Source of the DNA: a virus
Virus record (IMG/VR): IMGVR_UViG_3300046321_000063
Coordinates: 1 to 46,356 of that record
Strand: one strand, 5' to 3'
DNA: 46,356 nucleotides
The number at the start of each line of letters is the position of its first letter. The stretch's first letter is position 1. This document shows positions 1 through 46,356 of the stretch, in pieces. Below the pieces are notes generated by a model that had not been told where the DNA came from, ran no database searches, and saw only the letters and a list, made by a program, of their open reading frames with translations. The position numbers and the translations under genes were made by a program.

Positions 1-1
1 T

Positions 2-1810
2 TATGGTACAGAAGAACAAGAAGAAAAAACTAAACTAGATAAAGAATTTGCTAGATTAGGTCCTCCTAACTTTACATTTGATTCTGGTTCACCTGCTGCA
101 ACTAAACAATTAAGAGATAAATTTTTACTTGCTGATTGTGGTTCAATTAACTTACAAATTGATGAAATTGGTTCAAACCTTGTAGGTAATGGAGAATTAT
201 TACATTGCTTCTTAGAACTGTATGATAAAGGTAAAATCAAACAAAAGATTACTAAACAATCTAATGATAACAAAAGATCAGAAGATCTTGATGGTTGTAC
301 TCCAGCTAATATGTTATTGTTTGGTACACCTTCTAAGTTACTAGATGGTGGTAAAACAGAACAAGAATTTTACGAATTACTAGAAACTGGTTATGCTCGT
401 AGATGTATTTTTGGTCATGGAATAAGATCTGTTAAAGAAGATGATCCAACAGATGCTATAGCTATTTTTAACAAACTATCTTCACCACATAATAAACAAA
501 TCATTGATAAATGGTCTAATCATTTTATTAAATTAGCTGATCCAGTAAAGCATAATATGGCTTTAGAGATGGAAGATGATGTTAGTATTTTATTGATCCA
601 ATACAAACTAAACTGTGAGAAAGCAGCTAGTTTATTACCAGAATCTGATGAAATTAAGAAATCTGAAATAGCTCATAGATATTTCAGAGTATTAAAGATT
701 GCAGGAATATATGCTTTTATTGATGAATCATTATTTATTGAAATATCTCATATTGAATCTGCAATTAAACTTGTAGAAGAATCTGGTAAAGCATTTCAAA
801 AGATTCTTACTAGAGAAAAGAATTATGTTAAATTAGCAAATTATATTGCTGAGTCAAAACAGAATTTAACTCATGCTGATTTACATGAAGCATTAGCTTT
901 CTATAAAACATCATCAACTCAACGTAATGAACTTATGAATCTTGCAATGGCTTGGGGATATAAAAACTGTGTTATTATCAAGAAAGAATATATTGATAGT
1001 ATTGAGTTTTTTAGTGCTGATAAGCTAAAAGAAACAAACATAGATGAATTACTATTATCTATGTCAACAGATTTAGCTTATAACTATAAAGCTAATTTAA
1101 TACCATTTGATCATCTTATTGGATTAACTGAAACAAATGATATTCATTATTGTAATCATCAATTTGATAAAGAACACCGTAGTGATAGTAATACAATTAA
1201 TGGATTTAACACAGTTGTATTAGATGTAGATAATGATAATCCAAATGAACCAATCATAAGTATTGAACTTGTAAAAGTATTGTTAAAAGAATACACATTC
1301 TTCTTACATACCACTAAAAGACATACTGACGAACAACCTAGATTTAGAATTATATTACCTATAAAATATATTCTTCGTTTTGGTTCAGATGAATATAGAC
1401 AGTTTATGAATAATATATTTGAATGGATACCGTTTAAAGTAGATCATTCATATAACAGTAGATGTAAAAAATCTATGTCTAATGAAACAGACATATATCA
1501 TTTAAATGAAGGTATGTTGTTAAACCCATTACCATTTATTCCTAAGACTTCTAAGAATGAAGAATTTTTATCTAATAATATTAAACTAAGTTCACTTAAT
1601 GCTATTGAGAAATTTTTTGCTTTAGAAATGCAAGAAGGTAATCGCAATAACACATTTTTAAAATATGCTTTATGTCTTAAAGATGCTGGATATAACTATG
1701 TTGATATTGAGAATAAAATTCTTAATCTTAATAAACAAATTCCTAATCCATTAACTGAATTAGAATTAAAAAATACTGTACTATTAACTGTAGCTAGGAA
1801 AGTGAAGTAA
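2..1810 (+). CDS. primase/helicase-like replication protein, 5' end missing
   Basis: The reading frame is open from base 2, so the gene begins upstream of the window; the ATG at 311 is only an internal methionine. Three regions are visible. The first (about bases 80-430, including PAATKQL, DEIGSNL and LELYDKGKIK) resembles the ATPase part of DUF3987-type phage primase-helicases; its Walker A would lie outside the window. The second (about 1200-1500) looks like an archaeo-eukaryotic primase fold: VLDVD gives the DxD metal site, TTKRHTDEQPRFRIILP is a typical core strand pair, and VDHSYNSR would be the third motif. The third (about 1600-1800, GNRNNTFLKYAL onwards) resembles a PriCT primase C-terminal domain. 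The ATPase-before-primase order is unusual. It heads a tight plus-strand replication operon; its stop codon overlaps the next ATG by one base. Domain assignments come from motif reading only. Confidence 0.7.
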   Translation, partial: YGTEEQEEKTKLDKEFARLGPPNFTFDSGSPAATKQLRDKFLLADCGSINLQIDEIGSNLVGNGELLHCFLELYDKGKIKQKITKQSNDNKRSEDLDGCTPANMLLFGTPSKLLDGGKTEQEFYELLETGYARRCIFGHGIRSVKEDDPTDAIAIFNKLSSPHNKQIIDKWSNHFIKLADPVKHNMALEMEDDVSILLIQYKLNCEKAASLLPESDEIKKSEIAHRYFRVLKIAGIYAFIDESLFIEISHIESAIKLVEESGKAFQKILTREKNYVKLANYIAESKQNLTHADLHEALAFYKTSSTQRNELMNLAMAWGYKNCVIIKKEYIDSIEFFSADKLKETNIDELLLSMSTDLAYNYKANLIPFDHLIGLTETNDIHYCNHQFDKEHRSDSNTINGFNTVVLDVDNDNPNEPIISIELVKVLLKEYTFFLHTTKRHTDEQPRFRIILPIKYILRFGSDEYRQFMNNIFEWIPFKVDHSYNSRCKKSMSNETDIYHLNEGMLLNPLPFIPKTSKNEEFLSNNIKLSSLNAIEKFFALEMQEGNRNNTFLKYALCLKDAGYNYVDIENKILNLNKQIPNPLTELELKNTVLLTVARKVK

Positions 1811-2142
1811 TGCAGCACAATATGTTAGACTACTGCTATGTTTTGATACACACAAAATTGAATATTGATTTAATTAATAATCAATTAATTAAATTAAATT
1901 TAACTACTGACGATTTAATTAATAAATATTTAGAGATGTATAAAATAATATTTAAATCAGTTTTAATGAAACATGATCTTACTATTGATAATACGCTTAT
2001 TGGTTATTTAAACGACTTATTAAAAAAAGATGCTTTCACATATATAGATTCAAGACAATTATACATTTTATCATTATTGTTAAGACTTCCTGTAAATGAT
2101 TTAATATTAAAAGATAAAAAGAAAGAAGAAAATGACAAGTAA
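1810..2142 (+). CDS. small replication-operon protein, unknown function
   Basis: A 110-residue protein rich in Leu, Ile, Asn and Lys, predicted by eye to be mostly alpha-helical, with no signal peptide or catalytic motif. Its ATG overlaps the TAA of the primase-like gene (TAATG), and its own end overlaps the next gene by 11 bases, so it is translationally coupled on both sides. That position between a primase and a RecA-like ATPase suggests a replication accessory role, which is inference only. I do not recognise a family. Confidence 0.75.
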   Translation: MQHNMLDYCYVLIHTKLNIDLINNQLIKLNLTTDDLINKYLEMYKIIFKSVLMKHDLTIDNTLIGYLNDLLKKDAFTYIDSRQLYILSLLLRLPVNDLILKDKKKEENDK

Positions 2143-2854
2143 TGTAATAATGATCAGAGGAGAATCTGGTGCAGGTAAATCAATGTCTGCAAGAGATTTT
2201 CCTGATCACGGACGTATCATAAACATGATATGTGATTCTAATAAGAAACCTCCTTTTAAAAATAACTTTAAAAATGTTGTTATTGTTGATCCAATAGAAG
2301 TATTAGAGTATTTCGATGACATACAACAAACAACAAAATATGATGCAGTGTTATTAGACACTGTAACATTTTTAATGCAGAAGTATGAATCTCAATATGT
2401 AGTAGGTAGTGCTAATGGACAAGTGGCTTGGGGTAATTATGCACAGTTCTTTAAAACACTTATGGAACAAAAATGTTCTACTTGTCCTATAGATGTAGTC
2501 GTATATGCTCATTCAAGTTCAGTATTTGATGCTAAGAAAGGTCAGTTTAATATATCTGCACCTGTTAAAGGATCACTTAAAGATACTAAACTAGAAGCGT
2601 ATTTCACTACTGTACTATCAGCAAAGAGTGTTGAGTTGGATCAACTTGAACCATACATAAAAGATAATCCATTACTTAATATTACAGAACGAGATAGAGA
2701 TATTGGAAACAAATATGTCTTTCAAACAAGAGTAACCAAAGATACTGTAGGGGAGATTATTAAATCTCCTGAAGATCTATTTACTAAACAAGAAACATTT
2801 ATAGATAATAATGTCTATGCTGTTTTAGAACGACTAAAACAATACTATAACTAG
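2132..2854 (+). CDS. RecA/Sak4-like P-loop ATPase
   Basis: A 240-residue ATPase. The Walker A motif GESGAGKS lies at residues 10-17 (Lys16). The Walker B strand is YDAVLLD, ending at Asp76. The later pattern W-x-N-Y-x-x-F-F (about residue 102) and VVVYAHSS matches the sensor-strand His region of phage Sak4/AAA_24-type recombination ATPases. N4 has a comparable ATP-binding protein just ahead of its SSB gene, and here the next gene is the SSB candidate, so a role in replication or recombination on single-stranded DNA is likely. The start overlaps the preceding gene and follows an AAGAAAGAAG purine stretch. The ATPase assignment is secure from the motifs; the exact biochemical role is not. Confidence 0.8.
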   Translation: MTSNVIMIRGESGAGKSMSARDFPDHGRIINMICDSNKKPPFKNNFKNVVIVDPIEVLEYFDDIQQTTKYDAVLLDTVTFLMQKYESQYVVGSANGQVAWGNYAQFFKTLMEQKCSTCPIDVVVYAHSSSVFDAKKGQFNISAPVKGSLKDTKLEAYFTTVLSAKSVELDQLEPYIKDNPLLNITERDRDIGNKYVFQTRVTKDTVGEIIKSPEDLFTKQETFIDNNVYAVLERLKQYYN

Positions 2855-2870
2855 AAAGGAAACAAACAAT

Positions 2871-3602
2871 ATGTTTGATAATTTACACATCACTAAAATT
2901 GAAGGTGATGACGATACTATTGGAGGCAACTATTCTTTATTTGATAGTAATCTTTACGATGCTACTATTAAAGTAGTATATTTAGATAAAGCACAAAATT
3001 CTGAATCAGTAGCTGCACACATTATTATAGATATTAATAATCAAGAACTTTCAGACAAAGTATTTATTACCACTAAAGAAGGTAGTAACTTAGATAAGAA
3101 CGGTAAACCATTAAAAGGTTATAATCTTATTAATTCTTTATGTCAGTTAGTTACTGGTTCAAAAGGAGATGTTAAAGATTTTACTGAATGTCTTGCTCGT
3201 AAGAAATCTAAAATGATTGAACTATACGACTATGAGTCTAAAGAAAAAATACCTACATCTAAAATAATTTTACCAGATTTAACAGATGCTAAAATTGTTG
3301 TTGCTGTTTTAAAAGTTTTAACTGATAAGAAGAAACAAGAAAATGGTGTATGGATTGTCGATGGTTCAAAAGAAGCTAATGTTATTGATAAATTTCTTAC
3401 AGTAAAAAATCATTATACATTTACCGAAGCAACAAGAGATGATGATATTGATCCAAATGCAATATCTTGGAAAGAAACATGGTTACAAAAAAATCTAAAC
3501 AAAATCCAAGATAAAACAACTAAAGGATCTACATCAAATTCTGCTGTAAAAACAGCAGGAACTAAGCCTACAACAACAACAAAAAGAACATCTTTATTAT
3601 AG
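2871..3602 (+). CDS. N4-type single-stranded DNA-binding protein (candidate)
   Basis: A 243-residue protein preceded by a good ribosome binding site (AGAAAGGAAA). It occupies the position of N4 gp45, the phage SSB, directly after the RecA-like ATPase and before the convergent virion RNA polymerase. Length is close to the N4 protein (about 265 residues, from memory). The body contains a beta-rich region (residues 1-90), and the last 30 residues are a low-complexity Thr/Lys/Ser tail ending TKRTSLL. In N4 the SSB serves replication, recombination and activation of late promoters used by host RNA polymerase, and its C-terminus is needed for the last role. The assignment here rests on position, size and tail character, not on a diagnostic motif. 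Confidence 0.6.
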   Translation: MFDNLHITKIEGDDDTIGGNYSLFDSNLYDATIKVVYLDKAQNSESVAAHIIIDINNQELSDKVFITTKEGSNLDKNGKPLKGYNLINSLCQLVTGSKGDVKDFTECLARKKSKMIELYDYESKEKIPTSKIILPDLTDAKIVVAVLKVLTDKKKQENGVWIVDGSKEANVIDKFLTVKNHYTFTEATRDDDIDPNAISWKETWLQKNLNKIQDKTTKGSTSNSAVKTAGTKPTTTTKRTSLL

Positions 3603-3610
3603 GAAAAACT

Positions 3611-4063
3611 ATGTCTAATCCAGATATGATTATTACAATTACAGAAAAATTAATTGTAGAAGCAATTATTGATCATCTTAAAACTACTCAATTAAAAGAT
3701 GCAGATCACAAACATATTACTGTTGATTTTACAGCAGGAAGAGGTGCTAATGGTTTATCAGCTACAATCAATATTTTTGATTCTGTTGCTAGTACAACTG
3801 TAACAGTTACTCGTCCAATCATTGAACCAGTAAAAGAAGAAGCTCCTAAGAAAGTTCATAAACTTATTACTACAAAAGAAGTTCTTGAACCAGTAGAAGA
3901 AGTAGAACCAGAAGTAATTGAAGAAGAGGTTACTGTTGTAACCCCTACAACAATTAAACAGTCTGTATTTAAAATTCAAGAAGATGATGAAATTCAATCT
4001 GAACTTGAATCAGTAGAAGAAGAAGTCAAACCTGCTGCTAAAAAACCAAGATTTAATTTGTAA
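3611..4063 (+). CDS. acidic-tailed protein after SSB, unknown
   Basis: A 150-residue protein starting eight bases after the SSB candidate, with AGGAAAAACT upstream of the ATG. Residues 1-65 look like a small globular domain (ITEKLIVEAI ... VDFTAGRGANG). The rest is a low-complexity acidic region with repeated EPVEE/EVEPE units and a basic end, KKPRFNL. No catalytic motif is visible. The arrangement (small fold plus acidic tail, coupled to SSB) suggests a replication accessory or nucleic-acid mimic, but that is speculation. I do not recognise the family. Confidence 0.7.
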   Translation: MSNPDMIITITEKLIVEAIIDHLKTTQLKDADHKHITVDFTAGRGANGLSATINIFDSVASTTVTVTRPIIEPVKEEAPKKVHKLITTKEVLEPVEEVEPEVIEEEVTVVTPTTIKQSVFKIQEDDEIQSELESVEEEVKPAAKKPRFNL

Positions 4064-4074
4064 GGTAGGTATCT

Positions 4075-4230
4075 ATGAATACTACTACTAAACTACTTAT
4101 AGCTATAGGTGTATTCGTACTATCTTTTTTATTATTATTAGGAGGAACATATCTTATTGTTCCTCTTATAATTGCAGCTATTGTTTATGGTTTCTTAAAT
4201 GAAACTAAAGACAATGATGATACTAACTAA
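4075..4230 (+). CDS. 51-residue membrane protein
   Basis: A short frame of 52 codons starting at ATG 4075 with AAGGTAGGT just upstream, in line with the operon. The protein is almost entirely hydrophobic between residues 6 and 42 (KLLIAIGVFVLSFL, then YLIVPLIIAAIVYGF), giving one long or two short membrane segments with a charged tail ending KDNDDTN. Its stop overlaps the end of the convergent virion RNA polymerase gene by eight bases, so it closes the replication operon with no spacer. A perfect 8-bp inverted repeat (4142-4149 / 4158-4165) lies within it. Function unknown. Confidence 0.6.
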   Translation: MNTTTKLLIAIGVFVLSFLLLLGGTYLIVPLIIAAIVYGFLNETKDNDDTN

Positions 4231-7200
4231 TAACATTTAATAATGGATTATGTGCAGCAGGACGTAATAAGTTATTAACTCCTACTCCTGAGAAGTTAGT
4301 AACAATATTATCTTGTATTGGTGTACCTAATCCATAAGCAGGAAGTTCTGATGCAAACAATGATCCAAGCAATGATTTGAACGGATTATTGACAATCATT
4401 CTTCCTGCTACTTTTAATGATCTTATTTTAAAATTCCAAAACCATAATAATCCAACAGACTCTAAATACGATCTAGTACGTCCAGGTAAAAAATTATAAT
4501 TAATAAATTCCTCAGATACTAATCGTTTAGCATTTTCCATATCCATATTTTGATTTTCTACTAAATGATTATAGTAAATTGCTTTACTAACATAATCACT
4601 ATACAAAACAGTTTGTACTAAGCCTTTATATAACGCAGTATCTTTAGCTACAATAGCATACTTACTAACTGTTTTTAATGATTCAGGTATCTTACTATTT
4701 ACTTTTTTTGTATCTACAATTTTATTAATTTGATTATTTAAAAACTCTCCAATATTATTTGCAGATAACAATCCATCAATTTCACTAACACCTTCATTAA
4801 CAGCAGAAAACTCTCCAGCATCAACTAATGGTTTAATAGATAAATTATTTAAAACTTCTTCAATAACTTTAAGTTCTTGTTGTAATTTCTTCTTTGTTGG
4901 TTCATCAACAGAAGGTAATATTGTGTTTATCTTAATTTCTCTTAATTCATTTTTATGATAAAGTTTTAATTCAGATAACGCTTTTAAACCATTTTTAGCA
5001 ATGTATGTTAATGGTACTCCATTCATCACTAATTGTAATATATTACTTGCTGTATTAGAAGCAGGGACAACAATAGATTTTAAATAAATCCATTCTTTTG
5101 TGTATTTAACATATTCTTGTAATCCATCTTCAGCATTTTTAAGATATATATACGCTTTTGATCCAAGAACTAATCTCATCATTTTTTCAATAACATCTTT
5201 TGTTTCTTTTGATAATTTTGTTTTACCAGTAAATAAATCACTAACAGAAGGTAATCTATAACCTAATGAATTGTTTATTAAATCATTTCTAACAAAGAAT
5301 TTATCTTTACCAAATACAGATTCTATATATGTTTTTGTTTCACTAGGGATAACTCTCCATGTATCTTTGATCACTGGATCAATAGATGTAGCAATATTTG
5401 TATATGTACTTTTATCAAAGTCATTTTTGTATAAATCGAATGTTCTATCAATAAGTTTGTTATTAAACTCTTGTGTTAATTGTTCCTCAACTTGTCTTGA
5501 TTTCATTATCCCCATAAGGTTTGTTAAGTCTTTTTCTTGGTTCAATAAATCTAACATATTTTGACGCATATTACGTTGATAAGCAATAATTGTACCTTTT
5601 AATCCAATCACAGGAATATATGATTCTGCTGCATTAGGATTGTTCTTTGTAGCATCATAGATCTTATCAATAGATAAAGTGTCTGTAATATAATCAGCAA
5701 ACTGTCCTGTCATATCTTGACCACTGTAAACATTCATACCATTAATACTGTTATTAACAGTCTGCATAATACCTTGTAAATATGGTGAACCAATAACAGA
5801 AGATAAATAATATCCTTTTTTTACTTTTGATACTGGATCAGTGTAATCACCTACTCTAACAAATCCATCTTCTAATAGCTTTAGTTTTTGTGTGTCTGTG
5901 GCTATGATTAATTTCTTACCATCTCTGATAGAGAATGGTAAATATCCTTTTCTACGGTTATACTTATTGATTTCTGAACCAAGAGTTTTATTATTTTCAT
6001 TCTGATTAAGCTCATGTAAATTACTTAATAAGATATGTAATCCACTTGTATCATTTTTAATAAGATCTCTTAATTCTTGTTTATTGCTATCTGTTGTTTG
6101 TTGAAAAGCATACAATGAAACTAAATGATCAATATCTTGTACAACTGTATCACTTGGATCAACATCTAAAAAATTACTTTCTCCTGCTAATATACTGATA
6201 CTGTTAGCATTAGTAAGTAAATTAAATCCTGCTGAACCAGTGATTAAATAATTAGCTAATTGTTTAGATTTTCTAATATAATCTTTATTCTTTAATCTTT
6301 TTTCTATAATAGATATTTCTTCTTGAACATTTTTATCGCTTGATAATATTTTAAATATCTCATTAAATGATCTTGTTGATCCAAGAGAAAATATATCTGT
6401 TTTACCAACTGTAGTAGTTAAATTTTCAAATACTTTATTATCAGGATTTGTTTTAAATTCTTCTTTTATGTTTTGTGGTAAAATTGTTTTATAAGAATTT
6501 TTAACAGATTGTACTTTGTCTTTAACAATGTTCATTAAGTTTTCAATATTTTCACTTGTAACAGTCTTACCAACAAGTTCTTTAAATATGTCTTTTAGTG
6601 CTTGTGGTAGTTTAGTATCTGATTTACCAATCAATGCTGATGCTCGATCAAATGCAGCACTTATAGCATTAGTTTTAAACACATCTTTGTATTTATCATC
6701 TGTAACTTTATTAAATAAATCAACAACTGCTGTAGTTATCTTTCCATCAATATTATATTTTGTTTGGTTCAATCTTTCTAATTCATCTAATGCTTCTAAT
6801 TCACTGTTTAAATAATCAACTGTAATACCATTCATCAATGTAGCACCATTACCAACTACATTTACTGGATCAATAGAATTTAAAATGTCTATTTTTAAAT
6901 TATTTAATTTATCAGATATTGCTATACCTGTTAATTTATTTTCTTTAAATATAAGTCTTGATAATACATCTTGAACCATAGAATTAGTCTGAGATAGTGC
7001 AAAAAATACTTTTAAATTATTTTCATTAAATCCAGTCATATTCTCATATTTAAGTCTTGCTTGATTTTCTGTTGTGTTTGAATCAATAAAATCTTTATAA
7101 GATACTTCGTTAATAAATTTATTATAGACTTGTTGTAATTTATTAATGTTATAAGATTTGTTTACTAATCCTAAATCAAATAAATTCATTAAATTTTTAA

Positions 7201-10200
7201 ATGTAATTTTCTCTACAGGACTGAAATTAAATACAGTTTCTAATTGATTTGTTATTAATTTATTATCAGAACTACGTTGATTATTAATATCTTTAAACAT
7301 TGTTTTGTTTGGTTCAGATACAGTTTTAAATCTATCTTGATGTTTTTGAACCAATGCAGATATTTTTGTATTAATTTCAGTAAAACTATTTATTTGTTTT
7401 TGGTTTAATGTATTAACTTGTAATAATTGAATTGGATTAATATCTTTTTTATTTTTTGGTAAAGCTCTAAGATATGTAAACAATAATGTATCATAAAAGT
7501 TATCTTGATTTTTATCCTTACTATTAGAAAAAAATTTAACTAAAGCATTAAACACTTTATCAACAATGATAATTATTTTATTTAAAATTGAATTATCTAA
7601 TTTAATATTTTCTAATTTAGTCTTTAATTGTTTATTTGTTAATACCCATGAAACAAATTCAGACATATTAACAACATCATTATCTGTACTGATAATTTGT
7701 TTTACTGTATTTACAATACGATCATTAGATTCTAGTTCTAAAAACTCATCTTTTAGAGTTACAAGAACATCTATATAAGCAACTTGTTCAGCAGTTAATA
7801 ATGAACTATCACCAAAATACTTACTAAACATATCAACATGAATAACATGATTTAATTCATGTACTAATGTTTCTGTGGAAACATTATTAATAAATAAATG
7901 TGTTTGTCTTGTTACTAGATCTTTAGTAAATAATCCATTTTCAATAGATTTATTTTTTAATTCAGGAAATAAATTATCTTTAATTTGATCCAACGAAGTA
8001 AGATCAGGATTTTCTATATCTCTTAAATATATTACTGTGTTTGGATCAATAAGTTGAATAATTTTATTTATCAAAGATTTAGGTACATTTTTTAATTCTA
8101 ATAATTCAGGGACTATATCCTTTAATAAAATACTACCATTTGTGTTTCTTTTTTGAGTTAATTTATTATATAAATTTTTATCAAATAATTCTATATCACT
8201 TTGATTTTCATTAATTGATTTAATATTAGTAAGTTTTATTTCTCCAAGCCCTTTATTTTGTTTTTCTAATTTAAGATCTGTAACATATTTATTATAATAC
8301 TCATTAAATTTTTGTTCTTGGATTTCTCTTAATATATTTTCATCTATAATTTTTTCTTTAGATGCTTTATGTATATAAGGTATTCTACCTCCTCCCATTT
8401 GATTAATACTAACATCAACATGATCTCTAACTGTATCAATAAATGCTTGTCTTTCAGCAGCAAGAGTAACTAATTGTTTTACCTCATTACCAAGATAATT
8501 TTTAACTAATTCAATATCAGACAATTCTTGTAGATTTTTAATACGACTAACTTCAATAATTGTACTTAATAATTCTTGTTGTTTATCTTTATCCACAGAA
8601 TTTAAATATTTTAGTGTTCCTGTATAAAAATTATACGATTGCTTTGCTACAGGTAATATTAAATTTTCTTGATATGTTTTCCATACAGCTTTATTAATTG
8701 CTTCAGATACTCGAGTCACATATTTTACAGGAACATAGATACCATCATAAGTTTGTGTAATAAATGGTAAAATATCTTTTATATCTGGATTATTATAAAA
8801 GTGTTGGATCATCATTCCATCACCATTACCAATATTTGATGTAGCACTAAATGCTACACCTAATGCTTCAACACCAGTGTAATATGAACCAACACTTTTA
8901 CTATTAGAAGAAAATGAATCAAACCCGTATAAAGGATTTTTAGATAATATTTTTTCTGATGTACCTAAATCAAATACATGATTTTTATGTTTTAACTCGG
9001 TTAAAATATTATCTTCTTGTAATTGTTTAAATATTTCTTTTTCTTGGTTCTTACTTAACTGTAAGATATTTTTTGTATTATCTTCTAATTCATTAATAGA
9101 TTTATTAATTTCTCTTAGTTTTTGTTCTCTTAAATCTTCATAAACACGTTTACCTACTTCTGATTGAAGATTTGTAAACTGTTGAATTGTATCAATATTT
9201 CTACCAGCAGAATTAAGAGTTTGTTTAGTTATAGAATGTACTTCTGAACCAAAGATTGATTGAAATACTTTTGCAGCAGAATTAAACTCTTTCTTTGTTA
9301 ATTCAAATAATTCAGAATTTTTAATTCGTTTAGATATATTTGTTTTAATTTCTTGAATTTGATTTTCATTAAATCTTTTAAAATTAATTGTAGTAAGTTT
9401 TTTACCATCTTTATTTGTTTTAATATTTGTATTAAGTTCTGAGAACGATAACATAAATGTTAATGTATCAATTAAATTATTTTGATCTGTAATAACATTA
9501 TCTTGAATAGAAAGATCTAAAGCTACTTTATCTAAGAAAGATTTAAGCATCTTTTTACTTGTACCTAATGAACCAGAACCATAAGTAATAGGTATAACAG
9601 AACCTTTTATTTCTGATCGAGGTAATGATATATCTTTATTTTCTTCTGTTAATTTAACAGATTGTAATAAAGGAATTACTTGAGATCTTATTTCAGGAAA
9701 TAAATCAATAAAACTTACTTTAGAGAATTTATCATTTATTTTTATAATTTTGTTTGGGTTTTGTAATTCATCAATGAATAAACTTTGTACGTTATTATAA
9801 CTATCATTTGTGTCACCAGTAACATTATTAAAAAACTCATTACTTGTAGTAAAATCATTGTTATAAAACAATCCACCTCTTTGCATTAATGTCTGTAATT
9901 TATTATCTAAGAATGATGTATTATAGTTACCTATAGCATTGTTATAGCCATTAGCAATACCATCAATTTCTAATACAATCATTGTTGATAAAAAAGTATC
10001 ATTATTTTTAATAGCATTAAGATATTTATTTAATTCCGTTAAACCGTATATATGTTTTTCTTCTGGTTCATTATCAAATAAGTTTTTTAAATCATTAATT
10101 AAATTAATATCAAATTTTTGTTTTGGATCATTTAAATAATTAAAAAAGTTCTTAACTTCTGGTTTGTTTTTAAAATCATTTAGTTTACTTACGATTGATC

Positions 10201-13200
10201 TAAAATTATCAATTTGTTCTAATTTAACTAATCCTAGATTTTGAGCAATAGCTGCTCTATACCAATTTAAATCAGTTTTATCATCACTTTTCAAATTAAC
10301 ACTATATTCTTCTGTAAGAAGTAACTGTCTTGAATGTTTATTCGATTGCTGTCCACCATAGGCTTCTTGTAATCTGTTTACAGATGTTGTGTTATATTTA
10401 AAGTAAACACCTGCTTCTGGATCATTTAAACTATCTAACTGTGAACCAATAGACATAGCTATTTTCATATTTTCGTTAGTTGTTAATTCATGTCCAGTTA
10501 ATGTTTTAACAAAAGATTTATTTAAATTATCAAAAGGTTTAAATGATTTATTTTGTAACGAAAACAATAAAGATAAATTCTTTTGACCAATACGTCTATA
10601 TAAATCATACATTGGTTTATTAAGTTTTAATTTAATATTCTGTAATTGTTTAATAGCATTTTGAGTAAACTTAGTTACGTTAGTATTACGACCTGAAATA
10701 CGGCTATCAATATCTGTTATTGGTTCATTAATTAAATAACCAATATCATCATTATTTTGTGTAATCTTTTTAAGAAAATTTGTTTGATTAAAATATGATT
10801 TTTTATAAATATTATATGGAGTATTATCTTTGTTGTTTGGATCACTAATATAAGGTGTTTTAGTTGTTAAAACATAAGTTTCATATATCTGAGTAACATC
10901 ATCATTACTCTCATTAGTGTTGATATATTTAAGTGTAGCACCAAACTCTTCAGAATTAGTAATTAAATATCTTGCTAATAATTCTGCTATACCTACTGTG
11001 TATGTCTGGGATTGATTATTATCTTCTTCAACACCCCAATATTTTTTAATTAGGTTTAATAAAGTATTTACTTCTTGTACTAATGTATGAACATCTTTAC
11101 CTGAATAATCTGTATAATCATCAGCTTTTGATCCTAACAATTCAGCTGTAATTAATTTTTCATTTGATAAGTTTAATGACCAATCTACATAAGCCATAGA
11201 TGTTTTATATACTAAATCACGATCTAACTCATCTTGTGAGTTTAATAAAAATCTTAAATGTAATGCTTGTTCAGAACTATAATTTTTTGAACCAACAGAT
11301 ATTTTACCTATAGCAGATTGTTTAGCAATATCTGTTAAATTATTTATTAAAGAATTTGCTGTCTTATTTATAAAGTTGTTAAATCTTTTAATAACAATAT
11401 TACTATCAATAGTTTCAAAATCATTATTAGGTACAATAGGATTAAATATTTCTATTAATCTTGTTGGATCAGTAAATAAATTTGTATAAAAATTTACATT
11501 TAATATACCTTCTTTAATTTTAGGAAAGAATGTTTTAAATGTCAAAGGTGCATCTTTATTACTTCGATTAGTTATTTTTTTAAATTCTTTGGTTTTATAA
11601 GTTTTTAATAAATCCTCTTCATCAGTGTAATAAGATTCTTGTATTGAACCAGCACTATGAACATTGTTATCTACTTTATCATTAGTAATATTTTCATCAG
11701 TTTTTGTTACTTGATCATTAACTAAATTAGTAGCAACTTTACCTACTTTAGTAGTTAAAGTATTAAATAACTCTTTGTTATCATTAGTTTTATCACTATC
11801 ATTTTTAGTAGTAATACCTTCAGTCTTAGTAGTAGGTATTTGTTTAACATCATTAACATTAGAATCAGGTATATTATTTTCTGGTTCAGTAGTATCTGTA
11901 ATAGGGTTATTCTCAACAACTTTTTTAAGATTTTTTTTAACAGATCTAAAACTTGTATTAGTTTTCTTTTTATCTTTTTGTTTATTTTCTTGTGTTGGTT
12001 CAGTTACTGTTGTTTTTACTGGAGCAATATTATTAAATCTTTCTCTAACAGAATCACTTACATTTTTTAACAATGCTTCTGGTACTTGAGGTAATTCAAT
12101 CAAATCAGTTTCTAATTGTAACCCTTGTCTTTGAGCTTCTTTGACCATATTATTATATGTATTGATTGTACTGTACGCATCATTAAATACAGCTAATCCT
12201 GTATAAATAGAGTTTTTTGAACCAAGATTAACATATACAGATGCTTTAGATCTTTCATTATCTTTATTGTATTGTCTGAAACCACTAAACGGATCAAACT
12301 TAATTTGTTCACCTTTACCACCATTAATAGACTGTATAGCAGCTTCTGCTTTACGTTTCATGTGTCCAGCAAAACCACCTAAATTATTAATCAATTCATC
12401 AGCAGTATTATCAATACCATCTTGATTTCTAGCTGTCTTTGTTTCACTATTTAACGCTGTAACAATACCTTTAATATGTTGTGATAATGATTTCTTACCA
12501 TCTGCTTTACCTATATCAGATATTTCATAAGACACATTATCAACATTTGATTTAACTAATTCATCAGCATTATCCACATTAGAATTAATTTCTTCATTAA
12601 CAGATTTTGCTGCTTGTTCATCTTGTTTTGTATTATATAACGTATCAATAAAATCTAAATCTTCTTGTGTAAAATCTGTGTTTTTAGACAATATTTCTTT
12701 GTTATCATATAAATACTTAATAAACTTTTCACTAATACCTAATGGATTATTTTCAAATACAGTTTTAGTTTGATTAAACACATTCTTTATTTTTCGTTGG
12801 TTCAATACAATATCTTCTTTTGATCCAGTAGAAATAATATCTTCAATTTCTTTATTATCCTCTTGTGTGAGAGTTTCTAACTCTTTTATAGAATTTTGAT
12901 ATTTTGTTGTTTGTGTAAACTGTTCGAGTAATTGTTGTTGCCTTTTAATTTCTTGATTTACAATTTTATCAGCTTCTGTAGTTTCTGCTAATAAAGGTAT
13001 TGAACCATCTCTAATATCATTAACTAATGTTTTAAATAATCTAGCAGTTTCTATCTTCTCTTGATTTGTTTTAAAATCATTATTGTTAATAACATTCATT
13101 AAATTATTAACACCTGCTAGTGTAGATAACTGTGTTTCTTTATCACTATTAGGATACATCTTATTAAGATCAACATTAGGATATTCAGTTGATACAAAAT

Positions 13201-14446
13201 TAAATATATCTTCTTTACCAGCAATAAGTTTACTATTAGCAGCTTGGATCAATTCATTATTAGGAATATTCTCTGTTGGTTGAACCAAACTAGATACAGT
13301 TTCTGAGGATTTATTAACTTCTTTAATTATATTACTAACTTCTTTATCTTCTGGTTTTTGAGTAACATCTTTAGCAATTTCTAATCCTGATTGAATTGTA
13401 TTACCTACAAGTGATGGAGTTGATGTAATACCTGAACCAACAAGACCTTGTGTAATTGATGCTGTAACACCTTCTGATAAAGACTGACTTGGATCAACAT
13501 TATCTTGAATAGCTTGATTAGAAGCATAAGTTGTTTTACCTTCATCAATACCTTCACCAATCGCCTCAATACCTACATTTAATGGAGTATTTAAATTAGA
13601 ATTAATTATTTTACCTTTAGCTAAACCTTTAGCTAAATTATTTGTTGCAGCACCTAATCCAAAACTTAAAGCTACATTTGTTGGATTAATATTAGCATCT
13701 TTAGCAGTTATTTCTGCAAGTGTTTGTCTAGCTAATTTTGGATCACCATTGCTTTGTTCTAGTACATTATTCCATAATGGAGAAGTCTGTGATAACTGTT
13801 CAATAGGTGTATTTATAACTTGTTGATATGCTTGTCCACCAGCATCAGTTAAACTACCTAATCCTGCACCAAATGATGCTCCTACACTTGCTCCTGTTGC
13901 TCCTGCTAGTCCACCAATACCACCTGTTGCAGCAATTACAGGAGCTAATCCTAATGCTGAACCAAAGGTACTACTTGCAGCTTGTTCTATATCTGTATTA
14001 GCAATATTAGCTACAACTTGTTTAATTCTTGTATTTAATGCTGATAATGATGTTGGTGCTTTTTCTACTTGTTTATCAAACACTTTATTAGCAATATCTG
14101 ATTCTTGAGATAATTGTTGTTCAAGATTTTTTGTATAATTTGTTTTTAAATTATTAAATGTATTACTTATATCATTACCTAAATTATAAGCATCTGATCC
14201 AATAACTGCTCCACCAATATTACCTAGTGTACTAACAGCACTTGAACCAACACCTAAACTTATATCTTTTAATTGTTGAGATACAGATCTCATATCTATT
14301 GTATTAGGTATAGATAAATCTTCATTTACTGTAGGTAAATTAGGATCATAATCAAGACTTTTAGGAGAATTAACTTTAGGTAAATCTTTAGCAGTTATAC
14401 CATAATTACGACCAATTTGATTTAAATTTGGAATAAGTTTATCCAT
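4223..14446 (-). CDS. virion-encapsidated DNA-dependent RNA polymerase (N4 vRNAP type)
   Basis: A 3,407-residue protein, close in size to the N4 enzyme (about 3,500). The central part carries T7-family polymerase motifs. Arg1358 lies in VNRLQEA (GR-motif region). Motif A is LEIDGIANG with Asp1495. Motif B is RSEIKGSVIPITYG with Arg1610, Lys1614 and Tyr1622, the exact R-x3-K-x7-Y-G spacing. Motif C is NIGNGDG with Asp1876. The gaps between them (137, 119 and 262 residues) are close to those I recall for N4 vRNAP. In N4 this enzyme is packaged, injected with the DNA and transcribes early genes from hairpin promoters. The N-terminal region has a Gly/Ala-rich hydrophobic stretch (about 157-205). 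An HELNH zincin-like motif (2196-2200) follows the polymerase domain. It is the last gene of the late operon, starting after AAGGTAATTACC. Confidence 0.93.
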   Translation of the reverse strand: MDKLIPNLNQIGRNYGITAKDLPKVNSPKSLDYDPNLPTVNEDLSIPNTIDMRSVSQQLKDISLGVGSSAVSTLGNIGGAVIGSDAYNLGNDISNTFNNLKTNYTKNLEQQLSQESDIANKVFDKQVEKAPTSLSALNTRIKQVVANIANTDIEQAASSTFGSALGLAPVIAATGGIGGLAGATGASVGASFGAGLGSLTDAGGQAYQQVINTPIEQLSQTSPLWNNVLEQSNGDPKLARQTLAEITAKDANINPTNVALSFGLGAATNNLAKGLAKGKIINSNLNTPLNVGIEAIGEGIDEGKTTYASNQAIQDNVDPSQSLSEGVTASITQGLVGSGITSTPSLVGNTIQSGLEIAKDVTQKPEDKEVSNIIKEVNKSSETVSSLVQPTENIPNNELIQAANSKLIAGKEDIFNFVSTEYPNVDLNKMYPNSDKETQLSTLAGVNNLMNVINNNDFKTNQEKIETARLFKTLVNDIRDGSIPLLAETTEADKIVNQEIKRQQQLLEQFTQTTKYQNSIKELETLTQEDNKEIEDIISTGSKEDIVLNQRKIKNVFNQTKTVFENNPLGISEKFIKYLYDNKEILSKNTDFTQEDLDFIDTLYNTKQDEQAAKSVNEEINSNVDNADELVKSNVDNVSYEISDIGKADGKKSLSQHIKGIVTALNSETKTARNQDGIDNTADELINNLGGFAGHMKRKAEAAIQSINGGKGEQIKFDPFSGFRQYNKDNERSKASVYVNLGSKNSIYTGLAVFNDAYSTINTYNNMVKEAQRQGLQLETDLIELPQVPEALLKNVSDSVRERFNNIAPVKTTVTEPTQENKQKDKKKTNTSFRSVKKNLKKVVENNPITDTTEPENNIPDSNVNDVKQIPTTKTEGITTKNDSDKTNDNKELFNTLTTKVGKVATNLVNDQVTKTDENITNDKVDNNVHSAGSIQESYYTDEEDLLKTYKTKEFKKITNRSNKDAPLTFKTFFPKIKEGILNVNFYTNLFTDPTRLIEIFNPIVPNNDFETIDSNIVIKRFNNFINKTANSLINNLTDIAKQSAIGKISVGSKNYSSEQALHLRFLLNSQDELDRDLVYKTSMAYVDWSLNLSNEKLITAELLGSKADDYTDYSGKDVHTLVQEVNTLLNLIKKYWGVEEDNNQSQTYTVGIAELLARYLITNSEEFGATLKYINTNESNDDVTQIYETYVLTTKTPYISDPNNKDNTPYNIYKKSYFNQTNFLKKITQNNDDIGYLINEPITDIDSRISGRNTNVTKFTQNAIKQLQNIKLKLNKPMYDLYRRIGQKNLSLLFSLQNKSFKPFDNLNKSFVKTLTGHELTTNENMKIAMSIGSQLDSLNDPEAGVYFKYNTTSVNRLQEAYGGQQSNKHSRQLLLTEEYSVNLKSDDKTDLNWYRAAIAQNLGLVKLEQIDNFRSIVSKLNDFKNKPEVKNFFNYLNDPKQKFDINLINDLKNLFDNEPEEKHIYGLTELNKYLNAIKNNDTFLSTMIVLEIDGIANGYNNAIGNYNTSFLDNKLQTLMQRGGLFYNNDFTTSNEFFNNVTGDTNDSYNNVQSLFIDELQNPNKIIKINDKFSKVSFIDLFPEIRSQVIPLLQSVKLTEENKDISLPRSEIKGSVIPITYGSGSLGTSKKMLKSFLDKVALDLSIQDNVITDQNNLIDTLTFMLSFSELNTNIKTNKDGKKLTTINFKRFNENQIQEIKTNISKRIKNSELFELTKKEFNSAAKVFQSIFGSEVHSITKQTLNSAGRNIDTIQQFTNLQSEVGKRVYEDLREQKLREINKSINELEDNTKNILQLSKNQEKEIFKQLQEDNILTELKHKNHVFDLGTSEKILSKNPLYGFDSFSSNSKSVGSYYTGVEALGVAFSATSNIGNGDGMMIQHFYNNPDIKDILPFITQTYDGIYVPVKYVTRVSEAINKAVWKTYQENLILPVAKQSYNFYTGTLKYLNSVDKDKQQELLSTIIEVSRIKNLQELSDIELVKNYLGNEVKQLVTLAAERQAFIDTVRDHVDVSINQMGGGRIPYIHKASKEKIIDENILREIQEQKFNEYYNKYVTDLKLEKQNKGLGEIKLTNIKSINENQSDIELFDKNLYNKLTQKRNTNGSILLKDIVPELLELKNVPKSLINKIIQLIDPNTVIYLRDIENPDLTSLDQIKDNLFPELKNKSIENGLFTKDLVTRQTHLFINNVSTETLVHELNHVIHVDMFSKYFGDSSLLTAEQVAYIDVLVTLKDEFLELESNDRIVNTVKQIISTDNDVVNMSEFVSWVLTNKQLKTKLENIKLDNSILNKIIIIVDKVFNALVKFFSNSKDKNQDNFYDTLLFTYLRALPKNKKDINPIQLLQVNTLNQKQINSFTEINTKISALVQKHQDRFKTVSEPNKTMFKDINNQRSSDNKLITNQLETVFNFSPVEKITFKNLMNLFDLGLVNKSYNINKLQQVYNKFINEVSYKDFIDSNTTENQARLKYENMTGFNENNLKVFFALSQTNSMVQDVLSRLIFKENKLTGIAISDKLNNLKIDILNSIDPVNVVGNGATLMNGITVDYLNSELEALDELERLNQTKYNIDGKITTAVVDLFNKVTDDKYKDVFKTNAISAAFDRASALIGKSDTKLPQALKDIFKELVGKTVTSENIENLMNIVKDKVQSVKNSYKTILPQNIKEEFKTNPDNKVFENLTTTVGKTDIFSLGSTRSFNEIFKILSSDKNVQEEISIIEKRLKNKDYIRKSKQLANYLITGSAGFNLLTNANSISILAGESNFLDVDPSDTVVQDIDHLVSLYAFQQTTDSNKQELRDLIKNDTSGLHILLSNLHELNQNENNKTLGSEINKYNRRKGYLPFSIRDGKKLIIATDTQKLKLLEDGFVRVGDYTDPVSKVKKGYYLSSVIGSPYLQGIMQTVNNSINGMNVYSGQDMTGQFADYITDTLSIDKIYDATKNNPNAAESYIPVIGLKGTIIAYQRNMRQNMLDLLNQEKDLTNLMGIMKSRQVEEQLTQEFNNKLIDRTFDLYKNDFDKSTYTNIATSIDPVIKDTWRVIPSETKTYIESVFGKDKFFVRNDLINNSLGYRLPSVSDLFTGKTKLSKETKDVIEKMMRLVLGSKAYIYLKNAEDGLQEYVKYTKEWIYLKSIVVPASNTASNILQLVMNGVPLTYIAKNGLKALSELKLYHKNELREIKINTILPSVDEPTKKKLQQELKVIEEVLNNLSIKPLVDAGEFSAVNEGVSEIDGLLSANNIGEFLNNQINKIVDTKKVNSKIPESLKTVSKYAIVAKDTALYKGLVQTVLYSDYVSKAIYYNHLVENQNMDMENAKRLVSEEFINYNFLPGRTRSYLESVGLLWFWNFKIRSLKVAGRMIVNNPFKSLLGSLFASELPAYGLGTPIQDNIVTNFSGVGVNNLLRPAAHNPLLNVIS

Positions 14447-14458
14447 AGGTAATTACCT

Positions 14459-17149
14459 TTATTTATTTACAATTCTATCTACTAATTTTAAACGATTTGT
14501 ATGTTCTATTTTATTATCTGAATTAAAAGTTTTTGTCTTTGAATTATTTACAGGTTTAATATTATTTTTTAAATAATCAAACAATGATTTCTTTTCAGAC
14601 TCAGTAGCAGTTCTTGTATTAATATTTGATGATCCAGCAATACCCCTACCACTAACAGTTTTAGTCAGTATTGGTACTAGAATAGTTTGTTGTTTAAATT
14701 CTTCAAAAGGTATTATACGTTGATCAGAATTACCTCTAGCAACACGTCTTAAAATAGACACATTATTTGATTTAATAATATCTTTTAATTTCTGTGTACC
14801 ACTTGAATATTTATATTCTTGTGTATTGTTTGGATCAACAATTTTACCTTCTTTTTGTGCTTTCTCTACATCTTGTTCTAATTGTGTTTTAGTAACTGCT
14901 GTATCAGTTTTTGGTAATCCTCTTTCATTAGGATTTAAACTTTTATTTAATACTGGATCAGTTCTTTTAAGATTTTTTATTTGTGTATGTAATTTATTTA
15001 ATTCTAAAACTTCTTTATCAATAGGTAAATCTACATTATTATTATTACTAATATCAATTTGTATAGATTCAATACGATCAGTTAGTTTCTTTAATTTATC
15101 ACTAGCATTTGTAAAATTCTGTTTTTCTAAAGTAATAGCTTTACTATCAGCTGTAGCATTATTTTCAAGAAAAGATACTGCTCTATCTAAATTAGGTACA
15201 AACTCTTCTGAACTGAACCAACCTCCATCACTATATCCAATACTAGATTCAATAGCAGCTACTGCTTGAGCATCTGTTATATTATATAATCTATCATCTG
15301 AACCTTCGTTAAGTTTACTTCTTAATTGTTGAACAGTTTTACTTAAATTAGTTGTAGCATTAAGTTTATCTTTTGGATCAAGACCACTATTTACATTTTC
15401 AGTAATAGCTTTATTAATTATTGCTTGAGCATTAGGTAAACTAGAATACTTTTTAACAGTTTTTAAATATCCTTCACTATCAGCAATAATTTTATTACTA
15501 TTTGTAATAGTTTGTTTAGCAGATTCAGCATCAGCATTAATTATATCTACAGTATTTTTAACTTGAACAGGTAATTCAGCATCAGCTCTAGGGATTAAAT
15601 TTGAAGAATTATATTCTTTTAAATAATTACTTATTACAGATAATTCTTTTGGTTCAGTAATCCCCATTTGAGTTAATAATCTATTTTGTGTTTTAGGAGT
15701 AGTAGCTGTTTTAAATATTTGTTCAGCAATAGCTCGACGTTCAAAATTACGAGATTCAGTAATCTGTTTTTTAGTTTCAGCAATAGTTTCTTTAGTTACA
15801 GGTAATGAATTTAAAGCAGCTAATCTAGGAGCATATTTTTGTTGTACTTGTTGACTAGCATTTTGTCTAATACGATTTATTAATTCAGGTGTATTTGTAG
15901 TTGTTGTATCACCAACAATTTTAGATTGGTTATTAGGTTTACCGTTATACTCTTGATCTTTTGATACATAATAATTTTCAATATGATCTGTAAATTCTTT
16001 AGCAGTCATATCTAATCGACCACCGTTAGCTAATACTTTTTCTCTAGCTTTATCTATATTAGAGAATTTACTTAAAACAATATATGCTGGTTCATCTGCA
16101 TTTTCTGGTTTATATAATTCAGTACCTCCTGCTCCACCTTGTTGATGAAGTACAGGTACTTGTTTTACTGTTGGCTCTGTACCTAAAGTATTTTTAAATA
16201 TCTTTGCGTTTTGTTCATTATTTAATAAAGTTGTTTGTTTTTGTAATTCAGGATTAGATCTTATTTGACCTGGAGTAACACCTAATATTTTTGCATTATC
16301 TGCTACAATATCATTACCTAATTGAAAATTTCCTTGGTACTGACTTCCTTTTCTATCAGGAATTGTACCATTACCGTTTTCACCAGCATTTAAAACTGAT
16401 AATACTTTACTTGTTGTAGCTGGATCATTTGGGTTATAAATTGAATCATAATTTACAACACCAGTATTAGTATTTTGTGTAGCTGATGAACTAGAACTAA
16501 ATAAACTAGGTGTGTTTAAATTACCAATATTTGCTAATGCTCTTGTTTGCTTATCATTAATTAATTTTGCTTTAGCGACACTAATTATTTTTAAATCTTG
16601 TGGTGTGCTTGCATCATTATATGTAAGTTCTTGTGAACCATCAAGAATATCTGTTGATGCTTTATCACTAAATTCTAAATTACGTTTTGTGTTAGTAAAG
16701 TTTTGTTGGTTATTAACCAACTTACTATACAAAGCACCATATTGTAGTTTTTTGTTTGGATCAGTTTCGTTATCGTATAAATTTTTTACAGTAGGTAACT
16801 GCGTTAAATCAGTTGTATCAAATTGGTTAGATAATTGTTGTTGTTGAATCTTATTATTTAAATTCTGGTATTTTTGAATACCAGTTGTTTGTGCTTGACG
16901 TAATAAAGGATTAGCAAGTGTTGAATCAATAGAATCACTTACTTGATTAAACTCTTGTTGAGTAGCAGCTCTATTTAATCTATCAATCAAAGGATTATTA
17001 TAAGCATCACTTTGTCTTGTTTGATAGCGTTCTGCTGCTTTACCAAAGTTACCAAAACTTTCTGTAATAGCTTTATTAGCTTCAGTCATTTGTTGTAAAT
17101 AACCAGACAGATTAGGAATTGCTACTTGTTGAAGAGTATTCTTTACCAT
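14459..17149 (-). CDS. internal virion protein with lysozyme/transglycosylase-like domain
   Basis: An 896-residue protein directly upstream of the virion RNA polymerase gene (12-base gap) and preceded by AAGGATTACC. Residues about 225-350 look like a lytic-transglycosylase or lysozyme fold: VLNAGENGNG places a candidate catalytic Glu at 257, YQGNFQLG fits the core glycine/Gln segment, and LHQQGGAGG matches the His/Asn-Gln-Gly-x-Gly turn of that family. The remaining sequence is long, helical, rich in Asn, Gln, Lys and Thr, and soluble. Proteins of this kind are ejected with the genome and open the peptidoglycan; the position next to an ejected polymerase supports this. Catalytic identity is inferred from motif shape only. 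Confidence 0.65.
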   Translation of the reverse strand: MVKNTLQQVAIPNLSGYLQQMTEANKAITESFGNFGKAAERYQTRQSDAYNNPLIDRLNRAATQQEFNQVSDSIDSTLANPLLRQAQTTGIQKYQNLNNKIQQQQLSNQFDTTDLTQLPTVKNLYDNETDPNKKLQYGALYSKLVNNQQNFTNTKRNLEFSDKASTDILDGSQELTYNDASTPQDLKIISVAKAKLINDKQTRALANIGNLNTPSLFSSSSSATQNTNTGVVNYDSIYNPNDPATTSKVLSVLNAGENGNGTIPDRKGSQYQGNFQLGNDIVADNAKILGVTPGQIRSNPELQKQTTLLNNEQNAKIFKNTLGTEPTVKQVPVLHQQGGAGGTELYKPENADEPAYIVLSKFSNIDKAREKVLANGGRLDMTAKEFTDHIENYYVSKDQEYNGKPNNQSKIVGDTTTTNTPELINRIRQNASQQVQQKYAPRLAALNSLPVTKETIAETKKQITESRNFERRAIAEQIFKTATTPKTQNRLLTQMGITEPKELSVISNYLKEYNSSNLIPRADAELPVQVKNTVDIINADAESAKQTITNSNKIIADSEGYLKTVKKYSSLPNAQAIINKAITENVNSGLDPKDKLNATTNLSKTVQQLRSKLNEGSDDRLYNITDAQAVAAIESSIGYSDGGWFSSEEFVPNLDRAVSFLENNATADSKAITLEKQNFTNASDKLKKLTDRIESIQIDISNNNNVDLPIDKEVLELNKLHTQIKNLKRTDPVLNKSLNPNERGLPKTDTAVTKTQLEQDVEKAQKEGKIVDPNNTQEYKYSSGTQKLKDIIKSNNVSILRRVARGNSDQRIIPFEEFKQQTILVPILTKTVSGRGIAGSSNINTRTATESEKKSLFDYLKNNIKPVNNSKTKTFNSDNKIEHTNRLKLVDRIVNK

Positions 17150-17160
17150 AACGGTAATCC

Positions 17161-17640
17161 TTATAAACTTTGTTTTTTAATAAAAGCATCAGCTTCAGTT
17201 TGAGATTTACCTTCAATACCAAATCTTGATCTTGCTCTATCCTCTAAGTAATTATTATATGTTTTAACTTGTTGAGCATTTTGTCTATTAAAAGCATCTT
17301 TAGTAAAATTTAATGATCTACGAGCTTGTTGATTACCCACAAAACCTGTATATAAACCTGATAAACCTTGAATTAATTGTGCTATACCAGTTAAGTCAGA
17401 AAGTGTATTATTTTTGATACCAGTATTCATACCACCATTAGTCCCAAGTTTCCCAAAACTAGAAATACCTGATCCACCGCCAGCACTAGGATTCTCAAAA
17501 TCAATGTATTCATTAGATCTTAGTAACGTATCATACTGTGTTCGTGGCATAGACATTGATGATCCATTGTTACCACTTGAACCAAAAATGTTAGGGAGAA
17601 AATCAAAGAACCCACTTGTATTTCCATTATTACCAGTCAT
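17161..17640 (-). CDS. small internal virion protein
   Basis: A 159-residue protein. The first 70 residues are Gly/Ser/Asn-rich and probably disordered. Residues about 75-110 form a hydrophobic stretch (LSDLTGIAQLIQGLSGLYTGFVG). The C-terminal part (FTKDAFNRQNAQQVKTYN, then LEDRARSRFG) resembles a helix found in small structural proteins next to ejection proteins in many podoviruses. It sits between two large virion proteins in the late operon. The preceding AAAGGTGATTAT serves as ribosome binding site. Role as a virion or ejectosome component is inferred from location. Confidence 0.6.
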   Translation of the reverse strand: MTGNNGNTSGFFDFLPNIFGSSGNNGSSMSMPRTQYDTLLRSNEYIDFENPSAGGGSGISSFGKLGTNGGMNTGIKNNTLSDLTGIAQLIQGLSGLYTGFVGNQQARRSLNFTKDAFNRQNAQQVKTYNNYLEDRARSRFGIEGKSQTEADAFIKKQSL

Positions 17641-17662
17641 CTATAATCACCTTTATGTTAAG

Positions 17663-20398
17663 TTACAGTTTACCTAAAATTTTTGAATAATCTACAAAAT
17701 CATATACCATAGATAATGTTAATTGTCTAACAGATGTTCCAGTAATTAAAGACCTTGTTAAGAAATCATTTCTTTTTTCTGGAAAAACTAATGTATCTAA
17801 TATTATTTCTTCTGTATTATCTATCTTTGGTTCAAGATTAAACAATTCTGTATTTTTTTCAATAATTTTTTTATTTTTATCAAATAATCTTTTAGCATTT
17901 TCTGTACCAGAAATCAGTTTATTCTGATTAGTTGTATTAACATAAGTCAAAGTAGCATCAGCTACATTAACTGTTAAAGCTAATAATGTTAATGGATCAG
18001 ATAATATAGAAACTGCTGCTTCTGTAAATGATACGCCTTCATACGCTCCTGAAATACCTATAGTCACCACTATTGTCCCAATAGTAGCTAATAATGCTGC
18101 AAGTTCATCATCAAAAAATAATTTAAAAACTTCTTCTAATATAGTTTTTATTATTATTCCTGCAATGACTGAAATCACTATTTGTAAAATTAAAGTTAAT
18201 ACTAAGGCTGCAGTACCAGTAACAGTTAATGCTGCAACAATAGCAGCAGCAACTGTACCAGCAGGACCTGTACCAATACCAACAGTAACAACAGTAATAA
18301 TAACTAAAATATTAATCAATATATAAATAACAAATATTTTGAACCAAGTTGTTTGATACCATCTACGTTTAACAATCTCATAACTATTAAATACTAAATT
18401 ATGTGATCGAACAACAACTTCATTTCTATAAGCACCAGGTAATCGTTTTAATGTTGGTTCATGCAAAGGGATAATTAAATCACTTTTATCTGGGTCAAGT
18501 AATGCTTGTTTACTATTCACACTTGTGTATTTACCCTTGTAAACATAGTTTCTATGTTCTAAGCCTGTAACTTTTAAAACTTTATAATTATCTTCATCAA
18601 CTTGAAAATATAAAAAGGAACTTATATTATTAAATCCTAAAGGAGCAGATGTTGTTGTATCTGTAAATCCAGCTAAATATATAGCCCACCAATCTGCTCG
18701 AGGAGCAACATCAGTATCTACCCACCATAGATCTCCACGTTTAGCACCTGTTCTACCTATTCCTGTATATAAAGTTTCAGATATATTGAACCAAGATAAT
18801 TGCATATAGAAATTATCTGTAAATGTTTTATTTGTCTTTAGTATAAGTTTATTTATGACTGGAGTAGTAACTTGTGTCTGTGTTTTATTTGACAAAGGTG
18901 GATTATGTGGTCTAGGTGTACCATATAAAATATCACTTGGATTACTTTGGGCAGCTACCCATAAAGCGTAAAAATCATTAAAATCAATACTACTATCCAT
19001 GGAATTACTCCATGCTGTATAATCTGTTTCATTAAAATTTTGGTATGAAATTAAACCTTTTAAAAATTCATACACATATCTTAATTCATATTTTGATGTA
19101 GTATTTAATGGAATGCCTGAATGTATAAAAACATAATCAATATCACCTATTCGTGGATTATCTGCTATCTGAGTCAATAATTCATCTATTTCTAAGTCCC
19201 TAGTAAGTTTTTTATATGCTTTTTTAACTTGATCATAAATTGTTGTATCTGGTAAATCTTTTATGCTAGTATTATTAAGTCTTAAAGGCATGATAGGATA
19301 AAATTCTGAACCAAGAGCTACACTATCCATTAAAGTATCTAATTCAGTTTCTCCTGAACCAATACGATAAATAAATACATTCTCTGATATAAATACATTA
19401 TTATAAAATGTTTGTTCATCAAACTTTGTTTCATAAGTTTCAGTTAATATCTCTGTTGTAGTAGTAGTTGTTATAGTTTCTGTGTATGAACCGTGATCAA
19501 TAATATTTACATCTACATCAATATTTTCTTCAATTACATAAATTGTATTTTGTGTATAAGTGTGTTCTATGTATAAAGTTGTTGTATCTGTCATTAACCC
19601 TAAATATTCTATTTTATTTTTAATAGTTATATTGCCTGTAAAAACTTCTGTATGAGAAGTTGTACTACTTGTTGTTGTATCTGGATCAGAATTACTAAAT
19701 TCTCTTAACACAACTACTGTTGTATCTAAACTAACATTAACTGGTGTAAGATCCGTATCTGATACTAACGTATATTCTGTAGTATCTGGTAATACTGGAT
19801 CAGTTACAGTAGCACCTTCTATTAAAGCATCTTCTGTCCCTGGATCATAAACTTTATAATAACAAACTAAATAATTATTCTCACTATCATAAGTAATAGG
19901 TAATGCTACAATTTGTGTTGATAAATCTTCAAACGTAATTTTAATAGATGTATTTGTAAAAAACTCTGCTACCCAATTAGTAAATCTTCTTGCTGGATCA
20001 TTATTAACTAACCATTCATCAGCAAACAAAGTTATATCAGCTGTATCAATATAAGTTTTCATTACATTGACAATCTTACCACTTGGAGTATTTAAAAATG
20101 GCTCAACAACATCACTTTCAATAGGTATTTGTCTAAACACATTAGTAATTAAATTACCTCTATAATTTGTTTTATTGCACCATTTTAAATAATTTTTAGT
20201 ATCGTAATGAGGACCATATAAAACTGAGTTTGTAATATCTTCTGCTATGTTATTTGTATTCTTTAATACGTTATTAAGAATTAAAGAAGAAATAATATTA
20301 TCTTTATCTTCATATCCTCCTGCCATACTGTAAATCGTAGAAGATACTACAGTAGTCTTTTTAGTACCAAATAATTTTTTAAAAGGATTCCAACCCAC
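17663..20398 (-). CDS. large virion protein with hydrophobic C-terminal third
   Basis: A 911-residue protein that appears to start at GTG 20398, because the ATG two bases upstream opens a 17-codon frame that stops; AGGA precedes at good spacing and the upstream gene ends at the same point. The first two thirds are Thr/Asp/Val-rich, beta-strand-like, including a Thr-repeat segment (TTTTTTEILTETYETK). Residues about 683-790 are very hydrophobic, starting WFKIFVIYILINILVIITVV and continuing through Gly/Ala-rich segments, enough for several membrane passes. That is consistent with a protein that is ejected and forms a channel, as proposed for internal proteins of other podoviruses. I do not see an enzyme motif. 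Confidence 0.65.
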   Translation of the reverse strand: MGWNPFKKLFGTKKTTVVSSTIYSMAGGYEDKDNIISSLILNNVLKNTNNIAEDITNSVLYGPHYDTKNYLKWCNKTNYRGNLITNVFRQIPIESDVVEPFLNTPSGKIVNVMKTYIDTADITLFADEWLVNNDPARRFTNWVAEFFTNTSIKITFEDLSTQIVALPITYDSENNYLVCYYKVYDPGTEDALIEGATVTDPVLPDTTEYTLVSDTDLTPVNVSLDTTVVVLREFSNSDPDTTTSSTTSHTEVFTGNITIKNKIEYLGLMTDTTTLYIEHTYTQNTIYVIEENIDVDVNIIDHGSYTETITTTTTTEILTETYETKFDEQTFYNNVFISENVFIYRIGSGETELDTLMDSVALGSEFYPIMPLRLNNTSIKDLPDTTIYDQVKKAYKKLTRDLEIDELLTQIADNPRIGDIDYVFIHSGIPLNTTSKYELRYVYEFLKGLISYQNFNETDYTAWSNSMDSSIDFNDFYALWVAAQSNPSDILYGTPRPHNPPLSNKTQTQVTTPVINKLILKTNKTFTDNFYMQLSWFNISETLYTGIGRTGAKRGDLWWVDTDVAPRADWWAIYLAGFTDTTTSAPLGFNNISSFLYFQVDEDNYKVLKVTGLEHRNYVYKGKYTSVNSKQALLDPDKSDLIIPLHEPTLKRLPGAYRNEVVVRSHNLVFNSYEIVKRRWYQTTWFKIFVIYILINILVIITVVTVGIGTGPAGTVAAAIVAALTVTGTAALVLTLILQIVISVIAGIIIKTILEEVFKLFFDDELAALLATIGTIVVTIGISGAYEGVSFTEAAVSILSDPLTLLALTVNVADATLTYVNTTNQNKLISGTENAKRLFDKNKKIIEKNTELFNLEPKIDNTEEIILDTLVFPEKRNDFLTRSLITGTSVRQLTLSMVYDFVDYSKILGKL

Positions 20399-20399
20399 A

Positions 20400-21080
20400 T
20401 TATAATCCTGATGCTGTTTTTAATGAAGACATAACATTATTAACTGTTGTATTCTCAAACTGTGTAATTGCAGCTAATCCTTCATCTTGTGCTTTAAAGG
20501 CAATATGTGCAGAAGAATATAACTGTGCAGTCTTATATTTACCATCTAATATAAATGATGCAGATTGTTGTTCATATACTACTTTTTGAGCTTCTTTAAT
20601 TTGTTTATCAACAGCTATTGTACCAGCAATAGTACCTCCACCAGCTAATGTATTTTTAGTCTTAGCTCTTTCAGAATCAATCTGTTCATCATATAGATCT
20701 AATTGTTTATCTATTAATGATTGTTGTTTTTGTTGTGTAAACACCTCTTCAATCTTACGACCATTTTCTAACTGTGCTGTATAAATCTGTTCTTTTAATA
20801 ACAGATTTTGTAAATTAGCAGTTTCTCTCCCTAATAAAAAAGAAACTGCTGTTTGCATTGCTTGACCCATTGCAGTAACATATAGCTTACCAAACTCTTC
20901 TCCAGTAATTCTATCTTTGTCATACTGTGTTTCAAGATGTTCTCTAACAGATGTCATTAACTCATCAAAGATACCTGATTCTACAGGTATCTTAGTTGTC
21001 AATGCAGCATTAGTAATTGTAATAGGGTTACTAACAGGATTTGTTATAGTAGTAATAGTTGATGCAACAATAGCAGTCAT
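20400..21080 (-). CDS. helical virion protein
   Basis: A 226-residue protein that is mostly alpha-helical, with a Gln/Lys/Glu-rich central coil (about residues 95-150, EEVFTQQKQQSLIDKQLDLY) and a short Gly/Thr/Ala turn before a second helical part. It overlaps the GTG start of the next gene and lies three bases after the 193-residue gene, so it is part of a tightly packed capsid-to-ejection block. In N4 relatives this interval encodes structural proteins. No enzymatic signature is present. Confidence 0.6.
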   Translation of the reverse strand: MTAIVASTITTITNPVSNPITITNAALTTKIPVESGIFDELMTSVREHLETQYDKDRITGEEFGKLYVTAMGQAMQTAVSFLLGRETANLQNLLLKEQIYTAQLENGRKIEEVFTQQKQQSLIDKQLDLYDEQIDSERAKTKNTLAGGGTIAGTIAVDKQIKEAQKVVYEQQSASFILDGKYKTAQLYSSAHIAFKAQDEGLAAITQFENTTVNNVMSSLKTASGL

Positions 21081-21083
21081 AAT

Positions 21084-21665
21084 TTAATCCTCAAGGTTAT
21101 CAATAGCTCTAGTAGCTATTTGTCTTTGTGTTAATTCATGTAATTGTTGTAGTGTTAATGGTTCACATATTACAACATTATACTTTGGTGCTTGTCGTCT
21201 TTCAGTAGTGTCTATGTTACCTTTTTTAACATGACCATACAATGCCATTTTTTTATTAAGTAACATTGGTAAAAATACTTTTGGTATATGATAACCTTCA
21301 CCACATTGATCACCGTAAGGTACAAACTTTGTAACCGTACCCCAATCATTATTGAATGTAAATATATCACCTTTTTTATAAGACTCTGATGAATCTAAAT
21401 TATAAACAATAACTCTAACTAATCTATTCAATTTTTGAAAGTTAGTTAATCCACTTAAATCTTCAGTATCAAGTTCTTGTATTTTATCTTTTACTGATCC
21501 AAGACCTTGAGTGTCTTTAAGATATGTAGTAATTTTTTCTTGTAACGTAGATAAAGCAATATTGGGGGAATGTTTAATTTTAAATAGTTTTGCTAATTGT
21601 TTAGCTGTTTCAAATTGTTCTTGTACACTTGGTGTAGTATCAACGATTGTATCTTCTTCAGTCAT
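21084..21665 (-). CDS. virion-associated protein downstream of capsid gene
   Basis: A 193-residue protein. Residues about 15-50 resemble a small helix-extended-loop-helix (SAP/HeH-like) unit (AKLFKIKHSPNIALSTLQEK). The second half has a conserved-looking core (GTVTKFVPYGDQCGEGYHIP) of a kind I associate with N4-like phage structural proteins next to the capsid gene. It is the first gene after the hairpin that follows the capsid gene, and the 12-mer ATACTAACTTAA occurs on its coding strand just before the start, so it may have its own promoter. Exact role unknown. Confidence 0.6.
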   Translation of the reverse strand: MTEEDTIVDTTPSVQEQFETAKQLAKLFKIKHSPNIALSTLQEKITTYLKDTQGLGSVKDKIQELDTEDLSGLTNFQKLNRLVRVIVYNLDSSESYKKGDIFTFNNDWGTVTKFVPYGDQCGEGYHIPKVFLPMLLNKKMALYGHVKKGNIDTTERRQAPKYNVVICEPLTLQQLHELTQRQIATRAIDNLED

Positions 21666-21698
21666 ATTTTTACCTATTAAGTTAGTATGTTAATATTT

Positions 21699-21730
21699 TA
21701 TAAACCAAGGTAATTAATCCTTGGTTTATA
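21699..21730 (-). terminator. perfect stem-loop after the capsid gene
   Basis: A perfect 12-bp inverted repeat (21699-21710 with 21719-21730; arm TATAAACCAAGG) with an 8-base loop, 11 bases beyond the end of the major capsid gene. It probably reduces read-through or stabilises the abundant capsid mRNA. The sequence after it on the minus strand is A/T-rich (AAATATTAAC) without a clean T run, so it may be an attenuator rather than a full terminator. Confidence 0.65.
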
Positions 21731-21740
21731 ATTAATTTAA

Positions 21741-22937
21741 TTATAAATCTTCTGCAAGAGTGTGTATTACAGCAATCCACTCAGGACGTTTAATAACAGT
21801 ACCGTGCCACCAACGAATAGAATGGAATCCTTTTAAGCCATAAGGATTGTTTACATCAGCTGTTTCCATACCAGGTTTTTTATGGATATGAACAAACTTA
21901 CTTGATTTACCATTATCCTGGAAACCGATAGTAACAAATGAATCTCCACCAACAATAAGAATTGGGAAAACATCATAACGTGTACCGCTAGCTTTGTATC
22001 CAGCATTGGCTGTTCCAGAAGTACCAACTAAAGCACCTCTATTTGGATAAGCAAGCATTTGATGAACAACAATAAATCTAAATGGACCTACTGCACCAAT
22101 TTCACCATTCGCTACAGTTGAACCAGAAGCATACTGTTCTACACCAATAAATGCAGGTCTATTGTGTCTATCAACTAATCCACGAATTGTATTTTCTAAA
22201 TCATGTCCAATATACGCATAACGAGCAGCTTGAACAGTTTTAGTATCTACTAAACGAGTACCAGTAATAATAGTTGTATTCTTTGACAAACGGTTTTTAT
22301 CAAGAATTTTATTAACTTCAAGAAGTTTAGCTACCGATACAATATCTGCTGATTGTCCTAAGTTACCACTCATAGTAACAACAGATGTTGCACCACCACA
22401 GTAAGATTCAACACCAGCACCATCAATCAAATCTAATTGAATCAAATGCTCTTCTAATTCCATAGCAGCATTTGTTGCTTCACGAGTAATGTGCATTAAC
22501 AATTCTGGATCAGAATCAAATTGTAGCGACTCATTGGTATATTCAAAAAAGAAACCATATTGGCTAATTGTACCTTGAACATCAGCACGAGTAAAACCAA
22601 CTCGGTTTTTACGTCCACCAGCTTCATCAAGAACAGGCATTAAAGAAGGAATAACACCAATATCTTTTGATGAACCAATCAAGTTACCGTTAGCAATAGT
22701 AGTACCTGCGGCATTAATACCTTCATCATTGACGTTACGAGAGTCAAGTAATGGATAATATTGACGTACTTTAATTGTTTTACCTTTATTCTTAGGCATT
22801 TCCATAGTTGTTGACAACTGTGAAAAAACCATAATATGTTTATTATCATAGATTGCTTGGCGAGCAATCTCATAAGTAGTTAGTTGACTACCAATATCAG
22901 AAGCTGATCCTGGAGGTGCATTATACGACATTACCAT
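21741..22937 (-). CDS. major capsid protein, N4 gp56 family
   Basis: A 398-residue protein that I recognise as the N4 gp56-type HK97-fold capsid protein. It opens with a short Gly/Pro/Ser-rich arm and TYEIARQAIYD, then has the conserved KGKTIKVRQYYPLLD strand, the long acidic helix with MELEEHLIQLDLIDGAG, and the late segment GEIGAVGPFRFIVVHQML before the Gly-rich FPILIVGGDSF part. Length is typical (about 400). It forms the icosahedral shell. It follows the scaffold candidate gene and is followed by a strong hairpin. AAGGATACC precedes the first ATG; a second in-frame ATG lies two codons in. Confidence 0.93.
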   Translation of the reverse strand: MVMSYNAPPGSASDIGSQLTTYEIARQAIYDNKHIMVFSQLSTTMEMPKNKGKTIKVRQYYPLLDSRNVNDEGINAAGTTIANGNLIGSSKDIGVIPSLMPVLDEAGGRKNRVGFTRADVQGTISQYGFFFEYTNESLQFDSDPELLMHITREATNAAMELEEHLIQLDLIDGAGVESYCGGATSVVTMSGNLGQSADIVSVAKLLEVNKILDKNRLSKNTTIITGTRLVDTKTVQAARYAYIGHDLENTIRGLVDRHNRPAFIGVEQYASGSTVANGEIGAVGPFRFIVVHQMLAYPNRGALVGTSGTANAGYKASGTRYDVFPILIVGGDSFVTIGFQDNGKSSKFVHIHKKPGMETADVNNPYGLKGFHSIRWWHGTVIKRPEWIAVIHTLAEDL

Positions 22938-22961
22938 AAAAGGTATCCTTATTTAAAATGT

Positions 22962-23951
22962 TTAAAATTTATATTTAGTTTTCATGTATTTGACAAATTC
23001 TTCATCATTCATTGAACCAGGATCTAACTCTTGTTTACTGGTTGTCTTACCAGATAAAGGAGATAATTTCTGAATGTTTGTTTGATTTAGTTTTATATCA
23101 GTTACGGCTTTCTTTACATCTACAACTTTTTGAGGTTGAGGATTAGGAGTTACATTACCTAATTTACCTTGTTCTACAAGTTGTTTACCAATAGACGCAT
23201 AAGCATCTAGGTATGGAATATTACTCAAATTACCTAAAAGTTCCTGTCTGTGGATTTCTTTAATAATTATATCGTAATACCCTAATTTCTTATGTTGTGT
23301 TAAATCCGCTAATTGAGCAACATTCTCTGCAATAGAATTAATACTAATATCGTCCCAATTATTTATATCATCAATAACAGCTTTACCATCTGGATCACTA
23401 TACAAGTTCTCTACATAAGATTGTTTTTGTATTGTAACATCATCAGGTACATAACTTTTGCTTTTATATGTAGTTTCAGAATCAGTGTCTAATTCTACAG
23501 GATTTACATTTAATTCTTTTAAATGTTTAGTGATAGCTTGTTTATCGCCTTTATGTAAATCTATTAAAAAGTTAATCTTATCATCATCTAGTAATTCATT
23601 ATCTTTTAAAGTTTTAATATACTTATTATATTGAGAAATCTCTTTAGTTTTACGAGTATAATTAACACCTTTTTGAGCCAGCGAAACTAATTCATTAACA
23701 TCATTTAATTCAATATCTTGTCCATCAGCTTTAAATTTTAATAAATTTTTATAAGCTGTTTTGTAATCAAACTCATCAATCTCTGGTTCAGTTACTTCTT
23801 CTGTAGAAATATCATCAGTAGTTTCTGTTTCTGGTTCAACAACTGTATCAAGTATTGTTTCTGTAGTTTTTTCTGTTGTTATATCTGGTTCAATAGTTTC
23901 TAGTTCACTATTATCAAATATATCTTTTTTTTCAATTTCTTCATCAATCAT
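22962..23951 (-). CDS. capsid assembly scaffold candidate
   Basis: A 329-residue acidic protein immediately upstream of the capsid gene, the classical scaffold position. The first 75 residues are highly acidic and Thr/Glu-rich (EEIEKKDIFDNSELETIEPD), the middle is helical, and the C-terminal end is basic and helical (EEFVKYMKTKYKF), as expected for a scaffold that binds capsid subunits through its C-terminus. No protease motif is seen. The GQDIELNDVNELVSLAQKGV segment is also common in scaffold-type proteins. Inferred from composition and position. Confidence 0.7.
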   Translation of the reverse strand: MIDEEIEKKDIFDNSELETIEPDITTEKTTETILDTVVEPETETTDDISTEEVTEPEIDEFDYKTAYKNLLKFKADGQDIELNDVNELVSLAQKGVNYTRKTKEISQYNKYIKTLKDNELLDDDKINFLIDLHKGDKQAITKHLKELNVNPVELDTDSETTYKSKSYVPDDVTIQKQSYVENLYSDPDGKAVIDDINNWDDISINSIAENVAQLADLTQHKKLGYYDIIIKEIHRQELLGNLSNIPYLDAYASIGKQLVEQGKLGNVTPNPQPQKVVDVKKAVTDIKLNQTNIQKLSPLSGKTTSKQELDPGSMNDEEFVKYMKTKYKF

Positions 23952-23965
23952 AATTTTTCCTATTT

Positions 23966-24289
23966 TTATTCATTAGAATCATTAAACATATAATTATTAA
24001 TCATATCTCTAATCTCTATAATATCCTGTTGTATTGCTTCACGTTTTGTACTCATACCATTAATTAACAATTTCAATTCAGTTAATGATTCTAATTGTTT
24101 TAAATAAATACCATTCTCAATTTCTGAACCAAATCTCAACTTAGATGTTATTTCAAGTACCTTATCTTTAAATAAATAATTATCAAAAATTGTCTGATAA
24201 TCTTTATTACTCTTTAATGATATTAAACTATTTACTATTTGTAAATCTTTTTCTTTATTTATTAAAGATTGTTGTAACTCTTTTAACAT
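23966..24289 (-). CDS. small protein between portal and scaffold
   Basis: A 107-residue, strongly helical protein with coiled-coil-like spacing of Leu and Ile (MLKELQQSLINKEKDLQIV at the start, IQQDIIEIRDMINN near the end). It starts five bases after the portal gene stop and ends 14 bases before the scaffold candidate. It could be an assembly factor, but no family is recognised. Confidence 0.6.
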   Translation of the reverse strand: MLKELQQSLINKEKDLQIVNSLISLKSNKDYQTIFDNYLFKDKVLEITSKLRFGSEIENGIYLKQLESLTELKLLINGMSTKREAIQQDIIEIRDMINNYMFNDSNE

Positions 24290-24294
24290 AAATA

Positions 24295-26436
24295 TTACTC
24301 TGTAGTTTCATTATATTGTATTGCAGCAGCAAGATCTTTACCATCAATATCTTTATTCATTAATCCTTTAGTGATCTCTAAACTCTGATTACCTTTAGCT
24401 TGTGCTTGTTGTTTAACAACTTCTTTATTATGTTTAACACCTGTATAAGTTTCTTCATTATCAATAGATACAGCATCAGCTTTAGCATTTAATTCTTTAA
24501 CTTTAGCTTCATTAACAGCAACTTCAGACTGTAACTTAGCTATTTCTAACTGTTTCATTTGAAGTTCTAATTGCATCATTTGTTGTTCTTCTGGACTTGG
24601 TTCTTTAGGTGGTAATGTAAATGCTTTAATCTTTTGTTCTAATTCAGGCATTTGTTTAAGATAAGCAATCTCACCTAGTATTAATTTATTAAACTCTATA
24701 CCAGCCTCAGGTCCGATAGTTTGTAATAAACTAGGTCCTATTGTTTGTAACATAAATGCTAAATCATTAGCTTTCTTTTCATTAATTTCTGGTACAGCAA
24801 TTTTAATATCAATATCAAATTCACCAACAAGATCTTCTCTTCTAACTGTTACAAATTCAGAATCATTTGTTAATCTAATAACTTCTTTTTCTGATAAATA
24901 TACAGCATTAAGAATAGTAATCTTTCTAGCAACTTCTATTGTACCTTGAACCAACCTTCTTAATATAGCAGATTCTCTTTCAGTAGTAGCTTTCAATGTA
25001 CCTTTAATACCAGCAGCTACATCACCTAAAGCATTACCATTAATACCTTGATTAAAAGAACTTTTACCAGTTAATGATTCAGCTTCTTGGTTCTGTTGTT
25101 GTAAAAATATTATTGTACTCTGACTTACTTCAGGAAACTTATGTTCATAGATAGCTTGTTGAGGAATACTATTAGCAGTAAACTCATAATCTAATCCTTG
25201 GTTTTTTCTTAATTTATTTTGTACATCAATAAATCCTTGAGCAATACCTACTTGACCATTTGATGCAGAAGCAAATGTATCAACAATACCTCTTGTTAAA
25301 GCACCAATAGTTTTCTGTGTATCTTCTAGTAACTCAGCATCTGATTCACCATAAATAGAATCAAGAATTGGTCTATATTGTGTAATGACAAAAGGATTCA
25401 TTCCTTCTGGATATGGATTTTCTTCTAAGCGGATTAATGTTTCTCCAACCCAAGTAGCAACAATAGGTACTAAATAACCATAATCATTAATATCATAATT
25501 ACCCCAATACTCATAAGCAACTAATCTACTTCTACTTTTATCTTTAAAATTAAAGTTCTGATCTGTATTTGTTGATTTATGGTCTGTATCAGATAAGACA
25601 TCATTACTAATATTAATGCTTTCTAAGTTTTGATAAATACCTTTTTTCTTTAATTCTGCTAAAGATGTTTCATAAGATACAATTATAAAATTACTCTTTT
25701 CAAAATCTCCTCCACAAGAAGGATCAAAATAAACATTCTTAGGGTGATGAATCTTTATATCAGGTTGGTTCTTAATAATCTTTTCTTGTTTTTCTTTTGT
25801 ATAATCAACAATAACAACTTGAGTGATAATATTATTTTCTTCAAAATATTTTACACTTTCTTGTAACAAAGGATCTACATTACTAAACTCATTAGGATTA
25901 ATATTTTTTAACTGTATTAGTTCTTGGATCTGATTAAATGCTTCTTCATCTTCAATTTCAGTGTAACTATAGATAGGTACATCAACTTCTACTTCTTTAG
26001 TTTCTCTGATCCAACAAACCTGTTTAATACATATTCCTTGATCAACATTACGTCTTACAAATTGATCAAAATATTTTACTTTATTAATCTTTGTATTGAA
26101 TTGCCAATTTAAAACTAATTCATTATGTCTTGCACCTTTAACATCTTCAAATGTAATTGGTAATGCTTTAAATAAATTAGGTGTATTTAAAAATGGTTCA
26201 GTTAAACTAGGATACCTCCATTCAAATTGTTTCTGAATAGTCTTAGGTTGAAGAGAAGATTTACCTTGTCTTTTAGTAGGTTTATATTGTCCTACAACAT
26301 TCTTTAAATCTTCCCATTTTTGGATCATAGAAACAAACTGTTTATGGTTATTTAAGCAATTATTATAATCTTGTTTTAAATCTAATAAAGAAGGTTCTTG
26401 TTTCCAACTTGTAAACTTTTGTTTCACATCAACCAT
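24295..26436 (-). CDS. portal protein (N4 gp59 type)
   Basis: A 713-residue protein at the portal position of an N4-like late block, and of typical length. It has portal-like segments: the basic N-terminal PTKRQGKSSLQPKTIQKQF, the wing region FDPSCGGDFEKSNFII, the conserved GESDAELLEDTQKTIGALTRG helix and the crown-side stretch NGNALGDVAAGIKGT. The C-terminal 100 residues are Gln/Lys/Glu-rich coil. It forms the dodecameric ring through which DNA is packaged and to which the tail attaches. The start follows AAAAGGAATACA. Confidence 0.85.
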   Translation of the reverse strand: MVDVKQKFTSWKQEPSLLDLKQDYNNCLNNHKQFVSMIQKWEDLKNVVGQYKPTKRQGKSSLQPKTIQKQFEWRYPSLTEPFLNTPNLFKALPITFEDVKGARHNELVLNWQFNTKINKVKYFDQFVRRNVDQGICIKQVCWIRETKEVEVDVPIYSYTEIEDEEAFNQIQELIQLKNINPNEFSNVDPLLQESVKYFEENNIITQVVIVDYTKEKQEKIIKNQPDIKIHHPKNVYFDPSCGGDFEKSNFIIVSYETSLAELKKKGIYQNLESINISNDVLSDTDHKSTNTDQNFNFKDKSRSRLVAYEYWGNYDINDYGYLVPIVATWVGETLIRLEENPYPEGMNPFVITQYRPILDSIYGESDAELLEDTQKTIGALTRGIVDTFASASNGQVGIAQGFIDVQNKLRKNQGLDYEFTANSIPQQAIYEHKFPEVSQSTIIFLQQQNQEAESLTGKSSFNQGINGNALGDVAAGIKGTLKATTERESAILRRLVQGTIEVARKITILNAVYLSEKEVIRLTNDSEFVTVRREDLVGEFDIDIKIAVPEINEKKANDLAFMLQTIGPSLLQTIGPEAGIEFNKLILGEIAYLKQMPELEQKIKAFTLPPKEPSPEEQQMMQLELQMKQLEIAKLQSEVAVNEAKVKELNAKADAVSIDNEETYTGVKHNKEVVKQQAQAKGNQSLEITKGLMNKDIDGKDLAAAIQYNETTE

Positions 26437-26460
26437 TATATATGTATTCCTTTTTTATTT

Positions 26461-27186
26461 TTAAACTTGGTATGTAAATGAAATCCAAATTTTACCTGAA
26501 CCACTTGCTTGACTAGCACATTGAACGTGTACTGCTGCTATATTATCTACAGCGGTAAGACGTATAAAATCTTCACTATCTTTAATATAACCACTTAAAA
26601 CTTTACCAGGAGGTAACGATAAACTATCATAAGTAGCAACACTACAACCATATCTTAAATCACTAGAGGAACTTTGTGCTACATAAGGTAATCCATGAAT
26701 TTGTGCATCACCATCTCCTGTAAAGAAATCCCAATCTAACACTAATGAACCAGTAACAAAACTATTTAATCTGCTATATGTACCAAATGCTCTTGTATAA
26801 GTAGCTGTACCTACTGCATCAGTACCTTTTAATTCAGGCACAAAACCAACATTATTTTCAACATTTTCTATATCTGTAAATTTAACTAAAATTTTTTTCC
26901 ATCGTTTACCATCAGCACCAATAATGACTGTATCTCCATTATCAAGTGATGCTGAATCACTATAATCTACCTTATACTCTATATTTTTTACACCTGCTAA
27001 GAATATAACTTGTCCATTATAGCTAGAAGTAAATGCTCTTAATACAGTATTATCATTAATTACAGTAATTCTATTATTAACTGAAATTAAAACAGATAAA
27101 TTATCATACACAGTTTTTACAACTTCGTATGATTTATTAAACTGATCATTTAATAATGTATTAACATTAGCATAAGGATTTAACAT
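26461..27186 (-). CDS. adhesin-like virion or tail-fibre protein
   Basis: A 241-residue protein. The N-terminal helix (MLNPYANVNTLLNDQFNKSY) and the beta-rich middle resemble N-terminal anchoring domains of tail fibres. The C-terminal 90 residues have the pattern GDAQIHGLPYVA, then YGCSVATYD, LPPGKVLSGYI and WISFTYQV, which matches the beta-sandwich domain that ends many phage fibres. It lies between the holin candidate and the portal gene, an unusual place for a receptor-binding protein, so a head or neck appendage is possible. A 60-base AT-rich gap with AGATAGGTTC precedes it. Confidence 0.55.
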   Translation of the reverse strand: MLNPYANVNTLLNDQFNKSYEVVKTVYDNLSVLISVNNRITVINDNTVLRAFTSSYNGQVIFLAGVKNIEYKVDYSDSASLDNGDTVIIGADGKRWKKILVKFTDIENVENNVGFVPELKGTDAVGTATYTRAFGTYSRLNSFVTGSLVLDWDFFTGDGDAQIHGLPYVAQSSSSDLRYGCSVATYDSLSLPPGKVLSGYIKDSEDFIRLTAVDNIAAVHVQCASQASGSGKIWISFTYQV

Positions 27187-27246
27187 TCTATGAACCTATC
27201 TTTTAATTTTAATTAATCATACAGTAAATTTATAAAAAATATATAA

Positions 27247-27597
27247 TTATTTTTTATTAATCTTATCTAGTATTCTATCAGTAATTGCTTTTAACACTTT
27301 TGGTAATGCTTCATCTGTTGTGTATCTTAATGTAGCATGTCCTACTAAACCAACTACTGTACAAATTAAAATACTAATATGTAGACTTGTACCATTATCT
27401 TTTAAAATAATTTCTGTAAGATGAGCGACAATAATACTAACAAAGACATATTTTAAAAAACCGTATTTTTCCCATCTTTTATTATCTAACAACATTCCAA
27501 TGACTGCTCCTGAATAATACTGATAGTGTGTTTGTATATAAAATGTAATATCACACAAGTGTTGATAAAAAGATACTGATATAGGTTGTTTATTCAA
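27247..27597 (-). CDS. holin candidate
   Basis: A 116-residue protein with three hydrophobic segments (about residues 28-39, 50-70 and 76-95; YVFVSIIVAHLTEIIL and ISILICTVVGLVGHA are clearest) and a basic C-terminus (DRILDKINKK), the usual shape of a holin. It directly follows the endolysin gene in the same transcription unit, which supports a lysis role. The frame has no early ATG: the best start is TTG at 27597, seven bases after AAGGA. It could alternatively be an antiholin or another membrane protein. Confidence 0.6.
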   Translation of the reverse strand: MNKQPISVSFYQHLCDITFYIQTHYQYYSGAVIGMLLDNKRWEKYGFLKYVFVSIIVAHLTEIILKDNGTSLHISILICTVVGLVGHATLRYTTDEALPKVLKAITDRILDKINKK

Positions 27598-27629
27598 TTT
27601 ATTGTCCTTACTTGAATTTGATATAGTAT

Positions 27630-28052
27630 TTAAACTTCTCTATAACCAAGTACATTATCTTTCTTTAACCAAAGATAACATACTTTATTTTTTTGGTTTC
27701 CACCATATACTAATATATGTGTATCTCGTTGTTTGCCAGCATAAAATCCAACATGACCTTGCCATACTGAATTACCACGCTTTAATACAACAATACAACC
27801 AAGGTAAAGAACTTTAACTTCTTTACCCCAATTTAACCATGATCTTGCAGCTGCTGAACCAGTACCTTTAACATTTACTTGTTTACAGCACCAATTAACA
27901 AATGAACTACACCATGAAGTTTCATCATCTTTAGCTTTAAGTGTTGTAGCAGAGTGGTACTCAACAATTTTAGGATTATTAACTAAACCAATAACTTCTG
28001 CTACATTACGTTCTTTTAATGCTACTTCATATATAGATTGTTGTGTTGACAT
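27630..28052 (-). CDS. CHAP-like endolysin, TIGR02594 family
   Basis: A 140-residue enzyme that fits the TIGR02594 family closely. Cys48 in DETSWCSSF is the expected nucleophile, His100 in WQGHVGFYAG the base and Asn119 in YGGNQ the third position. The ARSWLNWG helix and the final VLGYREV strand are also typical. Members are papain-fold (NlpC/P60-CHAP-like) peptidoglycan peptidases or amidases used for host lysis. There is no signal peptide, so release would need the holin encoded next. The start has AGAGG upstream. Confidence 0.85.
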   Translation of the reverse strand: MSTQQSIYEVALKERNVAEVIGLVNNPKIVEYHSATTLKAKDDETSWCSSFVNWCCKQVNVKGTGSAAARSWLNWGKEVKVLYLGCIVVLKRGNSVWQGHVGFYAGKQRDTHILVYGGNQKNKVCYLWLKKDNVLGYREV

Positions 28053-28061
28053 AATTTACCT

Positions 28062-30074
28062 CTAATTAACTATTGCATTTTGTATATTTGATGCTGTTGA
28101 CGTTTTATTACCTTTAACAGCTTTAACTCTAAAATTATATGTACCTGTTGTAAGTCCAGTTACTGTAGTTGATTTAACTGTAGATACGCCATCATTAAAT
28201 ACAATCCAATCATCAGCAGCTGCTAATTTATATTCAATAATATAATTAGTTACACCAGTGTCATTGTATAATGCCCATAATAAACTTACATTTTCACCAC
28301 TAACAGTTGGTACATCTAACACAGGTCCAATCATTAAACCTAATGAAACATTTGTAGTTGAACCATTACTATTAATAGCTACCACTTCAAATGTAAATTC
28401 ACAACCTACATCTGTTGGTGTAAGTAAATATGTATATGTTGTTGTACCTGTAAAATTAACACCATCACGTTTCCATTGTACAACGTAAGAATCTACAGTA
28501 TGAAACCATGTACCATTATCAGCAGTCAATACTGAACCAGTAAAAGGAGATCCAGTAATTTGAGGTCTGCCAGCAGCTGTAGCTGATAAAGCTGGATCTA
28601 ATGGGAATCTTGCTATTGGGTACACAGGAGCAAGATTCCCAATTAAAATATTAATAACAGTATCTTTTGGACTATTACTAACAGAAGCTAATGTTTCTCT
28701 GATAGTAATATTATGTTTGTACCCTTCACTAAAATCTATATCAGCATTAACTAAAATATTATTACCAGATAGAGAAAATCTACCGCCAGCACCATTAACA
28801 AGAGATACTATTGAACCATCTTGAAAATTAAACAATGTGCCAACAACCGTACCTATAGAACTATGTTCTCGTACAATATTATTTGTTATATGTACTCGTT
28901 TTAATGTAACACTTTGTACACCTAATAAATCACTAAGTATAGGTATTAAAGGTTTACTTAAATAATAATGTCCTAACTTACTAGGGTGAACTACATCGCC
29001 ATCAGCGAATAACCCATTAGCACCAGTAGTAATTGTACCTGTTAGTGGGTGAAAGTTAGCGTGTGTTTTACTAGGATCAGCAAAATCACAAAGATAATCT
29101 ACACCATAACTTAAACAACCTGTTGCAGGATCTCTTCTTTTTTGATTAAAATCATGTATTCGTTGGTTCAAAGTAGTATCATCTGTTCGTCTTATATCAG
29201 TTACTGCAATAATTTTTGTATTCGGGTGATCTTCTTTAAATTTTAATATAGCATCTTTTTCTATATCAAATAACTCTTGGGCAGTTAGTGATGTATCATA
29301 AGCAGTATCATTTGTACCAAAGCCTATTAAGATAGCACTATTAGTATTTAGATTCATAGTCTTGTATATCTGATTGTATTTTAAATTAAAGACATGGATA
29401 AAATCTACTTGATCTTCTGTACCTACAGTATTTGCATAACTTGCACCACCAACAGCGATTTTATGTACTGCTATTTTATCACCAAGAAACAGTCTATCAC
29501 CTTCAGGACTCACTGGTTCTTTAGAATTAAAATAAGATTCTGATCTTACATTTGTATCAACAGCTTCTATAGCTAATCTTGAATAATGAAATTCCTCCAT
29601 ACCATCAAAATTAAGCGTATAAATTTCTGTAGATGTAGGTGTTTTAATTCCTACACCATAATCAATACTGTCTCCTGCTATATAAACATTAAATAGTGAA
29701 GGGTGCATATGTTGTTGGTTTGGAGTACCATTACCAGTACCGCTAATAATATTAGTTGCTGAAGCAGTAGCTTCTTCAGCATCATCTAAATAAGGTAATA
29801 AAGCATTTTTTAATGCGGCTGATACTTTTAATACTGTACTTTTTGGTGGAGGTAACGCACTACTATAAGCTTCAGCAAGATCTGCTGACCTACATAAAGC
29901 AACAGTTTTATTACCAACTAATGTACCAATAGCTTCAATAGTTTGCCGTTGAGTTAATGTAGTAGGATAAACATTATCACCTACTGTACTATTAACTATA
30001 GGCGTACTATCATTTACAGATCTCAGAGTATCTGTTTTACATTTAATATACCAAAATTCTGTAGCTTCTGTCAT
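28062..30074 (-). CDS. tail protein with SGNH/GDSL esterase and Ig-like domains
   Basis: A 670-residue protein. The central enzyme shows all SGNH blocks: IAGDS with Ser136, FGTNDT with Asn255, and DVVHP with Asp360 and His363. After it come a cadherin-like beta domain (about 393-485, REHSSIGTVVGTL), an immunoglobulin-like domain with VVQWKRDGVNF (about 500-580) and a fibronectin type III domain at the end (about 590-668). SGNH hydrolases in phage tails commonly remove acetyl groups from surface polysaccharides. It lies between the lysis genes and another tail protein, whose gene ends one base before this one begins, so it is part of the adsorption apparatus. Enzyme class is secure; the substrate is unknown. 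Confidence 0.82.
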   Translation of the reverse strand: MTEATEFWYIKCKTDTLRSVNDSTPIVNSTVGDNVYPTTLTQRQTIEAIGTLVGNKTVALCRSADLAEAYSSALPPPKSTVLKVSAALKNALLPYLDDAEEATASATNIISGTGNGTPNQQHMHPSLFNVYIAGDSIDYGVGIKTPTSTEIYTLNFDGMEEFHYSRLAIEAVDTNVRSESYFNSKEPVSPEGDRLFLGDKIAVHKIAVGGASYANTVGTEDQVDFIHVFNLKYNQIYKTMNLNTNSAILIGFGTNDTAYDTSLTAQELFDIEKDAILKFKEDHPNTKIIAVTDIRRTDDTTLNQRIHDFNQKRRDPATGCLSYGVDYLCDFADPSKTHANFHPLTGTITTGANGLFADGDVVHPSKLGHYYLSKPLIPILSDLLGVQSVTLKRVHITNNIVREHSSIGTVVGTLFNFQDGSIVSLVNGAGGRFSLSGNNILVNADIDFSEGYKHNITIRETLASVSNSPKDTVINILIGNLAPVYPIARFPLDPALSATAAGRPQITGSPFTGSVLTADNGTWFHTVDSYVVQWKRDGVNFTGTTTYTYLLTPTDVGCEFTFEVVAINSNGSTTNVSLGLMIGPVLDVPTVSGENVSLLWALYNDTGVTNYIIEYKLAAADDWIVFNDGVSTVKSTTVTGLTTGTYNFRVKAVKGNKTSTASNIQNAIVN

Positions 30075-32273
30075 TTAATAAATATTCCCATGTCTAGCGT
30101 TATATTCTGCTACTACTAATGCCATTTGTGAATTAGATAATCTAGTGTTAAATAATGCTACAGCTTTTAATACTGTATTGTTTACAAACCGACCTGTTGC
30201 TGCACCAGTACCACTACCTTGACCCATCATGTGTAATTTTTGAGCAGCATTAGTTGTTGTACTATTATAATTTAATGTAGAGTTAGCTTGTGTTGTTGAA
30301 TCACTCCAGAAAGCACAAGTATTCGTTCCACCATTAACATTACAACCAAAACCTATGTAAGTAGGAGTATTTAATACAGCCGTTGCTGCTGTTGTTGGAG
30401 AAGTAACATTAGTTGTTCCCCCTCGTTGACCCATTCTTAATACTTCTGAGCTACTTACATAACCGTCTATACCAACTTCATTAGAACCATTTTTTGTAGT
30501 AAATAATATTTGAGAACTTGCACCATCTTTAATAGCTTCAAAAAATGCTACAATAGTAAATGCTGATCCACCAGAACTTTTATGAATATTGTTTAAAAAT
30601 GTTGTATTAGCACCAACAAGCGTTAAATGATCACCACCATCAAAAGTTATTTTACCACTTGCTGTACCAGCAATTCCACTAAATACAGGGAATGTTGTAG
30701 CAAGAGATCCATCACCAAATTGCATATTATAAGCAGTTTGTCCTGAACCATCAGCAGGAGATGTTACTAAATTCTTTAATACAGTACCTGTTCCATTATA
30801 AGAAGCCAATACTGTTAAATCTATATCCATCACACAAGATTCTAACCCTGATACAGTTTGTAAGTTTCTTGCAGTAACTGGAGTTTCTGCTACAGTTGGT
30901 GTAGCTTCTGCACTCTCACCTTGAGAATTAACAGATGTAACATTTACTTCATAAGAAACATTATTCGTAAGACTTGTAATTAATGTTTGTAATGTTCCTG
31001 ATCCAGCAGGAATATTAGCAAATAATGTGTAAGCATTGCCTGAACCAGCAATTCTATAATAAACTTTATGTGTTGTAATTGGATAACCATTAACATTAGG
31101 TGCTGTCCATAAAACAAGTAAACTATTTGAACCAGAAACTACTTGTAAATCATCAATAGCATCTGGAGGTCCTGGATTAGCAGTAGGTGTAGTTTCTGCA
31201 ATATTAGACCATAAACCTACACCAATAACATTTGTTGCTTTAACTCTAAAGTTGTACAACAAATCATTAGTTAATCCTGTAATTGTTATACCAGCTGTTG
31301 ATGATACACTATCTGTAAAATCTAACCATGTACCACTAGAATTTAATTTATACTGATACGAGTAATCAGTAATAGCTTTATTATGTGCATTAGGAGCAGT
31401 AAAAGATATAATAGCACTATTATTAGCAGTAGTTGCTGTAATTACTGGAGCATCTGGAATATCTAATCTTGTACTTTGTAAGTAAGCTAATTGATTGGTA
31501 ATGTACGCTAATTCAAGTGAATCTTGAATAATCATTTCAGACAATACACCATCAAATTTTGAACCAGAAGCTCCCTCAATCCCATCTGCCCCTAATATAA
31601 CTTGTTTAAGTGGGAATGTAGCAGTAGAGGTATAAGGTGCTGATACCGTACTTGTATCAACAACATTACCGTTAACATATATTTTTGCTATATCATTTTC
31701 TCTATCAATTAAAAATCCTAATGTGTACCATGTATCAGCAGCAAGGGCATTTGTTGCAAGTTTAATAACTGTTATTGCTCCAGTATCTGCTCCATTAGGA
31801 CTCATAGATATTTGTGGTTTTAATCCATTAAGAGAAAATTTACCTCTAGCACCACGAATCTCAAAAGTATTTAATGAAAGTAATGTACCATTACCACTTG
31901 TAAAAATATTACAAGCAAAAAATAATCCAGTTTTATTTTCTGTAAATCCAGGTAAAGGATATAATTCCATAAACCTATCTGCTATATCCGTAGTATTACC
32001 AAAATTAATACCATCAGATAATTTAAATGGTTGGTAATCTTTTACAGGTTGTTCAAAAAATCTATAACCACTAACTAAATTAGGAGCATAAGATAAACTG
32101 TCAAAAGCAAAATCATCATACACATTTGAACCAGAATTAAAATCAAACCAATAAGTAAAATCATTAGCTAAGAAAGGTGCTTTTGTATAAACTTGGTTCA
32201 CACCTTTATATATTTTATCCACCTGATTACTACCAACATAATATTTTGCAATATTATTTATACCTAATTTCAT
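30075..32273 (-). CDS. tail protein with LamG-like and two fibronectin III domains
   Basis: A 732-residue protein. The first 30 residues (MKLGINNIAKYYVGSNQVD) form a short module shared with the next upstream gene. A concanavalin/LamG-like domain follows (about 35-275; AKIYVNGNVVDTS, LKQVILGADG). Two fibronectin type III domains then lie at about 275-370 and 373-465 (PDAPVITATTANNSAIISF; ITTHKVYYRIAG). A second LamG-like domain (about 470-730, ending VALFNTRLSNSQMALVVAEY) completes it. Such proteins form exposed tail or appendage fibres that bind carbohydrates. No depolymerase motif is seen. Confidence 0.75.
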   Translation of the reverse strand: MKLGINNIAKYYVGSNQVDKIYKGVNQVYTKAPFLANDFTYWFDFNSGSNVYDDFAFDSLSYAPNLVSGYRFFEQPVKDYQPFKLSDGINFGNTTDIADRFMELYPLPGFTENKTGLFFACNIFTSGNGTLLSLNTFEIRGARGKFSLNGLKPQISMSPNGADTGAITVIKLATNALAADTWYTLGFLIDRENDIAKIYVNGNVVDTSTVSAPYTSTATFPLKQVILGADGIEGASGSKFDGVLSEMIIQDSLELAYITNQLAYLQSTRLDIPDAPVITATTANNSAIISFTAPNAHNKAITDYSYQYKLNSSGTWLDFTDSVSSTAGITITGLTNDLLYNFRVKATNVIGVGLWSNIAETTPTANPGPPDAIDDLQVVSGSNSLLVLWTAPNVNGYPITTHKVYYRIAGSGNAYTLFANIPAGSGTLQTLITSLTNNVSYEVNVTSVNSQGESAEATPTVAETPVTARNLQTVSGLESCVMDIDLTVLASYNGTGTVLKNLVTSPADGSGQTAYNMQFGDGSLATTFPVFSGIAGTASGKITFDGGDHLTLVGANTTFLNNIHKSSGGSAFTIVAFFEAIKDGASSQILFTTKNGSNEVGIDGYVSSSEVLRMGQRGGTTNVTSPTTAATAVLNTPTYIGFGCNVNGGTNTCAFWSDSTTQANSTLNYNSTTTNAAQKLHMMGQGSGTGAATGRFVNNTVLKAVALFNTRLSNSQMALVVAEYNARHGNIY

Positions 32274-32300
32274 AATCTTTATTACCTACTGTACTTTATT

Positions 32301-34253
32301 TTAATAACTTGAAATAGTATATTTATCTGCATACCAATTCATCATATTCTCAATTTCAGTTTCTGTTAATGCCGTTGTATTACTAGAACCCATAGATAAA
32401 GAATATAAATCCATATCAACAGGAACATGACCTTGTGCTGAATTAAAGAATGTCCAAGGAGATCCATCTGCATCAGTGTTTGTAGATGCTCTTGTTAAGC
32501 CTTTAGCTCTATTTAATGTAACGGAGTTAATAGGACCTCTATTAACTTTAATAAAAGCAATAGAGTTTGACCCTACAGGCGGGTTATAATCAATAGCTAC
32601 AAAAACAATATGTTTCCTATCATAAGGAATCTCTGCTAATGTTGATGAACTACCATTAGGAGATCCTGCTTCAAGCGAAGCAATAATACGAGATTTACCA
32701 TCATCGTGGTGAAAATATACTGATCCAGTGGGTTGTGATGTAAACTTAATACCCTTAAAACTTACACTATTAGTCGCTACTCCTACACTATCAATAGCAT
32801 CTTGTAATGTATTATGTAATCGACAAGTTGTAGCATGACCAGGTTTACGAGTAATATAGTATAAACCTTCATTTGTTAATTCAGCTGGTAGTGTTGTACC
32901 AGGTGGACTCCATAACCTTAATCTATCTAAATCTACTGCACCTAAACGAGTTACTTCACCTTGAGTAGAACCACTAATATAGAAATCTGAACCAAGTAAA
33001 ATACCATTAGGAGATGGTAAGAAAGTATTATTATCTTTAACAGTTAAAGTGTTACCTCCTCCATCTGGCTCAATCCATTCAATGTAATCATTAAATACTT
33101 GTGTTTGTCCTACAAGTGTAGGAGCATACAACATATAACTACCACTACCTATAGCACTAGGTATTATAATGTGTAAGTTTGCTTGGGCATCTGTTAATGT
33201 ATTATGTAATGTAAAAGTATAAGAGGATATTTTTCTTATAAAATAATCTGTTGTTGTATCAAAAATTGTCGGTAACACAGAACTATTAATTAATTTAAAT
33301 CTTACTTTATCTCCAGTAGTAAATTTATGTACACCTTTTTCTTCACTATTTCTTTCAGATAAAGTAATTACTCCTGTTGATGTACTAAAGTCAGAAAAAT
33401 TTACTTTATGTTTTTTAACATTTCTAGTTTTAATCTTTCTTGTTTTACAAACAAACATTAACCAAACATATCTTTTCAATCCACACTCTAGTCTACCAGC
33501 TGCTTTATTTGTATTCATCTGTAAAGTTTTACCATAAATATTATACCAACCAGAAAGATCATTTTTACATAATCCTCCACCAGTGTATAAATATTTATCC
33601 CCATCACCATCTGTTTTACGAATCATATATGCGTGTCTATTTACTGTACTTGGTGTTACCATATTATAACCATTTTTCACATCTACAAGGTGTGACAATG
33701 TTTGCTCATGTGTAACTGTATGTGTACCTGATCCAGAAGTTGTAATGTCAATAGAATTAAGTGTTTGAAAATAATGTTGTGCAGGAAATATATTTTCACC
33801 AGTAATTACAGTTTCTAACAAAGATGCGTCAGCATCAGTAGCTTTAGGATAAACTTTATAAACACCTGTAGTTGTAGGTGATAAAAAATATTCTGTATTA
33901 GTCTGTAATGGTGCTGGTAATGTACCTGTTGTTGTAAATGTTACAGGTATTGCTCCTTGAACCAAACCTTTAGGATAACCCGTAGGTAATCCTGGTGCTG
34001 CAAATTGTGGGTCAGTTACTGGAGTAATTTCATTTGTAGCTGTATTTACAGTAAACGTACTAGAATAATTATAAACCGTATTAGCTGCATTATCAGCATG
34101 ATATGTAGCAAATGTTTGAGAAACATCTACAGGATTTACCATAGAAGGCGGTGTTACTAATGTTGTGTATGCAATCTCAGCACCTAAATAAATTTTATCT
34201 ATCTGTGTGTTACCTACATAACAAGCTGAAATAGCACCATTACCTATTTTCAT
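32301..34253 (-). CDS. tail protein with shared N-terminal module
   Basis: A 650-residue protein, mostly beta-strand. Its first 30 residues (MKIGNGAISACYVGNTQID) match the start of the 732-residue tail gene downstream, the pattern being MK-hydrophobic-G, YVG, Q-V/I-DKIY and a final YT. The middle includes repeated pieces of the form TNTEYFL, TTDYFIRKI and NEGLYYITRKP, each followed by a sequence such as LHNTLTDAQA or LHNTLQDAID, indicating two or three internal repeats of a small domain. The last 150 residues look LamG-like (KHIVFVAIDYN, MDLYSLSMGS, MNWYADKY). Probably a receptor-binding or appendage component; no enzyme motif. Confidence 0.7.
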   Translation of the reverse strand: MKIGNGAISACYVGNTQIDKIYLGAEIAYTTLVTPPSMVNPVDVSQTFATYHADNAANTVYNYSSTFTVNTATNEITPVTDPQFAAPGLPTGYPKGLVQGAIPVTFTTTGTLPAPLQTNTEYFLSPTTTGVYKVYPKATDADASLLETVITGENIFPAQHYFQTLNSIDITTSGSGTHTVTHEQTLSHLVDVKNGYNMVTPSTVNRHAYMIRKTDGDGDKYLYTGGGLCKNDLSGWYNIYGKTLQMNTNKAAGRLECGLKRYVWLMFVCKTRKIKTRNVKKHKVNFSDFSTSTGVITLSERNSEEKGVHKFTTGDKVRFKLINSSVLPTIFDTTTDYFIRKISSYTFTLHNTLTDAQANLHIIIPSAIGSGSYMLYAPTLVGQTQVFNDYIEWIEPDGGGNTLTVKDNNTFLPSPNGILLGSDFYISGSTQGEVTRLGAVDLDRLRLWSPPGTTLPAELTNEGLYYITRKPGHATTCRLHNTLQDAIDSVGVATNSVSFKGIKFTSQPTGSVYFHHDDGKSRIIASLEAGSPNGSSSTLAEIPYDRKHIVFVAIDYNPPVGSNSIAFIKVNRGPINSVTLNRAKGLTRASTNTDADGSPWTFFNSAQGHVPVDMDLYSLSMGSSNTTALTETEIENMMNWYADKYTISSY

Positions 34254-34254
34254 A

Positions 34255-34716
34255 TTAACCCACTATAATATAAAATGTTGTAGGATTTTTTGTTACAATA
34301 GCGTCATATTCTGCTTGGGTCAAAGAAACAATATTAGTAATAGCATCAGCTCCAGTAATACCAGTAATATCTGACGTAGGTGTAATACCTAACTTTGTAT
34401 TTAATGCAGTAGTGTATGAAGCAGTAGTTGCTTGTAATACACTCGAATATGCTTGAACATTCGTACCAATAGCTAAACCTAAATTTGTTCTTGCTGTAGA
34501 AGCACTAGCTAAATCAGATAGATTACTTGCTTTTTGACAACTAACATCAATAACACTATCAATAGTATCAACAACACTATCAAAAGCATTTTGTACAGGA
34601 ACTCGTACATCAGCAGGAGATACTGCTCCACTTGTATTATCATTAATATTATTTGTTGCTAATGTCTTAAATGTTCCAATATCACTTTTAAGTGTAGCAA
34701 TTACTTTAACTGTCAT
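34255..34716 (-). CDS. short tail-fibre protein
   Basis: A 153-residue protein. It contains ASNLSDLASASTARTNLGL, the NLSDL...ARTNLGL signature of tail-fibre shafts, and LTQAEYDAIVTKNPTTFYII at the C-terminus, a motif that often ends small fibre or chaperone-like domains. The N-terminal part is helical and Ser/Thr/Asp-rich. It stops one base before the next tail gene. A fibre, needle or fibre-tip assembly role is likely. Confidence 0.7.
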   Translation of the reverse strand: MTVKVIATLKSDIGTFKTLATNNINDNTSGAVSPADVRVPVQNAFDSVVDTIDSVIDVSCQKASNLSDLASASTARTNLGLAIGTNVQAYSSVLQATTASYTTALNTKLGITPTSDITGITGADAITNIVSLTQAEYDAIVTKNPTTFYIIVG

Positions 34717-34914
34717 TTATGCGAATCCTCCGCTGAATCCATTACTAAAACTAATATTACCTTCTTCAGGTGGTGGGCTATTAACGAGAACTTCAAAACC
34801 TATAGAAAATCCATCACTAAAAGAATAATATAAAGGAGAGGTACTTTCTATAATAGTACCAAACACATTATTTAAAGGAAGTCTTAATACAGGTTGTAAA
34901 ACTAATTTAAACAT
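34717..34914 (-). CDS. 65-residue tail-region protein
   Basis: A small beta-rich protein with repeated S-F-S-x-G-F-S/E segments (FSDGFSIGF, FSNGFSGGF) separated by a Pro/Glu turn. It lies in a run of abutting tail genes, with its stop directly beside the start of the 153-residue fibre gene, so it is very likely expressed. The Phe/Gly/Ser repeats suggest a small virion component. Family not recognised. Confidence 0.6.
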   Translation of the reverse strand: MFKLVLQPVLRLPLNNVFGTIIESTSPLYYSFSDGFSIGFEVLVNSPPPEEGNISFSNGFSGGFA

Positions 34915-34926
34915 ACTATCTCTATA

Positions 34927-35196
34927 TTAATAACGTAATACTGCATAAGCATTACCACCAGTAACTTGTAAATCACCACGAATTAATTTTGATCCAGCAA
35001 CCCATAACTGTCCAGCAGGAATTTCAGCTGAAATAACACCAAACACTGTATCATTTATATCATTAGGTTTCATTTTTAATAAAACTGTAACAGCATTATT
35101 TGGATCTGCTCGTATGTACAATTCATAATCGTCTACTAGAGTATCTTGAGCTACTCCATTTACTAATGATAAACTTTTTGTACGTTCCCAACTCAT
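34927..35196 (-). CDS. 89-residue virion protein, unknown
   Basis: An all-beta-looking protein (VTVLLKMKPNDIN, GDLQVTGGNAYAVLRY). The TAA of the preceding gene overlaps its ATG (TAATG), so translation is coupled to the connector-like gene. Small proteins in this place between connector and fibres may be fibre adaptors or decoration proteins, but nothing diagnostic is seen. Confidence 0.6.
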   Translation of the reverse strand: MSWERTKSLSLVNGVAQDTLVDDYELYIRADPNNAVTVLLKMKPNDINDTVFGVISAEIPAGQLWVAGSKLIRGDLQVTGGNAYAVLRY

Positions 35197-35891
35197 TATA
35201 CAAATCCTTTTTGTTCTAAATGATAATTACTATCTTGAAAGTCTGGTGTTAAATTACTACGAATAATCTTATTACCTAATTCAGTGTATTGTACTAAATT
35301 GTTTTGTGCTTCTGCACTATTCTTACCCAAGTCTAAATAATATTTACTAGCTATTAAATATTTTAACATCTCATACATAATAGGAGGTAGTGATATAATA
35401 TCTGTATTTATTGAACCAAGAGATAAAGGAATATGATCAGCTAAATAAACTACAGAGAAATAATCTCCAATATTTAAATGACTAAACTGAACACAGTCAA
35501 ATGAAATAGTATGAACAGATGAACAATTTAATCTATCATTGATTAATAAGTCACACCCATACTGATCAAATATATTAACTATCTTTATTATATAAGGATA
35601 AAATGGAGCATGAACAGTATCTTGTATGTATTTATTTGTAACAACTGTTGGATCACTTAAAGCATATTCTTTGCGTAAATAATATTCGGTATAAGGAGGG
35701 AATAACTTTAGCAACACAGACTTCTTTAACAAATAATATTCTGAATATAAGTTTGTTAATGCTTCGTTTGTATAAACAATTAATTGATCAATAAAATTTG
35801 TTTTAAATCCAGTAGTTTGATTAAGATCTACAGCAGCTGTATTCTTTAATCGTGTAAGAGCTAATTGTTTTAAGAAGTCTTTAGCTAACAT
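35196..35891 (-). CDS. connector or tail-tube protein next to terminase (N4 gp67 position)
   Basis: A 231-residue protein starting at ATG 35891, which overlaps no upstream codon and lies just after the terminase stop; the frame also has a TTG two codons earlier, less likely. In N4 the gene beside the large terminase encodes a 30-kDa tail protein (gp67), and size and place agree. The sequence mixes a helical N-terminus (KDFLKQLALTRLKN), a beta-rich middle (HTISFDCVQFSHLNIGDYFSVVYL) and a helical end with SKYYLDLGKNSAEAQNNL, a layout also seen in head-tail adaptors. Homology is inferred from position, not a recognised motif. Confidence 0.55.
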   Translation of the reverse strand: MLAKDFLKQLALTRLKNTAAVDLNQTTGFKTNFIDQLIVYTNEALTNLYSEYYLLKKSVLLKLFPPYTEYYLRKEYALSDPTVVTNKYIQDTVHAPFYPYIIKIVNIFDQYGCDLLINDRLNCSSVHTISFDCVQFSHLNIGDYFSVVYLADHIPLSLGSINTDIISLPPIMYEMLKYLIASKYYLDLGKNSAEAQNNLVQYTELGNKIIRSNLTPDFQDSNYHLEQKGFV

Positions 35892-35893
35892 TA

Positions 35894-37489
35894 TCAATCT
35901 ACTATATATGAATTTATTTGATTGTACTCATCTTCAAAACTATTGTCAAAATAAATATTGTTACTATTATCACTTTTTCTAGTGTTACTATCTAATGAAG
36001 GTTTAATCATATTCATTTCTTGTAACATAGATATTGTATCTAAACAATCATCTTTACCCTTTAATCCATTAATTGTAGCTAAATTAATTTCACTTAGAAA
36101 TTCTGATACAGTAGTAGTTTCTTTTAATTCAGTAGGAAAATGTATCTTACCTTGTCTAAACAATGGTACTACTAAATTAAACCTACTTAACTTATCCCCT
36201 GTGGGGTAAATACCTAATTCTGTTTTACCCTTCTGTCTAGCTATATTAAAAAATACATTTCTTCTCATCTGTTCCTTTTCGATCCAAGATATAAATCCTC
36301 CTTGTTGTCCTGATCTCTCAATACCTACAGTTTGTGGTTTATATTCCTGACAAAAATCAAATAACTGATCAATCGAAACATCTACAGTCTGTCTTTTACA
36401 AATACCATCTACCCAGAAATAATCTCCATTATTACTATAAGCCCAAACAGATATAACATTATAATCTGCTGTTTTCTTTTCCGATGTAGCAAAGTCTGTT
36501 GTTATATAAAAATTAAAATTATATTTTTGCTTTAACAAATCCACTCTACTGAACCAACGAATCTCATTATCTTGGATCAATCTATCTTCTGGTGATGATA
36601 TTCTTAACATCATTTCTTGTTGAAATGCCCCTGATTGCCCATTTAAAGATAATTTATTATATGTCTTTAACAGTGCATCATAACTAAATCTTTCTTCCCA
36701 TGCTCCTTTAAAGTCTTGTTTATCACAAGGAAACTTCTCACAAACAGGAAACACATTAACATAATATGCTCCAGATTCTGCTGCTTTATATAATGGATCT
36801 TCTTTATTAAACGGAGTACCATTCCATATAATCTTTTTCTGTGACATATCTAATGCTGGTTCAAGACTCTTATAAACTGTATCATTTATATCTTGCATAA
36901 TTGTAGTTGATTGACTGTTCTTATCAGAAATCAAATCATCAAGTATTGCAATCTGTGGGCGTTTACCAAACATCTTTTTACCACGAATACTGCTTGTAAC
37001 ACCAAACAAGTTAATACCTAATTGATGTCCTCTTTTATTAGTAAACTCTATATATGGATCAGTAAATATAACTTTAGGTAACCACTCTTGTAAGAATGGA
37101 GATTTATCATAACGTGATTCCATATTCTTTCTTAAAGACTTAGCTCCATTCTCCATAGTATCATTAATAGATAATACGCCAGTAACTTCTCCAAAGTTAG
37201 GTAACTCTTCTTCTATTGCTAAGATAGGTAAAAAGAACTCACAAAACAATGATGTCTTACCTGAACCACGAAACACTAAATTAATTATATCTAATCCTTT
37301 AGATTGTATAATTGCATCTAACATTTTTAAATGTATTATTGGAGTAGGGTGCGATTCAGGATTATCTTTAGTAATTAATTTCATATAAGATAAATATTTA
37401 AGTACATATTCTGAAGGAATATAATTATCATTCAGATCTCGATAATCAATGTTATTTAAATACTCATCAACACTTATTGGTTTAATCAT
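35894..37489 (-). CDS. terL: terminase large subunit
   Basis: A 531-residue DNA packaging motor. The ATPase part has Walker A FRGSGKTS (Lys78) and Walker B IAILDD (Asp184, with Asp185 beside it). The RNase-H-like nuclease part has TTDFATS (Asp332), GIERSG (about residue 394) and DDCLD (Asp480, Asp481, Asp484) as metal-binding acidic residues. Length is usual. It cuts concatemers and pumps DNA through the portal. The gene begins one base after the preceding small-subunit candidate and is near the start of the late transcription unit. Confidence 0.93.
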   Translation of the reverse strand: MIKPISVDEYLNNIDYRDLNDNYIPSEYVLKYLSYMKLITKDNPESHPTPIIHLKMLDAIIQSKGLDIINLVFRGSGKTSLFCEFFLPILAIEEELPNFGEVTGVLSINDTMENGAKSLRKNMESRYDKSPFLQEWLPKVIFTDPYIEFTNKRGHQLGINLFGVTSSIRGKKMFGKRPQIAILDDLISDKNSQSTTIMQDINDTVYKSLEPALDMSQKKIIWNGTPFNKEDPLYKAAESGAYYVNVFPVCEKFPCDKQDFKGAWEERFSYDALLKTYNKLSLNGQSGAFQQEMMLRISSPEDRLIQDNEIRWFSRVDLLKQKYNFNFYITTDFATSEKKTADYNVISVWAYSNNGDYFWVDGICKRQTVDVSIDQLFDFCQEYKPQTVGIERSGQQGGFISWIEKEQMRRNVFFNIARQKGKTELGIYPTGDKLSRFNLVVPLFRQGKIHFPTELKETTTVSEFLSEINLATINGLKGKDDCLDTISMLQEMNMIKPSLDSNTRKSDNSNNIYFDNSFEDEYNQINSYIVD

Positions 37490-37490
37490 A

Positions 37491-38171
37491 TCAACTTATC
37501 TCTTTTGGTGTAACATCAATAATAGATTGTCTAGCTACATCTTTAGCACTACTACCATTATTAATTTGTTGCATCTGTGCAGAAGCTAATTGTCTTAATG
37601 TTTCTTTTAAATCTTTAAGATCACTGCTATCTTTAGTACCGATCTGTAATTCAATCTGTTTTGTTTCTGGTCTCTTTAAATGTGTTAATAAACTATTAGC
37701 TGCATCACATTTTACTTTATCAGACTTAGCTGTAAACATAAGATCAGCTTGAACATTAATAGCTTGCTGGTATATATTAGCATTTAAAACATGAACAGGT
37801 ATTAGTGTTTGATCCAGAATAAGATTAACTAACTTATTTTTATTATAAGCAGCAACATAAGAAGATATATCTTTATCTGATACACCTTCTGCTATTAAAT
37901 TCTGGTATCTTTCTGGGAATGTAAGTTTATAACTATCTTTATTACTATACCCTAATATCTTATAACTAACATATTTCACAGCATTAAAATAATCTAATAC
38001 TTTAAACTGACCATCTCTTACTACTGTTGAATAAGATACAAAGTTATTTCTAATTTCTTCTGCTACAATAGGATTATCAGATACTTCATTAAATAATCTT
38101 ACAAACTCATCATTAATATGTAACTTAACTTGTGTAGGTAAAGATCTTTCAATATCTTCTTTTGACAACAT
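37491..38171 (-). CDS. terminase small subunit candidate
   Basis: A 226-residue helical protein and the first gene of the minus-strand late block, directly before the large terminase. N4 has a protein of this kind at the same place (gp69). The N-terminal half includes LNEV-type helices and the segment YQNLIAEGVSDKDISSYVAA, which could be a DNA-binding helix-turn-helix; the C-terminal part is a probable coiled coil (LKDLKETLRQLASAQMQQIN). It would recognise the packaging site. The start has AGGAAAATTATT upstream. The assignment rests on position and architecture. Confidence 0.65.
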   Translation of the reverse strand: MLSKEDIERSLPTQVKLHINDEFVRLFNEVSDNPIVAEEIRNNFVSYSTVVRDGQFKVLDYFNAVKYVSYKILGYSNKDSYKLTFPERYQNLIAEGVSDKDISSYVAAYNKNKLVNLILDQTLIPVHVLNANIYQQAINVQADLMFTAKSDKVKCDAANSLLTHLKRPETKQIELQIGTKDSSDLKDLKETLRQLASAQMQQINNGSSAKDVARQSIIDVTPKEIS

Positions 38172-38222
38172 ATAATAATTTTCCTATACTATTTAAGTTA
38201 GTATTACTCAACAGGAAAAATA
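38172..38222. promoter_or_regulatory. divergent promoter region between late block and right-hand genes
   Basis: Fifty-one AT-rich bases separate the first late gene (minus) from the first right-hand gene (plus), so at least one promoter in each direction is expected nearby. The 12-mer TTAAGTTAGTAT (38193-38204) is repeated exactly at 21677-21688 upstream of another minus-strand gene. AGGAAAA in both directions supplies ribosome binding sites. No clear bacterial -35/-10 pair can be assigned by eye. Confidence 0.45.
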
Positions 38223-38573
38223 ATGCAAGTAGATTTACAAACACTCATAAAATATCAAGGTAACTATTTAAATGGAGTATCACATTTCTTAAGAGAATTA
38301 GCTTATGAACCAGAACTAAAAGATATTATAACATATATCTTTCTTGAACCAAACAATAAGACATTATCCTTAGTACATACTGATACAAAAACTTATTCTG
38401 ATAAACTATTATTTAATATTCCCATTGATTTGTTTTCACTAAATAATGTTATAACATCATACAATTTATTTTACAAAGATAAAGATAAAGTGGTATCATT
38501 ATTTGATGGACAAGGATTTATCAAACTATCATTTATAGAATATATAAGGAATCTCATTAATGAAACCAAATAA
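38223..38573 (+). CDS. hypothetical protein, first of right-hand cassette
   Basis: A 116-residue soluble protein with mixed helix and strand and no recognisable motif. The ATG follows ACAGGAAAAAT. Its end overlaps the next gene by 14 bases. It contains FLEPNNK, and the third gene of this cassette contains LFEPNNK in a similar strand context, which may indicate distant relationship or simply a common turn. The cassette of four genes reads away from the terminase block and ends at a strong terminator. Confidence 0.7.
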   Translation: MQVDLQTLIKYQGNYLNGVSHFLRELAYEPELKDIITYIFLEPNNKTLSLVHTDTKTYSDKLLFNIPIDLFSLNNVITSYNLFYKDKDKVVSLFDGQGFIKLSFIEYIRNLINETK

Positions 38574-38799
38574 ACTTACAGAATACAAATCTATTAAAGA
38601 TTTAAAAATTAACACACCTTATTTATTTTACGGTAAAAATAAAAAAGGAGGTACATTCTATTCTACAGGTTATATCTCTGAAGAGGAATTATACGACCAT
38701 AATCCAAAGAACATAAAGAAAGAAATGAAAGTTAGACTAGATGCAGATATGTACTCTAATCCACCAGAGGTAACTCATTATTTAGAACTAGAGTATTAG
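38560..38799 (+). CDS. hypothetical protein, 79 residues
   Basis: A small basic protein that overlaps the preceding gene by 14 bases and follows AAGGAATCTC. The sequence begins with a YKSIKDLKINTPYLFYG segment followed by GGTFYSTGYISEEEL, suggesting a compact beta-sheet domain. No family recognised. Second gene of the 38223-39354 cassette. Confidence 0.65.
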   Translation: MKPNKLTEYKSIKDLKINTPYLFYGKNKKGGTFYSTGYISEEELYDHNPKNIKKEMKVRLDADMYSNPPEVTHYLELEY

Positions 38800-38822
38800 T
38801 TAATTATCATAGTAAAAATATA

Positions 38823-39098
38823 ATGATCCATACAAAACAATATATGAAACAAAACTATAACTGCACAGTTAAGTTAAAGAATAGTAATCTTATCCTTTTT
38901 GAACCAAACAATAAAGAACAAGAATCTGCTGATAGAATTATTAATACATTACCTAGTAGAGATATAGAAAATATTATTGTTTGTGGATTTACTAAAGATG
39001 GGTTACCATTCTATAATCATTCATTAATGAATAAGTCTATATTAAGTCTTATACTATTTAACGTACAAGAATATATTAAAGATTCATTATTGGAGTAA
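38823..39098 (+). CDS. hypothetical protein, 91 residues
   Basis: A small protein whose ATG at 38823 has only a weak purine stretch upstream (AGTAAAAATATA). It contains the heptamer TGATCCA over its start and FEPNNK around residue 30. No motif recognised. Four bases separate it from the following GTG-started gene, so coupling is likely. Confidence 0.6.
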   Translation: MIHTKQYMKQNYNCTVKLKNSNLILFEPNNKEQESADRIINTLPSRDIENIIVCGFTKDGLPFYNHSLMNKSILSLILFNVQEYIKDSLLE

Positions 39099-39102
39099 TA
39101 CA

Positions 39103-39354
39103 GTGTTACAAGATGAAGATGTAAAAACTATAATAAACATTGATTTTAATAAACTATCTGAGTTTAAAGATTATCTATTATCCTATGACATACATAATTA
39201 TATCTTAGATATTAATGATGGTTATAGATTAATAATCTACTACAATTATAAAATATTTACCTACTCAAAAATATCCATTAAAAGTAATATTATGTTGTTG
39301 CAATTAACTCATGTTGAACCAGTAAAACAATTTGATAATATTTACTGTTTATAA
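39103..39354 (+). CDS. hypothetical protein, 83 residues, GTG start
   Basis: Starts at GTG 39103; TGGAG lies at proper spacing and no in-frame ATG occurs near. The sequence is rich in Ile, Tyr, Asp and Asn, with alternating hydrophobic pattern (NYILDINDGYRLIIYYNY) that suggests beta strands. Last gene before the terminator at 39410-39441. Function unknown. Confidence 0.6.
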   Translation: MLQDEDVKTIINIDFNKLSEFKDYLLSYDIHNYILDINDGYRLIIYYNYKIFTYSKISIKSNIMLLQLTHVEPVKQFDNIYCL

Positions 39355-39409
39355 TTAATAATGTATGTTAAGATAATTTATTCTCCTAGATTGTTATGGA
39401 TAAACTTCT

Positions 39410-39441
39410 ACCTAGTAAAATAAATTACTAGGTATTTTTTT
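39410..39441 (+). terminator. rho-independent terminator after right-hand cassette
   Basis: A perfect 9-bp stem (39410-39418 with 39425-39433; arm ACCTAGTAA), six-base loop, then A and seven T (39435-39441). It ends plus-strand transcription from the 38223-39354 genes and insulates the early region that follows. Confidence 0.88.
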
Positions 39442-39603
39442 GTGTGAAATCTATATAATATAGTGATAAGTATAGAGTGTAAATATCTAATATTTTTTAT
39501 TATTAATTTTCTATAGAATATAGGTTTATATGCAGAGTGTTCCTCCTAGGGAGGTATATATACAAATAAATTATATCCCCCCCCCTATACATCGTATAAC
39601 ACA

Positions 39604-39623
39604 GTATGCAAGCATACCAGTGG
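39604..39623 (+). promoter_or_regulatory. vRNAP-type hairpin promoter candidate 1
   Basis: Perfect inverted repeat GTATGC-AA-GCATAC (39604-39617), then four bases CAGT, then GG at 39622-39623. N4 virion RNA polymerase promoters are small hairpins closed by GC pairs, followed by four bases and a GG start, with the loop centre about 11 bases before +1; the geometry here is the same, so +1 would be 39622. The second candidate at 40098 shares the loop, the spacing and the downstream GTGG-Y-AAT-N-AT. It sits 34 bases before the ATG at 39656 and its ribosome binding site. Confidence 0.7.
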
Positions 39624-39655
39624 CAATCATGCCTAACAATATAGGAGAACATACC

Positions 39656-39964
39656 ATGTCAGGTATCTTTAAATCATTCCAATCTACAACTGTACAGACT
39701 CTTACATCAGTTGGATCAGCATTCAATATGATCAATGATGGAATCACTATGGCAGCAAATGTCATAGAACGTCATAAACATAGTCAGCTTGTAAATAAGC
39801 AAGCAGACATTGATACTCTTGTCACCAATCATCGTAAAGAATTGGTAGCAACAGTACAACAAACATACAAAGAAGTCCTTGATTTAAAAGAAAAAGAACA
39901 AAATACTTTTAACATGGCACTAGAACTTCTACAATTCGATGAACTTCTACGCATCAAAGCCTAA
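39656..39964 (+). CDS. first early protein, unknown function
   Basis: A 102-residue protein starting at ATG 39656, chosen because AGGAG lies about 9 bases upstream and the hairpin promoter candidate would start transcription at 39622; an in-frame ATG at 39530 would lie before that start. The protein is helical: an amphipathic N-terminus (SGIFKSFQSTT), a middle helix (MAANVIERHKHSQLVNKQA), then a charged coil (KEVLDLKEKEQN). Codon choice is less AT-biased than most neighbours, with several GTC, CTT and CGC codons, suggesting strong expression. It is a single-gene unit closed by a terminator 12 bases later. No family recognised. Confidence 0.75.
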   Translation: MSGIFKSFQSTTVQTLTSVGSAFNMINDGITMAANVIERHKHSQLVNKQADIDTLVTNHRKELVATVQQTYKEVLDLKEKEQNTFNMALELLQFDELLRIKA

Positions 39965-39975
39965 ACATATACTAA

Positions 39976-40008
39976 AGACTAGAGAGCAATCTCTAGTCTA
40001 ACTTTTTT
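39976..40008 (+). terminator. rho-independent terminator after first early gene
   Basis: A perfect 10-bp stem (39976-39985 with 39990-39999; arm AGACTAGAGA) capped by a GCAA tetraloop (GNRA type), followed by AAC and six T (40003-40008). The left arm begins inside a repeated block, CTAAAGACTAGA (39972-39983), which recurs at 41197-41208. Confidence 0.9.
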
Positions 40009-40097
40009 AACACATAACACATTGGATAGTATATAGATTGCGTAAGTAAGCTATTTATCTAGTGTATCTTAAAGATTATCTATGTGTCATCATTGTT

Positions 40098-40117
40098 GTC
40101 AGCAAGCTGACTTGTGG
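40098..40117 (+). promoter_or_regulatory. vRNAP-type hairpin promoter candidate 2
   Basis: Perfect inverted repeat GTCAGC-AA-GCTGAC (40098-40111), then TTGT, then GG (40116-40117), the same layout as the candidate at 39604. Conserved between the two: GT at the 5' edge, GC-AA-GC at the loop, AC at the 3' edge, then two variable bases and GTGG, Y, AAT, N, AT. The arms differ but remain complementary, which is compensatory variation. A start at 40116 gives a 62-base leader to the gene at 40178. Confidence 0.7.
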
Positions 40118-40177
40118 TAATAATAATTTACCTTACTGCAAATATAATTAACAACATATAACAACAGGAGAATATAT

Positions 40178-40342
40178 ATGTTACATTATGAAACAACAAT
40201 CCAAGAAGATAGATCACTGGTTCAAACTCATTTGAATCTATCTCGTAAACCTATACCAGAACCAGATCATATCAGTGATGTTATAGAACAAGCAATTACA
40301 GATATACAAACAATCCTTAAAGGAGATATGTATGCAAAATAA
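40178..40342 (+). CDS. early small protein, 54 residues
   Basis: Short gene with a strong ribosome binding site (ACAGGAG, spacing about 7) before ATG 40178. It encodes a soluble acidic peptide (MLHYETTIQEDRSLVQTHLN at the start, ending DIQTILKGDMYAK). First gene after the second hairpin promoter candidate, so it is likely a very early product. It overlaps the next gene by 11 bases. No known family. Confidence 0.65.
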   Translation: MLHYETTIQEDRSLVQTHLNLSRKPIPEPDHISDVIEQAITDIQTILKGDMYAK

Positions 40343-40451
40343 TAAAATTCCAGTAGAACTTGTACAAAACTTATTATCAACTGAACCAGAAGATGAAGCA
40401 TATTCATCAGACTTTGGATCAGATAATCAATCAACAAATGAAAGTAAATAA
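40332..40451 (+). CDS. early small protein, 39 residues
   Basis: ATG 40332 follows AAAGGAGATAT, a strong ribosome binding site located within the end of the preceding gene. The peptide begins MQNNKIPVELVQNLL and ends in a disordered acidic Ser/Asp/Asn tail. It stops two bases before the next ATG, so the three small genes form one unit. The size makes the call tentative, but the ribosome binding site and exact packing support it. Confidence 0.55.
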   Translation: MQNNKIPVELVQNLLSTEPEDEAYSSDFGSDNQSTNESK

Positions 40452-40452
40452 C

Positions 40453-40656
40453 ATGAACAAACAATTATTAATAACAACAGGAATTACAATATCATTAGTA
40501 TTAATAGTAGCTTACAATGTAATAAATTACTTCTCATTACCAGAAGTACATACAAACAGTTATGGTGATTGTATCAGAGTAATTAATCATTCTGATACAA
40601 AATATGATTGTGAAAATATGCCAGATAAATTCATTAATTATGTGGTTCAAATATAA
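40453..40656 (+). CDS. early membrane-anchored protein, 67 residues
   Basis: Start chosen at ATG 40453 (two bases after the preceding stop); the longer frame would need a TTG inside the neighbouring gene. Residues 4-28 (QLLITTGITISLVLIVAYNV) form one membrane segment or signal anchor. The remaining 40 residues carry two cysteines (GDCIRVIN and YDCENMP), possibly a disulphide in the periplasm. An early membrane protein could act in superinfection exclusion or host takeover, but this is speculation. The terminator at 40675-40698 ends the unit. Confidence 0.65.
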   Translation: MNKQLLITTGITISLVLIVAYNVINYFSLPEVHTNSYGDCIRVINHSDTKYDCENMPDKFINYVVQI

Positions 40657-40674
40657 GTAAAATATCAGCTAAAG

Positions 40675-40698
40675 CACATATATAATTATATGTGTTTT
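40675..40698 (+). terminator. terminator after second early unit
   Basis: A perfect 8-bp stem (40675-40682 with 40687-40694; arm CACATATA), TAAT loop, followed by TTTTGTGGTGTTTTA. The stem is AU-rich, so it is weaker than the others and may allow read-through to the gene at 40752. Confidence 0.65.
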
Positions 40699-40751
40699 GT
40701 GGTGTTTTATAATACCAATCAATAACTCAGCTATATCTCAGGAGAAATTAT

Positions 40752-41174
40752 ATGGCTTACATTTCAAAAACAAACAGAACAGCAGACATCAATAAAGCAT
40801 TTAACATATTCAATACAGAAGATGTTAAACCAACAACTGAACCAAAGAATAACATTTGGTTAAATATTGGTATCATAACAATGGTAGAGAATGAAGATGG
40901 AATAGAAGAAGAACAATTCATTAGTTTACCAATTAATATATCATTAGATATGATTCAAAACTCTACTAATTATAAATATTTAATGAGTGGTAAATCTTTA
41001 TCACCATTGAGTGTTAAAAAGAGAAATCTTATTAAAGCAATCGAAAAACAAATGTCAACTTTAGACAATAATAATCCAACTTATGATTCAAAATTGAATG
41101 TACAATTCTACAAAGAATTACCAAAAGAAGCTCAAATTATTGAAAATGAAGATGAATTTATTGATCTAATTTAA
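40752..41174 (+). CDS. conserved-looking early protein, unknown function
   Basis: A 140-residue acidic protein with a strong ribosome binding site (CTCAGGAGAAA). The segment NIWLNIGIITMVENEDG followed by EEEQFISLPINISLDM looks like a small beta-sheet domain, and the C-terminus is acidic (IENEDEFIDLI). It stands alone between two terminators (40675-40698 and 41248-41285), so it seems independently controlled. No promoter hairpin of the type seen at 39604 and 40098 is visible before it; it may be reached by read-through. Confidence 0.7.
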   Translation: MAYISKTNRTADINKAFNIFNTEDVKPTTEPKNNIWLNIGIITMVENEDGIEEEQFISLPINISLDMIQNSTNYKYLMSGKSLSPLSVKKRNLIKAIEKQMSTLDNNNPTYDSKLNVQFYKELPKEAQIIENEDEFIDLI

Positions 41175-41194
41175 GCTCAACTTTATATATCAAA

Positions 41195-41354
41195 ACCTAA
41201 AGACTAGATTTTTAATATTTTACAAAAATACCTAAACATACACTAAACAACAACATAGAGAAATCTGTGTTGTTGATTTTTTTTTGTAAAAACAGATAGT
41301 AACCTAAAGATTAACACCTTAAATTTATAAAAAAATACCTAAAGGATACCTAAA
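41195..41354 (+). repeat. ACCTAAA direct repeats upstream of the RNAP1 unit
   Basis: Five copies of ACCTAAA occur in a 182-base gene-free stretch: 41195, 41230, 41302, 41337 and 41348, all on the plus strand, the first two 35 bases apart and the last two 11 bases apart, immediately before ATG 41357. Two longer blocks recur from 39960-39983: CTAAAGACTAGA exactly (41197-41208) and CCTAAACATAYACTAAA with one difference (41231-41247). Possible binding sites for a phage regulator or polymerase cofactor. Confidence 0.6.
41248..41285 (+). terminator. terminator upstream of RNAP1 unit
   Basis: A perfect 8-bp stem (41248-41255 with 41268-41275; arm CAACAACA), with a 12-base loop that can pair further (AGA/TCT), followed by nine T (41277-41285). 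It separates the gene at 40752 from the RNAP1 unit, which must therefore have its own promoter between 41286 and 41356 or depend on anti-termination. Confidence 0.85.
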
Positions 41355-41356
41355 GA

Positions 41357-41893
41357 ATGGAAACAATCTCACTAGAAGAACTTATTAATCTATTATCGAA
41401 TGATGGATATGATCCATATGCTAAATTAACATACACTCGTAAAGGTACAACTTATGAAATAGATAATACAGATAATTTTAATTGGTACATTAAAGAATTG
41501 GTAGAACATAAAATGAATACATATAAATTAGATAAATTAGTTATGTTTTTAAAAAGTGAAACAAAATTCTTTAAACATATTCCTTGGGACAATAAAATAT
41601 TTATTAAAAATATTGATCCAATACATTTAACTATGATTAATCGAGAGTTAATAGATAAAGAATTTACAACAAGAACTTTAATAAAAGAATACTGTAAAAA
41701 AGTATTTACACCTATTACAGCACTTGATTATTTAAAAGAACATGATCCAACATTAGAAATATCTGTTAGTTTAATGGACGCAAAAAATGAACATATTCTA
41801 AATGTTACATCAGTAGATTTAGCTGATGTATTATTTAAACATAAATTAGAGTTAGAAGTAGATAAAGCATTAGAATCATACAACTGGGAGTAA
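41357..41893 (+). CDS. protein encoded before RNAP1, unknown
   Basis: A 178-residue soluble protein with mixed helix and strand, many Lys, Asp and Glu residues and no enzyme motif. The start ATG is preceded by CCTAAAGA repeats and only a moderate ribosome binding site (AAAGGATACCTAAAGA). Five bases separate it from RNAP1, so the two are probably co-translated and may act together. In N4 the second polymerase needs extra factors to find promoters; this is a candidate by location only. Confidence 0.7.
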   Translation: METISLEELINLLSNDGYDPYAKLTYTRKGTTYEIDNTDNFNWYIKELVEHKMNTYKLDKLVMFLKSETKFFKHIPWDNKIFIKNIDPIHLTMINRELIDKEFTTRTLIKEYCKKVFTPITALDYLKEHDPTLEISVSLMDAKNEHILNVTSVDLADVLFKHKLELEVDKALESYNWE

Positions 41894-41898
41894 ATAAT

Positions 41899-42675
41899 AT
41901 GGACAATGAATTAGAACAACTATTTGATAACAGACTTAAATTTAAATTATTATTGGATACATTAAATAATCCAGATTTAATATCTTATTTAAAAGATAAT
42001 AATATACCAGAGAAATTTGGTCTTATGTTATTGGTTCAGATGAACTTATTTGAGATAGCTAATATAGAAACACTTGTAGGTGTATTACAGACACAATGTG
42101 ATAACATACAAGAATGTGCTAATCTATTAGAACAAGCAATAGAACTAGATCTTGTAGATTATAATGGTGATTGGTTCATTGTAAGACATAAATTCAAACC
42201 AGATTTATTACAGAAAGTTAAATCATTAATATATCCATTACCAATGACTACTGAACCAGTAACATTAAAAACTAACAATGATAGTGCATATAGTTATATT
42301 GGTTCAGAAAGTGTAATACTCAAACCTAAATTAAATTATCATAATAATGAAGTATGTTTATCTCATCTTAATAAAATGAATAAGATTGCTCTTAGTATTA
42401 ATAATATTAATAAGACTAAAAATAAAGTTAAACCAAAGAAAGACGATACACAGTTAAAAGTGAACCAGAAACAACAAAGACTTAATAAATTTATGTCTGA
42501 AGTTAATGATGTTTATAGTCATCTTATGATGCAAGGTAATAAGTTTTATCTAGCACATAGATATGACAAACGAGGTAGAATATATTGTTCTGGTTATCAT
42601 ATAAATTATATGGGAAATGAGTATCAAAAATCAATAATTGAATTATTTAATAAGAAAGTAATCAAAGATGAGTAA
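41899..42675 (+). CDS. RNA polymerase II subunit 1 (N4 RNAP1 type)
   Basis: A 258-residue protein whose C-terminal part matches the T7 RNA polymerase region around the DxxGR motif: YLAHRYDKRGRIYCSGY, with Asp223, Gly226 and Arg227, followed by GNEYQKSIIELFNKK, which aligns with the T7 segment after DWRGR. The first 150 residues would be the N-terminal domain. It ends shortly after this motif, just where the N4 enzyme is split into two polypeptides, and its size is near the N4 subunit (about 269). It would pair with the protein encoded at 44705 to transcribe middle genes. It overlaps the next gene by eight bases. Confidence 0.88.
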   Translation: MDNELEQLFDNRLKFKLLLDTLNNPDLISYLKDNNIPEKFGLMLLVQMNLFEIANIETLVGVLQTQCDNIQECANLLEQAIELDLVDYNGDWFIVRHKFKPDLLQKVKSLIYPLPMTTEPVTLKTNNDSAYSYIGSESVILKPKLNYHNNEVCLSHLNKMNKIALSINNINKTKNKVKPKKDDTQLKVNQKQQRLNKFMSEVNDVYSHLMMQGNKFYLAHRYDKRGRIYCSGYHINYMGNEYQKSIIELFNKKVIKDE

Positions 42676-42922
42676 ATTTATAATAAATCTAATAACAACT
42701 GTTTTAGCTAGTTTTGTATTAGCATATTTGTTTATAGGATTAACAAATTGTTTTTATTGGTTTACTTTTCAGTATTTACCTTATGTAATAAATTTTACAG
42801 AAAGTAAACCTGTTAGTTTTATAGCTTTGTTAAAATTTACTTTAATAGAAAGTATAACGGTAACACCTATAATAACTGTTGTAATGTTAATGATGGAATA
42901 TAAATCAAATAAGGATAAATAA
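42668..42922 (+). CDS. small membrane protein in the RNAP1-RNAP2 cassette
   Basis: An 84-residue protein with two hydrophobic segments (about 5-28, FIINLITTVLASFVLAYLF; and about 50-76, FIALLKFTL through IITVVMLMM), and a short charged C-terminus (EYKSNKDK). Its ATG overlaps the end of RNAP1 by eight bases. Neither holin nor exclusion role can be told from sequence. It is the first of six genes that separate the two polymerase subunits. Confidence 0.7.
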   Translation: MSKFIINLITTVLASFVLAYLFIGLTNCFYWFTFQYLPYVINFTESKPVSFIALLKFTLIESITVTPIITVVMLMMEYKSNKDK

Positions 42923-42923
42923 T

Positions 42924-43352
42924 ATGGGAGCAGGTTGTTACTATACAAACAAATACTATGATAAAGATAACCATGAACAGTATGTTAAAGCTGTATGGTT
43001 AGATATTGATCCAGAAGATGAATATGATTATTCTGATCAAATGAGTAATCTATTTCATGATTTAAAATCAATATTAAATGTAGTTTATAGTGATGATAAA
43101 GATTATGAAATTCAAACCTTATTATATAAAATATCATTTGAATCAACATATTATGGAGATGGTATCATTATTAAACAAACGTGTTTATTAAATGATGCAG
43201 ACTATCTTGAACCAAATGAAATAAAACTAAGAAACTTAGCAAACTATAACTTTGAAAAGAATTATTATTCAATGATTAATAAACTTTGTAAACTTGGTTA
43301 TAAGTTTAGAATAGCAACAAGTAATTACACGTCAGGAGAATATCAACTATGA
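42924..43352 (+). CDS. hypothetical protein, 142 residues
   Basis: A soluble acidic protein beginning MGAGCYYTNKYYDKDN. The middle has DIDPEDEYDYSDQM, a strongly acidic helix start, and the C-terminal part KLCKLGYKFRIATSNYTSG looks like a compact alpha/beta end. The short N-terminal GxGCYY with tyrosines is reminiscent of other small phage proteins but no family can be named. It overlaps the following gene by four bases (ATGA). Confidence 0.65.
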   Translation: MGAGCYYTNKYYDKDNHEQYVKAVWLDIDPEDEYDYSDQMSNLFHDLKSILNVVYSDDKDYEIQTLLYKISFESTYYGDGIIIKQTCLLNDADYLEPNEIKLRNLANYNFEKNYYSMINKLCKLGYKFRIATSNYTSGEYQL

Positions 43353-43990
43353 TAGACAGAAATAAAATAACTTATAAATTAAAATTTTATACAAATTCAT
43401 TAATTGATAATAAAATTTTTAATTTTACAACAAAAGAGTTTGAACCAATATGTTATAACCCATTTGATTTTAATATAATTAAAACTAGAATAGATCATAT
43501 TTGTTTTTCTGATACTTTAATTAATTCAGATGAAATAGGATTCAATACTATTGGAGAAGTTATTAATAATCCTAGTCACATATTATTTAAAATAGATTAT
43601 TGTTATGAAACATTAAAAATATTTAATCAGAATAATATATACCTTTTAGATTCTAAAGAAGATCAAAAAATATTAGATAATTTAGATGGTATATTAACAT
43701 CTAATATTACTAAAACATTACCTCTAACATATATTTTTAAAAAGTATCTTATATTAACAAAAAATAATATAATAAAGAAATTTTTAGATGTATATACTAT
43801 GTATAGTGATCTCTATATTTCTGATCTCGAAGAGTATTTAGATAAAACTAAGTGTTTAGAATATATCTTAGACAATGTAATTTTCTTTGTAAAACCTTTT
43901 AATAATTTTAATAATAATGAATACTATTTAATAATAGATAAAAAAACTTATACATATAATGAAATAAAAGGATTAATTAATAATGAATGA
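43349..43990 (+). CDS. hypothetical protein, 213 residues
   Basis: A very AT-rich gene (many Ile, Asn, Lys, Phe and Tyr codons). The protein is soluble with alternating strands and helices, and shows repeated FxxxxF/NxxLIxx-type patterns but no catalytic signature. The start lies within an ATGA overlap and GTCAGGAG upstream gives a good ribosome binding site. Part of the cassette between the polymerase subunits. Confidence 0.65.
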   Translation: MIDRNKITYKLKFYTNSLIDNKIFNFTTKEFEPICYNPFDFNIIKTRIDHICFSDTLINSDEIGFNTIGEVINNPSHILFKIDYCYETLKIFNQNNIYLLDSKEDQKILDNLDGILTSNITKTLPLTYIFKKYLILTKNNIIKKFLDVYTMYSDLYISDLEEYLDKTKCLEYILDNVIFFVKPFNNFNNNEYYLIIDKKTYTYNEIKGLINNE

Positions 43991-44207
43991 CAATGAATTA
44001 TTGATCCAATACCTATTAACTAAAAGAAAATTAAAACAGCTATCGAAATACAATGATAGCTGTTTTTCTTTGATTCAACTGTTTTTAGAACAACACCTTA
44101 ATTCTTATGAAACAGAAATTCTTAACAGAAGATCTGTATCAAATGATATAAGAATACATAAATACTCACATGAAGTATTTAATAATAGAAAATATAAATA
44201 TAATTAA
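43983..44207 (+). CDS. hypothetical protein with internal terminator-like hairpin
   Basis: A 74-residue basic helical protein (LLIQYLLTKRKLKQLSKYND) overlapping the previous gene by eight bases. A perfect 12-bp hairpin followed by T runs from 44033 to 44067 inside its coding sequence (codons 17-28). Either the reading frame is real and contains a regulatory hairpin, or this is a terminator at the end of the upstream unit with a fortuitous frame. The overlapping start favours a real gene. Confidence 0.5.
   Translation: MNDNELLIQYLLTKRKLKQLSKYNDSCFSLIQLFLEQHLNSYETEILNRRSVSNDIRIHKYSHEVFNNRKYKYN
44033..44067 (+). terminator. strong hairpin with T tract inside a gene
   Basis: A 12-bp perfect stem (44033-44044 with 44055-44066; arm AAAACAGCTATC), a 10-base loop, and a T run 44063-44067. 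By shape it is a rho-independent terminator. It lies between RNAP1 and RNAP2, so it could lower the amount of RNAP2 mRNA relative to RNAP1 or mark the end of one transcription unit. Confidence 0.6.
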
Positions 44208-44221
44208 TAAAGATATATAAT

Positions 44222-44452
44222 ATGGCAAAACAAATATCTGTAAAAAGATTTAAAAAAACTAATTTAAAAGAATGTCCTAAATGTAAAACAGATAAATTAT
44301 ATATAAGATATAGATCTGGACTCTCAAAAAATAAAGTACCTTTTTTCTTTGGTTCAATAAAATGTTTAAATTGTAGGCATTTAGTAGAAGCCACAAATCC
44401 AACAAAATTAATTAGAATATTTGGAAAAAAAGATAATGATAACAATTTATAG
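44222..44452 (+). CDS. small zinc-ribbon protein
   Basis: A 76-residue basic protein with two CxxC knuckles: Cys18-Pro-Lys-Cys21 and Cys48-Leu-Asn-Cys51, separated by 26 residues of beta-like sequence, the standard zinc-ribbon layout also seen in Lar-type restriction-alleviation proteins and transcription factors. The N-terminal basic stretch (KQISVKRFKKTNLK) could bind nucleic acid. It overlaps the PhaR-like gene by 17 bases, which in turn precedes RNAP2, so a transcription role is plausible. Zinc binding is secure by motif; the function is inferred. Confidence 0.75.
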   Translation: MAKQISVKRFKKTNLKECPKCKTDKLYIRYRSGLSKNKVPFFFGSIKCLNCRHLVEATNPTKLIRIFGKKDNDNNL

Positions 44453-44678
44453 ATATTCAAACTTTAGAAGATTATATATAAAGAAAAAAGGATTTATAAA
44501 CTACAATTACATATATTCATTAGTATGGAATAACATACCATTTCAAGTCTTGGATCATAAAACAAATATTGATCTAACCTATCCTGTAAAAATATCAATG
44601 CTAAAGGAACACTTACTAACAAATAAACATAAATTATCTGATGATAAAATCAGAGAACTATTACAAGCTACAGACTAA
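44436..44678 (+). CDS. PhaR-type DNA-binding domain protein
   Basis: An 80-residue protein starting at ATG 44436 (GGAAAAAAAG upstream; a TTG five codons earlier is less likely). The sequence IYRYSNFRRLYIKKKGFI, then LVWNNIPFQVLDHKTNIDLT, follows the pattern of the N-terminal DNA-binding domain of PhaR, the polyhydroxyalkanoate regulator (I-K-K-Y-x-N-R-R-L-Y, then LV-x-x-G-x-x-F-x-V-x-D-x-K-T-x-x-D-L-T). The protein is only this domain plus a short helix, without the usual C-terminal granule-binding part. It ends 26 bases before the RNAP2 gene and may regulate transcription for the phage. Confidence 0.7.
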   Translation: MITIYRYSNFRRLYIKKKGFINYNYIYSLVWNNIPFQVLDHKTNIDLTYPVKISMLKEHLLTNKHKLSDDKIRELLQATD

Positions 44679-44704
44679 ATAAATTCAATAATAGGAAAAG
44701 TATT

Positions 44705-45895
44705 ATGACAATTACAAAGTACACAGGTTTACAGTATTTAGCTATCGACATAGCAAATAACTTCTCTAAAGATTTAGAAAAACAAAACTTTGAAGTCAGA
44801 CTTGAATGGTTTGAAAACAATAAAAATAACCTTTCTGAGCTTAATAACCAAGCAGATGAACCAAACCTATACCTATGTGGTTTACAAGCCTATAATGACT
44901 ATTTAAATGGATCTCCGTCAGGTTATCTTATATCACAAGATTCATGCTCGTCAGGAATACAAATATTATCAGCATTTATGGGTTGTAGAAAATCAGCAGA
45001 AGTGTGTGGGTTAATATCAACCAACAGACAAGATGCTTATACCAACATTTATAACAAAGTTGTTAAAGATGATAGGTTAGAACGTAAAGATGTAAAAGAA
45101 GCTATAATGACAGCATTTTATAGCTCTACAGCACAACCCCAAAGAATATTCGGTAAAGGTGAGTTGTTGGATCAATTCTATCAAACACTTGAATCAGATT
45201 TACCTGGAGCATATTTACTAAACAAATCAATAGAAACTCTTTGGAATAATAAAACATTGGTTCACGAATGGATTATGCCAGATGGATTCCATGTTTATAT
45301 CCCTGTTAAAGAAAAGGTAGAGAAACAATTTACATTCTTGAACCAACAACATAAAATCATTGTTGAAGAAAATAAATACTCTAATAATTACAGATCTCTT
45401 ACTGCCAATGTTTGTCATTCGACTGATGCTTTCATTGTTAGAGAGATGGTTCGGAGATGTAATTACAATGAAGATCAATTATTAAATATCTTAACTCTAT
45501 CACCAAAAGAACATGATGGTAGAGAAAGAACCAAAGATGTTAAACTGAATAACTTATTAATGTTACAAAAAGAAACTAAGTTTTATAGCTTAGAGATCTT
45601 AGAATACATTGATGAGTATAATCTTAATTTAATTGATATGGTTCAGTTAAGATCAATAATTGAGTCTTTACCTAGTGAACCATTTGAAATGTTAGTGATT
45701 CACGATGCGTTCAAATGTTTACCTAACTATGGTAATGATGTTAGGCAACAATATAATAATATTATGGCTGAAATTAGTACAAGTAATATTTTACAGTATA
45801 TTGCTAGAACATTAACAGGTAATAGTAAAATTGCTGTTGATAAGATTGAAAATATTTCTAATGATATTAGAAATTCTGAATATGCGTTAAGTTAG
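44705..45895 (+). CDS. RNA polymerase II subunit 2 (N4 RNAP2 type), catalytic
   Basis: A 396-residue protein, close to the N4 subunit (about 404). Motif A: SQDSCSSGIQ with catalytic Asp79, like DGSCSGIQ in T7. Motif B: RKDVKEAIMTAFYSS with Arg127, Lys131 and Tyr139 at the exact R-x3-K-x7-Y spacing; Ser140 replaces the usual Gly after the Tyr. Motif C: IHDAFKCLPN with His333 and Asp334. The distance from motif A to B (52 residues) is shorter than in T7 (94). With RNAP1 it forms the full polymerase used for middle transcription in N4. AGGAAAAGTAT precedes the start, and a terminator follows the stop. Confidence 0.93.
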   Translation: MTITKYTGLQYLAIDIANNFSKDLEKQNFEVRLEWFENNKNNLSELNNQADEPNLYLCGLQAYNDYLNGSPSGYLISQDSCSSGIQILSAFMGCRKSAEVCGLISTNRQDAYTNIYNKVVKDDRLERKDVKEAIMTAFYSSTAQPQRIFGKGELLDQFYQTLESDLPGAYLLNKSIETLWNNKTLVHEWIMPDGFHVYIPVKEKVEKQFTFLNQQHKIIVEENKYSNNYRSLTANVCHSTDAFIVREMVRRCNYNEDQLLNILTLSPKEHDGRERTKDVKLNNLLMLQKETKFYSLEILEYIDEYNLNLIDMVQLRSIIESLPSEPFEMLVIHDAFKCLPNYGNDVRQQYNNIMAEISTSNILQYIARTLTGNSKIAVDKIENISNDIRNSEYALS

Positions 45896-45906
45896 TAACT
45901 TTAAAT

Positions 45907-45938
45907 CAAACATACATATTGTTGTGTGTTTGGTTTTT
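45907..45938 (+). terminator. terminator after RNAP2
   Basis: A 10-bp stem with one G-U pair (45907-45916 with 45923-45932; arm CAAACATACA), six-base loop, followed by G and five T (45934-45938). It closes the polymerase unit 11 bases after the RNAP2 stop. Confidence 0.75.
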
Positions 45939-45965
45939 AATTTTATAAAGAATAAGTAAATAGTT

Positions 45966-46292
45966 ATGTTTAGAAAAATACCTATAATAGAAAAATTTAT
46001 ACAAGAACACTATACAACTTGGTTTTCTGTTTTTGAAAAACGTAATGGATTGGTTTTTAGAATTTCACAGTGTGAAACTTATAAAGAAGCTTTACATTGT
46101 AAACAAAAACATGATTCAGTACAACAAAATGATTTATTTGAACCAACAGATGATAACATATTTATTGAAGAAAACATAGATAAATTTCCTTATATTGAAG
46201 AAGATGAAATTAAATATCTTGAAGAATTTAAAACATTATTGAATGACTATATAGAAAGAAAAAAACCATTACGTTTGTTGAATAAACTTTAA
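45966..46292 (+). CDS. hypothetical protein, 108 residues
   Basis: A soluble acidic protein located after the RNAP2 terminator. The N-terminal segment (MFRKIPIIEKFIQEHYTTWFSVFEKRNG) is a small sheet with basic patches, the middle is acidic, and the end is basic (YIERKKPLRLLNKL). No strong ribosome binding site is seen (AAAGAATAAGTAAATAGTT). It contains TGAACCA. The remaining 64 bases to the window edge show only a 14-codon frame, which I do not call. Confidence 0.6.
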   Translation: MFRKIPIIEKFIQEHYTTWFSVFEKRNGLVFRISQCETYKEALHCKQKHDSVQQNDLFEPTDDNIFIEENIDKFPYIEEDEIKYLEEFKTLLNDYIERKKPLRLLNKL

Positions 46293-46356
46293 CATTATGT
46301 AATGAACAAAGATAATTTTTTGAACCAAGATAGTAAAATTATATAACCTATTATAT

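Follow-up and report, generated by a model that had tools for sequence, protein, structure and literature searches.

A small gene in a phage early region

What does a small gene that resembles the DNA-binding half of PhaR, a bacterial regulator of carbon storage, do directly before the gene for a phage RNA polymerase subunit? The gene lies in a 46-kb IMG/VR virus fragment with a GC content of ~28% (here called the window, that is, the whole stretch of 46,356 nucleotides that was analyzed), in which a tRNA search found none. The window belongs to an AT-rich N4-like (Schitoviridae) phage, and its RNAP2 is at most ~43% identical to those of isolate Schitoviridae. The PhaR-like gene sits in the plus-strand (early/middle) gene block, which includes the following features.

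39581-39964, plus strand: N4 gp1-like RNAPII cofactor, a marginal assignment (phrog_5020, the family of N4 gp1 itself, E 4e-4)
40752-41174, plus strand: N4 gp2-like RNAPII cofactor (phrog_4099, the family of N4 gp2 itself, E 2.2e-15)
41899-42675, plus strand: RNAP1, N4 gp15-like subunit (phrog_2166, E 1.2e-58)
44222-44452, plus strand: zinc-ribbon-like ORF of 76 aa (CPKC...CLNC), taken from the ORF table, with weak zinc-ribbon/Lar matches only
44436-44678, plus strand: stand-alone PHB_acc_N protein of 80 aa (PF07879 match, AF2 model, charge)
44705-45895, plus strand: RNAP2, N4 gp16-like subunit of the heterodimeric T7-type RNA polymerase (phrog_2051, E 1.3e-133; PF00940, E 1.5e-10)

The 80-aa ORF begins with ATG and ends with TAA, and a gap of 26 bp separates it from the start of RNAP2. 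Its start shares 17 nt with the 3′ end of the zinc-ribbon-like ORF, and the two genes are possibly translationally coupled. The similarity of the zinc-ribbon-like ORF to Lar (restriction alleviation) is weak and under the cut-off. Elsewhere in the window, a putative tail protein (28062-30074) has a fibronectin III domain and, with a score below cut-off, a GDSL-lipase-like region.

Assignment of the 80-aa protein to the PHB_acc_N family

The sequence-only reading had described the protein as a PhaR DNA-binding domain without the granule-binding C-terminal region, based on the motifs YSNFRRLY and FQVLDHKTNIDLT, both of which are present in the translation. When the profile search against PF07879 (PHB_acc_N) was run, a match was obtained at 29.2 bits (E 9.7e-7), above the curated gathering cut-off of 25 bits, with residues 4-58 aligned to positions 2-56 of the 61-position profile. 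The description of the C terminus also held, as the protein ends at residue 80 and no match to the granule-binding family PF05233 was listed at E ≤ 1. When we compared the PF07879 motifs Y-x-N-[RK]-[RK]-L-Y and D-[IL]-T, the 80-aa protein was found to keep Y7, N9, D46, and T48, while RRLY is there but one residue off (NFRRLY). Against the PhaR equivalog TIGR01848, the protein scored 24.2 bits and did not reach the cut-off of 109.45; we rejected its assignment as a PhaR orthologue on this large shortfall and on the missing C-terminal part. No cellular PhaR is more than 41% identical to it, and its closest named match, at 39% identity, is a Legionella PhaR encoded within a pha cluster. PHROGs returned nothing convincing (best E 0.18), and the protein is in neither phrog_5020 nor phrog_4099.

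Three features could suggest that the resemblance is accidental and that this AT-rich (K/N/I/Y-rich) ORF encodes no PHB_acc_N protein: the Pfam score is only 29 bits, the composition of the ORF is biased, and the RRLY signature is out of place. However, the score exceeds the curated cut-off, and a bacteria-only profile made of seven bacterial PhaR-type N-domains gave 34.7 bits for the 80-aa protein, compared with 16.4 bits for the top of 20,000 same-composition shuffles. With a further profile, made from bacterial and non-N4 phage sequences and without the window protein, we ranked 25,755 frames from N4-like loci. The 80-aa protein came first, and frames outside two related lineages scored no more than 11.2 bits; it is thus the sole such match among thousands of N4-like frames, joined by a second, syntenic copy described below. 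On the shuffles and the ranking of frames, we rejected the chance explanation, which we regard as very improbable. Taken together, the TIGR01848 shortfall, the PF07879 match, and the shuffle scores therefore indicate that the homology is real, that the protein is not PhaR, and that the granule-binding half is missing. On sequence grounds, we assign it as a diverged stand-alone PHB_acc_N protein.

Short PHB_acc_N proteins in environmental phages

PhaR-type and phage-type alignments, used to scan viral contigs, yielded 33 distinct PHB_acc_N proteins, 28 of them 70-141 aa long and one of 169 aa; four proteins of 170-185 aa at contig ends resemble ordinary bacterial PhaR. The contigs are up to 191 kb long, and in several of them genes that are clearly of phage type (terminase, RIIA/RIIB, DNA polymerase) lie close by. 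The cellular set comprised 398 genomes of Pseudomonadota, the phylum to which a Magnetococcales genome belongs; the 80-aa protein hit 43 of them, and all 43 had open frames of at least 142 aa at the matched site. The short phage proteins (L090, L093-L111, and L217-L237) share with the window protein their size class, their architecture, and their being phage-encoded. Two contigs, L090 (4308-4773) and L103 (5001-5240 and 7099-7392), each encode two tandem or nearby paralogues, and in a 141-aa phage protein (L230, 5001-5156 and following) PHB_acc_N runs into an alanine/serine-rich C-terminal stretch.

PHROGs provided no convincing family for ten of the short phage proteins. A tblastn search of INPHARED with the 80-aa protein and two phage homologues found no isolate-phage relative, a tblastn search of isolate phages with the Legionella PhaR gave noise only, and our literature search on PF07879 or PhaR with phages found no paper on a phage version among the titles listed. 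A little-noticed set of stand-alone PHB_acc_N mini-proteins occurs in many environmental phages. An NRKLY signature is retained in these proteins, which cluster loosely with one another in a tree of poor resolution; there, the window protein is a long branch nearer to proteobacterial PhaR than to the short phage group. Because of this position, the window protein may represent a capture separate from that of the other phage versions, although the tree, with few columns, long branches (window and L007), and cellular rows picked by similarity to the window protein, gives no secure placement for the window or L007 proteins.

Conservation of the gene before RNAP2 in a second N4-like lineage

Apart from another contig of the same species (L001), the nearest lineage to the window is represented by L007, L081, and L082, whose RNAP2 is 50% identical to that of the window. 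These contigs group with the window (support 99/87), with L013 outside. Directly before RNAP2, L007 has an 87-aa ORF (5645-5908) for which PF07879 was the sole Pfam match at E ≤ 10, at 17 bits and thus under the cut-off. With the profile without N4-like sequences, this ORF scored 22.8 bits, second after the window protein among the 25,755 N4-like frames and above the best of 20,000 shuffles (18.4). With the bacteria-only profile, its score merely equals that of the best shuffle, and we therefore regard its homology as good, though short of overwhelming. The elements of its predicted fold follow the order seen in the window protein, although both predictions were made from one alignment. The NRRLYDT signature, altered in the window protein, is lost in the L007 ORF. 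The profile scores and gene order thus make a good case that the L007 lineage carries an even more diverged, syntenic version of PHB_acc_N. We also observed a 142-aa protein encoded between RNAP1 and RNAP2 in the window (42924-43352), whose 65%-identical counterpart in L082 (9457-9888) lies downstream of RNAP2; genes have thus been shuffled, and the PhaR-like gene is still found directly before RNAP2.

Of 58 distinct N4-like RNAP2 loci of full length, two have the gene and 56 lack it, and it was not found in L013, which has both RNAP1 and RNAP2. No PhaR-like gene was detected in the N4 record or in the other N4-like records searched, nor immediately before RNAP2 elsewhere among N4-like phages; in Rhizobium phage X3_15, this slot is occupied by an ExoX-C-like protein. 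Among N4-like phages, the PhaR-like gene is known from two lineages only.

The location of the gene had led to the suggestion that its product is a specificity or activator factor for RNAP2. As an accessory factor of RNAP1/RNAP2, the protein would bind duplex middle-promoter DNA or the polymerase and give promoter specificity in this clade. There is precedent for such a factor, as N4 RNAPII requires cofactors: gp1 and gp2 are the known ones, and a further protein, "X", that melts duplex DNA has been postulated (PMC4496689). The position of the gene is also suggestive, since it is kept directly before RNAP2 in two lineages in which the rest of the RNAP1-RNAP2 interval contains different or relocated genes. 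Like the 80-aa protein, N4 gp1 and gp2 (the latter a single-stranded-DNA-binding protein) are small and belong to the same early gene block as RNAP1 and RNAP2, but neither has any sequence relation to it, and both have relatives of their own elsewhere in the window, for which reason we rejected a replacement of gp1 or gp2. The PhaR-like gene is missing from N4 and nearly all of its relatives and therefore cannot encode a general factor X, a candidate that we likewise rejected. Moreover, T7-type RNA polymerase (PF00940) was found in 0 of 17 non-N4 contigs that carry PHB_acc_N, some of which are fragments, whereas the same search does recover RNAP2 in the window. Given these carriers, the absence of the gene elsewhere, including the sister lineage L013, and the gp1 and gp2 relatives, the argument for an RNAP2 cofactor therefore comes down to synteny, and we consider this role unlikely. 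The 80-aa protein is neither an N4 RNAPII subunit nor a known RNAPII cofactor.

A cluster of ACCTAAA repeats had been put forward as a possible target of the protein. The cluster is real: five copies (41195-41354) fall in one 182-bp intergenic region (41175-41356) between the gp2-like gene and a 178-aa ORF before RNAP1, a region that also contains a terminator-like hairpin with a T run, and the plus strand of the whole window has 17 copies. However, the repeat was not found in the equivalent region of L082, so its role as a binding site of the 80-aa protein is not supported. By eye, we spotted several terminator-like hairpins with a GCAA or GAAA loop (AGAGCAATCT / AGAGAAATCT) in both lineages, in window regions 39965-40177 and 41175-41356 and in L082 regions 4067-4305 and 5005-5157.

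Predicted structure and comparison with PhaR

The AF2 model of the 80-aa protein is confident (pLDDT 85, pTM 0.69) and shows the order b-b-b-a-b-a-a, with a third helix predicted at residues 69-77. The N-terminal hairpin is basic; the net charge of the first 25 residues is +6, and it was positive in all other members for which it was computed. No convincing solved structure emerged when the PDB was searched by sequence and by fold with the 80-aa protein. The sole significant fold match was A0A516M636 from BFVD (E 5e-4, probability 1.00), an unnamed 83-aa viral protein that shares the fold and 26% identity.

PhaR binds promoters through its N-terminal region and is pulled off by PHB (PMC3079617). 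The window protein is homologous to the N-domain of PhaR/AniA (TIGR01848: PF07879 plus PF05233) over ~55-75 residues, and the two have in common the basic hairpin, the D-L-T motif, and the helix that follows. In contrast to PhaR, which is ~120-220 aa long, the window protein has 80 aa and no PHB-binding domain; it is also phage-encoded, is located outside any pha locus, and has an altered NRRLYDT signature. As for pha loci themselves, a 49.6-kb plasmid record of Legionella adelaidensis (L003) contains two phbB genes, a 121-aa PhaR-type regulator, a phasin gene, and phaC, and this cluster adjoins mutM, smc, and a zipA-like gene, a combination unusual for a plasmid.

The proposal that the protein takes over control of host carbon storage is plausible in principle. 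The protein would then be a PhaR mimic, an untitratable domain that sits on the sites of host PhaR at phasin, depolymerase, and central-carbon promoters and thereby diverts carbon in the infected cell. Even with PHB granules present, the phaP promoter is repressed by residues 1-106 of R. eutropha PhaR (PMC3079617), and a PhaR domain without its granule-binding part has been proposed as a constitutive form for engineering (PMC12542648). That the top named match is a PhaR from a pha cluster fits this scenario as well. Nevertheless, the recognition motif has changed in the window protein and has disappeared altogether from the second lineage, identity to cellular PhaR is low, and no PHB-related Pfam match was found among the other window proteins scanned; we give the mimic a low probability.

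The domain might instead have been repurposed as a small adaptor or inhibitor that binds a host protein such as RNA polymerase or, as a dominant-negative partner, PhaR itself, and not DNA. The protein is very small and fast-evolving and is encoded within a block of small early genes. Because PhaR is a tetramer (PMC10888616), a short version could co-assemble with it, and LSDDKIRELL, the remnant of a C-terminal helix, can be aligned with LSPDVLRQLI of the Legionella PhaR. The basic N-terminal hairpin is, however, kept in all members computed, as for a nucleic-acid binder, and we regard the adaptor as rather unlikely.

A proposed role in early transcription

We propose, with about an even chance of being right, that this fast-diverging stand-alone PHB_acc_N domain serves as a small, early regulator of transcription that binds DNA and lacks a PHB sensor, a proposal in line with the 28 short phage carriers as opposed to the long proteobacterial frames. 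The protein would be made early, together with RNAP1 and RNAP2, would form a small oligomer, and would contact DNA through its basic N-terminal hairpin, thereby regulating transcription at phage or host promoters. Unlike PhaR, it would not be titratable off DNA by PHB granules; the repression by residues 1-106 of R. eutropha PhaR in the presence of granules fits this view. Against the proposal stand the altered or lost NRRLYDT signature, the lack of a convincing match for the fold among solved structures, and a search of the window for a PhaR-type operator (YGCRNYGCR), which found none. One passage in the literature reports that Paracoccus PhaR without residues 73-195 (about residues 1-72 left) lost DNA binding (PMC3079617); by analogy, a domain of ~80 aa may not suffice for DNA binding unless the third helix provides oligomerization. 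In the model, this helix may supply what the truncated Paracoccus protein lacked.

A more far-reaching scenario, which we consider improbable, is that several unrelated phage lineages took the DNA-binding half of PhaR without the PHB sensor as a constitutive mini transcription factor, and that the AT-rich N4-like clade wired it to RNAP1/RNAP2 middle transcription as an extra promoter-recognition factor.

As no solved PHB_acc_N structure was found, the phage versions of 70-100 aa may be good targets for crystallography or NMR. Within the N4-like clade, the 80-aa protein could control middle transcription in a clade-specific way, a possibility that can be tested. More broadly, that many environmental phages carry PHB_acc_N on its own points either to a new class of mini transcription factors in phages or to a route to host carbon storage.
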